Origin: Odoribacter splanchnicus DSM 20712
GTDB lineage: Bacteria > Bacteroidota > Bacteroidia > Bacteroidales > Marinifilaceae
Direction: 5' to 3'
Assembly (NCBI RefSeq): GCF_000190535.1
Contig: NC_015160.1
Location: 248,001-312,000 of the forward strand
DNA: 64,000 nt
The notes under the pieces are model-generated. The model did not search any database. It was given only the letters and a program-made list of their open reading frames with translations, and was not told the origin of the DNA. The number at the start of each line of letters is the position of its first letter. Positions within the stretch are counted from its first letter, which is position 1. A program made the position numbers and the translations under genes. Below are positions 1 through 64,000 of this stretch, piece by piece.

Positions 1-65
1 CAACCGAAGCCATTCAAAGAGGTCTTGCCGCCAATCCGCGCGAGCGCCAGGAACCAATCCGATAA
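1..65 (+). CDS. SusD/RagB-type lipoprotein, C-terminal fragment (5' end outside window)
   Basis: An open frame enters from the left edge and stops at 63-65. Its last 20 residues read TEAIQRGLAANPRERQEPIR, resembling the C-terminus of SusD/RagB nutrient-binding lipoproteins. Six genes for exported proteins follow on the same strand, beginning 35 bases downstream, which is the usual SusC-SusD-accessory order. Only 20 residues are visible, so the call leans on context; a SusC-type TonB receptor would be expected just left of the window. Confidence 0.5.
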   Translation, partial: TEAIQRGLAANPRERQEPIR

Positions 66-99
66 ATCCTATCAACATCCAAACAGATAAAGTAAGACA

Positions 100-1071
100 A
101 TGAAAATAAAGATAAGAAAGACAACTCTTCTGCTCCTCACGGCACTCACTCTCACAGGATGCGACGAAGAGAAACTGAGCGACAGAAGCGTGATTGACGA
201 CGGTAAGCAGCAGATAGAAACCACGCAGCTGGATAATTGGATACTCGACAATATCACCAAACCCTACGGCATTGAGGTAATCTATCGCTGGGAAAAGAAT
301 ACCGGCTCTACGGGTACATTCATTTATCCACCCAAATTAGAGAATGTGCGTGCGATACTCGAGGCTGTGAGAGAATTAGGTTTAGAGACCTATCGACTGA
401 AAGAAGTGGGAGGAGCAGACTTCCTGCTCGGTCGTCTGCCCATCAAGCTGTATCTCTATGGCGGTGGAAATCCCGATGAGAACGGGGTGGAGCGCCTCAA
501 TAATCCGCAGCTCACGGCAGCGGAGATGTGCCTGTACAATGTGAACGACTTCAATCCGGGCGATGCCGACAAGATGTTCGTACTCATGCGCAGCGTACAC
601 CATCAACTGGCCAAGCGTCTTATGCAGCTCATCGCTTACGACCGTGATAAATTTTTCACCATCAGCGGGCATCGTTATACGGGTTCTACCGAGTTGATAG
701 CAGCCCAGTTGGGCTATGCCTCTACTGGAAAAGAGAAGTTCGGACTGGATGCTTATGCCAATAAGCGAGGATTCTATACAATGCTCTCGTTCCTTTCGGC
801 TGAAGACGACTTTGCTGAAATCATCAGCGCCACGCTCACCAGTACGCCTAAAGAGGTGTATGACGCTACCGTTACGGCAAAGACGCCTGATACGGATGTC
901 GACCCGGAAGTGAATGCGCGTTATGCCAAAGAGGCAGAACAGGCTTATAAGGAATTTACGGAAAAACAAGCCTTCGTCAATGAATATGTGCAGAAAAGCT
1001 GGCATATCAATCTCAAGCAGATGCAAGTGATCAGTGTTCGCAGAATCAATGCCTATATAAAACAACATTAA
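100..1071 (+). CDS. SusCD-linked zinc-metallohydrolase-like lipoprotein with degraded HExxH motif
   Basis: Lipoprotein of 323 residues; the signal peptide ends in lipobox LTGC with Cys21. The segments 'IEVIYRW' (58-64), 'LYNVNDF' and the late 'DDFAEI' resemble the substrate-import-associated zinc metallohydrolase lipoproteins that sit beside SusC/SusD pairs. In that family the centre reads like HHEFGHILHQ. Here residues 167-176 read HHQLAKRLMQ, so the catalytic Glu is Gln169 and the second zinc ligand is Lys172. If that alignment from memory is right, this is a pseudoenzyme, perhaps retained for binding. It lies 35 bases after the SusD stop and 7 bases before the DUF4302 gene, so it is probably co-transcribed. 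Confidence 0.75.
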   Translation: MKIKIRKTTLLLLTALTLTGCDEEKLSDRSVIDDGKQQIETTQLDNWILDNITKPYGIEVIYRWEKNTGSTGTFIYPPKLENVRAILEAVRELGLETYRLKEVGGADFLLGRLPIKLYLYGGGNPDENGVERLNNPQLTAAEMCLYNVNDFNPGDADKMFVLMRSVHHQLAKRLMQLIAYDRDKFFTISGHRYTGSTELIAAQLGYASTGKEKFGLDAYANKRGFYTMLSFLSAEDDFAEIISATLTSTPKEVYDATVTAKTPDTDVDPEVNARYAKEAEQAYKEFTEKQAFVNEYVQKSWHINLKQMQVISVRRINAYIKQH

Positions 1072-1077
1072 GAAAAA

Positions 1078-2109
1078 ATGAATAACAGATATATGAAATA
1101 CTGTCTTGTATTGGCGGCCTTGTTGTTGGCAGCTTGTTCTTCCAAGGACGATGTGTTCGATAAATCTCCTTCGCAACGCAGCAGCGAGAGTATTACAGCC
1201 TTGAAAGCCGAACTTGTGAATGCGCCTTATGGCTGGCGGGTACTCTATTTTCCCAAAACCGACTCGCTGTTGTTCTCCAATCCGTCGGAACTGATCTCTC
1301 AACATGGATTCAGGGGGCACTACGGTTATGGCGGCGACTGCTTCACGATGAAGTTTGCGGCTGACAATACCGTAGAGATGTGGGCAGATTTCACCGACCA
1401 AACAGCGGCTGAGGCCGTGAAGAGCGAATACCTTATCGGCCGAAACAGCTTCACCCAATTGAGTTTCTCTACATATAACTATATACACAGACTCGTGAAC
1501 GACCGCTTTGCCGGAGCTTCAGATTTCCTTTATATGGGCAAGAATGAGGATGGAGACTTGGTGTTTCGCACGGCTACTTACCTGCAGCCGGCACGCGAAT
1601 ACATAGTCTTCACCAAGCTGAGAAGCGCAGAGGAGACAACAGGCTTCGTGCGGAAAGCTTACGATAATCGCACATTCTTTGAGCAGATGGTCAATCCGCA
1701 GCTCCTTATACATAGGGGCGGACGCACCTATTTCCGGAGCGACATCTACATCAAGCGCAATGTGGAGACCAATCAGGCTTTGCTCAAGGAAATCAAGGAA
1801 AAGAAATACTATCTCTTCCTTTTCACCCAAAAGAAGAATCCCATCCCGGGCTACCCTGCCAAAGAGATGACCGGCCTTGGCTCTGGATATGCCGGGACAG
1901 AGCACGGCATAACATTCAGAGCTGGTCTGCGCTACGACAGTAAGACCATGTTTTTCGACTTTCAGCGTAAGGGCAACCGATTTGTGGCTGAACTGGTATC
2001 GGTCTACGACCCGTTGCTGCGTAGCATCCGTTTAGTGAGCAAGCACCTGCATCCCGAAGGAGAGTTCACAGGACTCGAAGCGGAAATATGGGACGAGCCC
2101 GTAGAATGA
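1078..2109 (+). CDS. DUF4302 family lipoprotein
   Basis: A 343-residue lipoprotein with Cys20 in lipobox LLAAC followed by SSKDD, a serine/acidic start typical of Bacteroidota surface-exported lipoproteins. The region after residue 30, with 'LKAELVNAPYGWRVLYFP', matches the opening of DUF4302 as I know it (a run of acidic and Leu residues, then the GW turn). DUF4302 proteins recur in SusCD loci together with HExxH-type lipoproteins; their biochemical role is unknown. The start at 1078 is 7 bases after the preceding stop; an alternative ATG at 1093 would shorten the signal peptide by five residues. Confidence is good for the family and nil for molecular function. Confidence 0.75.
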   Translation: MNNRYMKYCLVLAALLLAACSSKDDVFDKSPSQRSSESITALKAELVNAPYGWRVLYFPKTDSLLFSNPSELISQHGFRGHYGYGGDCFTMKFAADNTVEMWADFTDQTAAEAVKSEYLIGRNSFTQLSFSTYNYIHRLVNDRFAGASDFLYMGKNEDGDLVFRTATYLQPAREYIVFTKLRSAEETTGFVRKAYDNRTFFEQMVNPQLLIHRGGRTYFRSDIYIKRNVETNQALLKEIKEKKYYLFLFTQKKNPIPGYPAKEMTGLGSGYAGTEHGITFRAGLRYDSKTMFFDFQRKGNRFVAELVSVYDPLLRSIRLVSKHLHPEGEFTGLEAEIWDEPVE

Positions 2110-2158
2110 CAAGTGAGAACATAAAAAAAATACATCATAGAAACAAGGACAACAGACA

Positions 2159-2785
2159 ATGAAGATAAACTTGACAAAATACACTTTGATAGGCCTGACC
2201 CTGCTCACGCTGGGTTGTTCGAGAAGCAGTGAAGATTATGCCGATGAGGACTATGAGAAGCTGTTCCCATTTCCCGGTATTGAAAAGCCGAAGGTCTCCT
2301 ATGAAGACCAAATCGTGCAATTGGGCGATCCCGACGCACCAGTTTCGGACTATGTATATCCAGGAGTGGACATTACCGAGAATGTGAGGGAATATAAAGT
2401 AACGCTTACTTGCTCGTTCAATGAAGTGGATATTCTGGGGCAACTTGTAGGCGAGGACGATATCTCTTCCCGCTATACGATTCGTTACATCGCTCCCGAC
2501 AAGCAGTTGCGTATCGTATCAAGCAATAATGGCGACGAGACGGCACATCTGTTTCTGACCAACGGTAAGGAGCAAACCATCACATTCGCGGCCAAATCGG
2601 GTTACCCGATGTATCTCTGTGTCAACGGAGTGGGGCCGCGTGGATCGTCTGTAAAAGCCACCATCTCTGCCATATCCGAAGACGGGTTCACTATTGTGAA
2701 GCCGCTGAGCGTGAACGAGCATCAGAACGAAGAAGGCCTTGACAAAATCAAGGCTCCGTTCTGTGGCTACATCATTCTTCCTTAA
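2159..2785 (+). CDS. unrecognised lipoprotein in SusCD accessory locus
   Basis: A 208-residue lipoprotein (lipobox LTLGC, Cys20, then SRSSEDYADEDYE, a strongly acidic surface-export-like segment). I do not recognise a family. The mature part looks beta-rich with alternating hydrophobic strands and has no cysteines between the lipid anchor and a single late one. It lies 49 bases after the DUF4302 stop and 15 bases before the DUF4856 gene on the same strand, so a role at the cell surface with its neighbours is likely. It could be an Ig-like or adhesin-like beta-sandwich binding subunit; this is inference only. Confidence 0.6.
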   Translation: MKINLTKYTLIGLTLLTLGCSRSSEDYADEDYEKLFPFPGIEKPKVSYEDQIVQLGDPDAPVSDYVYPGVDITENVREYKVTLTCSFNEVDILGQLVGEDDISSRYTIRYIAPDKQLRIVSSNNGDETAHLFLTNGKEQTITFAAKSGYPMYLCVNGVGPRGSSVKATISAISEDGFTIVKPLSVNEHQNEEGLDKIKAPFCGYIILP

Positions 2786-2800
2786 TATAATATTAGAAAT

Positions 2801-3994
2801 ATGAAAAAGAACATTGCAATTTACATCATGTTGCTCTTGGCTCCATTGACATTCCTTTCGTGCGATCAATGGGGGGGTGAGACCGTGGAGTCTGCTTATC
2901 GCGAACCGCAGATTCCTGATCCGACCTATCAATTCAAACGCAATGGTAGCAGCAGTATAGACTATCTGGAATGCGGCCTTCTGCGCGATCCGCTTGACTA
3001 TATTTACAACAGTTATCTCAAAATCGCTTCGATAATGTATCAGGCCAATATGGACAAGGTACAGGACTATTTCTGCAATGGAGAGTTCGGCTTGAAGCCT
3101 AAGGAAGAGCTGGCGTCGTCTCCTCTGCACAAGGCCGACAGGGCACGCATACTGAAAGATGTGGAAGACATCTTTCAGACAACGGGCGTGTTGAGTGGAC
3201 TGTCTAAGCCGAGTCCCGGAACTTATCGCAACCGCAAGGCAAAACCCGGACAAGGCGGATATGTGGGCACGAATATCGGTGATGTCAACATTGCCTTCGC
3301 CAACGAGAAAGGAGTGATAGTGGCAGAGATGTTCAATGGCATCGTATGGGGAGGGGTCTATTTGGATAAGATCCTCAATACGCATCTCAACGACAGTCTA
3401 TACAACGACACCCGACTACGCCGTGAACATGAAAGCACAACATTACTCCCGGGACGGAACTATACGGAACTTGAACACCACTGGGACCTTGCCTATGGCT
3501 ATTATCAGTATTGGCTGCCCTTCATACAGACAAGCGGCCTGTCTGTGTTGCGCGAAAGCCGAATTAAGATCTACAATGCCTTTGCAATCGGCCGTCAGGC
3601 GCTCACCGAGTTTCGCTATGAGGAAGTGCAAGCTCAGTTGCTGCTTATTAGGGACGAATTGTCGAAAGTGGCTGCCGTGCGGGCTATGAGCCTGCTGGTC
3701 GGCGAGATAACCCTTGTCAACTTAGATGAAGACATCAACAATGCCTTGGTGTTTCTTTCCAAGGGCTGCGGTGCCGTTTACGGACTGCAATTCACCTTGC
3801 AGGCCTCGGGTAATCCCTACCTTTCCTACGAAGAAGCAACACATTTCATCGCACAGCTCACGGCCGGCAGCGGATTGTGGGACAAACAGCGGCTGCTTGG
3901 CTCGGAATCGACCGAAGGATCTCTCAAGAATGTGGCGGCGGCCATCGGTAAATGCTATGGGCTGACACTCGACGATATTAAACATTCCAATTAG
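2801..3994 (+). CDS. DUF4856-like lipoprotein (imelysin-related fold suspected)
   Basis: A 397-residue lipoprotein with lipobox FLSC, Cys21. The mature N-terminus 'YQFKRNGSSSIDY' fits the opening of DUF4856, and the central 'YTELEHHWDLAYGYY' fits its conserved HWDxAYGY signature. DUF4856 proteins are mostly helical and have been related to imelysin-like M75 proteins that bind metals or haem at the surface. If that holds, the locus may handle a metal-bearing or peptide ligand rather than only a glycan. No catalytic site can be assigned by eye. It lies 15 bases after the previous stop and 15 bases before the next gene. Confidence 0.65.
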   Translation: MKKNIAIYIMLLLAPLTFLSCDQWGGETVESAYREPQIPDPTYQFKRNGSSSIDYLECGLLRDPLDYIYNSYLKIASIMYQANMDKVQDYFCNGEFGLKPKEELASSPLHKADRARILKDVEDIFQTTGVLSGLSKPSPGTYRNRKAKPGQGGYVGTNIGDVNIAFANEKGVIVAEMFNGIVWGGVYLDKILNTHLNDSLYNDTRLRREHESTTLLPGRNYTELEHHWDLAYGYYQYWLPFIQTSGLSVLRESRIKIYNAFAIGRQALTEFRYEEVQAQLLLIRDELSKVAAVRAMSLLVGEITLVNLDEDINNALVFLSKGCGAVYGLQFTLQASGNPYLSYEEATHFIAQLTAGSGLWDKQRLLGSESTEGSLKNVAAAIGKCYGLTLDDIKHSN

Positions 3995-4009
3995 CAAACT
4001 TCACACAGA

Positions 4010-5173
4010 ATGATACATAGAATCTATTTCATTTTATTATTATTGTCGCTTTCGTTTACGGCGAAGGCACAGTTGGGGAAAGAACTAATTCTCAATGGCG
4101 GATTTGAAGAATACGCCAAAGTTACGCCTCCTCCATCAGGAGAAGACGACGAAGAGGATGAGGAGGAAGAACCTCCCGGCTATTTTGATCCTTATCAAAA
4201 ACCGCTTTATTGGTATTTCAACTCGTCGTTATTCTATACGAGAACCAAGGATGCGCACAGCGGTGTATTCGCCGTGAAAGTATATCCCAATGGGGGCTCG
4301 TTCTTCTCGCGCGACGAGAATTTCAACCCTTATCACATCGCGATTGAGGCTGGCGGAGAATACCGCCTTACCTATTGGTATAAGGGTAATGTCAAGAATC
4401 CCAATATCACGGTAACGGTAGACTGGTATAAGGGCACGACATCCATAAAGAAAGAGACGCGCGACAAAGAAAAAGCAACGGATTTCTCGGATCAGTGGCA
4501 ACAGAAGACATTTACATTCAAGGCTCCTGCTGGAGTAGACAAGGCTGGAGTGGGCCTCTATATTGAAAACGATTACATGTCGGCAGAATCCGGCGGTTGC
4601 ATTCTTATCGACGACATCTCATTCGTGCAGACCAAAGAGGGGAAACCCTCAGCGGCGCTCGAAGCGCCTTCCAATGTCGTGGTCAGACCGCAGCAGCGAG
4701 AAATGGAGCTGTCGTGGAATGCCATTGCCGAAGAAAATGTAAGCTATCAAATCATAATGAATGGAGAAAAAGTGGCCACTACAGAAGGGACATCCTATAT
4801 CGTCGAGCGACTCGAACCGGGCAAATCCTATCAGTTCAGCGTGTGTTCTGTCAAGGGGTCGGATATATCGGCTCCTTCTGCTCCGCTCACGCAACAGACC
4901 CAACGGATGAATACGGGCATTGACGAGGAAGATCGCGTTCCTTATTTGTACACAGTGCGTGAGGTCGGAACCTGTCCCCGCACACTGCGGTTGTTCTATC
5001 ACGATTTGGCCGATCCCGACGCCAAAATCATATACAGGGTAGACGGAATGCCTGTGACGCCTGTTAATGGTAGCATTATCTTCACAGGCAAGGGGCAGCA
5101 TATCCTGCAAATCGAAATCACAGAGACTCCTGAACGCAAATGGGATATAGAATACAAATTGTATGTGGATTAG
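4010..5173 (+). CDS. secreted carbohydrate-binding-like / fibronectin type III protein
   Basis: A 387-residue exported protein with a type I signal peptide (hydrophobic core at 6-16, cleavage likely after AKA near residue 20) and no lipobox Cys. Residues 28-205 begin 'LNGGFEEYA' and end near 'ILIDDISF', the ends expected of a CBM4/9/22-like jelly-roll domain. A Glu/Asp run (about 43-53, nearly all acidic) interrupts its first loop. Residues 217-298 form an Fn3 domain ('PSNVVVRPQQREMELSWN' to 'SAPSAPLTQQT'). The last 80 residues are unassigned beta structure. A binding rather than catalytic role is inferred; the target is unknown. Confidence 0.65.
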   Translation: MIHRIYFILLLLSLSFTAKAQLGKELILNGGFEEYAKVTPPPSGEDDEEDEEEEPPGYFDPYQKPLYWYFNSSLFYTRTKDAHSGVFAVKVYPNGGSFFSRDENFNPYHIAIEAGGEYRLTYWYKGNVKNPNITVTVDWYKGTTSIKKETRDKEKATDFSDQWQQKTFTFKAPAGVDKAGVGLYIENDYMSAESGGCILIDDISFVQTKEGKPSAALEAPSNVVVRPQQREMELSWNAIAEENVSYQIIMNGEKVATTEGTSYIVERLEPGKSYQFSVCSVKGSDISAPSAPLTQQTQRMNTGIDEEDRVPYLYTVREVGTCPRTLRLFYHDLADPDAKIIYRVDGMPVTPVNGSIIFTGKGQHILQIEITETPERKWDIEYKLYVD

Positions 5174-5180
5174 AAAAACG

Positions 5181-6092
5181 ATGAAACAAATACTTTTTTA
5201 TTTGCTGCTATGTTGCGGCATCGTGTTTGCTGCATGCGACAGCGACAACTTACAGGAAAAGAAGGACATCCGCTTGGGAACTGACAACATCACCGAGGTT
5301 TCGCTCAATAAGCTGTCTACCCGAACCATTATTCTCAGCGGGGGAACTGGAAAATATATGGCCAATGTTGCCGACTCGAAAGTCGCGGAGGTCAAGATCA
5401 GCAAAGATACCTTGCGCATCAGTGGGATATGGGAGGGACGAACCTATGCCACCATCATTTCTGGCGACTTCAAAAAGCGTGTGGAAATCAACGTGGTGGT
5501 TCCTGAACTCAGTATCAGCCAGTCGGAAATAAGACTTTATCCTCGTGATGAAAGTAAGTTCGTGAGCTTGAACGGTGGGGGAGACATCGTCGACTTGAAG
5601 ATAGAAGACCCGGACAAAGTAATCAATGCGAAGTGGAACGCAAAGACCAACATCTTGGAAATTCAAGCCTATTACGAGGGTGAGGCGATGATACGGGTCA
5701 TCTCGCAAGACAAGAAAGAGAAGACTCTGAAAGTCGTTGTGCGCTGCGATGGTACGGCCGGTCGCGTGGGCATCTATGGCACCACTTCGCACAGTCTTTA
5801 CGAGCAGATGAACACGGTGATGGCCGCGCGGCGTCCCGGTGTGGGAGTGTGGCTCTGCAACGGTGCGCGCCCATATTCTTCCCGGAAGGTTTTGAAGATA
5901 ACACCTGCTGTTGTCAATCCCGTGGCTGGAACACATATTGATGTCTCGTTCTCGATGCTTTATCCTGATGAGTTCGCAAGTAGCGGATTGAAAGAGGGCA
6001 ATTGTAAATTATACGTAGAAGAGGTGAGGGAAAAAGATGTTGTGCTTCGTGGTCGGGGTTTCAAGATTGTTATACCTTACGAGAAGAAATAA
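5181..6092 (+). CDS. Ig-like-domain lipoprotein, last gene of the SusCD accessory locus
   Basis: A 303-residue lipoprotein; the signal peptide starting MKQILFYLLL ends in lipobox FAAC (Cys19). I take the ATG at 5181, 8 bases after the preceding stop; an in-frame ATG at 5163 would overlap that gene and add six residues before the signal peptide. The mature protein has two repeat-like beta modules, with 'KVAEVKISKDTLRISGIWEG' resembling 'KVINAKWNAKTNILEIQAYYEG' in spacing, as in bacterial Ig-like (BIg2/BACON) domains, then a distinct C-terminal 110 residues. No enzyme motif is visible. It is the last gene before the mobile-DNA remnants. Confidence 0.6.
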   Translation: MKQILFYLLLCCGIVFAACDSDNLQEKKDIRLGTDNITEVSLNKLSTRTIILSGGTGKYMANVADSKVAEVKISKDTLRISGIWEGRTYATIISGDFKKRVEINVVVPELSISQSEIRLYPRDESKFVSLNGGGDIVDLKIEDPDKVINAKWNAKTNILEIQAYYEGEAMIRVISQDKKEKTLKVVVRCDGTAGRVGIYGTTSHSLYEQMNTVMAARRPGVGVWLCNGARPYSSRKVLKITPAVVNPVAGTHIDVSFSMLYPDEFASSGLKEGNCKLYVEEVREKDVVLRGRGFKIVIPYEKK

Positions 6093-6153
6093 GACAATAT
6101 TTGGCTCTGTAACGTTTCGTGTGGGTAACTCTTGAAAACTCAATCAAAAATAT

Positions 6154-6161
6154 TACCTTTG
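6154..6161 (+). promoter_or_regulatory. -7 box TACCTTTG of the relic transposase gene
   Basis: TACCTTTG matches the Bacteroidota -7 consensus TAnnTTTG and lies only four bases before the ATG at 6166. Either the transcript is nearly leaderless or the promoter belongs to the original element end. Confidence 0.4.
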
Positions 6162-6165
6162 TATC

Positions 6166-6600
6166 ATGAATAGTAGCGAGATATTTACACTAGCTTTAGG
6201 CTTGGCAGAACCATGGTATGTTTCCAAGGTAGAGTTGATAGAAGGTGAACAATCCAAGAAAGAACTTCATCTGTGGTTGAGTTTTACTCGAGGATATCGT
6301 TTCACGTTTGGTACGAAAGAGTACACGACCTATGACACTATCGATAAAACTTGGCGTCATTTGAATTTCTTCGAGCATCTTTGTTACATTCACGCCAACG
6401 TTCCCCGAGTGCAAACCGAAGAGAATAAAACGATTATGGTAGAAGTACCATGGGCACGCAAGAATAGTGGTTTCACGCTGCTTTTCGAGGCGTACTCTAT
6501 GCGTTCTTATAGAACGCGAAATGCCAGTTAGCAGCGTTTCACAGACCATGCACGCGACCGACCCGCGTATATGGCGAGTGTTTAACCATTGGGTACACAC
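6166..6600 (+). pseudogene. ISL3-family transposase remnant (frameshifted, truncated)
   Basis: The first frame (6166-6531) contains 'LGLAEPWYVSKVE', 'TWRHLNFFEHLCYIHANVPR' and 'EVPWARKNSGFTLLFE', the N-terminal signature of ISL3-family transposases. The zinc-finger cysteines normally found between these blocks are absent. After 'FEAYSM' the homologous text continues in the next frame ('LIEREMPVSSVSQTMHATD', then 'WRVFNHWV'), so a frameshift lies near 6497-6510. Recognisable homology stops by about 6590, leaving about 140 of the roughly 400 residues of a full transposase and none of the DDE core. Inactive relic. Confidence 0.8.
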
Positions 6601-6641
6601 GTTTTTGCAGACTGTTTACAAGTTCATCTTTCGTCATGATG

Positions 6642-6974
6642 CTATGGTCTATTGTTCATTTCATTCAGACGGTTTGCAGCCTCCAGTCTTATCTCCTCCT
6701 CCGACATTGCTCTTGCTCCTCGCACCCAGTCAAGCAAGGCTTTCTTCTCAAAGAAGATGAGCTTGCCAGCAGGCTTGAAGTACGGCAACTGGTTAAGATG
6801 CGTCATCTTGTAGAGCGTACTCTTGGCAATGCCGAGAAAGGCGGATGCCTCTTCAAGGTTCAACACTTCCTTTGTCATATAGCAAAGGTTTTCCAACTTG
6901 TTCACTCTCGACTGAAGCTCCACTATCTTGCGCTCATGGTCGAGGTTCATCTTTAATGCGTTCTTTTCTGTCAT
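6642..6974 (-). CDS. excisionase-like helix-turn-helix DNA-binding protein
   Basis: A 110-residue protein. Residues 9-30 form a short coiled coil ('ERKIVELQSRVNKLENL'), followed by a MerR/excisionase-type winged HTH (HTH_17): 'LNLEEASAFLGIAKSTLYKM', then 'LPYFKPAGKLIFFEKKALLDW'. Such small proteins are common in conjugative and mobilisable Bacteroidetes elements, where they act in excision or regulate mobilisation genes. A TACCTTTG box lies at 7022-7015 on the same strand. A shorter form starting at the Met encoded at 6950 is possible. It supports reading the left part of the window as an integrated element; its actual target is unknown. Confidence 0.75.
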   Translation of the reverse strand: MTEKNALKMNLDHERKIVELQSRVNKLENLCYMTKEVLNLEEASAFLGIAKSTLYKMTHLNQLPYFKPAGKLIFFEKKALLDWVRGARAMSEEEIRLEAANRLNEMNNRP

Positions 6975-7014
6975 AATTCTGATATTTTGTTTATTTCGTT
7001 ATCGATTTCGGCTG

Positions 7015-7022
7015 CAAAGGTA
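7015..7022 (-). promoter_or_regulatory. -7 box TACCTTTG upstream of the HTH gene
   Basis: The minus strand reads TACCTTTG at 7022-7015, 41 bases upstream of the HTH start codon, matching TAnnTTTG. Confidence 0.55.
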
Positions 7023-7082
7023 TATAGTTGCCAATGATATTCAAGCAGCCGTTATGGTTTATTAAAAGTGCTGATTTTCAAT

Positions 7083-7224
7083 TCTTTGGTTCTATTTTAC
7101 CATGCTGTAACGTGGTAGATTGGTCGGACACTCATCTGAAATTCAGCATCTTTAAATATTTATCGTTCAAACACTCCCAAAGTCAGGAATTGGACAATAG
7201 GGGTGGCAAATCTTTGGTTCTATT
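7083..7224. repeat. 14-bp direct repeat pair
   Basis: TCTTTGGTTCTATT occurs exactly at 7083-7096 and again at 7211-7224, 128 bases apart, in the non-coding terminal region of the foreign segment. Candidate recombinase or regulator binding sites. Confidence 0.45.
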
Positions 7225-7483
7225 GCCAGTTCTCGTTTTTGAAAATGTCCAACAGAGTGCAAAACAAAATTTAACACCCGATTTTCTCAAGTCATGCTGT
7301 TTGAGGTCAAAATCGCTTGCAATAACCACATTTAGGGTACAATGGTAGGAAAATGAGTTGTGAATGAGAGAAATAGGGATTTCCCCTCGTTTTTCAAGGG
7401 ACAAATTTGTACCTTTGCAAACGAAACAGAGGTATTCAACAAGGGATATTTCGGGCAAAGTGTTCTTGACTTTATTTTTCCGT

Positions 7484-7505
7484 GTTTTTGTCCCGTTTTT
7501 GTCCC
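7484..7505 (+). repeat. tandem 11-bp repeat GTTTTTGTCCC x2
   Basis: Two perfect adjacent copies of GTTTTTGTCCC (7484-7494, 7495-7505). The core TTTGTCCC also occurs inverted (GGGACAAA) at 7398-7405. Short repeated and inverted motifs about 100-200 bases from an element end are typical of tyrosine-recombinase arm-type sites; this reading is inference. Confidence 0.45.
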
Positions 7506-7614
7506 TCGCTGATTTTGTATCACGAGACAAGAATTTGCAAGTTGCTGATTTACAATGGTTAAAGCTGTATCTTGGAGGGTTGATAACGACAACCACCAGT
7601 AACCACCAAGATGG

Positions 7615-7777
7615 CCTGTGCCGATTGCTCGAAACAATAGGGTAGAGTGTCGGGAGAAGCGACCCACTGTTTTTCAGGAAAGTCGATCCTGAAATATCCG
7701 TAAGGCTTGGGAGTATATTGGTCCTTGCAACCCGACGCCAGGAGTAAGAATAGAATAAAAGCTGTTTTTAGCATCAC
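7615..7777 (-). pseudogene. gldD: gldD gliding-motility lipoprotein, N-terminal fragment
   Basis: Starting at 7777 the minus strand encodes a lipoprotein signal (lipobox ASGC, Cys17) and the GldD hallmark 'YTPKPYGYFRIDFPEK' (21-36), continuing to about 'LPYCFEQSAQA' (45-55). After this the sequence no longer resembles GldD and a stop follows at codon 73, whereas GldD is usually near 190 residues. GldD takes part in gliding and type IX secretion with GldE, encoded 30 bases upstream on the same strand. The loss of homology coincides with the edge of the foreign segment, so I read this as gldD cut by an insertion between about 7610 and 7635. Confidence 0.8.
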
Positions 7778-7807
7778 ATGAGGTATTTATTTTTCAGTAA
7801 ACCTGTA

Positions 7808-9103
7808 TCAATTTTTTTCGTATTTGATTTTTTTTATCCGGCGGTTATCGACTTCCAAAATTGTGAATTTATGGCTTTGATAAGTGATTACGTCGTTCTT
7901 TCCGGGCAATTCTCCCTTGATTTCCAGAATCAAACCGGCCAGGGTATCGGCTTCTCCTTCGATATCTTTGAAACTATCCGGATCTGCATCTACGATTTTA
8001 ATAAAATCATTTAATAGAGTACAGGCTTCGAAAATATAGGTGTTGTTGGATAATTTCGTATAGGTTTCTTCTTTTTCATCATATTCATCGTTGATTTCTC
8101 CGACAATTTCTTCCAGAATATCTTCCATGGTTACGATCCCGGAAGTTCCTCCGTATTCGTCGACGATGATGGCCATATGGACCTTTTTTACCTGGAATTC
8201 TTCCAGCAAATCATTGATTTTTTTGGTCTCCGGTACGAAATAGGCCGGACGGATCAACGATTGCCATGCGAAATTCTGAGGCTCTTTCAGATGGGCAAGC
8301 AAGTCTTTGACGTACAAAATACCTTCGATGGTGTCCAGATTTTCACGATATACCGGCAAGCGGGAATACCCGTGTTCGATTACCACATTTTTGACTACTT
8401 CGAAACTATCTTCGATATCCAGGGCTATAATGTTGATGCGGGGACGGATGATATCGATGGCAGCGATATTGCTGAACCGTACGATTCCCTCTAAAATATC
8501 TTTTTCGTCGTTGATTTCTGCATCTTCGGTCAATTCCAGGGCTTTGGATAACTGATCCATGGATAAGCCGTCTTTTTTGGCCATTCGTTTGCTGATAAGG
8601 GAAGTTGACCGGATCAATAAGGTCGATAAAGGACGGAAAAGATAAGTGAGGAAAGTCAAAGGACCTGCCATAAAAATGGCCATTTTTACCTGTGAGCGAT
8701 TAGCGTATAATTTGGGTATAATCTCACCGAATAAAAGGATGATGAAAGTGACCCCTATCACCTGAATGATAAATCCCAACACAGGATTACCCGAAAAATC
8801 GAATAAAGAATTAACCAGATAAGTCGATAGAATGACTATACCTACATTTACGAAATTATTAGTAATCAGAATGGTCGATAGTAATAGATTCGGCTTTTGG
8901 TGAAGATTGGCTACTTTATCGTAACCTTTTTCTTTCAATTTTTCTAATTCTCCGGGAGATAGAGAGAAATAGGCTACTTCTGAGGCAGAAGCTAATGCTG
9001 AACATAACAGAAGGAATAGAAGAATAATCAGAAAAACAATGTCTGCAAGATCGAAAGTTCCGCGGAATATACTTTGTGCCGCGTCATAAGCGTCTGTTTC
9101 CAA
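7808..9103 (-). CDS. gldE: GldE, CorC/HlyC-type membrane protein with CBS domains
   Basis: A 431-residue protein. Residues 15-190 form a DUF21/CNNM transmembrane domain (three to four hydrophobic segments, 'SASEVAYFSLSPGELEKL'); two CBS motifs follow (about 200-330, with 'IDIIRPRINIIALDIED' and 'KVHMAIIVDEYGGTSGIVT'); the last 85 residues are a CorC_HlyC transporter-associated domain. The position directly before gldD and after ssb is the conserved ssb-gldE-gldD order in Bacteroidota. GldE supports GldD in gliding/type IX secretion in flavobacteria; its function in non-gliding Bacteroidales is less clear. Intact here although gldD is not. Confidence 0.88.
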   Translation of the reverse strand: METDAYDAAQSIFRGTFDLADIVFLIILLFLLLCSALASASEVAYFSLSPGELEKLKEKGYDKVANLHQKPNLLLSTILITNNFVNVGIVILSTYLVNSLFDFSGNPVLGFIIQVIGVTFIILLFGEIIPKLYANRSQVKMAIFMAGPLTFLTYLFRPLSTLLIRSTSLISKRMAKKDGLSMDQLSKALELTEDAEINDEKDILEGIVRFSNIAAIDIIRPRINIIALDIEDSFEVVKNVVIEHGYSRLPVYRENLDTIEGILYVKDLLAHLKEPQNFAWQSLIRPAYFVPETKKINDLLEEFQVKKVHMAIIVDEYGGTSGIVTMEDILEEIVGEINDEYDEKEETYTKLSNNTYIFEACTLLNDFIKIVDADPDSFKDIEGEADTLAGLILEIKGELPGKNDVITYQSHKFTILEVDNRRIKKIKYEKN

Positions 9104-9129
9104 AATGAAATGAATTAGTTAAACAAATT

Positions 9130-9300
9130 AAGCTAAAGGCTATAAGCTATAAGCTAAAAGCTGATTGCTATGAGTTTGAAAAGCCAGAGCTTTAAGATTA
9201 AAACTCCAGGCTATACTGGGACAAAGATAATTGAAAAACTTTATTTTTATAGCTTTTCACCTTTCGCTTTTCGCTTATAGCCTATAGCTTATCGCCTTTC
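9130..9300. repeat. AGCTATAAGC-type intergenic repeat cluster with inverted copies
   Basis: Between gldE and the ssb 3' exon, 9130-9162 contains overlapping units of AAGCTATAAGCTA, and 9249-9292 contains the same motif in reverse complement (TTATAGCCTATAGCTTAT). The two clusters could fold together around about 90 bases. No gene is present here. It may act as a transcript-end structure between ssb and gldE. Confidence 0.45.
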
Positions 9301-9304
9301 AGCC

Positions 9305-9453
9305 TTAAAATGGCAGATCGTCGTTATCGTCCGGTGTATTCATCGGAGGAGTAGCGGTCGTTGAAGTGCTACTTGAAACCGACGGCGTATAAGATCTGGG
9401 AGCATTTCCTGTGGCCTCACCGTCTTGTCTGGAAGATAACATTTGCATATTAT
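9305..9453 (-). CDS. ssb: ssb, 3' exon (C-terminal tail of single-stranded DNA-binding protein)
   Basis: Read on the minus strand from 9453, joined to the last base of the 5' exon, this encodes D-NMQMLSSRQDGEATGN and onward to the acidic tip NDDLPF and a TAA at 9307-9305. The tail is the disordered linker plus the DDDLPF tip that recruits other replication and repair proteins. It has no start of its own and is separated from the OB-fold exon by the group II intron at 9454-11948. Exact joining keeps the frame (298 + 149 = 447 bases). Confidence 0.92.
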
Positions 9454-9514
9454 GTAGGCTCGGTAAACAACGCCTTTCCGCTTTACAGCGGTAGGTTTTC
9501 GTTTATCTGCCCCC

Positions 9515-9548
9515 GAACCGTACTTACACGTCTCCATGTATACGGCTC
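9515..9548 (-). ncRNA. group II intron domain V
   Basis: The 34-nt minus-strand element opens GAGCCGTATAC and closes GTACGGTTC, forming the conserved hairpin with catalytic AGC-type triad region and bulge. It lies just 3' of the intron protein stop and about 60 nt before the 3' splice site, the normal place. Confidence 0.92.
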
Positions 9549-9566
9549 TCCATCTGTAACATCATT

Positions 9567-11375
9567 TTACTTATCACAGCTCTGGATTTTTGCGTTACAC
9601 TCCGCACATACGACCAAAGTCTTTCTGTGCATATAGAGCATTTTGCGTTCCCAGTCATTTTTACCTTTTAACTCTTTGAGAGTGCGGACATGGTGCATTA
9701 CCACTTCTCCGTGCTTGCCACATAGTTCGCACGTTTTTGTTGTAAGCCTTTCTATCAAACTTAACGATGGTGTTTTGAACATATACGGCAGATTGTCACT
9801 TGGGGCTGTTTCACAATCCGTTTTACGGGCGTAACCCTCATTGTAGAATACCCTGTACTTGGTTTCTCCTCCCTTGTTTACAAAAGGCACGGCAAAGAGA
9901 TTGTCCTTGCGGTATGTTTCAATGACTTTTCTCACTGACATATTCAGCTTTTGAGCAAGAGTTTTGTACATGGAGAACTTCATAATACAGCCGAAAGAGC
10001 GTCCCAAAGCCGATGCATTGTTTGCTATTGAGTAATAGTTGTAGAACCCTCGTATTTCGGTATTAAACTGAGATACAATCTCGTGCGCTTCATTGTCAAT
10101 CATATAAGTCCTGCCTTTTGACACCCATGTTTCCTTGCCGCGTTTGGTGACAACTTTCATGGCTTCGAGGCTGAGCAGTTTATTCTTGATTACTTCTCTT
10201 GAAACGTGCAATATCACGTTCCCGTTGAAGTATCTGCGCACTGTTCCGTTACTGTTTCTCTTTGTGGCATAGTCTTTACGGACATATATTTCGTAACCCA
10301 AAAATTTTGCGCTGTCTTGTGCATTTGTAATCAAAGTCTTTTCCTGTGACATCTCCAGCCTTAACTTTTCCTGCATAAACTTGGTGATGTCAGCTTTGAT
10401 TGTCTCACATTCGTTTTTCGTTCCGATAACCCCGATTAGAAAATCATCGGCGTAGCGCAGATATCTCAGTCTGCGAAAATTTCTGTCCATATCGTTGCCA
10501 CTTGGCATTGTTAGTATCCGCTTCTGCTTTTCGTGCAGTTCTTCTACCATCCTTGTTCTTACGTTTACATCCTCTACTTCATTTATCCTACGTTTTAGGT
10601 AGTGTACTCTGCTGTTGAGTTTGCAAATATCCTTGTTGCGGCTTCTTACTGTCCCTTTATTGAATTTGTTGGCATATTCATTCATGTACTTATCGAACTT
10701 GTCAAGGTATATATTTGCCAAAACAGGGCTTATGATACCACCTTGCGGTGTCCCTGAATAAGTCTTGTTGAATTGCCACTCTTCCATGTACCCTGCATTG
10801 AGGAATTTCCGTATCAGACGAAGAAATCTGTCATCTGCTATTCTGCCTTTCATTATTTCTATCAGCACATCATGGTCTATGTTGTCAAAGAAGCCTTTTA
10901 TATCTCCCTCGATGAACCATTTTGCACCGTTGAAATTATTTTGTAGACTTTTCAGTGCTGTGTGGCAGCTTCTGTTTGGTCTGAAGCCGTGCGATGTCCA
11001 CTCAAAGTGTCCCTCATATATAGCTTCAAGCACCATTCTTACTGCCTCTTGAACCAATTTGTCTTCAAAAGACGGTATTCCTAACGGACGCATCTTCCCA
11101 TTCTTTTTCGGAATGTAAATTCTCTTTGCAGGATTGGGACTATAAGTCTCATCCTTTATACTCTCTATGAGTTTGTTTATCCTATCAATGCTCATTTCAT
11201 CCTCTGTTTTGCCATCAGTGCCGGGTGTCATGTTTCCCGGCTTTGCATACATACGTTGGTAGGCGGCAAAGAACATCTGTTCATTGAATAGAATACGGTA
11301 GAGCCTTTCGTATTTATACTCAGGCTCGTTGCTGTGTCCAGCTAAAATGTTTAATACTTGCTCTGGATTTCTCAT
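9567..11375 (-). CDS. ltrA: group II intron-encoded reverse transcriptase/maturase with HNH endonuclease
   Basis: A 602-residue protein. RT blocks run from about 55 to 345: 'PKKNGKMRPLGIPSFEDKLVQ' blocks near 90-108, 'SHGFRPNRSCHTAL' near 128-141, 'GTPQGGIISPVLANIYL' near 208-224, and the active site YADD at 308-311. A maturase X domain follows ('FNTEIRGFYNYYSIA'), then a C-terminal zinc/HNH endonuclease (CxxC 'CELCGKHG', 'MHHVRTLKEL', 'CAECNAK'). All parts look intact, so the intron is probably still able to splice and retrohome. It is encoded inside the intron on the same strand as ssb. Confidence 0.95.
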   Translation of the reverse strand: MRNPEQVLNILAGHSNEPEYKYERLYRILFNEQMFFAAYQRMYAKPGNMTPGTDGKTEDEMSIDRINKLIESIKDETYSPNPAKRIYIPKKNGKMRPLGIPSFEDKLVQEAVRMVLEAIYEGHFEWTSHGFRPNRSCHTALKSLQNNFNGAKWFIEGDIKGFFDNIDHDVLIEIMKGRIADDRFLRLIRKFLNAGYMEEWQFNKTYSGTPQGGIISPVLANIYLDKFDKYMNEYANKFNKGTVRSRNKDICKLNSRVHYLKRRINEVEDVNVRTRMVEELHEKQKRILTMPSGNDMDRNFRRLRYLRYADDFLIGVIGTKNECETIKADITKFMQEKLRLEMSQEKTLITNAQDSAKFLGYEIYVRKDYATKRNSNGTVRRYFNGNVILHVSREVIKNKLLSLEAMKVVTKRGKETWVSKGRTYMIDNEAHEIVSQFNTEIRGFYNYYSIANNASALGRSFGCIMKFSMYKTLAQKLNMSVRKVIETYRKDNLFAVPFVNKGGETKYRVFYNEGYARKTDCETAPSDNLPYMFKTPSLSLIERLTTKTCELCGKHGEVVMHHVRTLKELKGKNDWERKMLYMHRKTLVVCAECNAKIQSCDK

Positions 11376-11948
11376 ACGTCTCTCACGTTTTCCGTTGTTC
11401 GTATTAAAGTTACAGACTACTTCCCTTCGCCATGTACAAGGCTTTCCCTTGCTCGGACTACTACGGAAGTTCCGTTACCATATCGGATATTCAAAAGCTT
11501 TCTTTATAGCTGTTTATTCCAGCGTTCCGACTTAGGTAATCCCCAGTTAGTTCTCTTAATAACTATTAGCACGGCATACTGTCGGATGCGACTTTCGTTC
11601 TTGTCCGCTTATTGCGGCTGTGTCATAGTCGGTTCTTTATGCTCTGCACTAACGCACAAAATAGGCAGAGTACTATGAAACAACGTATGTATAATAGTCT
11701 TCCGTTGTTGCAAGATTTGGTACCACTGAACTATCGTTCAACCAATCAAGGCTTCATCCTTATGTATGCCTTTTCGTCTTGCCCCTCAGTCGCCACTTGA
11801 CTATTAGTGGACTTGGAGCTTTAATCAGTATGCTACACTCCCCATCGGGTTTCCCCTTTGGATAAACTGATTGACGATAGGATTATATCGAACCCAATCC
11901 TAACTTCTTGCTAAAGAAGTATTTATTAAGCGACCATTCTGGGCGCAC

Positions 11949-12246
11949 CGGCATAAATTTCGGTCGTATATCTTTTTACTCCATTCTGGTCGTCCCAGGA
12001 ACGGGTACGAATCCGTCCTTCGATATAAAGACGCATTCCTTTTTTGACATACTTTTCGACGATTTCAGCCAATCCTCTCCATAATACGATGTTATGCCAC
12101 TCGGTCTGATCGATGTTTTCGCCGTTTTTGTTTTTATATCTTTCCGTAGTTGCCAGACGGAGATTGGCAACCGCTACTCCGCCTTCCAGGTATCTGACTT
12201 CCGGATCAGCACCTACATTTCCAATTAAAATTACCTTATTTACCAT
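11949..12246 (-). CDS. ssb: ssb, 5' exon (OB-fold of single-stranded DNA-binding protein)
   Basis: From the ATG at 12246 this encodes [20 protein letters not shown] and the rest of the SSB OB-fold ('[13 protein letters not shown]', '[20 protein letters not shown]', '[12 protein letters not shown]') up to 'TTEIYA' and the first base of the next codon. If the intron is not spliced, translation runs seven residues into it (GAPRMVA) and stops, giving a 106-residue SSB without the DDDLPF tip. Spliced, the product is 148 residues, a normal length. Located upstream of gldE on the same strand. Confidence 0.93.
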
Positions 12247-12320
12247 AATGCGTCCTAATTAAATTATTTAAATAATTGAAGCAGATAATGAGTGAATCAT
12301 TGTTCGAAACCCATATACAC

Positions 12321-12349
12321 GTGTAAATTTCTTAACTGAAATTTTACAC
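12321..12349. promoter_or_regulatory. inverted repeat between divergent ssb and HU genes
   Basis: GTGTAAATTTC (12321-12331) and GAAATTTTACAC (12338-12349) pair with a single bulge around a 6-base loop, 75-103 bases upstream of the ssb start. The rest of 12247-12551 is AT-rich non-coding DNA. It is placed as an operator for ssb or a leader hairpin would be; function unproven. Confidence 0.4.
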
Positions 12350-12486
12350 AAGTTACGAAAAAAAACGGACATGGGATACATCGTCTGCATGATTTTTTTC
12401 AGAAAAGCGAAATTAAGGAAAAAAATCTGATTCAGAAAAAAATGACAAAAATCATCCCGTTTTTTTTATTCTTAATAGAAAAGCTT

Positions 12487-12494
12487 TATATTTG
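12487..12494 (+). promoter_or_regulatory. -7 box TATATTTG of the HU gene
   Basis: TATATTTG fits TAnnTTTG and lies 58 bases upstream of the HU ATG at 12552. Confidence 0.65.
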
Positions 12495-12551
12495 CAGACT
12501 GAAATTTGAACGAGAAGAAATAAATTATTGAATATTAAATATTTAAAGAAA

Positions 12552-12839
12552 ATGACAAAAGCGGATATTGTTAACGAAATTTCGAGAACGACCGGGATTG
12601 AGAAAGTAGCTGTGCAAGCAACTGTGGAGGCTTTTATGGAGTCAATTAAAAATTCCGTTGTTGAGGGTAAAAACGTGTATTTAAGAGGTTTCGGTAGTTT
12701 CGTTGTGAAGAAGAGAGCTGAAAAAACAGCCCGTAATATTTCTAAAAACGTAACTATCAAAATTCCGGAACATTTTATTCCTTCATTCAAACCATCCAAG
12801 AGTTTTGTTAACGACGTAAAGGGTAATGTTAAAAAATAA
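12552..12839 (+). CDS. HU/IHF family DNA-binding protein
   Basis: A 95-residue basic nucleoid protein: 'MTKADIVNEISRTTGIEK' helices, then 'GKNVYLRGFGSFVVKKRA' and 'RNISKNVTIKIPEHFIPSFKPSKSF', the beta-arm region with the conserved proline at the tip position. The ATG at 12552 is chosen because it gives the canonical HU N-terminus; a TTG 24 bases upstream is in frame but adds an atypical segment. It wraps and bends DNA without strict sequence need. The next gene begins 14 bases downstream, so the two are probably co-transcribed. Confidence 0.9.
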   Translation: MTKADIVNEISRTTGIEKVAVQATVEAFMESIKNSVVEGKNVYLRGFGSFVVKKRAEKTARNISKNVTIKIPEHFIPSFKPSKSFVNDVKGNVKK

Positions 12840-12853
12840 GAAAGGAGGAATTT

Positions 12854-12943
12854 ATGCCAAGCGGTAAGAAAAGAAAAAGACATAAGATGGCTACCCACAA
12901 ACGGAAAAAAAGACTGAGAAAGAATCGTCATAAGAAGAAGTAA
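12854..12943 (+). CDS. 29-residue AURKAIP1/COX24-type basic protein
   Basis: Small gene encoding MPSGKKRKRHKMATHKRKK followed by RLRKNRHKKK: 19 of 29 residues are Lys, Arg or His. This matches the short AURKAIP1/COX24-domain (formerly DUF1713) proteins annotated in Bacteroidota, related to a mitochondrial small-subunit ribosomal protein, so ribosome association is likely. It is preceded by AAGGAGG (12842-12848) about 5 bases from the ATG, an unusually strong Shine-Dalgarno for this phylum. It sits between HU and the RNase G gene, with a hairpin just after it. Confidence 0.8.
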   Translation: MPSGKKRKRHKMATHKRKKRLRKNRHKKK

Positions 12944-12971
12944 AATTCTTCGCGTTTGTGAGTAAAGATAT

Positions 12972-12999
12972 AAACCTAAAGGCACACGTCTTTAGGTTT
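12972..12999 (+). terminator. hairpin after the HU/COX24 transcript
   Basis: AAACCTAAAG (12972-12981) and CTTTAGGTTT (12990-12999) form a perfect 10-bp stem with an 8-base loop, followed by ATTTGG. Terminator or attenuator 49 bases upstream of the RNase G start. Confidence 0.6.
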
Positions 13000-13047
13000 A
13001 TTTGGTTAAAAGATAATGTAATACGGTATCTTAAATAGATAAAAGTT

Positions 13048-14592
13048 GTGAGTAGTGAGTTAGTTATTGACGTCAAAGCAGATGAAATTGTCATTGCCCT
13101 GTTGAGAGAAAAGAAACTGATCGAATTGACAAAGGAAAAGACCAGTATGCAATTTGCTGTCGGGGATATTTATCTCGGAAAAGTGAAGAAAATCATGCCG
13201 GGATTGAATGCTGCTTTCGTGAATGTAGGGTATGAAAAGGATGCTTTTTTACATTATCTGGATTTGAGTCCCCAGTTTCATTCGCTGGATAGCTATATCA
13301 AACAATGTATAGCTAGAAAAGGAATGCCGGTATCGAAGTTGAAACTGGAACCGGAAATTCCCAAAAATGGGAAAATTGCCGATATTCTGACAGTCGGACA
13401 ATGGGTGGCCGTTCAGGTGGCCAAAGAACCGATTTCTACCAAAGGACCCCGCTTGACTTCCGAACTGAGTATTGCAGGACGGAATCTGGTATTGATGCCT
13501 TTTGCCGATAAAGTGTCGGTTTCCCAAAAAATAAAATCTCCGGAAGAACGGAAAAGACTGAAACGTTTGATCGAAAGTATCAAACCGAAGAATTATGGCG
13601 TGATCGTCCGGACTGTCGCCGAAGGAAAGAAAGTAGCTGTTTTCGATAGTGAGCTCAAAGAATTGGTCGAACGTTTCGAAATGGCTTTTAAACACATCCG
13701 GGAGATAGAACCTCCGAAATTGATTTTAGGAGAGATCGATCGTACCAGTGCCATACTCCGGGATATCCTGAATCCCTCTTTCGAAAATGTATATGTCAAC
13801 GATATCACGCTGAGTAAAGAAATCCGGCATTTTCTGACTACTATTGCTCCGGAAAAGCAGGATATTGTCAAATATGTTTCTCCTGAGATACCGATTTTAG
13901 ACCATTTTGGTGTGGATAAGCAAATCAAATCTTCTTTGGGAAAGACGGTTTCCTTTAAAAACGGAGCCTATCTGATTATCGAACATACGGAGGCTTTCCA
14001 TGTGATCGATGTGAATAGCGGTAACCGGACCAAACTGGGGGACGATCAGGAAACGAATGCCCTTGAAGTCAATCTGGCAGCAGCCGAAGAAGTGGCTCGG
14101 CAATTGCAGTTGAGGGATATGGGAGGGATTATCGTCATTGATTTTATCGATATGCAAAAGGCGGAAAATCGCCAGAAATTGTTCGATAAAATGAAGGAAT
14201 GTATGGAAATCGACCGGGCAAAGCATACGATCCTGCCATTGAGTAAATTCGGGTTGATGCAAATTACCCGCCAACGGGTACGCCCCGCTATGACTGTGGA
14301 TACGACCGAACTGTGTCCGGTATGTCACGGTACCGGTAAAGCGGAAGCCGCTATTCTGGTGATCGATAAGATTGAAGATGAATTGGAATTTTTTGTATAT
14401 GAGAAGAAAAACAAACGTATTATCTTAAAAGTGCACCCTTTTGTCGGTGCCTACCTGAAAAAAGGATTACTGTCCATGCGGCGGAAATGGGCTTTCCGTT
14501 ATCATATTTCACTGAAAATAGTTGATGTCCCTTCCTATTATATCTACGAATACCATTTCTATAACCGCTATAACCGGGAGTTGGAGAATTAG
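13048..14592 (+). CDS. rng: ribonuclease G (Rne/Rng family)
   Basis: A 514-residue endoribonuclease for rRNA maturation and mRNA decay. The N-terminal S1 domain ('GDIYLGKVKKIMPGLNAAFVNVG', about 30-130) is followed by the RNase H-like catalytic domain with 'FHVIDVNSGNRT' and 'GIIVIDFIDMQKAENR', which supply the two metal-binding aspartates. The zinc-link motif 'CPVCHGTGK' is near 424-432, as expected for Rng/Rne dimers. The start codon is GTG at 13048, giving the typical beginning SSELVIDVKADEIVIALL. Length fits RNase G, without the long RNase E scaffold tail. Confidence 0.93.
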   Translation: MSSELVIDVKADEIVIALLREKKLIELTKEKTSMQFAVGDIYLGKVKKIMPGLNAAFVNVGYEKDAFLHYLDLSPQFHSLDSYIKQCIARKGMPVSKLKLEPEIPKNGKIADILTVGQWVAVQVAKEPISTKGPRLTSELSIAGRNLVLMPFADKVSVSQKIKSPEERKRLKRLIESIKPKNYGVIVRTVAEGKKVAVFDSELKELVERFEMAFKHIREIEPPKLILGEIDRTSAILRDILNPSFENVYVNDITLSKEIRHFLTTIAPEKQDIVKYVSPEIPILDHFGVDKQIKSSLGKTVSFKNGAYLIIEHTEAFHVIDVNSGNRTKLGDDQETNALEVNLAAAEEVARQLQLRDMGGIIVIDFIDMQKAENRQKLFDKMKECMEIDRAKHTILPLSKFGLMQITRQRVRPAMTVDTTELCPVCHGTGKAEAAILVIDKIEDELEFFVYEKKNKRIILKVHPFVGAYLKKGLLSMRRKWAFRYHISLKIVDVPSYYIYEYHFYNRYNRELEN

Positions 14593-14912
14593 AAAAAAGT
14601 AAAGGTGAAAAGTGGAAAGATCGATCGTCCGGTTGGGAAGGAGGATTGATCGGGGGAGGATTTTATATTGCTGAGAAGAGGGATTCCGGGTGTATATGCT
14701 ATGGCTGTCAACTTATGAAAATACAGCGGACAGAGATTGTCCGTGGCCTTCTTAAAGAAACTTGAAAAACGTTTGCATACCCATTAATTATATGTTAAAC
14801 TTGTATTTGCGTCTAGTGTGAAAAAAAATTAATAATATTTTTGTATGGAGATTTTGCATCAGACGGTGTAGAGGCAAGAATGAAAATTAATTAATAATAC
14901 ACTTAATAGTTT
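14593..14912. other. 320-base intergenic region before dsbD
   Basis: No gene seen. It holds a small hairpin CGGACA/TGTCCG (14727-14743) that could end the rng transcript, although no T-run follows, and the dsbD promoter at its 3' end. Confidence 0.4.
14836..14843 (+). promoter_or_regulatory. -7 box TATTTTTG of dsbD
   Basis: TATTTTTG matches TAnnTTTG, 70 bases upstream of the dsbD ATG, giving a leader of about 60 bases. Confidence 0.55.
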
Positions 14913-16940
14913 ATGAAAAAAGGATTGTTTGCTTTTTTGTTGACGTTCATGCTGGGTATTTTTACTGTTTCGGCACAGGTAGAAAATCCGGCTCAATGGT
15001 CATATTCTCAGAAGAGTCTGGGAAATAATGAATACGAACTTGTTTTTAAGGCCGCTTTAGAACCGGGATGGCATATTTATTCGATGTATACGCCCGAAGG
15101 TGGTCCTATGGCTACAACTGTTACTTTTGAAGAAGCCGGAAAAGGGATCGAATTGGTTGGAAAAGCAACAGAGAACGAACCCAAAAAAGAACATGACGAT
15201 GTATTCGGTGTGGACGTTTGGTCGTTCGAACTTGAATATGTCATTACTCAAAAAATTAAAGTAACCGATCCGGCTATTGCTGCTGTAAAAGGTGAAATCG
15301 AATTTCAGGTATGCCGCGAAGGACAATGTGTGAGATTCGACGAATCGTTCGATATCAAGATCGGTGATCAGCCTGCTGCTAAAACTGAAGTAAAAGCTGC
15401 TGCTGCAACCGATTCTTCCAGTGATTCGACTAAAGACGAGTCTTTGTGGATATTTTTCTGGGGGGCTTTCGTAGCCGGTTTGGCTGCTGTGGTGATGCCT
15501 TGCGTTTTCCCGATGATTCCGATGACTGTATCTTTCTTTATGCACGGAGATACGAACAAAGCAAAGGCGAAAGCAAAAGCGATCTTCTTCTCTTTGTCGA
15601 TTATCGCTATCTATACCGCTCTGGGATTGATTATTTCTATGTTATTAGGTCCTGATTTTATCAACTGGTTAAGTACCAATTGGGTGCCTAATGTATTTTT
15701 CTTTGTGATCTTTATGATTTTCGCAGCTTCTTTCTTCGGTGCTTTCGAGATTGTATTACCTTCCTGGATTGTAAATAAATCGGATGCACAGGCAGATAAA
15801 GGCGGATATGTCGGAGCTTTCTTCATGGCTTTCACTTTGGTATTGGTATCTTTCTCTTGTACAGCTCCGATTGTCGGGACTGTACTGGTTGAGGCTGCCA
15901 GAGGATCTGTACTGCGTCCGATTATCGGTATGTTGGGATTTTCTATCGCTGTAGCCTTACCTTTCGGTTTCTTTGCTTTCTTCCCTTCAAAACTAAGCAA
16001 CCTGCCGAAATCAGGAGGTTGGTTGAACTCTGTAAAAGTGGTACTCGGTTTTATAGAAGTTGCTTTAGGATTCAAATTCCTGATGGTTGCCGACCAGACT
16101 TACCACTGGGGATTACTCGACCGTGAAATATATATCGCTATTTGGGTAACGATCTTTACTTTGCAGGGATTGTACCTGATGGGTAAAATCAAATTTGCAC
16201 ATGACAGCGAACTGAAATACATCGGTGTTCCCCGTCTGGCGTTTATCATCGCTACGTTCACTTTTGTGGTATATCTGATTCCGGGTATGTTCGGTGCTCC
16301 TTTAAAAGCTTTGGCCGGTTATTTCCCGCCTCAGGAAACCATCGACTTCGATATCAACCGGATTGTACGGGATAATGTAAAGCAGATTTCTGTCAGTGGT
16401 GTTGCTACCGGAACAGCTAAGAAGTCTGACGCTTGTGAAGCTCCGAAATATTCCGATTTCTTGCACTTAGCTCATGGTTTGGATGGCTATTTCGATTATG
16501 ATCAGGCTTTAAAATGTGCTCAGGCTCAAAACAAGCCGCTCTTTATCGACTTCACAGGACACGGTTGTGTAAATTGCCGCGAAATGGAACAATCGGTATG
16601 GTCCGATCCGCGTGTATTGGATATGTTGAAAAACGATTATGTCGTAGTGGCTTTGTATGTAGACGACAAGACTACTTTACCTGAAAGTGAATGGTATGTA
16701 TCCGATTATGACGGAAAGAAAAAGAAAACATTAGGCAAGAAAAATGCTGACTTCCAGATCAAGAAATTCGATTCCAATGCACAGCCCAACTACATTTTGT
16801 TGGATAGCCGCGGCGGCAACGATAATGATCTGAGACCGCATATACTGGCTGCTCCAAGAGGACATAACCTGGATAAAGATGCTTTCGTTGAATTTTTGAA
16901 ACAAGGTTTGGAAGAATATAAGAAAAGAGGAAATAATTAA
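14913..16940 (+). CDS. dsbD: thiol:disulfide interchange protein DsbD
   Basis: A 675-residue inner-membrane reductant conduit. After a signal peptide (1-21), residues 22-155 form the N-terminal DsbD-alpha domain with its cysteine pair C134/C139 ('CREGQC'). About eight membrane helices (178-460) carry the CcdA-type cysteines in 'VVMPCVFPMIP' (C197) and 'SFSCTAPIVG'. The C-terminal thioredoxin-like domain has 'FTGHGCVNCREME' with the CVNC active site near residue 552. It moves electrons from cytoplasmic thioredoxin to periplasmic acceptors. It stands alone between its own promoter and a strong terminator. Confidence 0.93.
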   Translation: MKKGLFAFLLTFMLGIFTVSAQVENPAQWSYSQKSLGNNEYELVFKAALEPGWHIYSMYTPEGGPMATTVTFEEAGKGIELVGKATENEPKKEHDDVFGVDVWSFELEYVITQKIKVTDPAIAAVKGEIEFQVCREGQCVRFDESFDIKIGDQPAAKTEVKAAAATDSSSDSTKDESLWIFFWGAFVAGLAAVVMPCVFPMIPMTVSFFMHGDTNKAKAKAKAIFFSLSIIAIYTALGLIISMLLGPDFINWLSTNWVPNVFFFVIFMIFAASFFGAFEIVLPSWIVNKSDAQADKGGYVGAFFMAFTLVLVSFSCTAPIVGTVLVEAARGSVLRPIIGMLGFSIAVALPFGFFAFFPSKLSNLPKSGGWLNSVKVVLGFIEVALGFKFLMVADQTYHWGLLDREIYIAIWVTIFTLQGLYLMGKIKFAHDSELKYIGVPRLAFIIATFTFVVYLIPGMFGAPLKALAGYFPPQETIDFDINRIVRDNVKQISVSGVATGTAKKSDACEAPKYSDFLHLAHGLDGYFDYDQALKCAQAQNKPLFIDFTGHGCVNCREMEQSVWSDPRVLDMLKNDYVVVALYVDDKTTLPESEWYVSDYDGKKKKTLGKKNADFQIKKFDSNAQPNYILLDSRGGNDNDLRPHILAAPRGHNLDKDAFVEFLKQGLEEYKKRGNN

Positions 16941-16963
16941 TTGACTCTTTGACTGATCGATCA

Positions 16964-16996
16964 GGTACCCCGGAAACGGGGTACCTTTTTTATTTT
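16964..16996 (+). terminator. rho-independent terminator after dsbD
   Basis: Perfect 9-bp stem GGTACCCCG/CGGGGTACC with a GAAA tetraloop, followed by TTTTTTATTTT. Confidence 0.93.
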
Positions 16997-17063
16997 CCGA
17001 AAATTCGGTCTTTTATGTAACTTTTGATCTTTTCAACTGTCTTAGTATTGTAAGTGAGTTTGA

Positions 17064-17567
17064 ATGATGGATAAAAATGAATTTATATCTCTGGTACTTC
17101 CTTTAAAGGATCGGTTGTTTCGGGTGGCTTGGTGTATTCTGCGAAGCAAAGAAGAGGCCGAAGATATTGTTCAGGATGTAATGCTGAAGGTGTGGAGGGA
17201 TGAAAAAGGAAAGGTTGAAAATCTGGCAGCTTATTGTTACACTATGGCCCGGAATCTGGCTTTAAACCGATTGGTCTTGAAAGACAATCGGAGCAAGGAG
17301 TTGGAAGGGGCATATGAACAGGAAGTGCAGGAACAACCGTTGGAAAATATAATCCGTACCGAAAAGATGAAGTTGTTATATCGGATGATTGACGGATTAC
17401 CCGGTTTACAGCGGGATGTCGTCCAATTGAGAGATATGGAAGGACTGAGTTATCGGGATATTGCGAAAACTTTACAGGTGACGGAAGAACAGGTGAAAGT
17501 GAATTTATTCCGGGCCAGGAAAAAAATTAAAACATGGATTTTAAACATGGAGAATTATGGATTATGA
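17064..17567 (+). CDS. ECF-type RNA polymerase sigma factor
   Basis: A 167-residue sigma-70 family protein. Region 2 spans about 8-70 ('LFRVAWCILRSKEEAEDIVQDV'-type sequence with the -10-binding 'NLAAYCYTMARNLALN'), and region 4 spans about 110-160 ('GLSYRDIAKTLQVTEEQVK', the -35-binding HTH). There is no region 1 or 3, hence ECF class. Two consecutive ATGs (17064, 17067) are possible. The stop overlaps the start of the next gene by 11 bases, so this heads a tightly coupled operon 17064-19678 and probably controls it. Confidence 0.88.
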   Translation: MMDKNEFISLVLPLKDRLFRVAWCILRSKEEAEDIVQDVMLKVWRDEKGKVENLAAYCYTMARNLALNRLVLKDNRSKELEGAYEQEVQEQPLENIIRTEKMKLLYRMIDGLPGLQRDVVQLRDMEGLSYRDIAKTLQVTEEQVKVNLFRARKKIKTWILNMENYGL

Positions 17568-18015
17568 TCGGATCATAGGGTTGTTGGATAAGTACTGGAA
17601 GTGTGAAACCACCTTACCCGAAGAAGAAGAACTGCGTTATTTTTATAAGCATTGCCGGCAAATGCCGGAAGAATTGGCCGAATATAGGGAGCTGTTCATC
17701 TTTCAGGAAGGGGAAAGACAAATCGGGTTAGGAAATGATTTCGACCGGAAAATTTTGGCTTCCATCTACAATAAACGTCCTGCCGGATGGAGAAAAGGGC
17801 TTCGGGTGGCTGCGGTGTTGTTGTTATTGATAGGGGTAAGCCAGGTATTGATCGATATAGGGAATCCGCAAAAGGATACTTGTCAGACTCCCGAACAGGC
17901 ACTGGCCGAAGTCCGGCAGGCTTTGAATTTTGTATCTTCGAAGATGAACAGAGGACAACAACTGTTGGAAGAGAATATGGACGAAATGAAATGGATAAAC
18001 CGATATATAAAATAA
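17557..18015 (+). CDS. putative anti-sigma / single-pass membrane protein
   Basis: A 152-residue protein overlapping the sigma gene. The N-terminal 75 residues are cytosol-like and acidic ('EEEELRYFYKHCRQMPEELAEYRE'), then one membrane segment (about 78-96, 'LRVAAVLLLLIGVSQVL') and a periplasmic tail of about 55 residues. Layout and coupling fit an anti-sigma factor, and the short N-terminal helical domain resembles those of Bacteroidota sigma partners, but no defining zinc-binding motif is visible. Function inferred from position. Confidence 0.6.
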   Translation: MDYDRIIGLLDKYWKCETTLPEEEELRYFYKHCRQMPEELAEYRELFIFQEGERQIGLGNDFDRKILASIYNKRPAGWRKGLRVAAVLLLLIGVSQVLIDIGNPQKDTCQTPEQALAEVRQALNFVSSKMNRGQQLLEENMDEMKWINRYIK

Positions 18016-18022
18016 ATAGGTA

Positions 18023-18520
18023 ATGAAAAAGTGGATATGCATTGGATTATTTTTGATAGGAACCTGTAGTGTCCAGGCCCAGGATCTGGTGAGCGATTTT
18101 TTGGCCAAGACGAAAGAAAATAAAGTCTTTACACAGGTCAATATCAGCTCCAGGATGTTTCAAATGATTTCAGAGATCACGGATGCTGAAACGGAAAGTA
18201 TTATCCGAAATTTGACCGGTATGAAAATGCTGACAACAGAACAGGAAACAGACCGGTATTTTCAGGAAGTACGGACGATGCTTCAGAAGCGAAAGCCTGA
18301 ATATGAGGAATTGATGAGCATTCTGGAAGAAGGAGAACAGGTGTGGATGTATGTCCGGGAAAAGAATAAGGAGATTGTCGAATTGGTGATATTGGTAGGA
18401 GGAAAGGAAGAGTTTATGTTGATGAGCTTTTGTGGGGTGATCGATTTGAAAAAAATCTCCCGTTTGGCTAAAGCAGTAAATGTGGAAGGTATGGAGTACC
18501 TCGGAAAAGTAAAGAAATAG
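18023..18520 (+). CDS. DUF4252 family exported protein
   Basis: A 165-residue protein with a cleavable signal peptide (about 1-19, ending VQAQ) and the DUF4252 pattern: 'LVSDFLAKTKENKVFTQVNIS' near the mature start, two amphipathic segments, then 'LVILVGGKEEFMLMSFCGVIDLKKI'. DUF4252 proteins are small periplasmic proteins of unknown function, often downstream of ECF sigma/anti-sigma pairs in Bacteroidales. It lies 7 bases after the anti-sigma gene. Paralogous to the next gene. Confidence 0.8.
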   Translation: MKKWICIGLFLIGTCSVQAQDLVSDFLAKTKENKVFTQVNISSRMFQMISEITDAETESIIRNLTGMKMLTTEQETDRYFQEVRTMLQKRKPEYEELMSILEEGEQVWMYVREKNKEIVELVILVGGKEEFMLMSFCGVIDLKKISRLAKAVNVEGMEYLGKVKK

Positions 18521-18545
18521 AGTGTGTCGAATTTTAAACTTTGGG

Positions 18546-19046
18546 ATGATGAAAAAAAGTTTGTTCGTATTGATTTTAATCGGAGGTTGGGTAATCCCCT
18601 CTTGGGCTCAGAATAACAAAGAGTTCGAACAATTGTGCAAAAAATATCAGGATTCGGAAAATGTCGGATCGTTCGGAATGGATGGCTTGGGTTGTCTTTT
18701 GGCTTCCTGGTTTATCGGGAAAGAAGCGAACGATATAAATGCATTGATTCGGCAATGTTCTTCTTTCCGCATATTGAGTTGTAGCGGAGAAGAAAGTAAA
18801 ATGCTATGTAAAGATATCCGGGCATTTGTCCGGGCTAGCAAACTCGAGGAATTGATCAGTGTACAAGAAGATGGATCGGAGGTGAAACTCTATATGCAAA
18901 CGGTTAAAAATAAAGTCCATCAGGTTTTTGTATCGGTTGTCGATGAAGAACAGGAAGTTGTATTTCTGCAAGTAAAAGGAAAATTCGATCTGGCAGCTAT
19001 TCAAAAATTAGCTAAAACTTCTCAGATTAGTTATCTTTGCCACTGA
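18546..19046 (+). CDS. second DUF4252-like exported protein
   Basis: A 166-residue exported protein (signal peptide through 'WVIPSWAQ'). It shares the DUF4252 ending with its neighbour: 'VVFLQVKGKFDLAAIQKLAKT' against 'LMSFCGVIDLKKISRLAKA'. The ATG at 18546 (or the next ATG at 18549) is preferred to an in-frame GTG at 18522, which would add eight residues before the signal peptide. The middle part is Cys-rich (about five Cys between residues 25 and 85), unlike its paralogue. Confidence 0.7.
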   Translation: MMKKSLFVLILIGGWVIPSWAQNNKEFEQLCKKYQDSENVGSFGMDGLGCLLASWFIGKEANDINALIRQCSSFRILSCSGEESKMLCKDIRAFVRASKLEELISVQEDGSEVKLYMQTVKNKVHQVFVSVVDEEQEVVFLQVKGKFDLAAIQKLAKTSQISYLCH

Positions 19047-19060
19047 AAAGGACAACAGAT

Positions 19061-19678
19061 ATGCAGATATTGAAGTATATTTTCATCGGTTTGCTGATAT
19101 TTTTAACGTGTGGTTGTGGTGGAAAGAAAAAACAAGGAGAATTCCGATATTTCCGGAATTATCAACGTACATTTAACGATTTGAACGATAAGCATCTGAA
19201 GGCTGCCCGACAATGGGGGATACAACCGGTTACTTCTGACGAATTGTTGGAAGAGCAAATGGGAAAGTTGGATAAAATCGGCTCCTGTCGTTATTATCAG
19301 GTAGATGAATTGACCCATTCTATCCCTTATTTGGTTCCCCGGGCAGAGAAATTATTGAAGACGATTGGCCGGAATTTTCAGGATTCCCTTTCCAGTAAAG
19401 GCCTCTCTTCCCGTAAGATCATCGTGACCAGTGTGTTGAGAACAACCGGGAATGTGAAAAAGTTGCGGAAGAAAAATGTGAATGCCAGTGCCAACTCAGC
19501 TCATGTTTATGGAACTACTTTCGATGTTGCATATGCCCGTTACAAAGGAGCCGAAAAAGAAGAAACCGATAAATTAAAGTCTGTGTTGGCAGAGGTTTTG
19601 CAAGATTTGCGCAAGCAAAAGAAATGTTATGTCCGTTACGAATTCAAACAAGGGTGCTTTCACATCACTGTTCGTTAA
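19061..19678 (+). CDS. DUF5715 family lipoprotein, M15/VanY-like
   Basis: A 205-residue lipoprotein (LTCGCGG near residue 17-19). The C-terminal half contains 'NSAHVYGTTFDVAYARY' and ends 'GCFHITVR'; the spacing matches the SxHxxGxAxD and late HxH zinc sites of M15 D-Ala-D-Ala carboxypeptidases (here the last His pair is reduced to FHI). Classified by me as DUF5715. A peptidoglycan-trimming role is inferred. The ATG at 19061 is preferred because it begins the signal peptide; the upstream in-frame start at 19037 would overlap the previous gene. Confidence 0.7.
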   Translation: MQILKYIFIGLLIFLTCGCGGKKKQGEFRYFRNYQRTFNDLNDKHLKAARQWGIQPVTSDELLEEQMGKLDKIGSCRYYQVDELTHSIPYLVPRAEKLLKTIGRNFQDSLSSKGLSSRKIIVTSVLRTTGNVKKLRKKNVNASANSAHVYGTTFDVAYARYKGAEKEETDKLKSVLAEVLQDLRKQKKCYVRYEFKQGCFHITVR

Positions 19679-19699
19679 GTGAACAGGTGCGCTTCATTC

Positions 19700-20053
19700 T
19701 TAGTTGTACCTTTTGTAATGAATTTGGTAACCGACTCCTTTCTTTAAAATCAACTGGTCTTTGTCGAGCTGTATGATATTCAGGGTGTCTGAAAAATGTA
19801 AGGTTTGACGGTTGCCGGTACTTTCTCCTTCCAGAATGAGTGTTTTTCCGTTTATCTTCCAGCTTTTGTATTGAAGAGTGGCCATATTGATCGAACTGGC
19901 TTTCCCGTCTTTCTGAAATTTTATTCCTTGTACATCCTGGGCTCTGCCGGGGATGGGTTCACACCAGGAACCTGGTATTTTTTTCTCGTAACCTGTATTG
20001 GAACAGGATATCAGGCCTAAAGTCAGACAAGCGATTAAAGTAAAATTTTTCAT
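19700..20053 (-). CDS. Lipocalin_3-like lipoprotein
   Basis: A 117-residue lipoprotein (lipobox LISC, Cys17). 'GSWCEPIPGRAQDVQGIKF', 'KASSINMATLQYKSWK' and 'HFSDTLNIIQLDKDQLILKKG' reproduce the conserved order of the Lipocalin_3 family: W near the start, SSINMATL, then SDTL. A small outer-membrane-anchored beta-barrel binding protein, ligand unknown. It converges with the sigma operon, 21 bases from the DUF5715 stop. Confidence 0.75.
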   Translation of the reverse strand: MKNFTLIACLTLGLISCSNTGYEKKIPGSWCEPIPGRAQDVQGIKFQKDGKASSINMATLQYKSWKINGKTLILEGESTGNRQTLHFSDTLNIIQLDKDQLILKKGVGYQIHYKRYN

Positions 20054-20158
20054 ATCACATTTTATTTTATAGTTGTTTGTTTTTAAGGAGATAGCAAAAA
20101 TAAAATTCTATAGGTGAAATGACGAACTTGTCTTGGAGAAAGAGAAAAAATCTTGATT

Positions 20159-20740
20159 TTAATCAAGATTTTTTCTGGATTCGTTGAGAATACGGGTTCT
20201 GATCCGGCTTAATGTCTCGGGAGTGATTCTGAGGTAAGAAGCAATTTCTTTGAGATTAACCCTGTTCAAAATATCGGGAACTCTTTTTTGTAATTGGAGA
20301 TAACGTTCCTCGGGGGTATCACAATGCAGGGAAATTATTTTTTTGAGAAAGTCGAAGGCCAACGATTCGACGAATGCACGTACATAAATTTCACCGTCGA
20401 CCGATATTTGAAGAAAAGAACGTAAGGTTTCCAGAGGGGCCTGGATAACGACAGAATCTTCTAAAGCTTTTACATCCAATAAAGCGTCACAACCCTTTCG
20501 GGAAGGCAGGTAGGAGGATATAATTTCTTTCTCGAAAGCAAAAGCCATAATGTGTTCTGCACCTTTAGCGTCATGGCGGAGAAATTTGAAACTTCCCCGG
20601 ACGATATAGGCTATCTCATGGCAAAAATGTCCCCTTTGGATAAAAAAACTATTTTTCTTGATTTCTGTTCTTGTCCCGTGTTTTAGGATAATATTTTTCA
20701 GGAACTCCAATTCTTTTATATGGATATCGATATCTGACAT
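20159..20740 (-). CDS. Crp/Fnr family transcriptional regulator
   Basis: A 193-residue regulator. Residues 15-130 form a cyclic-nucleotide-binding-like barrel ('FFIQRGHFCHEIAYIVRGSFKF'), a long helix follows, and the C-terminal HTH is 'LKEIASYLRITPETLSRIRTR', typical of Bacteroidota Crp/Fnr proteins. There is no Fnr cysteine cluster, and the barrel lacks the canonical cAMP-binding RxS signature, so the ligand is unclear. I choose the start at 20740 (MSDIDIHIKELEF); an upstream in-frame ATG at 20791 adds 17 atypical residues. Divergent from ychF. Confidence 0.82.
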   Translation of the reverse strand: MSDIDIHIKELEFLKNIILKHGTRTEIKKNSFFIQRGHFCHEIAYIVRGSFKFLRHDAKGAEHIMAFAFEKEIISSYLPSRKGCDALLDVKALEDSVVIQAPLETLRSFLQISVDGEIYVRAFVESLAFDFLKKIISLHCDTPEERYLQLQKRVPDILNRVNLKEIASYLRITPETLSRIRTRILNESRKNLD

Positions 20741-20823
20741 GAAGCTTGCGGCATACTGTTTATCCGGACGAAGATACAAATAAAGCCTCACATTTTAATA
20801 TTGAATTATCTTTCAAAATTGAT

Positions 20824-20831
20824 TATCTTTG
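20824..20831 (+). promoter_or_regulatory. -7 box TATCTTTG of ychF
   Basis: TATCTTTG lies 51 bases upstream of the ychF ATG and matches TAnnTTTG. Confidence 0.65.
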
Positions 20832-20881
20832 CACGCCCGGAAGGGAAGGAATCATAGGTAATTATAAAAATAAAATATATT

Positions 20882-21982
20882 ATGGGTTTACAATGTGGTA
20901 TTGTCGGACTGCCGAATGTTGGAAAGTCTACCTTGTTTAATTGTTTGAGTAATGCGAAGGCGCAATCCGCCAATTTCCCTTTTTGTACGATAGAGCCCAA
21001 TGTCGGGGTGATCACTGTTCCCGATGAACGGTTGAATAAACTGGTCGAGTTGGTGAATCCGCAGAATGTGGTTCCTGCTGTGGTTGAAATTGTCGATATT
21101 GCCGGCCTGGTGAAAGGAGCCAGTAAGGGCGAAGGATTGGGTAATAAGTTTCTCTCTAACATCCGTGAGACGGATGCTATTATTCATGTGTTACGTTGTT
21201 TCGATGACGATAATATCGTACATGTGGACGGTAGTGTAGATCCGGTGAGGGATAAGGAAATTATCGATACTGAATTGCAGTTGAAAGATTTGGAAACAGT
21301 AGATAATCGCTTACAGAAAGAGGAGAAAAGAGCTATGACAGGTGGGGATCCGGTCGCTAAACGCTTGGTTGAAGTACTTCATCTGTATAAAGCTGCCTTG
21401 GAGAAAGGATTGTCTGCCCGTACCGTCGTATTGGACGATTTACAACAGGAAGCGGCCAAAGACCTGCAATTATTGACCAATAAACCCGTATTGTATGTTT
21501 GCAATGTCGACGAAGCCTCGGTTGTGAAGGGAAATAAATATGTAGATGCTGTTCGTGAAGCGGTGAAAAATGAAAAAGCCGAAGTATTGATTATCGGGGC
21601 AGGCATTGAGGCTGATATTGCAGAACTGGAGACCTACGAAGAGAAACAATTGTTTCTGGAAGATTTGGGACTAAAGGAAGCCGGAGTCAACAAGCTGATT
21701 CGTACGGCTTATCATTTATTGAATCTTCAGACCTATTTTACTGCTGGCCCGAAAGAAGTGAGGGCATGGACTTTCCGTAAAGGTATGAAAGCACCTCAGA
21801 CGGCCGGTATTATCCATACCGATTTCGAAAAAGGGTTTATCCGGGCCGAAGTGATCAAATACGATGATTTCATTGCATACGGTTCCGAAACGAAATGCAA
21901 AGAAGCCGGCAAAATGTCGGTAGAAGGGAAAGATTATGTGGTGCAGGATGGAGATATGATGAATTTTAGATTTAATGTATAA
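20882..21982 (+). CDS. ychF: redox-regulated ATPase YchF (Obg-like)
   Basis: A 366-residue P-loop ATPase of the OLA1/YchF branch. G1 is '[15 protein letters not shown]' (8-22), G3 is '[20 protein letters not shown]' (69-88), and the G4 position reads NVDE rather than NKxD, the feature that switches YchF to ATP. A coiled coil lies at about 130-165 and a C-terminal TGS domain ends '[11 protein letters not shown]'. It binds ribosomes and acts in stress responses and start selection in other bacteria. Its stop codon overlaps the first bases of a large palindrome. Confidence 0.96.
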
Positions 21983-22047
21983 TCGATCACGGGGACGGGG
22001 CAATTGTGCGAAAATTTCGCACAATTGCCCCGTCCCCGTGATCGATT
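21981..22047. repeat. 67-bp near-perfect palindrome, copy 1
   Basis: Two 33-base arms with a single central base (22014). The core of each arm includes CGGGGACGGGGCAATTGTGC. Copy 2 at 27427-27485 shares 28 bases of arm exactly. It lies between the convergent ychF and glycosidase genes, followed by a T-run on the plus strand, so it may work as a two-way terminator. The GGGGACGG-type arm recalls REP/REPIN elements mobilised by RAYT transposases, but no such gene is in the window. Confidence 0.92.
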
Positions 22048-22052
22048 TTTCA

Positions 22053-23057
22053 TCAGTCTTCTTCGTTAGGTAGATAGAAGTCGAAATCGCTATTGCGGTC
22101 ACAGATTAGAAGGCCGTCCTGGATGGTCAAGGGAGCTACTTGAATACAACTTCTCCGGTATTGATACGGTAGGTTGCCTGATTCATCATTTCGGGTTTCG
22201 GTATGTGATTTACGTCCCGGGTGTGTGAAGTAGAATATATAAGCTTTATCTCCGGCCACAACGACGTCGGCATGTGCTCCCTGAGGAGTATCCTGGAAAC
22301 GCTTGCCTGGTTTATCCAGGAGCAATCCTTGTTTTTCCCAGGTATTTAAGTCGGTGGAACGGTATACCCGCAAACCTTGCCATTCATCGGTGATCATCCA
22401 GTAATAATTGCCGAAACGGAATACTTTGGGGCCTTCATGGGCATTCCCTCCAATTGCCGGCTGATCGTGGGTAATCCATTTTTTTAGATTTTTACTTTCG
22501 GCCATCATTGTCACAGAGCCGCGGTTCTGGTCTTTGTACCACATTTTCCAAGTACCGTCGGGAGTCCGGTATAAGGTAGGATCGATGATATTGGAGTTGA
22601 TCTGTGGTTTTCCTGCATATTTCCAGTCCCATAAATTTTTACTAGTGTAGTGGGCGATACAGGCATTCCCGCTCCAATGATTGCGTACGCCTTGAATATA
22701 AGATACGAACATATGGTATTTACCGTTGTGATACACGACATCCGGTGCCCAGAATGTGTTGTGTCCCGGTTCGATATCCAGGTCGAGAGTGCCCCGGTAA
22801 ACCCAACTTTGACCATGGTCGTCGGAAGAGGCTATACCGATCTGATTCCCATAACAATAGGCGACGTCTGCGGTTTCGGAATTTGCCCGGCGTTGCGTGT
22901 AAAGCATCCACCAGTTTTTTTCAGTCCGGTTCCAGATAAGTACCGGGTCGGCAGCTCCATCGGTAATCGGATCCCGGAATAGGGGAGCCGGAGCTTGGTG
23001 TTGTCCCCACAAACTCATGGTGTAAAGCAGGAATAGAATGAAAAATAAAATTTTCAT
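22053..23057 (-). CDS. five-bladed beta-propeller glycosidase (GH43/GH117-like)
   Basis: A 334-residue secreted protein (signal peptide about 1-18, ending LWGQ). The propeller repeats have the acid residues in clan-F-like positions: 'DGAADPVLIW' (candidate base Asp), 'NIIDPTLYRTPDGTWKMWY' (pKa-modulating Asp) and 'NAHEGPKVFRFGNYYW' (candidate acid Glu). 'TFWAPDVVYHNGKYHMFVS' matches the GH43-type WAPxV motif. The exact GH family is uncertain (GH43, GH117 and related propellers share this look). It is followed downstream by the palindrome and grouped with an arabinanase-like gene and a mutarotase on the same strand. Confidence 0.7.
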   Translation of the reverse strand: MKILFFILFLLYTMSLWGQHQAPAPLFRDPITDGAADPVLIWNRTEKNWWMLYTQRRANSETADVAYCYGNQIGIASSDDHGQSWVYRGTLDLDIEPGHNTFWAPDVVYHNGKYHMFVSYIQGVRNHWSGNACIAHYTSKNLWDWKYAGKPQINSNIIDPTLYRTPDGTWKMWYKDQNRGSVTMMAESKNLKKWITHDQPAIGGNAHEGPKVFRFGNYYWMITDEWQGLRVYRSTDLNTWEKQGLLLDKPGKRFQDTPQGAHADVVVAGDKAYIFYFTHPGRKSHTETRNDESGNLPYQYRRSCIQVAPLTIQDGLLICDRNSDFDFYLPNEED

Positions 23058-23103
23058 GGCTGTAGAGTGATTAGATTAGTACAAAAGCTTTACAAGGATA
23101 CAT

Positions 23104-24087
23104 TTAGAATTTGGGAGCCTGGGCTTCATTCGACGGCATATTTCCTTCCACGTAAGGCCAACCCTTTTTCCAGTGTATCCGGTCGAGCATCACTACCCGC
23201 CCTTGTTTGGCCTTATCCCGGATATAAGCATGATATAAAATCCAGTCGTCTCCTTTTTTATCGGTCATGATTTCGGCATTGTGCCCCGTACCGGCAAAAC
23301 TAGCATTGGGATGAATGACCACCTCGTGGTGGTTGTCGAGCATGGAATTGCCGTTTTTGTCCATGTAAGGGCCGAACAGGCTTTCCGACCTGCCGACGAC
23401 CGTGGTGTAGGTACTTTTTTCTCCCTGACAACATGAACCGATGGAAGCGAACAGATAGTAATACTTGCCTTTTTTATGGACATATACGGCTTCGTAGGCC
23501 GTTCCTGCTATCTGCGTCGGTTTTGCACCGGGACGGATATGAAGTCCATCTTCGCTTAATTCGATATAATAAATACCCCGGAAACTTCCCCAAAACAGGT
23601 ATTTTTCTCCGTTTTCTTCGATATAAAAGGGATCGATAGAGTTTTGAACTCCGATTTCATTACTCCTGAAGAGTTTTCCCTGGTCCGTAAATGGTCCTGC
23701 CGGCGAGTCGGCAACGGCGCATCCGATACCGCAAGTATGTTCTCCTCCCCAGCGGGACATCGCATAGTATAGCACGTATTTCCCATCGATGTGATTGATA
23801 TCCGGCGCCCACAAACCGGCTTTGGGTTCGAAAGTCGGACGTGTCGCATCGGTGAAAGCAGTTCCGACAAAAGTCCAGTTAACCAGATCGGGAGATTTAT
23901 AAATCGGTATATTGTGAATATCCTCGGTGGCGTATAAATAAAACATTCCGTCGGGAGCTTGAATCACAGTAGGATCCGGAGTCGACTTAGCCAGAACCGG
24001 ATTACAGTAAACTTTAATTTTAGGTGTTGTTCCATAACTATGGAGAGAACAGAAGAGGAAAAGTATGAAGATGAAGCTTATTTTCAT
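23104..24087 (-). CDS. glycoside hydrolase family 43, arabinan endo-arabinosidase-like
   Basis: A 327-residue secreted enzyme. Motifs: 'KSTPDPTVIQAPDGMFYLY' (base Asp), 'GLWAPDINHIDGKYVLYY', 'NSIDPFYIEENGEKYLFWG' (modulator Asp) and 'GTAYEAVYVHKKGKYYYLF' (acid Glu), then 'GTGHNAEI', a histidine that binds a structural ion in GH43 arabinanases. I choose the ATG at 24087 because MKISFIFILFLFC starts a normal signal peptide; longer in-frame starts (up to 24168) run through an operator-like repeat. Cleaves alpha-1,5-arabinan or related arabinosides by family inference. Confidence 0.82.
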   Translation of the reverse strand: MKISFIFILFLFCSLHSYGTTPKIKVYCNPVLAKSTPDPTVIQAPDGMFYLYATEDIHNIPIYKSPDLVNWTFVGTAFTDATRPTFEPKAGLWAPDINHIDGKYVLYYAMSRWGGEHTCGIGCAVADSPAGPFTDQGKLFRSNEIGVQNSIDPFYIEENGEKYLFWGSFRGIYYIELSEDGLHIRPGAKPTQIAGTAYEAVYVHKKGKYYYLFASIGSCCQGEKSTYTTVVGRSESLFGPYMDKNGNSMLDNHHEVVIHPNASFAGTGHNAEIMTDKKGDDWILYHAYIRDKAKQGRVVMLDRIHWKKGWPYVEGNMPSNEAQAPKF

Positions 24088-24115
24088 AAATATTGAAGTC
24101 ATAATAATCAAAAAG

Positions 24116-24174
24116 AAAACGGTGACAGTCCAGTTTGCAACCTTTGTTACCGTTTTTACTGTTGTCACCGTTTT
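24116..24174. promoter_or_regulatory. operator-like repeats upstream of the GH43 gene
   Basis: AAAACGGTGACA (24116-24127) is the exact reverse complement of TGTCACCGTTTT (24163-24174). A third near copy, TTGTTACCGTTTT, at 24145-24157 is in direct orientation to the last. Three ACCGTTTT-type sites within 60 bases of the GH43 start suggest binding of a dimeric regulator. The regulator is not in the window. Confidence 0.5.
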
Positions 24175-24226
24175 AACTTTATAAATTGCTTGGGTATCTC
24201 CTTGTCATACTAACAGGAGCTATCGG

Positions 24227-25366
24227 TTATTCTGCACCGAATTTATAAATACAGGTGCTATGATATTTTTCTCCCGGACGTACGACAACCGAAGGCCAGT
24301 CGGCTTTGTTGGGGGAATCGGGATAGTGTTGTGTTTCCAGGCAAAGAGCAGAACGTAAGGGATAGTAAATACCGTGTTTACCTTTTACAGTCCCGTCGAG
24401 GAAATTGCCGGCATAAAATTGAATACCCGGTTCGTTGGTATATACTTCCAGAGTACGTCCGCTTTTGGGGTCGTACACTTTAGCTGCAACTTGGCTGATG
24501 TCGCCTTGGGTGTTCAAAACGTAGTTGTGGTCGTAGCCGTGACCGTTTTTCAATTGTTCGAAATCGTAATTATCGATTCTGGCACCGATTGCGGTTGCTG
24601 TCCGGAAATCCATCGGAGTACCTTCGACCGGTGCGATTTCGCCGGTAGTCATAAACGTACTGTCCACCGGAGTATAATAATCGGCATTCAGCGTCAACTG
24701 ATGATCCAGAATGGTGGTTTTGCCATCTCCTGATAGGTTGAAATAAGCATGATTGGTCAGATTGACGATCGTCGGTTTGTCGGTTTCTGCTTCATAGTTG
24801 ATCTGAAGAGCATTGTCGTCGGACAAGCTGTAAGTAACCGTTGTTTTCAGCGTTCCCGGAAAACCGGCTTCTCCGTCGGGAGAAACACAGCTCAGGACTA
24901 ATGTCTGGGCATTGGGTTGGGTTGCATCCCAAATCCGGTGATGAAATCCGGTGTCGCCTCCGTGTAAGCAGTGACCGTAATTATTTTGAGGCAATTGGTA
25001 TTCCTGGCCGTCCAGGATAAAACGTCCCTGATTGATCCGGTTACCATAGCGTCCGATCAGAGCTCCGAAATTACCACCTTGGTCGGCGATATAATCGGCG
25101 ATAGAACTGTGGGCCAGCATGATGTCACCGAACTTGCCGTTCCGGTCGGGTACCCAAATAGAAACGATACGACCTCCGTAGTTCGTGATCGCTACCTCTA
25201 CACCATTTTTGTTTTTCAGTTCGTATAAAGCGACTTTTTTTCCGGAAACCGTCGTGTCGAAATCTGCTTTCTTTAATCCGGATAAGGTCGTGCCCGTATC
25301 GGTCTTGCTGTTACAAGCCATCAGAGAGCACAATGCACAGCATACGATGAGTAATCTTTTTTTCAT
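24227..25366 (-). CDS. galM: aldose 1-epimerase (galactose mutarotase), lipoprotein form
   Basis: A 379-residue lipoprotein (lipobox LMAC, Cys18). GalM motifs are in order: 'NYGGRIVSIWVPDRNGKFGDI', 'FGALIGRYGNRINQGRF', 'NNYGHCLHGGDTGFH' (substrate-binding His), 'VNLTNHAYFNLSG' (catalytic His) and late 'GIQFYAGNF' with 'CLETQHYPDSPN' (catalytic Glu). It interconverts alpha and beta sugar anomers; anchored at the envelope, it would act on sugars released by the neighbouring glycosidases. Divergent from the GH127-like gene, with about 220 bases between them. Confidence 0.93.
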   Translation of the reverse strand: MKKRLLIVCCALCSLMACNSKTDTGTTLSGLKKADFDTTVSGKKVALYELKNKNGVEVAITNYGGRIVSIWVPDRNGKFGDIMLAHSSIADYIADQGGNFGALIGRYGNRINQGRFILDGQEYQLPQNNYGHCLHGGDTGFHHRIWDATQPNAQTLVLSCVSPDGEAGFPGTLKTTVTYSLSDDNALQINYEAETDKPTIVNLTNHAYFNLSGDGKTTILDHQLTLNADYYTPVDSTFMTTGEIAPVEGTPMDFRTATAIGARIDNYDFEQLKNGHGYDHNYVLNTQGDISQVAAKVYDPKSGRTLEVYTNEPGIQFYAGNFLDGTVKGKHGIYYPLRSALCLETQHYPDSPNKADWPSVVVRPGEKYHSTCIYKFGAE

Positions 25367-25588
25367 ATATAAAGTATTTAGTGTGTAATTTTGTTACAAA
25401 ATAAGAAATAATCCGGATAGGATACTAATAAAATTATGTCATAAAATGGTATTTTCAGATCAAACCAAACGTTTGAAGCCTGATTCCGGACTTGATTTTT
25501 ACCTGATATTGACATTTAATGGTTAGATTCTTTTACCTTTTGTCTCATTTTGGAACTATTTTTACGCTATAGAAATTTTTAATCTAAA

Positions 25589-27226
25589 ATGATGACTTTA
25601 TTCACAAAATCGTTGTCGGTTTGTGCAGGTGCTTTATTGGCAACAGGTATTTTATTCACCGGTTTTTGTTCGGCTGACGAAGAGCATATTGCTGTAGTAG
25701 AACGTCCTTCGACTAAGGTGGCCAATGTGAATTATACCGCTAGCCGGGCCCCTTTGAAGCCTTTACAGTTTATTAAATTACCTGTAGGGAGTATTCAACC
25801 CGAAGGATGGCTGAGAAAATACCTGGAATTGCAGAGAGACGGGCTGACCGGACATTTGGGAGAAATCAGTGCCTGGCTGGAAAAAAACGATAATGCTTGG
25901 CTGACTGCTGGCGGACAACACGGTTGGGAAGAGGTGCCCTATTGGTTGAAGGGGTACGGTAATCTGGCCTATATCCTGAACGATCCTAAAATGATTGCCG
26001 AAACAAAAGTTTGGCTGGAAGGGGTTTTCAAAAGTGTACAACCGGACGGGTATTTCGGACCGGTAAACGAACGGGATGGCCGCCGGGAATTGTGGGCTAA
26101 CATGATTATGTTGTGGTGTATGCAGTCTTATTATGAATATTCCGGCGATCAACGGGTGATCGATTTGATGACCAATTATTTCAAATGGCAGTTGACGGTC
26201 GATGACAGTAAATTCCTGAGGGATTATTGGGAAAATAGCCGGGGAGGTGATAACCTTTGGAGTGTATATTGGTTGTATAATATTACCGGTGATTCATTTT
26301 TATTGGAACTGGCGGAGAAGATTCACCGTTGTACGGCCGATTGGACAATGGACAGTCGTTTACCCAACTGGCATAATGTGAATGTAGCACAGTGTTTCCG
26401 TGAACCGGCCACTTATTATATGCTGTCGGGTGATTCGGCCCATTTGGCTGCCAGCTATAATGTACATGCTTTGATTCGCCGTTGCTTCGGGCAAGTGCCG
26501 GGTGGTATGTTCGGGGCTGATGAAAATGCCCGGATGGGATGTATCGATCCCCGGCAAGGAACTGAAACCTGTGGGTTTGTCGAAGAAATGGCTTCCGACG
26601 AATTGATGATGCGTATCACTGGCGATCCGATGTGGGCAGAACAGTGTGAGAACGTGGCCTTCAATTCTTATCCCGCAGCGGTGATGCCTGATTTCAGGGC
26701 TTTGCGTTATATAACTTCCCCCAATCAGGTGTTGAGTGATGCTCAAAATCATAATCCCGGGATTGATAACGGAGGGCCTTTCCTGGCGATGAATCCTTTT
26801 AGCAGCCGGTGTTGCCAGCATAATCACGCACAGGGATGGCCTTATTATACCGAACATTTGGTGATGGCTACTCCGGATAACGGTCTGGTGGCCGCTCTTT
26901 ACGGAGCTTGTCAGGTTAAAGCTAAAGTGGGGAATGGTAAAGAGATCGTTTTGAAAGAAACCACTCACTATCCGTTCGAAGAAACCATTGCTTTTACGGT
27001 GGATACGAAAGAAAATGTGAATTTCCCGTTTACTCCCGGTAATGTCCCCTTGGAAGTGAAAGCACAGGGCCGCCGGATTCCTTCGTGGAAGATCGATAAG
27101 TATGGATTGTGTGCTGTGTTGCCTGAAACAGATGCACCGAAATCCCCGCAGATTGAAAATATAACCTTGATACCGATGGGAGCTGCCCGTTTGCGGATTT
27201 CTGCTTTCCCTGCCGTATCCGAATAA
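25589..27226 (+). CDS. GH127-type beta-L-arabinofuranosidase-like protein, probable internal deletion
   Basis: A 545-residue exported protein. From about residue 55 it follows the GH127 (alpha/alpha)6 barrel: 'PLKPLQFIKLPVGSIQPEGWL', 'GWEEVPYWLKGYGNLAYIL', 'PDGYFGPVNERDGRRELWANM', 'GGMFGADENARMGC', 'GTETCGFVEEMASDELMM' (catalytic Glu region) and 'SSRCCQHNHAQGWPYY' (the metal/nucleophile Cys site). After 'TVDTKENVNFPF' it jumps to 'TPGNVPLEVKAQGRRIP', which in full-length relatives follows roughly 150 residues of beta-sandwich. I infer an in-frame deletion near 27018-27030. The active-site barrel is kept, so activity cannot be excluded. Confidence 0.75.
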   Translation: MMTLFTKSLSVCAGALLATGILFTGFCSADEEHIAVVERPSTKVANVNYTASRAPLKPLQFIKLPVGSIQPEGWLRKYLELQRDGLTGHLGEISAWLEKNDNAWLTAGGQHGWEEVPYWLKGYGNLAYILNDPKMIAETKVWLEGVFKSVQPDGYFGPVNERDGRRELWANMIMLWCMQSYYEYSGDQRVIDLMTNYFKWQLTVDDSKFLRDYWENSRGGDNLWSVYWLYNITGDSFLLELAEKIHRCTADWTMDSRLPNWHNVNVAQCFREPATYYMLSGDSAHLAASYNVHALIRRCFGQVPGGMFGADENARMGCIDPRQGTETCGFVEEMASDELMMRITGDPMWAEQCENVAFNSYPAAVMPDFRALRYITSPNQVLSDAQNHNPGIDNGGPFLAMNPFSSRCCQHNHAQGWPYYTEHLVMATPDNGLVAALYGACQVKAKVGNGKEIVLKETTHYPFEETIAFTVDTKENVNFPFTPGNVPLEVKAQGRRIPSWKIDKYGLCAVLPETDAPKSPQIENITLIPMGAARLRISAFPAVSE

Positions 27227-27250
27227 TAGAGCCTGCAAGGTGAGATTTGG

Positions 27251-27428
27251 ATGGTATATTATAGTAATTGGATTCTCCTGTCCTCATGTAAAAGCGGATA
27301 GAAGACTGTTTTTCGGAATCCTTTGGATATAGCCTTAGGAGATTCTTATGTTTTTTTGTTGGCTTCCGACGGACATTATTATATGTACGGGACTGGAGGA
27401 TGGTTTTGCTTGCTATTCTTCGGACCAA
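27251..27428 (+). pseudogene. GH43 family lipoprotein gene remnant
   Basis: From the ATG at 27251 the frame reads MVYYSNWILLSSCKSG with a lipobox-like LSSC, then an in-frame TAG (27299-27301). It continues without change of frame as 'KTVFRNPLDIALGDSYVFLL' and 'ASDGHYYMYGTGG', the N-terminal blade of GH43 enzymes. The next frame then gives 'EDGFACYSSDQ', so a frameshift follows GTGG. Homology ends exactly where palindrome copy 2 begins. The rest of the enzyme (more than 250 residues) is missing. It lies 24 bases after the GH127-like gene, on the same strand. Confidence 0.75.
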
Positions 27429-27485
27429 TCACGGGGACGGGGCAATTGTGCGAAATTTTCGCACAATTGCCCCGTCCCCGTGATT
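27427..27485. repeat. 59-bp near-perfect palindrome, copy 2
   Basis: Arms of 29 bases around a single central base (27456), identical over 28 bases to the arms of copy 1 (21981-22047). It cuts the GH43 remnant and, with copy 1, brackets the glycosidase cluster. Confidence 0.92.
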
Positions 27486-27617
27486 CTATAATAGGTTAAT
27501 GTAATCTGTCCAACTTTTCGGGGGGGCAGTTCAGAATCGGAACGGTATAGAAAAAATAAGTCTAAATTATAGGTATAAATAATATGTAAATACTGTAATT
27601 TATATGGGATAAAATTT

Positions 27618-28247
27618 TTATCTGAGATCGATAACTTCTACTTCCGGATGTTTAGCCGGGTCGAATTTAAAGAATGAATCGGCAGGTACGGGTGAACTTT
27701 GTTTGATGGATTTGATTGTGATCAGGACATTGTTTCCGTCTTTGCCGAAAGAGGTTACTTTTTGTATCGATGAAGTGGCCGGATTTACCCAGATACCGAT
27801 TTTTGTAAAGTTACGGCTTTTATCTGTAGGAAAAAGTTCGATGTAGGTTATGTCGTTGCCCGTGCTGACCAGTTTTTGGTCGAATCCTTGGTTGTGGATA
27901 TCGAAAAGTGTCGTCGGATTCAACATCTCTTCTTCTTCATTGGGATTTTTGATGTTGACTTCCTGTACTTCCGGCATATAGGTATAGATATTTTTCCCGT
28001 CGTAATAGTTTTCAACGTCCATCACGTTGAGTTTATAAAGATTTCCCTTCATCCAGGCTTTTCCTTCGTGCATTTCATGGATATTTTCGCTGGGGTTTTC
28101 CATCGTTAGGGTAAAGTCGATTTCTGCTGCCGGGTAAGCTTTGAATTTTGCAGCTGCTTTATCCAATATTTCTTTTGCTTTCGGGTCGTTTTGTGCAAAT
28201 ACTGCATAAGCGAGGAGCACAAATAGAAGGGTCATAAAATATCGCAT
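27618..28247 (-). CDS. lolA: LolA-like outer-membrane lipoprotein carrier
   Basis: A 209-residue periplasmic protein (signal peptide ending VFAQ near residue 19). The mature part 'ILDKAAAKFKAYPAAEIDFTL', 'HEGKAWMKGNLYKLNVMDVENYYDGKNIYTYMPE' and 'GIWVNPATSSIQKVTSFGKDG' follow the LolA half-barrel pattern in Bacteroidota. It would carry lipoproteins from the LolCDE complex to the outer membrane, fitting a genome rich in lipoproteins. Stand-alone, with its own promoter box at 28304-28297. Confidence 0.82.
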   Translation of the reverse strand: MRYFMTLLFVLLAYAVFAQNDPKAKEILDKAAAKFKAYPAAEIDFTLTMENPSENIHEMHEGKAWMKGNLYKLNVMDVENYYDGKNIYTYMPEVQEVNIKNPNEEEEMLNPTTLFDIHNQGFDQKLVSTGNDITYIELFPTDKSRNFTKIGIWVNPATSSIQKVTSFGKDGNNVLITIKSIKQSSPVPADSFFKFDPAKHPEVEVIDLR

Positions 28248-28296
28248 AATAAAAAGTTTTAATGTGTTCTGATCCTATTTTGTAATTTCATTACGG

Positions 28297-28304
28297 CAAA
28301 GATA
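28297..28304 (-). promoter_or_regulatory. -7 box TATCTTTG of lolA
   Basis: Minus strand TATCTTTG at 28304-28297, 50 bases before the lolA ATG; divergent from the cdaA promoter 32 bases away. Confidence 0.65.
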
Positions 28305-28335
28305 CAGAATGTACCGTATATTCTGAAATTTTATT

Positions 28336-28343
28336 TAGATTTG
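28336..28343 (+). promoter_or_regulatory. -7 box TAGATTTG of cdaA
   Basis: TAGATTTG, 26 bases before the cdaA ATG, matching TAnnTTTG. Confidence 0.6.
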
Positions 28344-28368
28344 TATGGTGAAATAAGTTTAAGGACCT

Positions 28369-29154
28369 ATGTTGTTATTTATCAAGCTCGGCTTTTTCGA
28401 TATACTGGATATTCTGATCGTTGCTTTTATTTTTTATCAGATTTATCGTTTGGTGAAGGGGACGGTAGCGATTAATATCTTTGCCGGAATTTTTACGTTT
28501 TATGTGGCCTGGTTGTTGGTGAGGGCGTTGAATATGGAGCTGATCACCTCCATTATGGGGCAGTTTTTCGGTATGGGAATGATCGCCCTGCTGATCGTTT
28601 TTCAACAGGAAGTCCGCCGGTTTTTATTGCTGGTGGGTAGTAAATATAATTTGCAGAATATTTTCAATCTGGAGAAATTGTTTGCCAAGCCTGTGATCAA
28701 GGAAGATGTATCGGATGCTATCGTCGAGGCCTGTGTGAATTTTTCGGCTTCGAAGACGGGGGCTTTGATTGTTTTTCAGCAAAATACCGAGTTGTACAAT
28801 TATGCCCAGACAGGGGTCATGATGAAAGCGAAGGTGACCGATGAATTGATTGAAAATATTTTTTTCAAGAATACGCCTTTACACGATGGAGCCGTTATCA
28901 TCAATGAAAATAAGATTTTAGCCGCCCGTTGTATTCTTCCGGTCTCCGATCGCCGGGATATTCCCGGAAGTATGGGATTGCGGCATCGGGCTGCTTTGGG
29001 ACTCAGTGGGGTGAGCGATGCTTATGTGGTTGTCGTGAGCGAAGAAACCGGAAATATCACTTTCTTTAAAGACGGAAGTTTTAAAGTAAAAGTGAGTCCC
29101 GAGGAATTGAAAAAATTTTTGAGCAACGATTTCTCCGGCTTTGTGGTGAAATAA
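28369..29154 (+). CDS. cdaA: diadenylate cyclase CdaA
   Basis: A 261-residue membrane enzyme making c-di-AMP from two ATP. Three hydrophobic segments fill residues 8-80, followed by the DAC (DisA_N) domain with 'NTPLHDGAVIINENKI' (DGA motif) and 'MGLRHRAALGLS' (RHR motif), both intact. In Bacteroidota this single cyclase is the usual source of c-di-AMP. It is monocistronic here and converges on purC, with a shared hairpin between them. Confidence 0.94.
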   Translation: MLLFIKLGFFDILDILIVAFIFYQIYRLVKGTVAINIFAGIFTFYVAWLLVRALNMELITSIMGQFFGMGMIALLIVFQQEVRRFLLLVGSKYNLQNIFNLEKLFAKPVIKEDVSDAIVEACVNFSASKTGALIVFQQNTELYNYAQTGVMMKAKVTDELIENIFFKNTPLHDGAVIINENKILAARCILPVSDRRDIPGSMGLRHRAALGLSGVSDAYVVVVSEETGNITFFKDGSFKVKVSPEELKKFLSNDFSGFVVK

Positions 29155-29184
29155 TGTGATTTGCCCGGCCGGTGGTAGTAAAAC

Positions 29185-29213
29185 AGGGGTCCTGCATGCA
29201 GAACCCCTCTTTT
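29185..29213. terminator. two-way terminator between cdaA and purC
   Basis: AGGGGT (29185-29190) and ACCCCT (29203-29208) flank the palindrome CTGCATGCAG, with one C/A mismatch on each side. T-rich on the plus side and A-rich before it, so usable from both directions. Confidence 0.7.
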
Positions 29214-29230
29214 GACGGTAAGCGGTTGGT

Positions 29231-30175
29231 TTATAAAGTTTTCAGACAAGCGTTGACATTGTCTTCGATTCGTTTCAGCACATGGGTAGAATCGGCTTTT
29301 ACGAATTTCTGGCCTGTGATGTGTTCATATAATTCGATGTAACGATCGGTAATTCCGGCAACTACTGCGGGAGTCATTTCCGGTACTTTTTGTCCGGCTT
29401 GTCCCTGAAAGCCGTTATCCATCAACCATTCACGAACGAATTCTTTGGATAATTGTTTTTGTTTTTCACCTTTGGCGAAACGTTCTTCATACCCTTCTGC
29501 ATAGAAATAACGGGAAGAATCCGGTGTATGGATTTCGTCGATCAGGTAAATCCGACCGTTTTTCTTTCCGAATTCATATTTGGTATCTACCAAAATCAAT
29601 CCTTTCTCGGCTGCAATTTCTGTCCCGCGTTGGAATAAGGCATAGGTGTATTTTTCCATCAGCTCGTAATCTTCGCGGCTAACTAAGCCTTGAGCGATGA
29701 TTTCTTCTTTGGAAATATTTTCGTCATGACCTTCATCGGCTTTTGTCGTGGGAGTGATCAGAGGAGAGTCGAATTTCTGATTTTCTCTCATTCCTTCGGG
29801 TAAGGGCAGACCGCAAAGGGTACGTTCTCCGGATTTATAAGCCCGCCAGGAACTTCCGGTCAGGTAACCCCGGATCACCATTTCTACTTTGAACGGTTCG
29901 CATTTATGTCCGACGGTAACCATCGGGTCCGGTGTGGCTATTTTCCAGTTCGGAACGATATCTGCGGTTGCATCCAGGAATTTAGATGCGATTTGATTCA
30001 ATACCTGCCCTTTGTAAGGCACTCCTTCCGGCAATATGACGTCGAAGGCCGAAATTCGGTCTGAAACCACCATGACCAGATATTCATCATTGATATCATA
30101 TACGTCACGCACTTTCCCTTTGTACACACTTTTTTGTCCCGGGAAACAGAAATCTGTTTTTACAATAGCATCCAT
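29231..30175 (-). CDS. purC: phosphoribosylaminoimidazole-succinocarboxamide synthase PurC
   Basis: A 314-residue enzyme that condenses CAIR with aspartate using ATP in purine synthesis. '[28 protein letters not shown]' is the ATP-binding N-terminus; '[19 protein letters not shown]' and '[30 protein letters not shown]' are the SAICAR synthetase signatures. It is of the longer type (about 310 residues) usual in Bacteroidota and yeast rather than the 240-residue form of E. coli. It is 27 bases downstream of phoH on the same strand. Confidence 0.96.
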
Positions 30176-30202
30176 AGAAATTATATTAAAAATTTAATCT
30201 AT

Positions 30203-31168
30203 TTATTCTTCATTCTTTCCTTGCCGTTCTTCCTGCTCTTCATTGTAAGCTTTTACAATATCCTTCACCAGCCGGTGACGTACGATATCGTCGGAATTAA
30301 ATTCCACGAAAGCGATGCCCTTGATGTCTTTCAGGATTTTGAAAGCATGAATGAGGCCCGAATCTCCACGCCGGGGTAAGTCGATCTGACTCATATCACC
30401 GGTGATTACAAATTTTGCACTGATCCCCATTCGGGTTAAAAACATTTTCAACTGATTGCGGGTCGTATTCTGGGCTTCGTCGAGGATTACGAAAGAGTCG
30501 TTTAACGTGCGTCCTCTCATATAAGCCAGCGGAGCTATTTGGATAATTTCGGATTCCAGATATTCTTCCAGCTTTTTGGGCGGAATCATGTCCGACAGGG
30601 CGTCGTATAGAGGCTGAAGATAAGGATCTACCTTTTCTTTCATATCTCCGGGCAGGAATCCCAGGTTTTCACCGGCCTCGACAGCCGGACGGCTTAACAC
30701 GATCCGTTTCACTTCACGATTACGCAAAGCCCTTACAGCCAGGGCGATCGCTGTATAGGTTTTACCCGAACCGGCAGGACCGGTAGCGAACAATAAATCA
30801 TTGGTTCTGGCCAGTTCTACCAGTTTACGCTGATTGGAGGTACGGGCACGGATCGCTTTACCGGCATTCCCGTATAAAATCACCGATTCGGTATCTTCCG
30901 GATCGGCGACAACATGATCTTCCAGGATGATCCGTTTCAGATTCGCTACCGTGAGCATATTATAACGGTGGTAGTGCTCGAGTAAAGCAATGATTTTAGT
31001 ATTTAAAATTTCTATATCGTTGATTTCTCCCTGGATAATAATTTCATCTCCCCGGGCTGTGATCTTCAGTTTGGGAAAATACTCTTTTAATAGATTGAAT
31101 TTTGAATTGTTAACTCCGTAGAAATCAATGGGATCTATATTCCCTATACTTATTCTTTTCTCAATCAT
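30203..31168 (-). CDS. phoH: PhoH family ATPase
   Basis: A 321-residue P-loop protein. A KH-like N-terminal stretch (40-90, 'KITARGDEIIIQGEINDIEIL') precedes the helicase-like PhoH domain with Walker A 'FATGPAGSGKTYTAIALA' and Walker B 'FVILDEAQNTT', then 'RMGISAKFVITGDMSQIDLPR'. PhoH proteins are thought to act on RNA with ATP. Probable operon with purC. Confidence 0.92.
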   Translation of the reverse strand: MIEKRISIGNIDPIDFYGVNNSKFNLLKEYFPKLKITARGDEIIIQGEINDIEILNTKIIALLEHYHRYNMLTVANLKRIILEDHVVADPEDTESVILYGNAGKAIRARTSNQRKLVELARTNDLLFATGPAGSGKTYTAIALAVRALRNREVKRIVLSRPAVEAGENLGFLPGDMKEKVDPYLQPLYDALSDMIPPKKLEEYLESEIIQIAPLAYMRGRTLNDSFVILDEAQNTTRNQLKMFLTRMGISAKFVITGDMSQIDLPRRGDSGLIHAFKILKDIKGIAFVEFNSDDIVRHRLVKDIVKAYNEEQEERQGKNEE

Positions 31169-31188
31169 GCAATCTTCAATAAATATAA

Positions 31189-31196
31189 CAAAGGTA
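31189..31196 (-). promoter_or_regulatory. -7 box TACCTTTG of phoH-purC
   Basis: Minus strand TACCTTTG at 31196-31189, 21 bases before the phoH start codon. Confidence 0.65.
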
Positions 31197-31255
31197 CTAC
31201 CTTTTTTATGATATGTGAGGGCAGATACCGATTTTTTTTAATCACAAAAATACGT

Positions 31256-31263
31256 TATTTTTG
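31256..31263 (+). promoter_or_regulatory. -7 box TATTTTTG of mazG
   Basis: TATTTTTG with a leader of about 80 bases before the mazG ATG. The leader carries AGGAGGT and a matching ACCTCTT (31317-31337) that could pair with each other. Confidence 0.6.
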
Positions 31264-31349
31264 CAGCCGCGAATTGGTGAGAAATGCATGAGGCTGTCGG
31301 GTAAGCTGTCCCGGAAGGAGGTAGAGATAACCTCTTTGACTAGTTATTT

Positions 31350-32138
31350 ATGGAAGATCTGGAAAAGAAAAAAGAGGCTTTTGCCGAATTACTGGAAGTG
31401 ATCGCAACACTTCGCGTCGAGTGTCCCTGGGATAGAAAACAGACGATGGAATCGTTGAGGGCTTTGTCGATCGAAGAGGTGTATGAACTGGGAGATGCTA
31501 TTCTGACAGGAGACATGGCCGAAGTGAAGAAAGAATTGGGGGATTTGTTGATGCATATCGTATTTTATGCCCAGATAGGCAGTGAAAAAGAAGCTTTCGA
31601 CATCACCGATGTGCTGAATAGTATCTGTGAGAAATTGAAATACCGGCATCCTCATATTTATGGCGGGGTGAAAGTGGATAGTGCTGAAGAGGTATTGCAA
31701 AATTGGGAGCAGTTGAAATTGAAGGAAAAAGGGCGGAAACACCGGGTATTGGAAGGGGTTCCCGTGTCATTGCCGGCTTTGGTAAAGGCTTATCGTATAC
31801 AGGACAAAGCGCGGGGAGCCGGGTTCGACTGGAAACAAAAGGAGGAGGTATGGACCAAAGTAAAAGAGGAACTGCAAGAGTTCGAGACAGAAATAGCGAA
31901 AGCCGACCAGGAAAAGATGGAGCAGGAATTCGGGGATTTTTTGTTTTCGGTCATCAATGCAGCCCGCTTATACGGTATTAATCCCGAGAATGCATTGGAA
32001 AAGACAAACCGGAAATTTATCAGCCGTTTCGGTTATGTGGAAGATAAAGCGAAAGAGACAGGGAAAAATTTATCGGATATGAGCCTGGAAGAGATGGAGG
32101 TTTATTGGCAGGAAGCAAAAGGGAGAGAACAGAAATAG
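31350..32138 (+). CDS. mazG: nucleoside triphosphate pyrophosphohydrolase MazG
   Basis: A 262-residue tandem-domain MazG. The first domain has 'CPWDRKQTMESLRALSIEEVYEL' and 'EVKKELGDLLMHIVFYA', the EExxE and ExxD metal sites. The second, from about 150, has 'EEVWTKVKEELQEFETEI' and 'EQEFGDFLFSVINAARL'. It hydrolyses NTPs to NMP and pyrophosphate, cleaning non-canonical nucleotides. A small unknown gene follows 10 bases downstream. Confidence 0.94.
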   Translation: MEDLEKKKEAFAELLEVIATLRVECPWDRKQTMESLRALSIEEVYELGDAILTGDMAEVKKELGDLLMHIVFYAQIGSEKEAFDITDVLNSICEKLKYRHPHIYGGVKVDSAEEVLQNWEQLKLKEKGRKHRVLEGVPVSLPALVKAYRIQDKARGAGFDWKQKEEVWTKVKEELQEFETEIAKADQEKMEQEFGDFLFSVINAARLYGINPENALEKTNRKFISRFGYVEDKAKETGKNLSDMSLEEMEVYWQEAKGREQK

Positions 32139-32148
32139 GGGGTAAAAG

Positions 32149-32517
32149 ATGGATTTGACAGGGAAATGGAGATATATCGAGAATTACGGCTACGGTGTCG
32201 CTGAAGGTGAGCTTTACCTGAAACAGAAAGGACAAATGCTGGCCGGCAGGATTGTGTTTACGGATAAAGTCGAAGGAGAGAGTTCTTATATGATACAGGA
32301 ATTTTTAAAAGGAGAACTGGAAGGACGTAAAGTGCGGCTGGAAGCCGTCGAGTTCGACATCATTCATTCGGAGTTTCCGATTACCTATCAGCTGGATCAT
32401 TGGTTCGGGTTATTGGTCGATGATAATACGATTAAAGGAGTAAGTAAAGACGGACAAGGGGTGGAAGGATATTTTGAGTTTGAAAAAGTAGCTACTAGTT
32501 TGCCCATGGAAATTTGA
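32149..32517 (+). CDS. small conserved-looking beta protein of unknown function
   Basis: A 122-residue protein without signal peptide or membrane segment. It begins 'MDLTGKWRYIENYGYGVAEG' and continues as alternating strands ('GRIVFTDKVEGESSYMIQEF'), suggesting a small lipocalin-like or META-like barrel. I do not recognise the family. It lies 10 bases after mazG and is likely co-transcribed with it, so a link to nucleotide hygiene is possible but unsupported by sequence. Confidence 0.65.
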   Translation: MDLTGKWRYIENYGYGVAEGELYLKQKGQMLAGRIVFTDKVEGESSYMIQEFLKGELEGRKVRLEAVEFDIIHSEFPITYQLDHWFGLLVDDNTIKGVSKDGQGVEGYFEFEKVATSLPMEI

Positions 32518-32625
32518 AATGCCTGTCATACCGGTATACAAAATTCAGGAAAGTTGACGAAAGTCAGCTTTTTTTTTATTCTTTTCTTTTAAATTGCCCA
32601 TGCTATTAATCTAAAACCAGTTATT

Positions 32626-35600
32626 ATGTCAAAAATTAAAAAACATCCGGTGTTGGAAGTCCCGGTGAGGGATAAAGTCATCTTTAAATATAACGGGCAG
32701 GAGGTAGAAGGAGAGAAGGGATATACGATAGCTGCGGCATTGCATCGGGCAGGCTTTCCGGTGCATAGTCATAGTCTGGACGGGCGGGAACGTTCGCTGG
32801 AATGCGGTATCGGTAAATGTGGGGCTTGTGAAATGTTGGTGGATGGAAAAATCCGGCGGATTTGTATTACGAAAGTGGATGGAGTGAAGGAAGTGCGGGA
32901 AGTGACCGAAGATTTTATGGCCAGAAAGGTAAAACAACCGGTAGCCGATAAAAAGAAAATTTTGCGTACGACGGTGGTGATTATCGGGGCTGGACCTGCA
33001 GGACTTGCTGTTCGGGAAGAATTCAATAAATATGGTGTAGATAATATCGTCATCGATAATAACGATAAGACAGGAGGACAATTTACTATGCAAACCCATC
33101 AGTTTTTCTTTTTCGAAAAAGAAAAACGTTTTGGTGGGATGCGTGGATTCGATATAGCCAGGACATTGGCCGGAGAAAATACCGACGGTATTTATCTGAA
33201 TTCTACGGTTTGGGATTTGCTCGAAGGGAAAAGGGTGGCCGTGAAAAATATACAGACCGAGGAGATATTTTTTGTTGATGCGGATTACCTGGTTGTTGCA
33301 ACAGGTGCCGTGCCGTTTATGCCGGCTTTCGAGAACGATGACCTGCCGGGGGTATATACTGCCGCTGTCGTGCAGAAAATGATGAACAGCGAGTTGACCT
33401 TATTGGGTAAAAACGTCCTGACGATCGGTGCCGGTAATATCGGTTACCTGACCTCTTACCAGCTGATGCAGGCCGGAGTGCGTGTCAAGGCTATTCTGGA
33501 AGCGATGCCCCGGGAAGGGGGATTCCCGGTTCAGGCCAACCGGGTTAGGCGTTTGGCTATTCCGATTCTGACTTCGCATATGCTGTTGAAGGCAATCCCG
33601 AATAAAGAACATAATGGTATCGTCGGTGCGGTGATCGCCCGGTGTGAAAACTTCCGTCCGGTTCCGGGTACGGAAAAGGTGATCGAAGGAATCGATGTTA
33701 TCAATATTTGTACCGGATTGATCCCGGATAATCAGTTGCTCACCAAAGGAAAAGAGGTGTTCGGCGGACGTTGTTTTGCTGCCGGGGATGCGATCCGGAT
33801 CGGTGAAGGGACCAGTGCGGTACTGAAAGGACGGCATACGGCGATGCAGATTATGATGGAACTAGGTGTACGGCTGGATTATGACGATTACCTTTTGTTG
33901 TCCAAAGAATACATCGATTCGCAGCAACATCCGGTGAAAGTATTGGAAGAACCCCGTTTGCCGGAAGAATCCAGACGGCTGGCCCGGGGATTCGTACAGG
34001 CGGATTGCCTGTATGGCTTTGCTTGTAACCCGTGTTCCTTTGCCTGTCCGCATGGTGCGATTACCAAAACTTCGACTTCCACGGTGCCGGTAATCGATTA
34101 CGATAAGTGTATCGGTTGTATGGAATGCGTTTATCAGTGCCCCGGACTGGCTATTTTCGGTTATGATCTACGGAAAGACAATCTTTTCTTACCGATTGAA
34201 TATGAAGCATATGAAGGGGCGGAAGTCTATCTGGTGAACAATAACGGGGAGATACTGGGAGAAGGAAAGATCGAAAAGATTCTGCATAAACCGAATAAAA
34301 CGAATGTAGCCCGGGTAAAATCCCTGACAATACAAGGGGATGCCCTGACGCGGGTCAGGGGATTCGTTGTGAAAGACAATTACCCGGAACCTTTGCAGCC
34401 GAAACCTTTGTTGGAAGATACAGCAGGGCCCACCTATATTTGCCATTGTGATGATGTAAAACTGGAAGAAGTATTGCAAGTGATCGGGGACCGGACCTTT
34501 ATTTCGATAGATGAAATCAAACATACGACCCACCTGGGCATGGGGCCCTGCCGTGGTAAACGGTGTATTCCCCGTTTGCGGACAGCGCTTCGCAGCAGAG
34601 GAATCGAATTGGTCGGAGATGCCACTCCCCGGGCTCCGTTGTCGAATCAATTGACCTTGGGTGAGATCGCACCTGCTAAAAAAGGAGATACTTATCTGGT
34701 AGCCAATCGGGATACCTTCAAGAAGATAGAAGTCAGTGCTTTGATTGCCGGAGGAGGTATTGCCGGAAGCTCGTTGTTCCGTTATATGGCAGAGGCAGGT
34801 ATGAATCCGATATTGGTGAATGCCGACCGGGGATCGTCGTGGAGAAATATCGGCGGCGGACGTACGGCCTTCTCTTTACCCGAACTGGCAGAAATAGCGG
34901 CTCAGAATCATCATATTTTTAAAGAATTACAATATCTGTCCAATATCGATTACAAACCTATCCGGTACATCAGTTTTGCGCACGATGAGGAGACTTATAA
35001 AGCACTGGAAGCCAGCAAAGCCTGGTCGAAAGCGGAAATGATCGCTCCGAAGCAGTTCCGGGAAGAGATTTCTCCATATTTTAATGCTAATCCTAAAAAA
35101 TATATTTCGGCCTTGGTATCGGAGGATTGCTGGCAGGCGACTCCCGGAAAAGTAGTAGACCTGGTACGTAATCTGGGAATAGCTGCCGGAGGGACGGTCA
35201 TGGAGGATTGCCGGGTGCTCGAAGCTTGCCGGGAGGGGAAATATACCAGTGTTTTGGTACAGACCCACGATAAAAAATATGTGGAGTATCGTACCGAACA
35301 TTTTGTAAATGCTTTGGGGAGCGGAGCCGGTAAATTGTGCGATAGTATGGGAATAGATGCCGGATTGTATCCTGTACGCCATCAGGCTTTCATTACCCGC
35401 CGTTTACCGATGTTAGGTAAACATGGGACGAATCTGGATATGTTGATCGACCGGCAGGATTACAAAGGTTTTTCTGCGGTTTATGGTCAACAGATTGCCT
35501 ATACCGGCCAGATTATCGGTTGTGCTTCGCCGAAACTCGACGCTATGCGTATCGATAAGAATCTGAAAGTAAATACAAAAGCTTTTTTGGAAATCGTCAG

Positions 35601-35856
35601 CGAGATGTTCTCCGAATGGATTCCCGATTTGGCCGGCGTAGGAATACAAGCGGTATGGGCCGGATATTACACCGAACCCCGTTATATTGTCGATCCTGAA
35701 TTGGGACTGTTCGTCGGAATGCGTGGACACGGATTCATGCTTTCGCAGTATATTGCCCGGATGTATGTCGACAAATTGCTGGGACGTCCTGTTCCGGAAT
35801 ATTTTGAAAAATTGAAACTGAACGGGCCCGGATTATCCGAAAAGGCGTTTAAATAA
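32626..35856 (+). CDS. fused HcnABC/opine-oxidase-type FAD and iron-sulfur oxidoreductase (1,076 aa)
   Basis: Domain order: [2Fe-2S] ferredoxin-like with Cys60, Cys65, Cys68, Cys80 (HcnA-like); Pyr_redox/FAD domain from 'VVIIGAGPAGLAV' (118-130) to about 440 (HcnB-like); ferredoxin cysteines (about 461-510, with 'CIGCMECVYQCPG'); a linker; BFD-like [2Fe-2S] with 'YICHCDDVKLEE' and 'GMGPCRGKRCIPRL' (about 603-645); and a D-amino-acid-oxidase-type FAD domain from 'ALIAGGGIAGSS' (about 707) to the end (HcnC-like). In many bacteria these are separate subunits of hydrogen cyanide synthase, opine oxidase or (hydroxy)proline dehydrogenases. The amine or imino-acid substrate cannot be read from sequence. 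Confidence 0.85.
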   Translation: MSKIKKHPVLEVPVRDKVIFKYNGQEVEGEKGYTIAAALHRAGFPVHSHSLDGRERSLECGIGKCGACEMLVDGKIRRICITKVDGVKEVREVTEDFMARKVKQPVADKKKILRTTVVIIGAGPAGLAVREEFNKYGVDNIVIDNNDKTGGQFTMQTHQFFFFEKEKRFGGMRGFDIARTLAGENTDGIYLNSTVWDLLEGKRVAVKNIQTEEIFFVDADYLVVATGAVPFMPAFENDDLPGVYTAAVVQKMMNSELTLLGKNVLTIGAGNIGYLTSYQLMQAGVRVKAILEAMPREGGFPVQANRVRRLAIPILTSHMLLKAIPNKEHNGIVGAVIARCENFRPVPGTEKVIEGIDVINICTGLIPDNQLLTKGKEVFGGRCFAAGDAIRIGEGTSAVLKGRHTAMQIMMELGVRLDYDDYLLLSKEYIDSQQHPVKVLEEPRLPEESRRLARGFVQADCLYGFACNPCSFACPHGAITKTSTSTVPVIDYDKCIGCMECVYQCPGLAIFGYDLRKDNLFLPIEYEAYEGAEVYLVNNNGEILGEGKIEKILHKPNKTNVARVKSLTIQGDALTRVRGFVVKDNYPEPLQPKPLLEDTAGPTYICHCDDVKLEEVLQVIGDRTFISIDEIKHTTHLGMGPCRGKRCIPRLRTALRSRGIELVGDATPRAPLSNQLTLGEIAPAKKGDTYLVANRDTFKKIEVSALIAGGGIAGSSLFRYMAEAGMNPILVNADRGSSWRNIGGGRTAFSLPELAEIAAQNHHIFKELQYLSNIDYKPIRYISFAHDEETYKALEASKAWSKAEMIAPKQFREEISPYFNANPKKYISALVSEDCWQATPGKVVDLVRNLGIAAGGTVMEDCRVLEACREGKYTSVLVQTHDKKYVEYRTEHFVNALGSGAGKLCDSMGIDAGLYPVRHQAFITRRLPMLGKHGTNLDMLIDRQDYKGFSAVYGQQIAYTGQIIGCASPKLDAMRIDKNLKVNTKAFLEIVSEMFSEWIPDLAGVGIQAVWAGYYTEPRYIVDPELGLFVGMRGHGFMLSQYIARMYVDKLLGRPVPEYFEKLKLNGPGLSEKAFK

Positions 35857-36105
35857 AAAGTTTGTAAGGTCTGTAAAGTTCATAAACCCTGCGGGCGCTT
35901 TTTTATGGTCACTGCAACGGCCGATCAGGCCTGAGCCTTCTCCGGAAAGGTGCCTGTAGGGATTTTCTGTTTGTCACTCCTCTCGCTCGGTTTGTGTTAC
36001 CGTCGGGTGTTTTTTTACGTATGTTCTGCTCGTATATACGGTAAATATATCGGAGAGCTGCGGATTAACATTCCGGGGATTTAAATTATTCTGAGTTTTA
36101 TTCTT
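35857..36105. other. intergenic region, no gene seen
   Basis: About 250 bases between the fused oxidoreductase and cvfB. A GC-rich short inverted run CCCTGCGGG followed by CTTTTTT (35888-35907) may terminate transcription. Nothing else recognisable before the cvfB promoter. Confidence 0.4.
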
Positions 36106-36113
36106 TATATTTG
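36106..36113 (+). promoter_or_regulatory. -7 box TATATTTG of cvfB
   Basis: TATATTTG ends at 36113, so the in-frame TTG at 36111 cannot be the start codon; the ATG at 36153 is favoured. Confidence 0.68.
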
Positions 36114-36152
36114 CCGCAGGTAGCAGGAGTAAAACGTTCAATTAATTTAGCC

Positions 36153-36992
36153 ATGGTTGAAATAGGAAGATTTAATACTTTGACGGTAGTTAAAATCGTC
36201 GATTTTGGAGTTTATTTGGATGGGGGAGAACGCGGTGAGATCCTCATGCCGAAAGAATATGTCCCGGCCAATTGTTTCCCGGACGATGAAGTGAAGGCTT
36301 TTGTTTATTTCGATTCGGAGGACCGGATTGTTGCAACGACGGAACATCCCCATGTAATGGTCGGCGAATTTGCATTCCTGAAAGTGGTAGCTCTTAGTCC
36401 TGTCGGGGCTTTTCTGGATTGGGGATTGCGGAAGGACCTGCTGGTGCCTTTCCGGGAGCAGCGCGATCCGATGATAGAAGGGAAATCCTATTTGGTGTAT
36501 GCTTATCTGGATAAAGCGTCCGACCGGATTGTCGCTTCGACGAAGATCGATAAGTACCTGGATCAGGTATTCCCGGAATACGAACCCCACGAGGAAGTAG
36601 AAGTGTTGATCGCCCGGAAGTCGGATCTGGGATACAATGTGATTGTGAATAATATGCATTGGGGATTGATCTATAATAATGAAATTTTTCAGCCGCTGAA
36701 GATCGGCCAAAAAATGAAAGGATATATTAAGGAAGTGCGGGAAGACGAAAAAATCGATGTAACCTTGCAGCTGCCCGGATATGCAAAAATAGAAGGTTTG
36801 GCCGGTATGGTGCTTGAAAAATTGAAAGATTACGGTGGCATTCTGGACCTCTCGGATAAAAGTGAGCCGGAGGAAATCTACAAGGTCTTCGGATGTAGTA
36901 AGAAAAATTATAAAAAGGCTTTGGGGACTTTACTGAAACAAAGACTGATCGAGATCGGTGATTCCGAAGTCCGGCTGAAAACAGAAGATTAA
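36153..36992 (+). CDS. cvfB: CvfB-type S1 RNA-binding protein
   Basis: A 279-residue protein with tandem S1-like OB domains: 'VEIGRFNTLTVVKIVDFGVYLDGGERGEILMPKEY'-type start, a second 'FLKVVALSPVGAFLDWGLRKDLLVPF' and a third 'YIKEVREDEKIDVTLQ', then a C-terminal winged helix ('EEIYKVFGCSKKNYKKALGTLLKQRLIEI'). This is the CvfB/YitL layout. Thought to bind RNA and tune expression; it affects virulence genes in Staphylococcus. The 5' truncated acyltransferase remnant abuts its stop codon directly. Confidence 0.88.
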   Translation: MVEIGRFNTLTVVKIVDFGVYLDGGERGEILMPKEYVPANCFPDDEVKAFVYFDSEDRIVATTEHPHVMVGEFAFLKVVALSPVGAFLDWGLRKDLLVPFREQRDPMIEGKSYLVYAYLDKASDRIVASTKIDKYLDQVFPEYEPHEEVEVLIARKSDLGYNVIVNNMHWGLIYNNEIFQPLKIGQKMKGYIKEVREDEKIDVTLQLPGYAKIEGLAGMVLEKLKDYGGILDLSDKSEPEEIYKVFGCSKKNYKKALGTLLKQRLIEIGDSEVRLKTED

Positions 36993-38012
36993 ATTCGAAG
37001 CTCATTCGTCCGGCCACCTGGATCAGGTGATCAATCATGGTTATTTGGCCGTTGATTTTTTCTTTGTGCTTTCGGGGTTTGTGGTCGGTTATGCTTACGA
37101 CGATCGTTGGAATAAGATGACTATCGGTGCCTTTTTTAAGCGTCGTCTGATCCGGTTGCAGCCGATGGTGGTGATGGGGATGTTTATCGGAGCTGTATTT
37201 TTCTTTTTCGGGAGCGACGCTATGTTTCCGGAGATCGGCCGGGTTTCGGTTTGGCAGGTGATGTTGTTGTTTGTCATCGGTTCCACCCTGCTTCCTGTTC
37301 CACCCTCTATGGATATCCGCGGATGGGGGAAATGCATCCGTTGAACGGACCTGCCTGGTCACTTTTCTTCGAATATATGGCCAATATTCTCTATGCCTTG
37401 GTGATCCGGAGGTTTTCGAAGTTTTTGCTGACCTTGCTGGTGATCGTGGCTGGCGGTGCTTTGATACACTATGCCGTGACAAGTCCGAACGGTTGTCTGG
37501 CCGGAGGATGGAAACTGGACGGTCCGCAACTGAGGCTCGGGTTTACCCGTCTGATGTATCCGTTTTTCGTCGGGTTGTTATTATCCCGGACCGGTTTCCT
37601 GATCCGGACAAAATATGCTTTTGAAAAGTGTAGCGTATTGCTTTTCATCGTTCTGGCTATGCCTCGTTTAGGAGGAGAAAACCATTATTGGTTGAATGGA
37701 TTGTATGAAGCTCTGTGTGTGATCGTTGTCTTCCCTTGGATCGTAGCGCTCGGAGCAGGCGGAAAGTTATCCGGGAGTCTGTTTTCGAAAGGTTGTGATT
37801 TTATGGGAAAGATTTCTTATCCGCTTTATATCGTTCACTATCCGGTTATCTATTTGTATTGGAGTTGGGTTACACCGAGACATTTGCCCTGGACATCGGT
37901 ATGGCCTTCTACTATTTTGATTGCAGCGTTTTGTGTGATGATGGCTTATGCCTGTCTGAAATTGTATGACGAACCCGTAAGAGCGTGGTTGAAAAAGAAA
38001 ATGGAAATCTGA
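36993..38012 (+). pseudogene. acyltransferase 3 (OafA/YrhL-type) gene, 5'-truncated and frameshifted
   Basis: Homology begins right at the cvfB stop with 'FEAHSSGHLDQVINHGYL' and 'AVDFFFVLSGFVVGYAYDDRW', but the N-terminal helix carrying the catalytic-type LRG/FHH motif is absent and no start codon fits. The frame runs to a TGA at 37342. The protein continues in another frame from 'GEMHPLNGPAWSLFFEYMAN' to the natural end 'LKLYDEPVRAWLKKK'. The shift lies at a G5 run (about 37325) where a sixth G would restore 'GWGEMHPLN'. With the first exon-like part gone, the gene is very probably dead. Confidence 0.85.
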
Positions 38013-38016
38013 ACAA

Positions 38017-38056
38017 AGATTGTCCGAAAGTGGGAAATCTCACTTCGGGACAATCT
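38017..38056. terminator. hairpin between the acyltransferase remnant and ftsE
   Basis: AGATTGTCCGAAAGTGGG and CTCACTTCGGGACAATCT form an imperfect 18-bp stem with a 4-base loop between convergent genes. Confidence 0.65.
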
Positions 38057-38069
38057 CTGGAGTGGTTGT

Positions 38070-39206
38070 TCAGTCGATAAGTTCGACATCTAATGCCGGA
38101 GGCAGGTTTTGCTTTCCTTTTTTCTCCGGAAGCTCCTCCTGAATTTCCGGGATGTCTGTATTTTCTTCGGTTGCGACTTCTTGATCTTCCGGTTTGAGCT
38201 CGGGCAGATGCTCCAGCTCGTAGTCGAAGGCGGTGATTTCGGGGTAGTCGAGTTTGCCGATGAGGGTCATGATATCCCCGGTGGTATCTTCGGTTGTTTT
38301 TTTATCTTCGATCTCTGACGCCGCTTGTTCGGGCGTTTCTGTGAGATTGACCGTTTCTGAGGTTACTTCGACAATCGTAGCTGTTTCTGGCTCACTATTT
38401 ACCGCAGTTGTATCTTCAGGTACCTCCTCCGTATTGGGGGGGGCAATCGTTCCGGCTTCAGAAGAGGGACCGGGGATAATTTCTTCTATCGGGGGTAAGG
38501 GAAGCACTTCCTCTGTACATTCGCAAGCCTTGGCCGGAGTCTTTTCGTAAAGTTCTCCGTGTTCACAACAGAATACCCGCCCCGGGAATTTTTCGATCAG
38601 GTCGTATTGGTGGGTAGCTATGATAATCGTTTTACCGGTGTCACAGATTTCTTTTAATAATTCCACCAACTGATAGGAGGTTTCCGGGTCGATGTTACCC
38701 GTCGGTTCGTCTGCCAGGATCAGGGGAGGGGCATTCAATAAAGCCCGGGCCAGTACGATACGTTGCTGTTCTCCGCCGGATAGCTGATGGGGCATCTTGG
38801 CTTGTTTGTCACTCATACCGACTTTCGTGAGTACGGTTTCAATCCGTTCCCTGATGGCTTTTTTATTTTTCCAGCCGGTAGCTTTCAAGACGAATTCCAG
38901 ATTTTCATATACATTCCGGTCGATCAATAATTTGAAATCCTGAAAGACAATACCGCATTTCCGGCGTAGCAAGGGGATCTGTGATTTTTTGATTTTTTTT
39001 AATTGAAAACCGGCCACTTCAGCTTTCCCATATTCCAATGGCAATTCTGCATATAAAGTTTTCAGGAAGGAACTTTTCCCACTGCCTACTTTACCGATCA
39101 AATAGACAAATTCACCGCTTGCGATATCGATATTGACATTTTTGAGTATGGTGTTTTTTTGTTGGCGGATTACTCCCCCCTCCATTTTAATAATACTTTC
39201 TGCCAT
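38070..39206 (-). CDS. ftsE: cell-division ATP-binding protein FtsE with long acidic C-terminal tail
   Basis: Residues 1-225 are an FtsE-type ABC ATPase: Walker A '[13 protein letters not shown]' (37-49), the Q-loop segment '[19 protein letters not shown]', signature '[16 protein letters not shown]' (about 142-157) and Walker B '[15 protein letters not shown]'. FtsE pairs with FtsX to drive septal peptidoglycan hydrolases. The normal protein is about 220-230 residues; this one has about 150 further residues rich in Glu, Thr, Pro, Val and Ser, with no predicted fold. No ftsX is adjacent. Downstream of rpe and the carbonic anhydrase on the same strand, with gaps of 44 and 24 bases. Confidence 0.85.
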
Positions 39207-39250
39207 CTTACTGAAATACTAGGTTCAAATTTGAATATGTGTTCTAAGCC

Positions 39251-39910
39251 CTACTCCGTTTTTAAGTTCTTTAATCCTGCAATAGTCGCTTCCGGATCTT
39301 CGGATTTGAATACAAAACTTCCGGCAACTAACGCATCTGCCCCGGCAGTAACCAATTCCCGTCCGGTTTCGAAATTTACTCCTCCGTCGATTTCGATCAG
39401 GGTATGGCTATGGGTAGCCTGGATGAGTGCCTTGAGCTTTTTCACCTTTTCGAGCGAATGTTCGATAAATGATTGCCCTCCGAAACCGGGATTCACGCTC
39501 ATGATCAGCACCACATCGATATCCTGTATAATGTCTTCGAGCAGGCTGACAGGAGTGTGGGGATTTAAAGCGACTCCGGCTTTCATACCCGAAGCTTTGA
39601 TTTGTTGGAGCGTACGGTGCAAATGGGTAGACGCTTCCAGGTGAACGGTCAGGATGTCGGCTCCGGCTTTGTGAAATGCTTCGATATATCTTTCGGGTTG
39701 TACGATCATCAAATGAACATCGAGCGGTTTACGGGCTATTTTCTTGATTTGAGATACAACAGGTAAACCATAGGATATATTGGGCACGAATACGCCGTCC
39801 ATGATGTCGAGATGAATCCAGTCGGCTTTACTCCGATCGACCATTTCCACGTCTTTGCCCAGGTTCATAAAATCGGCGGCTAAAAGCGAAGGAGAAACTA
39901 TTACGCTCAT
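39251..39910 (-). CDS. rpe: ribulose-phosphate 3-epimerase
   Basis: A 219-residue TIM barrel of the pentose phosphate pathway interconverting ribulose-5-P and xylulose-5-P. Signatures: 'VSPSLLAADFMNLGKDVEM', 'DWIHLDIMDGVFVPNISYG' (metal-binding His and Asp), 'LDVHLMIVQPERYI', 'VLIMSVNPGFGGQSFI' and 'LIEIDGGVNFETG' (second catalytic Asp). All expected active-site residues are present. Middle gene of a probable three-gene operon. Confidence 0.96.
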   Translation of the reverse strand: MSVIVSPSLLAADFMNLGKDVEMVDRSKADWIHLDIMDGVFVPNISYGLPVVSQIKKIARKPLDVHLMIVQPERYIEAFHKAGADILTVHLEASTHLHRTLQQIKASGMKAGVALNPHTPVSLLEDIIQDIDVVLIMSVNPGFGGQSFIEHSLEKVKKLKALIQATHSHTLIEIDGGVNFETGRELVTAGADALVAGSFVFKSEDPEATIAGLKNLKTE

Positions 39911-39934
39911 ATGCTTTGTTTTTTATGATTTATT

Positions 39935-40468
39935 TTATTCGGCCTTCTGATTTTCGTCTTCGTACCAACTTGCATACATCGAGTAAGCATTCACAATTCT
40001 TTCAACTTCTCCTTTCAATAACTCTTCCCCCAATTGTTTCATTTTTTTGGCCGGTGTCCCGGCATATACCCAGCCTGATTCCACTACAGTACCTTTAGTG
40101 ACTACACTGCCTGCCGCTACGATCGTATTGCTTTCAACCACAGCATCGTCGAGCACGATGGCCCCCATGCCGATCAGGACATTGTCTTTGATCGTACACC
40201 CGTGAATGACGGCATTATGTGCGATAGAGACATTATTTCCGATGTTTGTCGGCGATTTTTTATAAGTGGCGTGGATGGTGGCATTGTCTTGTATATTGAC
40301 TTTATTACCGATCCGGATGGAGTGTACATCGCCGCGTAGCACAGCGCCGAACCAGATACTGCAATCGTCTCCCATTTCCACATCACCGATAATAGCTGCA
40401 TTATCGGCTAAAAAACAGTTTTTCCCGAATTTAGGGGTATGTCCGTTTAATTTCTTTATAATAGCCAT
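39935..40468 (-). CDS. gamma-carbonic anhydrase family hexapeptide protein
   Basis: A 177-residue left-handed beta-helix: repeats such as 'NAAIIGDVEMGDDCSIWFGAV' and 'NVLIGMGAIVLDDAVV'. The zinc-ligand histidines appear in 'NATIHATYKKSPTNIGNNVSIAHNAVIHGC' (spread over several turns), as in Cam/YrdA proteins. Carbonic anhydrase activity is plausible but YrdA-type members often act as scaffolds. First gene of the operon with rpe and ftsE; a near-match to the -7 box lies upstream at about 40535. Confidence 0.88.
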   Translation of the reverse strand: MAIIKKLNGHTPKFGKNCFLADNAAIIGDVEMGDDCSIWFGAVLRGDVHSIRIGNKVNIQDNATIHATYKKSPTNIGNNVSIAHNAVIHGCTIKDNVLIGMGAIVLDDAVVESNTIVAAGSVVTKGTVVESGWVYAGTPAKKMKQLGEELLKGEVERIVNAYSMYASWYEDENQKAE

Positions 40469-40689
40469 ATTGTAAATAAAATTATTTTAAAATTAAAATG
40501 TAACTTTTTAAATCGTTACGGGCTTCGAAGTTACGAATAATGAGGAAAACGGCAATAAAATATGCTAATTTTCAGTTTTTCAATTTCAATTTTCGATTAT
40601 TTAATGAATCGGGCGAAACTGACTATATCGATTGGGCGTACAAGAGGGTGTAATCAGAAAAATAATTGAATATTGAAAGGAGGAAAGCA

Positions 40690-41121
40690 ATGAATATGGT
40701 AAGAAGAAATAGTGAGATCAAACCGTTTTATTCTAATTTTCTGGATGATTTTTTGAATACCGGATTATCCGCTTTTGAAGACAGAAGAGGTGTTCCGGCA
40801 TTGAATGTCAAAGAAGATGAAAAGGAACTCGCTTTGGAACTGAGAGTTCCGGGAATGAAAAAAGAAGATATCCATCTGGATTATAAAGATGGAATCTTAA
40901 CGATATCCGGTGAGAAAAATGAAGAAAAAGAGGAGAAGGACAGAGATAAATATCTGAGAAGGGAGTTTACTTCTTATTCTTTCCATCGGAGTTTCGAACT
41001 ACCTGAAGAGAGATATGATGTTGCAAAGGCACAGGCTGCCTATAAAGACGGTATCCTGGAAGTGACTTTGCCGAAAAAGGAGCAGAAAGATAAAGTGAGC
41101 AGACAAATTGAGGTGAAGTAG
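40690..41121 (+). CDS. hsp20: small heat-shock protein Hsp20 (alpha-crystallin)
   Basis: A 143-residue chaperone. The alpha-crystallin domain runs from 'PALNVKEDEKELALELRVPGM' (about 34) to 'YKDGILEVTLPKKE' (about 132), with the late 'GILEVTLPK' dimer-interface motif; the C-terminus is short, with the IEV-type tail motif. The ATG at 40690 is chosen because AAGGAGGAAAGC lies just before it, a strong Shine-Dalgarno that is rare here; an in-frame TTG at 40666 precedes that site. Binds unfolding proteins without ATP. Confidence 0.9.
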   Translation: MNMVRRNSEIKPFYSNFLDDFLNTGLSAFEDRRGVPALNVKEDEKELALELRVPGMKKEDIHLDYKDGILTISGEKNEEKEEKDRDKYLRREFTSYSFHRSFELPEERYDVAKAQAAYKDGILEVTLPKKEQKDKVSRQIEVK

Positions 41122-41139
41122 GTAGTTTGATTTTAGTGG

Positions 41140-41172
41140 TCAGCCGGTCCTTACGAGGATCGGCTGATTTTT
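41140..41172 (+). terminator. terminator after hsp20
   Basis: TCAGCCGGTCC/GGATCGGCTGA stem with a 6-base loop and a T5 tail. Confidence 0.8.
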
Positions 41173-41250
41173 GCTCATTGATAATCAGAGAAATAAAAAA
41201 ATAGTTGATTTTTTTTGTCAAAATATTTGGAGAAATATATAAAATCCACT

Positions 41251-41258
41251 TATCTTTG
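41251..41258 (+). promoter_or_regulatory. -7 box TATCTTTG of tRNA-Gly
   Basis: TATCTTTG, 33 bases upstream of the tRNA 5' end. Confidence 0.65.
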
Positions 41259-41291
41259 CACCGTCAAAACGAAACAGTTGTTTGAAATTAT

Positions 41292-41364
<73 letters not shown>

Positions 41365-41375
41365 CATCTGATGAG

Positions 41376-41401
41376 AGCCGGATATGTTCCGGCTTTTTTT
41401 A
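41376..41401 (+). terminator. terminator after tRNA-Gly
   Basis: AGCCGGA/TCCGGCT stem, 5-base loop, then a run of eight T. Confidence 0.9.
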
Positions 41402-41453
41402 TTTCCTTTCGAGGGATTAGGCATAACAATAACACATTTTGGGCACACTATCT

Positions 41454-41461
41454 TATCTTTG
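41454..41461 (+). promoter_or_regulatory. -7 box TATCTTTG of the GH20 gene
   Basis: TATCTTTG only 10 bases before the ATG at 41472; the leader would be very short. Confidence 0.5.
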
Positions 41462-41471
41462 TTAGCTGACT

Positions 41472-43490
41472 ATGAATATGATGAAACAAAAAACAAATTT
41501 TGCCGGATTAGTAAAACGAGTGACCTGCTTAATTTGCGGGATCTGTTTTTGTTTCGGTATCTATGCTCAGCAACAGAAACCCTTTGTGATACCTGAACTG
41601 AAGGAGTGGAAAGGAGCAACAGGCTTCTTTATGCCAAAGCAGTCTGTGCGCATCATTTATGGTGCTCCTGGGTTGCAGAAGATTGCCCGACAATTTGCTG
41701 CCGACTATAAGGCATTGTTCGGAGTACTTCCGGAAATCGCCGAGGGAAAGCCTTGTAAAGGCGATTTTTTCTTCACAATAAAGCGAGATAAAAAGTTGGA
41801 GAAAGAGGGGTATGACATTGTTATCGGTGATTATGTAAAAGTTTCTGCGAATGAACCTGTCGGAGTGTATTGGGCTACCCGCACTTTATTGCAGATGGGC
41901 GAACAATACAAGAACGGAAACTTGCCGAAAGGACATATCCGGGACTGGCCGGATTACGGTATACGCGGACTATTGATAGACTGCGGGCGAAAGTTTATTC
42001 CTATGAATTATCTACGTGACCTTGCGTGTATAATGTCATATTACAAAATGAACTTCATGCATGTGGTATTGAACAACAACGGTTTCAAAGCCTATTTCAA
42101 TGACGATTGGAATCAGACCTATGCAGCCTTCAGACTGGAATGTGAAACATATCCCGGACTGACAGCCCGCGATGGTTACTATACTAAAAAAGAATTCGTC
42201 CATTTTCAGGAGGAAGCCGCAGAACGTTTTGTCGAGATCATTCCCGAAATCGACATTCCTGCCCATTCGCTTGCCTTCAGTCATTACAAACCGGAATTAG
42301 GCAGCAAGGAATATGGCATGGATCATTTGAATTTGTCTCATCCCGAAGTCTATTCATTTGTTGATGCACTCTTCAAAGAATATCTTGATGGAGAGAACCC
42401 TGTATTCCGGGGACCTAGAGTGCATATTGGCACCGACGAATATTCAAATAAAAAGAAAGAAGTTGTGGAACAGTTCCGGGCATTCACCGATCATTACATT
42501 AAATTCGTAGAAGGTTTTGGAAAACAAGCATGTGTATGGGGAGCACTCACACATGCCGCAGGAGAAACACCTGTTAAATCAGATAATGTCATTATGTATG
42601 CTTGGTACAATGGTTTTGCCAATCCGAAAGATATGGTGCAACAAGGATATAATTTGATTAGTATTCCGGATGGTCTGACTTACATCGTACCGCTTGCAGG
42701 TTATTATTGGGACTATCTGAACACAGAACGGTTGTATAAGCAATGGACTCCGGCACATGTAGCCGATGTTGTATTTGAGGAGAAAGATCCGGCAATTATT
42801 GGCGGTATGTTTGCTGTATGGAATGACATAGTTGGTAACGGGATTTCTGTGAAAGACATCCATCACCGTATTTTCCCGGCTTTGCAGACTATTGCGGTGA
42901 AAACATGGAACATTGCTCCTGCATTTTCTTATACAGAATTTGAAACAAAACGGCAAAAACTGAGTGAGGCTCCGGATGTGAATCAATTGGGCAGGATCGG
43001 TGATGATGAAAACAGTCTTGTGTATGAGACTTCATCAATTACTCCCGGATCCGAGTTGCCGTATACCGAAATCGGATATGACTATACAATCACGTTTGAT
43101 ATGGAAGCTGCCAATGAAAATTATGGCACCGAATTATTTCGTTCCCCTAATGCTGTATTTTATCTTGCCGATCCTGTGAAAGGTATGTTCGGCTTCTCCC
43201 GGGATGGCTATATGAACACTTTTGCTTTCCGGCCTTATCCGGGAGAAAAGATTTCTGTAAAAATCACAGGGGATGCTCTCTCCACTTCATTGTTCATAAA
43301 CGGACAACTTATCGAACGAATGGGAATTGAAAAACGATATCTGAACGAAGCCGAAAAGCAGAATAATTTTATCCGTACATTAGTATTTCCGCTTAAAAAT
43401 GCCGGAAATTTCAAATCTAAGATTACTAATCTGAAAGTGTATAATCGGTTATGTTCCCATGGAACCAGGGCGAAGACGGACCGACACTGA
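41472..43490 (+). CDS. glycoside hydrolase family 20 beta-N-acetylhexosaminidase
   Basis: A 672-residue secreted enzyme (signal peptide ending IYAQ near residue 33). The GH20b N-terminal domain (about 40-155) precedes the TIM barrel from 'DWPDYGIRGLLIDCGRKFIP', with 'PEIDIPAHSLAF' and the catalytic Asp-Glu pair in 'RVHIGTDEYSN'. The C-terminal 170 residues form a LamG-like beta-sandwich ending 'NLKVYNRL', where relatives go on a few residues in a TAEEI-like end; here it switches to CSHGTRAKTDRH and stops. So the last codons were replaced at a deletion junction. Likely active, removing terminal GlcNAc/GalNAc from host glycans. Confidence 0.88.
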   Translation: MNMMKQKTNFAGLVKRVTCLICGICFCFGIYAQQQKPFVIPELKEWKGATGFFMPKQSVRIIYGAPGLQKIARQFAADYKALFGVLPEIAEGKPCKGDFFFTIKRDKKLEKEGYDIVIGDYVKVSANEPVGVYWATRTLLQMGEQYKNGNLPKGHIRDWPDYGIRGLLIDCGRKFIPMNYLRDLACIMSYYKMNFMHVVLNNNGFKAYFNDDWNQTYAAFRLECETYPGLTARDGYYTKKEFVHFQEEAAERFVEIIPEIDIPAHSLAFSHYKPELGSKEYGMDHLNLSHPEVYSFVDALFKEYLDGENPVFRGPRVHIGTDEYSNKKKEVVEQFRAFTDHYIKFVEGFGKQACVWGALTHAAGETPVKSDNVIMYAWYNGFANPKDMVQQGYNLISIPDGLTYIVPLAGYYWDYLNTERLYKQWTPAHVADVVFEEKDPAIIGGMFAVWNDIVGNGISVKDIHHRIFPALQTIAVKTWNIAPAFSYTEFETKRQKLSEAPDVNQLGRIGDDENSLVYETSSITPGSELPYTEIGYDYTITFDMEAANENYGTELFRSPNAVFYLADPVKGMFGFSRDGYMNTFAFRPYPGEKISVKITGDALSTSLFINGQLIERMGIEKRYLNEAEKQNNFIRTLVFPLKNAGNFKSKITNLKVYNRLCSHGTRAKTDRH

Positions 43491-43943
43491 AATATGCCGA
43501 AAATACCATTTACTGCATTAGCAACACCGGGAAAAATAGGTAAGTATAGCGTACAATCCCTGGCCACCGATTTCTCTAAAGCAAGTCATTATGCTTTTTC
43601 ATCCGAAAGAACGCTTGTTTTTTACAGTGTCGGCAGCAGGTTATATGCCTATGATTATAATCCCGGACATGAACGTGTACAGGATTTAGGTGATTGGGGC
43701 GGAGAAATTACCATGCTCAAATTTAATATTCAAGGATGTTATGAAGAGTCTGTTAGGCCGTGGACAGCCCATAAAGAAACAATCAATGACTTGTATATCG
43801 CGACTTATAATACCCCTGATGGCGGTCGGTTACGTAAGCTGACCGTCGGAATAAACCCGGATGTAATCGAGGTGACATCCGATCCGAAAGCCGATTGGAC
43901 AGGCCTTGGCAAGATAGTGAATATGGATTGGCGGAATGATTAG
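43451..43943 (+). pseudogene. 3' remnant of a PKD-like family lipoprotein gene
   Basis: Starting at the GH20 junction, one frame reads 'FPWNQGEDGPTLKYAENTIY' and 'CISNTGK', then meets a stop. One base back the text continues 'GKYSVQSLATDFSKASHYAF', 'SSERTLVFYSVGSRLYAYDY' and 'ITMLKFNIQGCYEESVRPW' to 'IVNMDWRND'. This is the C-terminal part of the PKD-like lipoproteins found beside SusD in Bacteroidota loci. An extra A in the A5 run near 43531 explains the shift. The N-terminal half or more and all of its former upstream neighbours are gone. Confidence 0.75.
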
Positions 43944-43962
43944 AAAGTGGAATATTATCTTG

Positions 43963-43993
43963 GATTCCGGGACGGAGCTTTTGTCCCGGAATC
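43963..43993. terminator. perfect hairpin after the PKD-like remnant
   Basis: GATTCCGGGAC (43963-43973) and GTCCCGGAATC (43983-43993), 11-bp perfect stem, 9-base loop, no T-run. Confidence 0.6.
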
Positions 43994-44071
43994 TGTTAAA
44001 AAAGAGGACCGAAGAAAAATATTCTGTATATCAAATTTATTACTACGTTTTCCGTTTTCCACTTTTTGTTG

Positions 44072-44079
44072 TAACTTTG
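44072..44079 (+). promoter_or_regulatory. -7 box TAACTTTG of the Pif1-like helicase gene
   Basis: TAACTTTG, 24 bases upstream of the ATG at 44103. Confidence 0.6.
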
Positions 44080-44102
44080 TTTTCATATGATGTTGCGTCG
44101 AT

Positions 44103-46214
44103 ATGGAAACGAATCCCCAATTAGAGCTTGCTTTTAATTTTCTGGAATATACCGGTACCAGTATTTTTTTGACCGGTAAGGCCGGTACAGGAAAAACGAC
44201 ATTTTTACGGGAGTTGAAGCGACGTTCGCCTAAACGAATGATTGTTGTCGCTCCTACCGGTGTGGCAGCGATCAATGCCGGGGGAGTTACCATTCATTCA
44301 TTTTTTCAATTGCCTTTCGGACCTTATGTTCCGGGTAGAACCGAAGAAAACCGCTCGGGTGAGAAACGGTTTAACCATAAATTCGGACGGGAAAAAATCA
44401 ATATTATCCGGAGCATGGATTTGCTGGTTATCGATGAGATCAGTATGGTCAGGGCAGATTTGTTGGATGCGGTGAGTGATATGCTCTGCCGCTACAGAGA
44501 CCGGAGCAAACCGTTCGGCGGGGTACAGTTGTTGATGATCGGTGATTTGCAGCAATTGGCACCTGTCGTGAAAGAAGAGGAATGGGGGATATTGAAGCAT
44601 ATTTATCCGTCTCCTTTCTTTTTTTGCAGCAAAGCATTGCAGACGGTCGCGTATCAGTGTATCGAATTGACTCACGTATACCGGCAGTCGGATTCGGTAT
44701 TCATCCATTTACTCAATAAGATCCGGGATAACCAGGTGGATCTGGCTACCTTGAAGGCCTTGAACAGCAGATATATACCCGGATTCAATCCGGATGATTC
44801 CGAAGGATATATTACGCTGACAACTCATAATTACCAGGCTCAGCAGATCAATAACCGCAAACTGGATGCGCTTGAAGGAAGGGCTTATACCTATTCGGCG
44901 GAGGTGAAAGACGATTTTCCCGAATATGCTTTCCCGACAGATCAGCATTTGGTATTGAAAAAAGGGGCTCAGGTTATGTTTGTGAAGAATGATTCGTCGG
45001 CTGAGAAGCGGTATTATAACGGAAAAATCGGACGGATTACAGCGATCAGTGCCGACAATATCCTGGTGAGATGCGGGGACGAAAAGGACGCGATTACAGT
45101 AACCCGGGAAGAGTGGACCAATACCAAATACAGTATCGACGCTGAAACACAGGAAATTTCAGAGACTGTCGCAGGTAGTTTTAAACAATATCCCTTGAAA
45201 ACGGCCTGGGCGATTACCATTCATAAGAGTCAGGGGTTGACTTTCGAAAAAGCTATTGTCAATGCGGGAGCTGCCTTTACGCATGGGCAGGTGTATGTCG
45301 CTTTGAGCCGGTGTAAAAGTCTGGAAGGGTTGGTTTTGGGAACACCTTTACGTCCCGAGGCTCTGATCAACGATCAGGTGGTGAAGCATTTTACGGATGA
45401 AGTTTCCCGGAATCAGCCCGGACCGATGCAGTTGGAAGATGCACGCAGGGCCTATTATTTACAGTTGTTGAAAGAACTGTTCGATTATAGTGGTGTACTT
45501 AAACGCCTGCAACATGTAGCTTGGGTATTCGGAGAACATTTGTGGAAATTATACCCCGAGTTAACCAAGCGTTGCCGGGAGGTCAGGGAGTTGTGTCATA
45601 GCGAATTGACGGAGGTGGGAGAAAAATTTCAGATGCAGCTGGAGCGTCTGATCGAAGGGGCTGCAAATTACGATACCGATCGGCAGGTCGGGGAAAGGAT
45701 AGCTAAAGGAGTTGCTTACTTCAGCGAACAGACCGGCCGGCATATCGTAGCTTTCTTAGAGAGTGCACAACCCGAAATCGATAATAAAGACGTACGTAAA
45801 ACAGTCGGGGAAGCTTTGGAGAAATTGAGGTTGGAAGTGGGGGTGAAGATAGAGACTCTGGAGGCTGTGAAAGAAGGGTTTGAAGTGAAGGCCTATTTAA
45901 TGGCGAAAGCGAAGGCTGTATTGGAAAAACCGAAACCCCGGGCCAGGAAGACCACCGAAAAACTGGAGGTCGGAGAAGATGTTTTGCATCCGAAATTATA
46001 CAATGCCTTGCGTTTGTGGCGGAAGGAGGAAGCGATGCGTCTGGGATTGCCGGCCTATACCGTTTTGCAGCAGAAAGCTTTGCTGGGGGTGGCCAACACG
46101 CTGCCGACAACAGGGAAAGAATTACTGGCTATACCGGGGATCGGGAAAAAGGTCGCGGAACGTTATGGGGCTGCCTTGCTGGAAATGGTGGATCATTACC
46201 GGCTGAATATTTAA
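44103..46214 (+). CDS. Pif1/RecD-like SF1B helicase with C-terminal HRDC domain
   Basis: A 703-residue helicase. Walker A is 'FLTGKAGTGKTTFLRELK' (about 19-36), followed by 'VVAPTGVAAINAGGVTIHSFF' (Pif1 motif Ia), 'LLVIDEISMVRADLLDAVSD' (motif II), 'LMIGDLQQLAPVV' (motif III) and late 'TAWAITIHKSQGLTFEKA' with 'QVYVALSRCKSLEGL' (motifs V-VI). The C-terminal 70 residues form an HRDC domain ('LYNALRLWRKEEAMR' to 'AIPGIGKKVAERYG'). The arrangement is recurrent in Bacteroidota; 5'-3' unwinding of replication or G-quadruplex structures is the inferred role. Confidence 0.9.
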   Translation: METNPQLELAFNFLEYTGTSIFLTGKAGTGKTTFLRELKRRSPKRMIVVAPTGVAAINAGGVTIHSFFQLPFGPYVPGRTEENRSGEKRFNHKFGREKINIIRSMDLLVIDEISMVRADLLDAVSDMLCRYRDRSKPFGGVQLLMIGDLQQLAPVVKEEEWGILKHIYPSPFFFCSKALQTVAYQCIELTHVYRQSDSVFIHLLNKIRDNQVDLATLKALNSRYIPGFNPDDSEGYITLTTHNYQAQQINNRKLDALEGRAYTYSAEVKDDFPEYAFPTDQHLVLKKGAQVMFVKNDSSAEKRYYNGKIGRITAISADNILVRCGDEKDAITVTREEWTNTKYSIDAETQEISETVAGSFKQYPLKTAWAITIHKSQGLTFEKAIVNAGAAFTHGQVYVALSRCKSLEGLVLGTPLRPEALINDQVVKHFTDEVSRNQPGPMQLEDARRAYYLQLLKELFDYSGVLKRLQHVAWVFGEHLWKLYPELTKRCREVRELCHSELTEVGEKFQMQLERLIEGAANYDTDRQVGERIAKGVAYFSEQTGRHIVAFLESAQPEIDNKDVRKTVGEALEKLRLEVGVKIETLEAVKEGFEVKAYLMAKAKAVLEKPKPRARKTTEKLEVGEDVLHPKLYNALRLWRKEEAMRLGLPAYTVLQQKALLGVANTLPTTGKELLAIPGIGKKVAERYGAALLEMVDHYRLNI

Positions 46215-46293
46215 AGGATAGAAATTTGATATGTGGAAATAAATTTTCACATTTGTACTTCAATGAATTACTAAACTTATAAAAGAATAGATA

Positions 46294-47190
46294 ATGGAAG
46301 ATATTTATGTGCTGGGTGTGGATATCGGAGGGTCACACATTGCTTGTCAGCTTGTTAATTTGAGCGACTGTAGTTTGATCGAAAATACGTATGCCGAAGT
46401 TAAAGTGGCTGAAAATCAAAGTGCCGGTATTATTCTGGCAGCTTGGGAAAAAGCGTTGAAAGAGTGTATGGGTAAAGCGGCAGGTAAGATTATCCGTGGA
46501 ATTGGAGTCGCTATGCCATCACCTTTCGATTTTGTGCAGGGGATCGCTATGGCCGATCACAAATTCGCTTCTCTGAAAGGACTGAATATCCGTCAGGAGT
46601 TGAGCCGTGTTACAGGCATCCTGCCTTCTTCTATTTTATTTACGAACGATGCCGCTGCTTTCGGTATGGGCGCCTGGAGATTGAACGGAAGCCGTGACCG
46701 CCATTTGATCGGAGTGACTTTGGGTACCGGTTTCGGAGCTTGTTTTATCGTAGACGGTTGTTATGCTACTTATGGCCCCGGAGTGCCTATCGGAGGAGAA
46801 CTGTGGAATTATCCGTTCCGTGGGGTGATCGCTGAGGATTATGTTTCTACCCGCTGGTTCGAAAAGCGTTTTGCCGAATTGACCGGAGAGGCGATTCACG
46901 GGGTGAAAGGAATGATCGATTTATACCAGGCCGGTAAATATAAGACAGAGACCGAGCAGGTCTTCCGTGAATTTTCGAATTCTTTCGGAGAGATCATGGT
47001 GCCCTTTATGACCCGATTTAATGCCGATATGCTGGTGATCGGAGGAGGTATGGTACTTTCCGAACAGTATTTCCTGCCTTTGATCGGTCAATATATGAAA
47101 GCCAACGGGATCAATGCTTCTATCATGACGGTCGCCGATACAACGACTGCAATTATTGCGGGAGCTGCTGCTTTATGTGATTTGATATAA
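46294..47190 (+). CDS. ROK family sugar kinase (glucokinase-like)
   Basis: A 298-residue kinase. 'LGVDIGGSHIACQLV' (phosphate 1), 'TNDAAAFGMGAW' (catalytic Asp), 'LIGVTLGTGFGACFIVDG' (phosphate 2) and 'MLVIGGGMVLSEQYF' (adenosine). The ROK zinc motif (CxCGxxGC) is missing, as in several Bacteroidota glucokinase-like ROKs. Phosphorylates glucose or another hexose by family inference. It stands apart from the glycosidase genes. Confidence 0.85.
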   Translation: MEDIYVLGVDIGGSHIACQLVNLSDCSLIENTYAEVKVAENQSAGIILAAWEKALKECMGKAAGKIIRGIGVAMPSPFDFVQGIAMADHKFASLKGLNIRQELSRVTGILPSSILFTNDAAAFGMGAWRLNGSRDRHLIGVTLGTGFGACFIVDGCYATYGPGVPIGGELWNYPFRGVIAEDYVSTRWFEKRFAELTGEAIHGVKGMIDLYQAGKYKTETEQVFREFSNSFGEIMVPFMTRFNADMLVIGGGMVLSEQYFLPLIGQYMKANGINASIMTVADTTTAIIAGAAALCDLI

Positions 47191-47336
47191 AAGAAATTGG
47201 ATCAGATATTTAGGTATCGATTTAGCGATGGGCTGGAATAGAACCGGTTCATTAATAAATCGATACAAAATAACCGAAGAACTTTTATCCGGAGCTTTCC
47301 GTATACCGTGTGAGTTTAATTTTCAAATATTGAATT

Positions 47337-48386
47337 ATGAATCACGGTATCAGTATTTTGTTTCGGGTAATTCCCGTTGTGATGGCATTTATTTGTTTTT
47401 TTCTCGGCGGGTTTATTTTTTTGTATGGAGACGATGGAGCCAGGCAGGTTGCCGGACCTGTTGTTTTTTTTCTGGGAGCTATTTGTCTGGCTTTGTTTGC
47501 GACTGCTGCAACTATTATCCGGCAATTGATCCATAAATTCCATACGGTTTTAAAATATATTATTCCCGGTTTCGGATATGTTGTAGCTTTCTTAACAATA
47601 GCATCGGGGATTTGGATTTTCGGTTTTGCTGAAAATTCCAATTTCATTGTTTCAGGCCATGTCGTGGCCGGAGTCGGTTTGATCACAGCTTGCGTTTCTA
47701 CAGCAGCAACTTCTTCTACAAAATTTTATTTAATACCGGCCAATTCGGCTAATGCGGCGAATGAAGTCAATAAAGAAGGTTTTTCTGCAATGACACAGAA
47801 TGTACTGATCGGTTTGACTTTATTGTTTTCCTTGACCGCCTGGGTTTGGGCGATTGTGTTGTTATCCCGGATCGGTGAAGGGGCTTATTTTTTGGTAGCC
47901 GGTACTGTGATGGGAGGATTGGCTTGTATTTGTACCAGCCTGATTGCTTTGGTGGCCAGTATCGCCAAACAGATCCGGAATACTTATGGAGAAAGTGACC
48001 GTAAAAATTGGCCGAAATTGGTTTTGGTGATGGGAACGGTGGCTTTTATCTGGGGATTGGTCGTTATTCTTGCTATGGCCGGGAATGTGGCCAATACCAC
48101 CGGTTTCATCATGATGGGCTTGGGATTGGTTTGTTTCAGCATCTCCAGTAAAGTAATTTTGTTGGCCAAAGTGTGGAAACAGAGTTTTGCTTTAGCCAAC
48201 CGGATTCCGTTGATTCCGGTACTGACTGCTTTGTTGTGTTTGTTTTTAGCTGCCTTTCTGTTTGAGGAAGGGGTGTATGACAATGCATTTTTTGTTCCGG
48301 CCCGGGTATTGGTCGGGTTAGGAGCGATCTGTTTTTGTTTATTCTCTATTGTGAGTATCCTGGAGAGCGGCACCTCTAAAAAATGA
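47337..48386 (+). CDS. DUF2776 family membrane protein
   Basis: A 349-residue polytopic protein with about ten hydrophobic segments in regular pairs. 'ISILFRVIPVVMAFICFFLGG' and 'VAGPVVFFLGAICLALFATAAT' followed by 'VVAGVGLITACVSTAATSSTKF' match the repeating pattern of DUF2776. The two halves look internally repeated ('LVAGTVMGGLACICTSLIALVAS', 'IMMGLGLVCFSISSKV'). Function unknown; the family is sporadic in Proteobacteria and Bacteroidota. Confidence 0.75.
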   Translation: MNHGISILFRVIPVVMAFICFFLGGFIFLYGDDGARQVAGPVVFFLGAICLALFATAATIIRQLIHKFHTVLKYIIPGFGYVVAFLTIASGIWIFGFAENSNFIVSGHVVAGVGLITACVSTAATSSTKFYLIPANSANAANEVNKEGFSAMTQNVLIGLTLLFSLTAWVWAIVLLSRIGEGAYFLVAGTVMGGLACICTSLIALVASIAKQIRNTYGESDRKNWPKLVLVMGTVAFIWGLVVILAMAGNVANTTGFIMMGLGLVCFSISSKVILLAKVWKQSFALANRIPLIPVLTALLCLFLAAFLFEEGVYDNAFFVPARVLVGLGAICFCLFSIVSILESGTSKK

Positions 48387-48419
48387 GAGTGGATGCAGGA
48401 GAATGAAAGATTTAATCCG

Positions 48420-48427
48420 TATCTTTG
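48420..48427 (+). promoter_or_regulatory. -7 box TATCTTTG of rarA
   Basis: TATCTTTG, 20 bases before the ATG at 48448. It lies inside the upstream in-frame extension, so the start at 48403 is unlikely. Confidence 0.65.
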
Positions 48428-48447
48428 TAAAAAGATACGGATTTTTT

Positions 48448-49719
48448 ATGGAGAATAAACCTTTAGCAGAGCGATTGAGGCCTAAGACGCTGGACGATTA
48501 TATCGGTCAGCAACATTTGGTAGGAAAAGGGAAAGTGTTGCGTAAGATGATCGAATCCGGGGTGGTCTCTTCTTTTATTTTGTGGGGACCTCCGGGAGTC
48601 GGTAAAACGACCTTGGCCATGATCGTCGCCGAACAGCTGAAACGTCCGTTTTATGTCCTGAGTGCCGTTAGTTCGGGAGTAAAAGATGTGCGTGAAGTGA
48701 TACAAAAAGCGGAAAGCCAGCGTTTTTTCAATACGCCTAATCCGATACTTTTTATCGATGAAATCCACCGGTTTTCCAAGGCACAGCAAGATTCTTTATT
48801 GGCCGCAGTCGAAAAGGGAACCGTTACCCTGATCGGGGCGACGACCGAGAATCCTTCGTTCGAGGTGATCTCGCCTTTATTGTCCCGTTGTCAGGTATAT
48901 GTCCTGAAATCTCAGGAGAAAGCCGATCTGGAAGGCTTGATAGACCGTGCGGTTACGACAGATTTTTATCTGAAAGAAAAAAATATCGTCGTTAAGGAGA
49001 AAGAAGCCCTGATTTCCTTTAGTGGCGGGGATGCCCGTAAGTTGTTGAATATCCTTGAGCTGGTGGTGAATGCCCAGCCGGGACCGGAAATCCTCATCGA
49101 TAACGATACGGTACGCAAAGAATTACAGGAAAATCCGTTGATGTACGATAAAGACGGGGAACAGCACTACGATATTATTTCTGCCATGATCAAGTCGATC
49201 CGGGGAAGTGATCCGAATGCGGCTTTGTATTATATGGCCCGGATGCTGGAAGGGGGAGAAGATCCTAAGTTTATCGCCCGGCGTTTGCTGATTTCCGCTT
49301 CTGAAGATATCGGATTGGCCAATCCGAATGCGATGTTGCTGGCCAATACCTGTTTCGATATTGTCCATAAAATCGGTATGCCCGAAGCCAGGATTCCCTT
49401 ATCGGAATGTGTGATTTATTTAGCCACCTCTCCTAAAAGTAATTCGGCTTATATGGCGATCAATGAAGCGATGGCGACGGTGAGACAAACCGGAAACCTA
49501 CCCGTTCCTTTGTATTTGCGGAATGCTCCGACCAAATTGATGAAAGAACTGAACTATGGGAAAGATTACAAATATGCTCATGATTATCCGGGTAATTTTG
49601 TAGAAATGGAGTTTATGCCGCAGGAACTGAAACAGCAGGTATTTTATAAACCTCAGCAAAATGCCGCTGAACTGAAACTATTGGAACGACTGAAAGCCTG
49701 GTGGAAGAAGAAATATTAA
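48448..49719 (+). CDS. rarA: replication-associated recombination protein A (RarA/MgsA)
   Basis: A 423-residue AAA+ clamp-loader-like ATPase. 'MENKPLAERLRPKTLDDYIGQ' start, Walker A 'LWGPPGVGKTTLAMIVAEQL', Walker B 'ILFIDEIHRFSKAQQD', sensor 1 'LIGATTENPSFEV', then the tetramerisation domain with 'RGSDPNAALYYMARMLEGGEDP' and 'GLANPNAMLLANTCFDIV'. Acts at stalled forks. The ATG at 48448 is supported by the promoter box just before it. Confidence 0.95.
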   Translation: MENKPLAERLRPKTLDDYIGQQHLVGKGKVLRKMIESGVVSSFILWGPPGVGKTTLAMIVAEQLKRPFYVLSAVSSGVKDVREVIQKAESQRFFNTPNPILFIDEIHRFSKAQQDSLLAAVEKGTVTLIGATTENPSFEVISPLLSRCQVYVLKSQEKADLEGLIDRAVTTDFYLKEKNIVVKEKEALISFSGGDARKLLNILELVVNAQPGPEILIDNDTVRKELQENPLMYDKDGEQHYDIISAMIKSIRGSDPNAALYYMARMLEGGEDPKFIARRLLISASEDIGLANPNAMLLANTCFDIVHKIGMPEARIPLSECVIYLATSPKSNSAYMAINEAMATVRQTGNLPVPLYLRNAPTKLMKELNYGKDYKYAHDYPGNFVEMEFMPQELKQQVFYKPQQNAAELKLLERLKAWWKKKY

Positions 49720-49755
49720 CCTGAAATGGGTGTGTGGCCCTAAAATCCTATATAT

Positions 49756-50559
49756 ATGAAAATATTGAATGAAATGACTGGACAAGAGATGTTTTTTTTA
49801 TTAGCCGGTCCTTGTGTCATCGAGGGCGAAGAAATGGCACTCAAGATTGCGGAACATGTTTCCGAGCTCACCGATAAATGGGGGATTCCTTATGTTTTCA
49901 AAGGATCTTTTAAAAAGGCCAACCGTTCCCGTTTGGATTCTTTTACAGGAATCGGGGATGAAAAGGCTTTAAAAATATTGGCGAAGATCCGGAAAGATTT
50001 TCAAATACCGGTGGTGACGGATATTCATAGTCCTGAAGATGCCGTTATGGCTGCAGAATATGTCGATATCCTCCAGATCCCGGCATTTCTCTGCCGGCAA
50101 ACCGATTTACTGGTAGCGGCAGCGAAAACAGGCCGGATGGTGAATATTAAGAAAGGACAGTTTTTATCTCCCGATGCTATGCGTTTTGCTGTCGATAAGG
50201 TGCGTGAATCCGGAAACGAAAATGTGATGGTGACCGAGCGGGGGACGACTTTCGGATACCAGGATTTAGTGGTCGACTATAGAGGAATCAAGATCATGCA
50301 GCAAGAATGTCAATGTCCTGTCGTTGTCGATGTTACTCATTCTTTGCAACAACCTAACCAGAGTTGCGGGGTGACCGGCGGACAACCTCAGTTGATCGAG
50401 ACCATCGCTAAAGCCGGAATAGCTGTCGGAGCCGACGGCATCTTTATCGAAACTCATCCTGATCCGAAAAATGCGAAATCGGACGGTGCGAATATGCTGC
50501 GTCTGGATTTGCTCGAAGGATTGCTGGAGAAATTGGTTCGGATCCGGAAAGCGTTATGA
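49756..50559 (+). CDS. kdsA: 3-deoxy-8-phosphooctulonate synthase KdsA
   Basis: A 267-residue TIM barrel that joins PEP and arabinose-5-P to make Kdo-8-P for lipopolysaccharide. 'FFLLAGPCVIEGEEMALKIAE', 'FKGSFKKANRSRLDSFTGIG' and 'MVTERGTTFGYQDLVVDYR' are the DAHP-synthase-like signatures, and 'LIETIAKAGIAVGADGIFIETHPDP' is the KdsA end. It lies 36 bases after rarA on the same strand and ends before a strong hairpin. Confidence 0.96.
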   Translation: MKILNEMTGQEMFFLLAGPCVIEGEEMALKIAEHVSELTDKWGIPYVFKGSFKKANRSRLDSFTGIGDEKALKILAKIRKDFQIPVVTDIHSPEDAVMAAEYVDILQIPAFLCRQTDLLVAAAKTGRMVNIKKGQFLSPDAMRFAVDKVRESGNENVMVTERGTTFGYQDLVVDYRGIKIMQQECQCPVVVDVTHSLQQPNQSCGVTGGQPQLIETIAKAGIAVGADGIFIETHPDPKNAKSDGANMLRLDLLEGLLEKLVRIRKAL

Positions 50560-50577
50560 ACGTATTTGGGAAAATAA

Positions 50578-50621
50578 TTTCAGGCTCGATCGCATTTTTA
50601 GGAACCGATCCGAGCCTGAAA
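50578..50621. terminator. two-way terminator between kdsA and the CorC-like gene
   Basis: TTTCAGGCTCGATCG pairs with CGATCCGAGCCTGAAA with one bulge, between convergent genes. Confidence 0.8.
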
Positions 50622-50642
50622 AGTAATTCGTATAAAATTTTG

Positions 50643-51920
50643 TTATTTATCGTGTTTCTTGCTATACACCAATATTTTATCGATACGGGCTCCGTCCATG
50701 TCGACAATCTCGAATTCCAGCTCGTGCCAGGAGATTTTCTCGCCGGTATGGGGGATGTGTTCCAGTAGATGCAGGATCAGACCGCTGATGGTGTTATAGT
50801 CGTATTCGGGATACAGGCATTCCATATCGATGTATTCCAAAAATTCGTAGAACGAGCATTGGCCGTCGACCAATAGCGAACCGTCGTCGCGGCGGATGAT
50901 TTCAGGTTCGTCGTGGCTTTCGGTGATTTCTCCCAGCAACACGTCTACGATATCTTTTAAAGTAACGATTCCCTGGATACTACCGAATTCGTCGGTTACC
51001 AATCCGTATTTGATGTGATCGGATTTCAGATGTCCCAGCGTATTGTACACGCTTTGGTTTTCCGGGAAAAACTGAGCCGGACGTAAAATATCGGCCAGCT
51101 TGAAATCCGGTTCGTCCAAATGGCTGAAAAGGTCTTTCAGGTACACCACTCCTTCGATGTGGTCCAGTTCATCGTGGGCTACCGGATACACGGTATACAC
51201 GTTCTCCTTCACTTTATTCCGGATCGATTCGGCGGATTCGCCGATTTCCAGCCAAATGAGGTCACTGCGATGGGTCATGATAGAACCGATTTTACGGTCG
51301 CCCAGGTTGAAAACTTTTTCTACAATGTCTTGTTCTACTTCCTGGATTTCACCGTCTTCAGTACCTTCCTGAATGATTGCTTTAATTTCTTCTTCGGTCA
51401 CTTTATTTTCTGTAGAGGTATGAAGACCGGTGAGCCGGATAACTGCTTGGGTGCTGGCTGAAAGCAACCAGACGAAAGGAGAGGCGATTTTGGACAGCAC
51501 TTCCATGGGCCGGGCGATCAACCGGGCGATTTTTTCCGGTGCATTCATGCCCAGGTGTTTCGGTACCAATTCTCCCAATATTAAAGTCAGATAGGTGACT
51601 AATATAACGATGATTCCTTTCGCTAAAGTGAGGCTATGGGCCTGGGGGATACCGATCGTTTCCAGCCAACGGGCCAGATCCCCGGCTAAAGCTTCTCCCG
51701 AATATAAACCGGTCAGAATACCGATCAGGGTGATCCCGATTTGTATCGTGGATAAAAAACGATCCGGCTCATTGGCCAGACGCAGGGCGGTTTTTGCAGT
51801 TTTACTTCCTTTTTTAGCTGCTGTTTCTAAACGACTTTTACGGGCAGATACCATGGCAATTTCCGACATGGATAAAATGCCGTTAAAAAAAATTAATCCT
51901 AAAATAATAACGATTTCCAT
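50643..51920 (-). CDS. CNNM/CorC-type membrane protein (hemolysin family)
   Basis: A 425-residue paralogue of GldE in this window. A DUF21 membrane domain (1-190, 'NGILSMSEIAMVSARKSRLE'), two CBS domains (about 205-330, 'IGSIMTHRSDLIWLEIGES', 'YGLVTDEFGSIQGIVTLKD') and a CorC_HlyC C-terminal domain. Members are linked to magnesium/cobalt or sodium-driven Mg2+ export. I choose the start at 51920: the -7 box at 51949-51942 overlaps the longer in-frame start at 51944, which is therefore excluded. Confidence 0.9.
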   Translation of the reverse strand: MEIVIILGLIFFNGILSMSEIAMVSARKSRLETAAKKGSKTAKTALRLANEPDRFLSTIQIGITLIGILTGLYSGEALAGDLARWLETIGIPQAHSLTLAKGIIVILVTYLTLILGELVPKHLGMNAPEKIARLIARPMEVLSKIASPFVWLLSASTQAVIRLTGLHTSTENKVTEEEIKAIIQEGTEDGEIQEVEQDIVEKVFNLGDRKIGSIMTHRSDLIWLEIGESAESIRNKVKENVYTVYPVAHDELDHIEGVVYLKDLFSHLDEPDFKLADILRPAQFFPENQSVYNTLGHLKSDHIKYGLVTDEFGSIQGIVTLKDIVDVLLGEITESHDEPEIIRRDDGSLLVDGQCSFYEFLEYIDMECLYPEYDYNTISGLILHLLEHIPHTGEKISWHELEFEIVDMDGARIDKILVYSKKHDK

Positions 51921-51941
51921 AAATAATGTCTTATTCTGTTT

Positions 51942-51949
51942 CAAATATA
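51942..51949 (-). promoter_or_regulatory. -7 box TATATTTG of the CorC-like gene
   Basis: Minus strand TATATTTG at 51949-51942, 22 bases before the chosen start. Confidence 0.65.
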
Positions 51950-52009
51950 ACGGTATTTCATCAACTATCTGTTTTATTGACTTATTTTTAGAGTTTTTTG
52001 AAGGTTATT

Positions 52010-52179
52010 ATGAAGTTTTTTCCAAAAGGAAAAGATGGGATGAAGCGGAAAAACAGAAACAATATACCGGTGTTGATTTGTCTGTAAAGAAAGATCGGAT
52101 CGACAGAGTGAAAGAACAGATATTGCAAACTTTGAGAGAGCGTAGGGGCCTAAAAGTGGATTTGAAAGCGACAGAATAG
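52010..52179 (+). pseudogene. possible small gene with frameshift at a T6 run
   Basis: From 52021 one frame encodes 'SKRKRWDEAEKQKQYTGVDL', then 'SVKKDRIDRVKEQILQTLRE' and onward to a TAG at 52177-52179, a charged, helix-rich sequence with natural-looking codons. An ATG at 52010 (MKFF) is in another frame; one extra T in the T6 run at 52016-52021 would join them into a protein of about 55 residues. I do not recognise it. It may be a real small gene, a decayed one or chance. Confidence 0.35.
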
Positions 52180-52296
52180 AAACCGATGACAATTTAAAAA
52201 TATTATGCCAGTGATATACATATTTACATTTATAAACGTAGAATTATTTTTTCTTTCTATTCCGATTCCGGATTTTATGTCCTCAGACCGGTTCGC

Positions 52297-52418
52297 CTGG
52301 ACTGGTCCGCTAAGGTTTCCCTTCACTGACCGGCGGAACTCCTCACTTCGTTCGTCAAACACCACCGGTCGGGCGTTCGGAAAACCTAACCGGACTCTCG
52401 TTCACTGCTCCAATGGTC
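52297..52418 (+). repeat. intergenic repeat unit, copy A
   Basis: A roughly 120-base unit whose core (52322-52371) opens TTCACTGACCGGCGGAACTC and is 49/50 identical to the reverse complement of 52728-52777. The unit ends CCAATGGTC, also shared. Confidence 0.75.
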
Positions 52419-52681
52419 TTCAGACATAAAACCCTGCATCTATCGTTAGCACTACCGGGCAAAGAAAATATAAGGAAGTTTTTACAATTAAATTCCGGGG
52501 CAGCCTATCGGAGTGGGAATATCTGACTCCTTTATAGGAATAAACTTTTACAAAATATTGATTTATAGATAGTATTCTGGTTTAAGGTTTGAAAAGCTCT
52601 GTTATTTGAACTTTATGGTTTTCAGGTCCTGATTAGTTTACCATGAAGTGATAACGTCAGTCGAAGGTGTTCGTGTTCGGG

Positions 52682-52800
52682 GACCATTGGAACTCTGGCG
52701 AGTGTCGTCTTGCTTTTTCTGAACGAACGACCGGTGGTGTCTGACGAACGAAGTGAGGAGTTCCGCCGGTCAGTGAAAGAAAGGGCTAGACGACCGACAG
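52682..52800 (-). repeat. intergenic repeat unit, copy B (inverted)
   Basis: Reverse-complement copy of the unit at 52297-52418; core at 52728-52777 with one mismatch, looser similarity outside. Confidence 0.75.
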
Positions 52801-52890
52801 AAGCGACCGGGTTCCCAAACACGAACACCGCAGACGAATAGGTAACAGAATAATCCTACATTTAGAGTAAACATGTATTAAATGCCAATA

Positions 52891-55383
52891 TTATATATCT
52901 AATTTTACGACTGTAATTCCGGCGCCTCCCAGTTGTATTTGTTCATCTCCGAAGGAAGCGACGAGCGGGTTGGTGCTGAGATATTGACGGATCAGTTGCC
53001 GCAAAGCTCCTGTCCCGGTGCCGTGTAGTAGCCTTACTTCTTTGTAATTGAGCATAACGGCTTCGTCGAGGAAGGTGATCACTTTTTGCAAGGCTTCTTC
53101 TCCGCGCATTCCCCGGAGATCGATATCGGGTTTGAAATCGAAACGTTTTTGGCTGATATTTTCCCGGATATTGGCATACGAGGCTTGGGGCTGGGTACGG
53201 GCCACTTTCTTGGCCTGACTGGCCGATGCTCTTTTCAGTTGGGAAAGTTTAGCCGTCGTTCTCAGATTCCCTAAAGCGATAACCGCAGTTTTGTCGTTGA
53301 TTTCAAGAATTTCTCCGATGGCTTTGTTGGGCAGACTGACAAAATCCCCTTTCTGTAAAGGGAGTTCGGTTGTGGTGCCCTCGGAAGCCGGAGTTGAAGC
53401 GGAGGCTTTATTTTTGGTCTTTTTATTTTTTTCCCGGTTTTGCAGTTTTTCCATTTTTTTCCGAATCCGTTCTTCTTCAGCGCTGGCTTGTTCGGAGAGT
53501 AACCGTTCTTTTTCGGCCTCCATTTTTTGCCGGATTTCTTTGGTCTTTTCTTTTTCTGCTTGATTTTCGCGGATATCCCGGATAGTCTGTTCGATGGTTT
53601 TATTGGCCGAATGGATGATTTCCTGAGCTTTTTGTTGGGCTTCTTTGATGATTTCTTTGCGTAAACGGGAAGCTTCGGTCAATTCCTGACGATATTTTTC
53701 GACTACTTCATCGAGTCGTTTCTCATTTTCGTGAATGCGTCTGCGTTTCTCCTCCCAATAGCGTTTGTCCCGGGCGATGTCTTTCAGATGTTTGTCATAA
53801 TTGATATGATCTTCACCGATTTTCGAGGCGGCATCTTCCAGTATTTCTTTAGGAAGGCCGATCTTTTTGGCAATTTCGAAGGCAAAAGAAGAACCCGGTT
53901 TTCCGATGCATAATTCGAATAAAGGCAACATCCGGTGACTGTCGTAAAGCATGGCTCCATTTTCAATACCGGTAGTTTCCGCTGCAAAATGTTTCAGGTT
54001 GGTGTAGTGGGTCGTGATTACCCCTTTCACCTGTTTTTGATTGAGGGTTTTCAGGATTGCTTCGGCTATAGCCCCTCCCAGCATGGGTTCTGTACCGGTG
54101 CCGAATTCATCGATCAGGATCAGGGTATTTTCATCTCCGTAGCGGAGAAAGTTTTTCATGTTGATGAGGTGTGAGCTATAGGTACTCAGATCGTTTTCAA
54201 TGGATTGCTCGTCACCCATGTCGATGAGTATTTTTTTGAAAATACCGAACCGGCTTGCTTCACTGACCGGTACCGGCAGGCCACATTGAAACATATATTG
54301 CAATAAACCGGCGGTTTGCAGGCATACGGATTTTCCACCTGCATTGGGACCCGATATCAGGATAATCCGTTGGGTTTCATCAATCTCTATTTTTAGCGGG
54401 ACGATATTTTTATCGCTATTTTTCAGGCTGAGCCATAAAAGAGGATGCCGGGCGCTGTACCAGAACATTTCCGGACGTTCGCTGAAAGCCGGTACGGTTG
54501 CTTCGATATAGAGTGAAAAAGCTGCTTTAGCCCGGACAAAATCGATGTAAGCCAGAAAATCGTAGGCCGGAATCAAATCATCGACGTAGGGACGCAGGTC
54601 TTCGGCAAACCGACGGAGGATCCGGGTGATCTCCCGTTTCTCTTCCAATTCCAGTTCCCGGATTTCATTGTTGGTTTCGACGATCTCGGCCGGTTCGATA
54701 TAAGAGGTTTTACCCGTAGCCGATTCGTCGTGGACGATACCGTTTATTTTTCGTTTATAGGCAGAAGGCACGGGGATGACCATACGACCGTCCCGGATAG
54801 CGATGGAAGTGTCTTTTTCTGCCCACCCTTCTGTCTGAGCCTGTTGTAATAAAGCCTGCATACGCCGGGAGATACCGTTTTGTTTTCGTTGAAGCCGATG
54901 GCGGATATCTCCCAATTCAGGGGAAGCCGTGTCTTTTATGCTCCCATGGCGGGATACGATGGAATCGAGGCGTTGCAGAATATAAGGAAATAATTGGATA
55001 TCTCCGGCCTGGGCCGTTAAACGCGGATACCGTTCGTCTTTGCCGTGGAAAAAACGGACTATAGCCGTCAGGGATTCCAGCGATTGCTTGAGAGCGACCA
55101 TTTCGGCCACTTCCAGAAATAAGCCTTCCACCCGTACTTTGTTCAAAAAGGGACGGGCGTCGCTGAAATGATCGCCGGGAAATTGGTCTTCTTCTTCCAG
55201 AATAGACATAAATTCCTGCGTCTCTTCCAGGCGTTCCCGGATTTCTGTCGGTTCAGTAGAAAATTTCATCGCTTCTACCAAATCTCTGCCCATATCGCTC
55301 AGACAGTTTTTTTGAACGAATTGCCTGATCTTATCAAACTTAATCTTGCTTTCGAAATTTTCCGGATAAACCATTTTGTGCAT
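52891..55383 (-). CDS. mutS2: endonuclease MutS2
   Basis: An 830-residue MutS-like ATPase without the mismatch-recognition domain. Walker A 'ILISGPNAGGKSVCLQT' (about 345-361), Walker B 'TLILIDEFGTGTEPMLGGA', a long charged coiled coil (about 510-640) and a C-terminal Smr nuclease domain with 'DIDLRGMRGEEALQKV'-type start and 'VRLLHGTGTGALRQLIRQYL'. It suppresses recombination or rescues collided ribosomes in other bacteria. The start may be the Met at 55374 (MVYPENFESKI) instead of 55383. Confidence 0.94.
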   Translation of the reverse strand: MHKMVYPENFESKIKFDKIRQFVQKNCLSDMGRDLVEAMKFSTEPTEIRERLEETQEFMSILEEEDQFPGDHFSDARPFLNKVRVEGLFLEVAEMVALKQSLESLTAIVRFFHGKDERYPRLTAQAGDIQLFPYILQRLDSIVSRHGSIKDTASPELGDIRHRLQRKQNGISRRMQALLQQAQTEGWAEKDTSIAIRDGRMVIPVPSAYKRKINGIVHDESATGKTSYIEPAEIVETNNEIRELELEEKREITRILRRFAEDLRPYVDDLIPAYDFLAYIDFVRAKAAFSLYIEATVPAFSERPEMFWYSARHPLLWLSLKNSDKNIVPLKIEIDETQRIILISGPNAGGKSVCLQTAGLLQYMFQCGLPVPVSEASRFGIFKKILIDMGDEQSIENDLSTYSSHLINMKNFLRYGDENTLILIDEFGTGTEPMLGGAIAEAILKTLNQKQVKGVITTHYTNLKHFAAETTGIENGAMLYDSHRMLPLFELCIGKPGSSFAFEIAKKIGLPKEILEDAASKIGEDHINYDKHLKDIARDKRYWEEKRRRIHENEKRLDEVVEKYRQELTEASRLRKEIIKEAQQKAQEIIHSANKTIEQTIRDIRENQAEKEKTKEIRQKMEAEKERLLSEQASAEEERIRKKMEKLQNREKNKKTKNKASASTPASEGTTTELPLQKGDFVSLPNKAIGEILEINDKTAVIALGNLRTTAKLSQLKRASASQAKKVARTQPQASYANIRENISQKRFDFKPDIDLRGMRGEEALQKVITFLDEAVMLNYKEVRLLHGTGTGALRQLIRQYLSTNPLVASFGDEQIQLGGAGITVVKLDI

Positions 55384-55391
55384 TTTATTCT

Positions 55392-56459
55392 TTATTTGAC
55401 GTTTCCGCTTATTGTCAAGGTGTTTTCCGGTTGAGAGGGATCGTTGGTGATTACTGTGATCGATTTATACTGACGTCCGGATTTGCCGGTAGAGTCGAAA
55501 GTGGCCCGGATGGTTGTCGATTGGCCGGGTTGAATTTCTTTTTGTCCCAGGGTAACGGCAGTACACCCACAGCTGGCTTTCGTTTTCCGGATGAACAGGA
55601 TACTTTTCCCTGTATTCGTTAAAGTAAAATCACAACTGGTTTTTTCTCCCTGTTTGATTTCTCCGAAATTACATTCTTTTTTATCGAATTGTGCTATCGG
55701 CGCATTGGCTTTGTCTTTTTTGCTCAGTTTACTGAAATCTTCACTAAGTTCCGCGGTAACGGATAAACGGTTGCTATATTCTTTAGAACCGTTGACGGAC
55801 AAGATAAGGCTTTCGTAAACATAACCGTAGTCATTGGCTTTGGGAGCATCGAAAGTGACGATAATCTTTCCTTTTTTGCCCGGAGCTACTTGTGCGGGTT
55901 CGAAAGTGGCCTGCAAATGGTTGGATTTATAAATGACTCCTAAGCTGACAGCGTCTTTGAGGGTATTGTAATATTCCAGCGTATCTGTAGCGACTTGCCA
56001 GGTATATACTTTCTTGAAGTTGATATTGTTGTTTTTGAATTTCAAACCATTCATATTATATTTATACAATAATTCCGGTTTGGAAGGATTATCGACCAGA
56101 TTTCCTGTCAGAATCAATTCTTTACGTGCTGGATTTGCATTGGAATAAACCAGAATCCGCATGTTGAAATTTTCCAGTAATTGCATCGGAATAAACGTGA
56201 TTTTTATATCACAACTTTTACCGGGGAGAAGCGGACTTTTGGGCCAATCGGCTTTCAGTAAACTGGTCATGGGAGTGACGCGGGTAATGATGACCGGTTG
56301 AGTACCTGTGTTTTGAGCCGTATAAACCACTGTCATCGGCTGATCGTCTGCCAGAAGGTTTTTTAAAGTTTGCCGGGATTGCTTTATTTCAAGAACTCCC
56401 TGGGCAAATACGGTAAACGTGAATAATAAAGCGGATATAAGTGAAATAAAATATTTCAT
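55392..56459 (-). CDS. DUF1573 repeat protein (periplasmic), copy 1
   Basis: A 355-residue exported protein (signal peptide ending VFAQ at about 19) of Ig/PapD-like DUF1573 modules. The last module has 'CNFGEIKQGEKTSCDFTLTN' and 'ASCGCTAVTLGQKEIQPGQS', the typical SCGCT turn. It lies 21 bases downstream of its paralogue on the same strand and 8 bases before mutS2. Roles in surface assembly are suspected for such proteins, none proven. Confidence 0.85.
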   Translation of the reverse strand: MKYFISLISALLFTFTVFAQGVLEIKQSRQTLKNLLADDQPMTVVYTAQNTGTQPVIITRVTPMTSLLKADWPKSPLLPGKSCDIKITFIPMQLLENFNMRILVYSNANPARKELILTGNLVDNPSKPELLYKYNMNGLKFKNNNINFKKVYTWQVATDTLEYYNTLKDAVSLGVIYKSNHLQATFEPAQVAPGKKGKIIVTFDAPKANDYGYVYESLILSVNGSKEYSNRLSVTAELSEDFSKLSKKDKANAPIAQFDKKECNFGEIKQGEKTSCDFTLTNTGKSILFIRKTKASCGCTAVTLGQKEIQPGQSTTIRATFDSTGKSGRQYKSITVITNDPSQPENTLTISGNVK

Positions 56460-56480
56460 GACTTCGGATTTTTAGTATTC

Positions 56481-57536
56481 TTATTTCAGATTACCGATCA
56501 ATTTATAAGTCATAATCGGATTGTGAGGATCGTTGGTCGTGAACTGGATGATTTTAATTAATTTTTTGGCATTTCCGGTTTTTACACTCAGATTAACTTT
56601 GATTTTTTTTCCTGGTTTGACCGTATCTCTGGAAGCTGTGACCGAAAGATTGGAATCTGAAGTTTTTATTTTACGAATGACCAGTTCCGATTTTCCGATG
56701 TTTTGAATGGTGAATTCATGGGTGTAGGTACTGTTTTTATCCAGATCGTTCAGGGTGTATTCCGTTTCCGATAAAGAAATTGCAGGAGCCTTTTCAAAAT
56801 TACCGTTATAGTGGGAGAAATCTTCGCTGATCGTTGCTGCAACGGTAATGTCCCCGGTTGTTTTATCGTTTACCTGCAGTTGAATTTTATCGGTAACAAA
56901 TCCCCAGTCGTTCTTCTTGGTGGCATCGTATTTGATCGAAATCGTGGCTTTTTGATCTTTAGTCAGGGTCGTAGGACTGACACTTACTGTCAGATGGGGA
57001 TGTTCACTGATTACCTGAAGTCGGGCGGGTTTATTTTCACTATTGATCACCTCTATCTTCCGTTCCAGTACCTGGTTGTTATTGATCGCCCCCAGATTGA
57101 TCGTGTTGCTCGTTAATTTTAATGCCCCTATATTGAATTTATACTGATCGTACGGGCCTAACGGTTTCCGGGTGACATTACCCCGTATCGTTAACGATAC
57201 GACCGAATTGGAAGCATTGGAATTGACTGTAATGCTTTTAACGAAAGCACCCGGACGGTTGCGTGGATCGAAAGCCACTTTGATGCTGCCTGTTTGACCG
57301 GGAGCTACCGGTTCTCTGCTCCATACCGGTGTTGTACAACCACATCCGGCCCGTACGTTGGTCAGGATCAAAGGAACATTTCCTGTGTTTTTAAATGAAA
57401 AATCAAAAATCGCTTTACCGGCATTTTCATTGATCGTACCGAAATTGTGAGAGGTTGTTGTAAAATCGATTTTAGCTTTCTGAGCAAAAACCAAAACAGG
57501 CATTAGGGCCACCAACAAAAAAATAAATCTTTTCAT
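56481..57536 (-). CDS. DUF1573 repeat protein (periplasmic), copy 2
   Basis: A 351-residue exported protein. 'SHNFGTINENAGKAIFDFSFKN' and 'VRAGCGCTTPVWSREPVAPGQ' form the first DUF1573 module, here with the Cys pair at the N-terminal repeat; in copy 1 it is in the C-terminal repeat. The remaining repeats lack Cys. Same length and domain layout as the downstream gene indicates an old tandem duplication. First gene of the transcript with the -7 box at 57623-57616. Confidence 0.85.
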   Translation of the reverse strand: MKRFIFLLVALMPVLVFAQKAKIDFTTTSHNFGTINENAGKAIFDFSFKNTGNVPLILTNVRAGCGCTTPVWSREPVAPGQTGSIKVAFDPRNRPGAFVKSITVNSNASNSVVSLTIRGNVTRKPLGPYDQYKFNIGALKLTSNTINLGAINNNQVLERKIEVINSENKPARLQVISEHPHLTVSVSPTTLTKDQKATISIKYDATKKNDWGFVTDKIQLQVNDKTTGDITVAATISEDFSHYNGNFEKAPAISLSETEYTLNDLDKNSTYTHEFTIQNIGKSELVIRKIKTSDSNLSVTASRDTVKPGKKIKVNLSVKTGNAKKLIKIIQFTTNDPHNPIMTYKLIGNLK

Positions 57537-57615
57537 CCGTCGTAATTTTATATCATCTTCTAAATTTCATACACAATAAATAGGGAAGATTTTCCCTATA
57601 GGCTATAAAAACCTA

Positions 57616-57623
57616 CAAATGTA
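57616..57623 (-). promoter_or_regulatory. -7 box TACATTTG of the DUF1573 pair
   Basis: Minus strand TACATTTG at 57623-57616, 80 bases before the start codon. Confidence 0.6.
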
Positions 57624-57739
57624 AAAATAATTTTCAAGTTGTACCAACCCCGTTTTGAGAATTCCTTTCTATGATCTAAATACCTATATTTTTATTACGA
57701 ATTACTGTCGCATTTCTTTGTAATTCCGGGAATAAAGCC

Positions 57740-57747
57740 TATCTTTG
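57740..57747 (+). promoter_or_regulatory. -7 box TATCTTTG of rpsO
   Basis: TATCTTTG, 42 bases before the rpsO ATG. Confidence 0.68.
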
Positions 57748-57788
57748 CGGCGTTTTAACGATATTAATCATTTAAAGAATTAAAAACC

Positions 57789-58058
57789 ATGTATTTATCA
57801 GCAGAAAAAAAAGAAGAACTTTTTTCTCAATACGGGAAGTCTAATAAAGATACGGGTTCTGCGGAATCTCAGATAGCTTTATTTTCCTACCGTATCAATC
57901 ATTTGACCGAGCATCTGAAAGCCAATCACAAAGATTTCGGTACTCAGAAAGCATTGATCAAATTAGTTGGAAAACGCCGGGCATTGCTTGACTATTTGAA
58001 AGACCGCGACATTGAAAGATATCGTGCTATCATTAAAGCTTTGAATATACGTAAATAA
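57789..58058 (+). CDS. rpsO: 30S ribosomal protein S15
   Basis: An 89-residue S15, of the normal length: 'SNKDTGSAESQIALFSYRINHLTEHLKANHKDFGT'-type helices and 'LIKLVGKRRALLDYLKDRD'. It binds 16S rRNA in the platform. The rpsO-pnp order is widely conserved and seen here with pnp 107 bases downstream, behind a hairpin that could attenuate. Confidence 0.97.
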   Translation: MYLSAEKKEELFSQYGKSNKDTGSAESQIALFSYRINHLTEHLKANHKDFGTQKALIKLVGKRRALLDYLKDRDIERYRAIIKALNIRK

Positions 58059-58072
58059 AAATACGTTTTCCC

Positions 58073-58100
58073 AAGCCCGGCGACAACCGGGCTTGTTTCT
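58073..58100 (+). terminator. hairpin between rpsO and pnp
   Basis: AAGCCCGG/CCGGGCTT stem with a 6-base loop followed by GTTTCT; terminator or processing site. Confidence 0.7.
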
Positions 58101-58165
58101 ATCCTCCCTCCTCCCTCCGAAAAAGAATTCCGTTAAAACATTTTATTTTTAACCGTTAAGTTATT

Positions 58166-60442
58166 ATGAACGTTATTGAAAAGAACATTACTCTGGCTGA
58201 CGGAAGAGTAATTACGCTGGAAACCGGCAAATTGGCAAAACAGGCAGATGGTGCTGTGATGCTGAAAATGGGCAATACGATGTTGCTCGCGACTGTGGTT
58301 TCTGCTCAGGATGCAGGTCCTGATGTAGATTTTATGCCCTTGTCTGTAGATTATAAAGAAAAATTCGCCTCTGTCGGACGTTTCCCGGGAGGTTTTACAC
58401 GGAGAGAAGGAAAATCTTCGGATTACGAAATATTGGTATCCCGTTTAGTCGACCGGGCATTGCGTCCTCTGTTCCCGGACGATTATCATGCAGAGACTTT
58501 TGTACAGGTGACCCTGTATTCGGCCGATGAAGAATCGATGCCGGATGCATTGGCCGGACTCGCTGCATCGGCAGCTTTGGCTGTCAGCGATATCCCTTTC
58601 CATGGTCCGATCTCCGAGGTACGGGTTGCCCGTATCCAGGGAGAATTTGTGATCAATCCGACGGCTTCCGCTTTGAAAGAGGCCGATCTGGATATCATGG
58701 TCGGAGCTACCTATGAAAATATTATGATGGTAGAAGGCGAGATGAACGAAGTTTCTGAAAAAGAAATGCTGGACGCCATCAAGTTTGCACATGCAGCTAT
58801 TAAAGAACAGTGTGTAGCTCAGCAAGAACTGGCTGCTGCTGTCGGAAAAGAAAAACGGACGTATTGTCACGAAGTGAACGATGAGGAACTGCGTAAGGAT
58901 ATTTGGGACAAGTGTTACCAAAAAGCCTATGATGTGGCACGGCAGTGTAATGCAAACAAACACCTGCGTGGCGAATTGTTGGACAATGTACGGGCCGAAT
59001 ACCTGGCTTCTCTGCCTGAAGAAGAGCAGATCGAAAAAGCCATGTTGGTGGGACGTTATTACCACGATGTGGAAAAAGAAGCGATGCGCCGGATGATTTT
59101 GGACGAAGGGGTACGTCTGGATGGACGTACTACCGAACAGATCCGGCCGATCTGGTGTGAAGTAGGTTATCTGCCCGGACCTCACGGATCTTCGATCTTT
59201 ACCCGCGGTGAGACACAGTCTTTGTCGTCTGTTACCCTGGGAACGAAACTGGATGAGAAAATTATCGATGAGGCTACTATTCAGGGAAAAGAAAGATTTT
59301 TATTGCACTATAATTTCCCGCCGTTCTCAACCGGAGAGGCTAAAGCTTCACGGGGAGTAGGACGTCGTGAGATCGGTCACGGGAACCTGGCTTTACGGGC
59401 ATTGAAACGGATGATTCCGGAAGATTTCCCTTATACGGTCCGCGTGGTATCCGATATTCTGGAATCCAACGGTTCGTCTTCCATGGCTACCGTATGTGCC
59501 GGAACGCTGGCTTTGATGGATGCCGGTGTACCGATGAAAAAACCGGTGACAGGTATCGCTATGGGATTGATTACCGATAAAGGGTGTGCTAAATATGCTG
59601 TATTGTCCGATATCCTGGGCGACGAGGATCACCTGGGCGATATGGACTTCAAAGTAACAGGAACCCGTGACGGTATTACCGCTACCCAGATGGATATCAA
59701 GGTAGACGGACTTTCTTATGAAATTATGGAACAGGCTTTGGAACAAGCGAAACGAGGACGGATGCATATCATGGATATCATCACCGAAACCATGCCGGCT
59801 CCGCGTGAAGACCTGAAACCGCACGCTCCCCGTATTGTTACCGTTACTATCGACAAAGATCAGATCGGTGCGCTGATTGGTCCCGGAGGAAAGATTATCC
59901 AGGATATTCAGGAAAAATCAGGTGCTACCATCAATATTGAAGAAGTTGGTAATAAAGGTATTGTCGACGTTTCGGCTACCAATAAGGAATCGATCGATAA
60001 GGCGCTGGCACGGATTCGGGCTATCGTCGCTAAACCGGAAGTTGGTGAGGTGTACGACGGTATTGTAAAATCGATTATGCCTTTCGGTGCTTTTATTGAA
60101 ATCCTGCCGGGAAAAGACGGTTTGTTGCATGTCTCTGAAATTGATTACAAACGGATCGAGAAAGTAGAGGATGTATTGAAAGAAGGCGATCATATTCAGG
60201 TGAAATTACTGGAAGTGGATCCTAAAACCGGAAAATTACGTTTGTCACACAAGGCATTGCTGCCGAAACCGGAAGGTTATCAGGAAAGATCAGAGCGTCC
60301 GCGTGGTGATAGAAATGACCGGGGTGAAAGACGGGAACGTCCGGAAAGACACGATCGTGGCGAAAGACGTGAACGTCCCGAACGTCGTGAATCACGGCCT
60401 GAAAGGACGGAGGACAATCAGGAAACCGGTAGTGAGGAATAA
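58166..60442 (+). CDS. pnp: polyribonucleotide nucleotidyltransferase (PNPase)
   Basis: A 758-residue 3'-5' phosphorolytic exonuclease. Two RNase PH cores (about 10-215 and 310-545, the second with '[20 protein letters not shown]' and '[16 protein letters not shown]'), KH domain ('[25 protein letters not shown]', about 567-591) and S1 domain ('[29 protein letters not shown]', about 627-655). The last 45 residues are an Arg/Glu/Asp-rich tail of RGDR and ERRERPER units, beyond the length of most PNPases. It works with RNase G in mRNA decay. Confidence 0.96.
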
Positions 60443-60463
60443 TGGATACGAAGTGATTTATTG

Positions 60464-60494
60464 CCCGGAACCAGTCTCGGTTCCGGGTTTTTTT
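60464..60494 (+). terminator. rho-independent terminator after pnp
   Basis: CCCGGAACC/GGTTCCGGG stem, 6-base loop, T7 tail. Confidence 0.93.
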
Positions 60495-61131
60495 ATCGGT
60501 GTTTGCCGCGGAGGTATTGCTCCAGTTCTTCGATTTCCGGCAAAGTGAGCGGGTTGTAATTCATGCCGCTATGGATCATGATTTCACAGGCCATTTCCAG
60601 AAATTCAGCTTTTTCAATCGTACTTTTCAAATCTTTTCCGGCGTATACTTGTCCGTGTTTTTCCAGAAGTGCAGCATCGTGATTGAGCAGGGCTTCGCTG
60701 ACAGCCTTCGCTAATTCGGCCGAACCGGGACGATAGTAGGGGACGATGGCTATTTCTCTCCCGCAATAACAGGGGATTTCTATACTGACATTGAAATTAT
60801 CGGGTTTCTTTTTCATGCAGGCAATCGTCGTGGCATAAATACTTTGGCAATGCAATACGACATTTACATCAGGGCGGTTTTGCAGGATTTGTAAATGAAA
60901 GCCGCTTTCCATAGAAGGGTGGATACCGTTTGTGATTTCACCGGTCGCGACCCGGCAAATGGAGATTTGGCCGGCTTGCAGTTCGGGAAGCCAGGAGCCT
61001 GTTGCCGAGATCAGGGCGAATTCGCCGATACGCCAGGATAGATTACCACTGCTGCAACGGGTCAACCGCCGTTCGCCGGTTTGATGTGCAGCTGCCAGGA
61101 ATTGTTCAATGTGTTTATCTGTAATTTCCAT
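60493..61131 (-). CDS. class II aldolase/adducin family protein
   Basis: A 212-residue protein similar to L-fuculose-phosphate and rhamnulose-phosphate aldolases. 'RCSSGNLSWRIGEFALISATGS' is the substrate phosphate loop and 'LLEKHGQVYAGKDL' carries the third zinc His. The usual zinc HxH motif (as in HTHS) reads 'VVLHCQSIYATTIACM', so the second His is Gln; a related HFQS form occurs in other Bacteroidota members, if memory is right. The substrate is unknown. Converges with pnp, its stop touching the pnp terminator tail. Confidence 0.8.
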   Translation of the reverse strand: MEITDKHIEQFLAAAHQTGERRLTRCSSGNLSWRIGEFALISATGSWLPELQAGQISICRVATGEITNGIHPSMESGFHLQILQNRPDVNVVLHCQSIYATTIACMKKKPDNFNVSIEIPCYCGREIAIVPYYRPGSAELAKAVSEALLNHDAALLEKHGQVYAGKDLKSTIEKAEFLEMACEIMIHSGMNYNPLTLPEIEELEQYLRGKHR

Positions 61132-61290
61132 AAATCCGGTTACTGAAAAGGTTTATTTATCGATGGGCTAAGTTAAGCAATATGTCTGAATTCGGTGGTT
61201 GTTTTTCAGAGAATAACTCATTCCTGAATGAACGCTGTAACAAAACAAAAATAAATGGAATTACTACGATCGGGTTTGCCCAGTTATTAT

Positions 61291-61298
61291 TATATTTG
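61291..61298 (+). promoter_or_regulatory. -7 box TATATTTG of pdxA
   Basis: TATATTTG lies inside the upstream in-frame extension of pdxA, 22 bases before the ATG at 61321, excluding the start at 61255. Confidence 0.65.
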
Positions 61299-61320
61299 TA
61301 AGCTACAAACAGAGTATGAT

Positions 61321-62415
61321 ATGGAGAATAGACTTACAGTGGGATTTACTCATGGAGATGTCAATGGTATTGGCTATGAGTTGATCATTAAAATGATGGC
61401 AGAAAACCGGATCTGCGAAGTATGTACCCCGGTATTGTTCGGATCCTCGAAGGTGGCTGCTTATCATCGGAAAGCTTTAAATATAGAAAATTTCAGTTTG
61501 AATAGTATTCAGAATGCCCGTGATGCGAATCCGAAAAGGTGTAATATCGTCAATTGTGTCGACGATGCGATCAAAGTGGATTTGGGCCAGGAGACGCCGG
61601 AATCGGACGATGCGGCGGTGCTGGCATTGAAGGCTGCTCTGACTGCTTTGGACCGGAATGAGATCGATGTCCTGGTAGGAGCTCCTCAAGGGTGCAATTC
61701 CTTTAAGCCCGCAGCGAGTTGTCCGGTATTTTTTAGCGAAAGATATGAAACCCGTAATGTCATGCCGCTGTTGGTGGGTGAAAAGATGAAGATGGGATTC
61801 GTTACCAATCATCTGCCGTTCCGGGATATTGCCGGAAATATTACGGTCAACAATATTTACTATAAACTGAAGTTGCTGGATGCTTGTCTGAAGAAAGATT
61901 TTACCATCCGGAAGCCCCGGATTGCCGTATTGGGACTCAATCCCCATTCCGGCGAGAACTGTATGTATGGGGAAGAAGAGAAGAATGTGATTATTCCGGC
62001 GATCGAACGAGCCCGGGATAATGGGATCATGGCTTTGGGACCTTATGCGCCGGACGGATTGTTCAGTGGTGTAGAATTTGAAAAATTCGATGTTATTCTG
62101 GCCATGTATCACGACCAGGGGATGATTCCTTTCAAAACGATAGAGGGTAATGAAGGAGCGGTGTTATTGGCAGGATTGCCTATTGTATATACCTCTACGG
62201 TGCATGGTATGGCGTATGATATTACCGGACAGGGTATAGCGGATGAATCGGGTATGCGTAATGCACTTTATCTGGCTATCGATGTGTATAATAACCGGCA
62301 GATGAATGCCGAGTTAGCCCAGAATCCCCTGAGACATTACGACATCGCTTCCAATAGTAACGAAAGCGATTTGAATGTCGAGCAGATTGCCGGAATTGAA
62401 AAAGAGATGGAATAA
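61321..62415 (+). CDS. pdxA: 4-hydroxythreonine-4-phosphate dehydrogenase PdxA
   Basis: A 364-residue NAD-dependent enzyme of pyridoxal-phosphate synthesis. 'VGFTHGDVNGIGYELIIKMM' (N-terminal GDxxGIG), 'FVTNHLPFRDIAGNITVNNI', 'VLGLNPHSGENCMYGEEE' (metal His) and 'VILAMYHDQGMIPFKTIEG' (second metal His) are all present. 'STVHGMAYDITGQGIADESGM' closes the active site. The start at 61321 gives the standard N-terminus. It indicates the DXP-independent-of-ribose (PdxA/PdxJ) route for vitamin B6. Confidence 0.95.
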   Translation: MENRLTVGFTHGDVNGIGYELIIKMMAENRICEVCTPVLFGSSKVAAYHRKALNIENFSLNSIQNARDANPKRCNIVNCVDDAIKVDLGQETPESDDAAVLALKAALTALDRNEIDVLVGAPQGCNSFKPAASCPVFFSERYETRNVMPLLVGEKMKMGFVTNHLPFRDIAGNITVNNIYYKLKLLDACLKKDFTIRKPRIAVLGLNPHSGENCMYGEEEKNVIIPAIERARDNGIMALGPYAPDGLFSGVEFEKFDVILAMYHDQGMIPFKTIEGNEGAVLLAGLPIVYTSTVHGMAYDITGQGIADESGMRNALYLAIDVYNNRQMNAELAQNPLRHYDIASNSNESDLNVEQIAGIEKEME

Positions 62416-62475
62416 TACACTCCCAAGTTTTGACGCTGATTAGCGAGGATTCTGTAAATACCTAAATAAAGTAAG

Positions 62476-62518
62476 ATGGCATATGAAAATGATCGGTTGT
62501 AATCATTTCATATGCCAT
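62476..62518. terminator. long hairpin between pdxA and the following lipoprotein gene
   Basis: ATGGCATATGAAAATGAT and ATCATTTCATATGCCAT pair over 17 bp with one bulge around an 8-base loop, then TTATTTA; it separates convergent genes. Confidence 0.75.
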
Positions 62519-62559
62519 TTATTTACCGAGTGTCCCTACATAGCTAGTTATGAAAATGA

Positions 62560-62904
62560 TTATATTATCTGGTGTATAAGTATTTTAAAATTTTTTGTAT
62601 TGACATAAAATAGGAAAGCTAAATCTGTTATTTTGCCTAAAGAGTTTATTTTTTGATACCAGTCATAAAAATTTAGTTTACAAGCAGTACACCCTATTGA
62701 ATCTACATAGACCAATATTTTAATCGGTTTTAACAATAAATAATTGCAATTTGTATCCCGTCCTACTATTTTTGCTTGAATATCGTCAGGGAAAATGATT
62801 TTTTTGTTGGTCCATTCTTGAATGATTGTTTGTATGTATGCTTGGTCGGTGTTTTTGCAATTGAATAATAAGATAGTTAGACATATAAAAAGGACATACT
62901 TCAT
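62560..62904 (-). CDS. thioredoxin-like lipoprotein, probably C-terminally truncated
   Basis: A 114-residue lipoprotein (lipobox LFNC, Cys16). 'KIVVYVDS'-like text here reads 'IKILVYVDSIGCTACKLNFYDW', a thioredoxin-fold strand followed by CxxC (C-T-A-C), as in the small redoxin-like lipoproteins paired with 6-bladed propeller genes in Bacteroidales. Relatives I know run to about 160-180 residues; this one stops after 'VNTKNFKILIHQII', where the second half of the fold should follow. Truncation by mutation is likely. It lies 4 bases downstream of the propeller gene. Confidence 0.6.
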   Translation of the reverse strand: MKYVLFICLTILLFNCKNTDQAYIQTIIQEWTNKKIIFPDDIQAKIVGRDTNCNYLLLKPIKILVYVDSIGCTACKLNFYDWYQKINSLGKITDLAFLFYVNTKNFKILIHQII

Positions 62905-62908
62905 GGTT

Positions 62909-63925
62909 TTATTTCTTTATATGTAAAATTTGTAGATGTAGATTATAATCGTTTTCCTCAGCGCTCATTTCCACTGCAAGTGTATATGGATCGATATAAT
63001 GTTCAGATACTTCATTCTTGTCGTCAGGTAACAGATCATTGACAAGATCTTCCGTTACCCGGTAAGTGGAATCCGCTTTATTGTATAGCACCTGGTAAAA
63101 CTCTTTCGTCGAGCCATAAAAAAGTAGTATATACTTTTCAAAATCGTAGCATGTAGCCAACATAAAATAATCCTGTACTCCTTTATCTTCATTTCTTTTC
63201 AGAGCTCTCGGCATTGCGGGAATCAAATTGAACCGGTATTTCAGATAGGCGGAATCGGGAGTAATAAAAAAGAGCCTGTTATCATACCTGTCGTAATAAG
63301 AAATACCTTCGTCATTATAATTGAAATAATGCGGATAAAGGGCTTCGTATACGTTATCGCTGTTCTCGGGTACCAGTACTTTCCCGAATTTTCCTTCGGA
63401 ATCGGTAGTCCATATCCCGGATCGCATTTTACGTAAATATGCAGGTTGGATACAAATGAATTTTCCTTTAACGTTAGTAAACGACCGCATTAAATCCGGC
63501 AAAGGATATTTGCCGACAAACGCTCCGTTGTAAGTGTATTTTACTAATTTTCTGCTCTCGTTATCATATATACAGATGTGTTTATTACTTTTATCCAGGC
63601 AAAAGCCAGTGATAGTGATGAATTCTTGTGGTCCGCGTCCATAATGGGCAATGTTGCAGAGTAGTTTATTGTTCTGAAAGACACATATACCGTTTCCGTT
63701 TCGATCCGAAAGGATAATGTAACTACTGTCTACATATAATTGCCGGATTTGGGAAACGATGCATGAATCGTTCGAATATAATGTAAGATAACTTACGGAA
63801 TCTACGAATTCCGAGTAGCGTATCTTGGTCTTCTTTTGTGTCAGGTCGATTTTTATGCCGTTGTCTGCCTCCTGTTTACAAGAAAATAAAAGAATAAAAA
63901 ATAATAATATATATAGAATTTTCAT
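62909..63925 (-). CDS. 6-bladed beta-propeller lipoprotein (NHL-like)
   Basis: A 338-residue lipoprotein (lipobox LFSC near residue 17). The propeller pattern appears as repeated 'YVDSSYIILSDRNGNGICVF', 'HYGRGPQEFITITGFCLDKS' and 'ICIYDNESRKLVKYTYNGAF' units; the GRGPxEF turn is diagnostic of the Bacteroidota '6-bladed beta-propeller' family. Often found in groups beside SusCD genes and redoxin-like lipoproteins; ligand unknown. I prefer the Met at 63925 (MKILYILLFF) to the one at 63934. Confidence 0.8.
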   Translation of the reverse strand: MKILYILLFFILLFSCKQEADNGIKIDLTQKKTKIRYSEFVDSVSYLTLYSNDSCIVSQIRQLYVDSSYIILSDRNGNGICVFQNNKLLCNIAHYGRGPQEFITITGFCLDKSNKHICIYDNESRKLVKYTYNGAFVGKYPLPDLMRSFTNVKGKFICIQPAYLRKMRSGIWTTDSEGKFGKVLVPENSDNVYEALYPHYFNYNDEGISYYDRYDNRLFFITPDSAYLKYRFNLIPAMPRALKRNEDKGVQDYFMLATCYDFEKYILLFYGSTKEFYQVLYNKADSTYRVTEDLVNDLLPDDKNEVSEHYIDPYTLAVEMSAEENDYNLHLQILHIKK

Positions 63926-64000
63926 TTTCAGCATATTTATATAAAGGGAGATATACTCTCTCTCATAAAATAATTATTTCTTTCTATTCTAAAAAATTAA

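Follow-up and report, generated by a model that had tools for sequence, protein, structure and literature searches.

A group II intron in the only detectable ssb gene of Odoribacter splanchnicus, probably acquired by an off-target jump from an integrase gene

The stretch of DNA analysed here (the window) comprises 64,000 nucleotides of the Odoribacter splanchnicus DSM 20712 genome (NC_015160.1, positions 248,001 to 312,000 of the forward strand) and carries an ssb gene, encoding single-stranded DNA-binding protein, that is divided into two exons by a group II intron (Table 1). Exon 1 matches the SSB family PF00436 with an E-value of 6.2e-38 over profile positions 1-99 of 104, and the exons joined in silico give a 148-residue SSB that contains IYADNMQM and ends in DDLPF. 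Without splicing, the frame stops as GAPRMVA, followed by two stop codons, after 106 residues. The first bases of the intron, GTGCG, fit GUGYG and the last, TAC, fit AY. A second copy in this genome (L003), identical over its 2,495 nt and differently flanked, begins and ends with the same bases as the ssb copy, and ~97% identical copies in other genomes likewise share both ends. Since the same 2,495 bases recur with other flanks, the intron boundaries are fixed independently of the continuity of the protein. A previous reading of this DNA from the sequence only had placed a complete group II intron in ssb and had held that its exact removal restores IYADNMQM and a 148-residue SSB; the lengths and ends of the exons and the intron are confirmed here, and translation of the joined exons bears out the restored protein. 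Between ssb and gldE, at window positions 9144-9288, lie AT-rich repeats, among them GCTATAGGCTATAAGC and AGCTTATAGCTTATAGC, together with inverted counterparts.

Table 1 Features of the interrupted ssb locus, in window positions.
Feature	Position	Strand	Description
ssb exon 1	11949..12246	minus	298 nt; residues 1-99 and first base of codon 100; PF00436
ssb exon 2	9305..9453	minus	149 nt; ends DDNDDLPF in the joined-exon translation; E 7.8e-25 with the 148-aa query
Group II intron	9454..11948	minus	2,495 nt, GTGCG...CCTAC; both ends common to other copies
Unspliced reading, 106-aa truncated SSB	11926..12246	minus	ends GAPRMVA
Intron-encoded protein (IEP)	9567..11375	minus	602 aa; Pfam RVT_1, Intron_maturas2, AI2M-like_HNH; NCBIfam TIGR04416
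Domain V	9515..9548	minus	RF00029 match and fold
Likely branch-point A, domain VI	9460	minus	7 nt upstream of the 3' end; left unpaired by both the fold and the Rfam alignment
EBS2 (AAATCT), proposed	11713..11718	minus	covaries with exon -12..-7 over seven introns
EBS1 (GTGCGT), proposed	11652..11657	minus	covaries with exon -6..-1 over seven introns; register from alignment to other introns
EBS3 (T), tentative	11559	minus	pairs with base +1 of exon 2

The RNA and protein components of the intron are complete. Positions 9454-9550 match the Rfam family RF00029 (Intron_gpII) with 55.1 bits, against a gathering score of 40, and an E-value of 4.4e-08. The final 107 nt of the intron fold into domain V, a hairpin of 34 nt, and domain VI, in which one A is left unpaired; this fold has a z-score of -4.79, with none of 200 shuffled sequences folding equally well. 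The frame of the 602-residue intron-encoded protein is unbroken and passes, narrowly, the cut-off of the NCBIfam model group_II_RT_mat (TIGR04416; 303.6 vs. 300 bits). A separate reverse-transcriptase-like stretch of the same genome (L008, C1:939499-939915) has 28% identity to residues 86-234 of this protein.

The position of the intron raises the question as to whether the cell has another source of SSB. The genome is a single contig of 4,392,288 bp (99.99% complete), and the available part of a description of the O. splanchnicus type strain (PMC3111987) reports one replicon and no extrachromosomal elements. The sequence-only reading had held that SSB supply depends on splicing and had proposed a genome-wide search for a second ssb; none is found in the whole genome, either with the SSB family (E<=1e-3) or with the 148-residue SSB as query, which matches just its own two exons even at E<=10. 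When eight genomes of the genus were searched, ssb matches were obtained in seven (this genome and six others), the one without a match being a genome that is 67% complete. Each of the six congeners has exactly one ssb match, which in five covers all 148 residues uninterrupted in one frame and in the sixth runs from residue 47 onward. gldE adjoins ssb in all six congener loci, which include one short locus (L038), and rng and an HU-like gene are each nearby in five. The interrupted ssb sits in the same gene neighbourhood and is thereby the orthologous locus. The acidic C-terminal tip encoded by exon 2 is strongly conserved, with D141, D144, D145, L146, P147 and F148 invariant in an alignment of 21 chosen relatives, and exon 2 itself is without decay. 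The sole ssb, the congener neighbourhood and the invariant tip all speak, as far as sequence goes, for the proposed dependence of SSB supply on splicing. In the protein collection, an intact 148-residue SSB with 99% identity (P0001) stands for a cluster of 532 member sequences and matches TIGR00621 over positions 3-165 of 165, compared with just 3-101 for the unspliced form. This suggests that the interrupted allele is an exception within the species, with the qualification that counts of interrupted and intact sequences are inseparable in a collection clustered at 90%. Among the best 120 SSB matches listed from this 90%-clustered collection, the 106-residue form is absent. Two proteins from short contigs (P0122 and P0123) are identical to this SSB until approximately residue 100 and then continue as unrelated sequence near the same point, and these could be other insertions or misassemblies.

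Three copies of the intron are present in this genome, residing in ssb, in a tyrosine recombinase gene and in a SusC/RagA-type gene. The recombinase copy (L003) is identical over all 2,495 nt and interrupts its host, which has Phage_integrase in its exon 1, after LGHKNIATTQIYA. The third copy (C1:2250587-2253083; L006, L043) follows FQIYA in the SusC/RagA-type gene, where the protein frame has been broken by an insertion of four bases, with changes next to it, and by two deletions of one base each; an intact maturase frame is present in the other two copies. SusD- and FecR-type genes adjoin the SusC-gene copy. Among the 19 loci returned from the named genome collection, 11 are 96-98% relatives of the intron protein, with Bacteroides faecalis, Phocaeicola plebeius, P. 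coprocola, P. faecicola and Prevotella bivia as hosts. When the six source genomes of L012, L013, L015, L016, L018 and L030 were searched with a pattern, 12 copies turned up in five of them; of 201 genomes in the family to which the P. plebeius genome belongs, two had matches, the P. plebeius genome itself and a new one (L057). All 13 copies in other genomes (L045-L057) are preceded in the same codon phase by (T/I)TQ(I/V)YA (11 TTQIYA, one ITQIYA and one TTQVYA), the Y of which we take to be the catalytic nucleophile of the tyrosine recombinase. In each of the 13, the pre-intron frame scores over the Phage_integrase cut-off, and all of these matches stop at position 166 of the 172-position profile; being cut at this point, behind the catalytic-tyrosine motif, an unspliced integrase would retain nearly the whole domain. 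The pre-intron frames of L053 and L055 are open for merely 71 and 69 residues, so these two integrases may be damaged. The intron was found in no genome but this one in a 393-genome sample of the order (up to 3 mismatches in 45 bases), searches of plasmid and phage collections gave no match, and in a scan of viral contigs four stretches fit the pattern and none was confirmed as the intron. The usual home of the intron is a tyrosine-recombinase gene, at one fixed point of the integrase domain, and the copies at several sites imply past mobility. The integrase introns of Bacteroides, Phocaeicola and Prevotella bivia have the same ends and codon phase as the ssb intron as well as a 96-98% identical IEP, but their host is an integrase gene rather than a core replication gene.

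The TEIYA of SSB corresponds to the integrase motif, and the ssb DNA AAATTTATGC is also present at the SusC site. EBS1 and EBS2 were proposed from covariation of the intron with the upstream exon. A blind scan of intron positions 5-530 in seven introns gave the best covarying starts at 287-291 for exon positions -6 to -1 and at 226-229 for exon positions -12 to -7. Permutation tests on these introns, for which the EBS segments had been chosen by eye beforehand, yielded reassignments as good as the observed one in 21 (narrow segment) and 63 (wider segment) of 5040 cases for EBS1, and in 4 and 49 of 5040 for EBS2. The seven include L022, which starts with CTGCG and fits poorly; with L022 left out, the numbers are 2/720 each for EBS1 and EBS2 (narrow) and 9/720 and 5/720, respectively (wide). 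An earlier permutation with five introns had supported EBS2 (2/120) and was not significant for EBS1 (20/120), and of three more introns then sought, L058 and L060 were usable and L059 was without a clear 5' end. L024, L026 and L027 (IEP 51-53%) were excluded from the comparison of exons and EBS segments, and L029 is without both intron ends. In the first fixed-column scan for EBS1, a conserved, target-independent segment tied with the present one (21 each). GGCATA, at intron position 182, had also been considered as EBS1 and was dropped, as it forms a stem whose partner changes along with it. The tentative EBS3 is T with A or G at exon position +1 in 14 introns and A with T at +1 in L023; of two further introns, L058 agrees and L060 disagrees. 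The introns L020-L023, L058 and L060, with proteins ~56-61% identical, have other targets and matching changes in the proposed EBS1 and EBS2 segments, and from these joint changes the lineage seems to have changed homes several times.

With the proposed elements, the ssb site pairs at 10 of 13 positions (EBS2 5/6, EBS1 4/6, EBS3 1/1), and ten comparison sites (nine occupied by this intron, one by its relative L018) pair at 10-12 of 13, the score of L012 being approximate since the EBS2 word itself differs there. The EBS1 value at ssb is the lowest among the compared sites, tied with L013 and L018. Six empty congener ssb sites score 9-12 by the same count. In the window minus the intron, 680 of 122,984 positions pair at 10 or more, so that pairing alone is far from sufficient; further specificity presumably comes from other determinants, for example contacts with the protein. 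A tighter pattern, ARATHTAYGCNNR, has 67 occurrences in the genome vs. 34 for a reversed control, and the occupied sites are three of the 67. In the proposed pairing, a G of EBS1 faces the third base of the Tyr codon, so that TAT and TAC would both be accepted, and both are found at integrase homes.

We consider it very likely that an integrase-homing intron made an off-target jump into the sole ssb through the likeness of the two sites, and that splicing restores the 148-residue SSB. An intron targeting the TTQIYA codons at the end of the integrase catalytic domain would recently have moved by retrotransposition into the single ssb of this O. splanchnicus strain, as the TEIYA codons of ssb offer a look-alike of its IBS2/IBS1/IBS3 target. 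The intron RNA, together with its own RT/maturase, which two unbroken copies encode, would then splice out of the ssb pre-mRNA, and its removal would restore the full-length protein. The full identity of the ssb and integrase copies points to a recent jump between them in either direction, and the location of the 13 other copies, all in integrases, suggests the integrase copy as the source. Working splicing is the best explanation for a cultured strain with one ssb and a conserved tip encoded beyond the intron. We infer the direction and recency of the jump, splicing in the cell and an adequate supply of SSB; the dependence of full-length SSB on splicing is well supported by the sequence. Published work bears on both sides of this reading: in the part of PMC6003770 available, group II introns are described as able to lower host gene expression, which counts against it, and the available text of PMC2882425 argues, for thermophilic introns, that insertion at well-pairing sites allows later splicing.

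The sequence-only reading had further suggested that the unspliced transcript might give a second, functionally different SSB. The 106-residue frame without the tip does exist, and it keeps residues 1-99, scores well over the cut-off of the ssb model (149.5 vs. 53.95 bits) and, apparently by chance, retains the invariant M104. It substitutes the end of the last OB strand, and this strand is modelled, with low confidence, at 91-103 in the short form vs. 91-105 in the full-length relative P0001 (models from 22 and 21 sequences, mean pLDDT 68 and 63, respectively). The functional part of the suggestion is unsupported: the seven extra residues are read from the first bases of the intron, and the integrase copy has the near-identical tail SAPRMVA, so there is no sign of selection for them. 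In addition, the insertion appears recent, given the identical copy, and is in none of the congeners examined. That spliced full-length and unspliced tip-less SSB are made in useful proportion, with splicing as a switch, is therefore unlikely, and a sole ssb working as a splicing-controlled two-product gene, in which intron folding and the supply of maturase would fix the proportion of the two forms, seems quite improbable. The weak EBS1 pairing at ssb (4/6) could also mean that the intron splices too poorly and that the cell makes do with the truncated SSB lacking the tip, the more so as the 106-residue frame spans nearly the whole OB-fold profile (1-99 of 104). The tip of E. coli SSB is needed for life, and here the tip is invariant in the 21 aligned relatives, exon 2 is undecayed, and some integrase sites have equal pairing totals, which makes life on the short form decidedly improbable. 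Finally, a genome with three near-identical intron copies might have had the repeated intron wrongly joined into ssb during assembly, and an intact, 99% identical SSB does exist in public data; however, the two junctions are exact to the base and the site agrees with the pairing of the intron itself, which is not expected from a misjoin, and the genome is a single contig, so that such an artefact is highly improbable.

Bacterial housekeeping genes interrupted by group II introns are already known but rare, and the ssb case adds one; the accessible part of PMC6003770 calls those in essential genes rare and intriguing. The introns of Geobacillus kaustophilus recA and of a bacterial heat-shock operon, cited in the available text of PMC4424553, likewise lie in housekeeping genes and differ in having a host gene other than ssb. 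TeI4h of Thermosynechococcus elongatus, as far as the available text of PMC2882425 describes it, lies in an essential tRNA-Ile gene and is unlike the ssb intron in that its host is an RNA gene of a thermophilic cyanobacterium. Ll.LtrB, in the relaxase gene of Lactococcus lactis, is comparable in that it retrohomes and has as its home a gene for DNA processing on a mobile element; it is a different intron in a different home gene, and its effect on host expression, according to the part of PMC6003770 available, has been measured. A group II intron in Odoribacter or in a bacterial ssb was not found in the literature covered, a search that left most subscription papers outside its scope and does not show the case to be unreported. 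In a gut commensal available in culture, the interrupted ssb is a natural example of a core replication gene whose only detectable copy holds a mobile ribozyme, and the probable donor copy, the logic of the off-target insertion and relatives free of the intron can all be seen. It makes testable what level of splicing is needed for such an insertion to be tolerated in a core gene, and whether such insertions persist. The integrase home also illustrates how an intron that recognizes codons conserved within a single protein family may end up in an unrelated gene with a similar short codon string.
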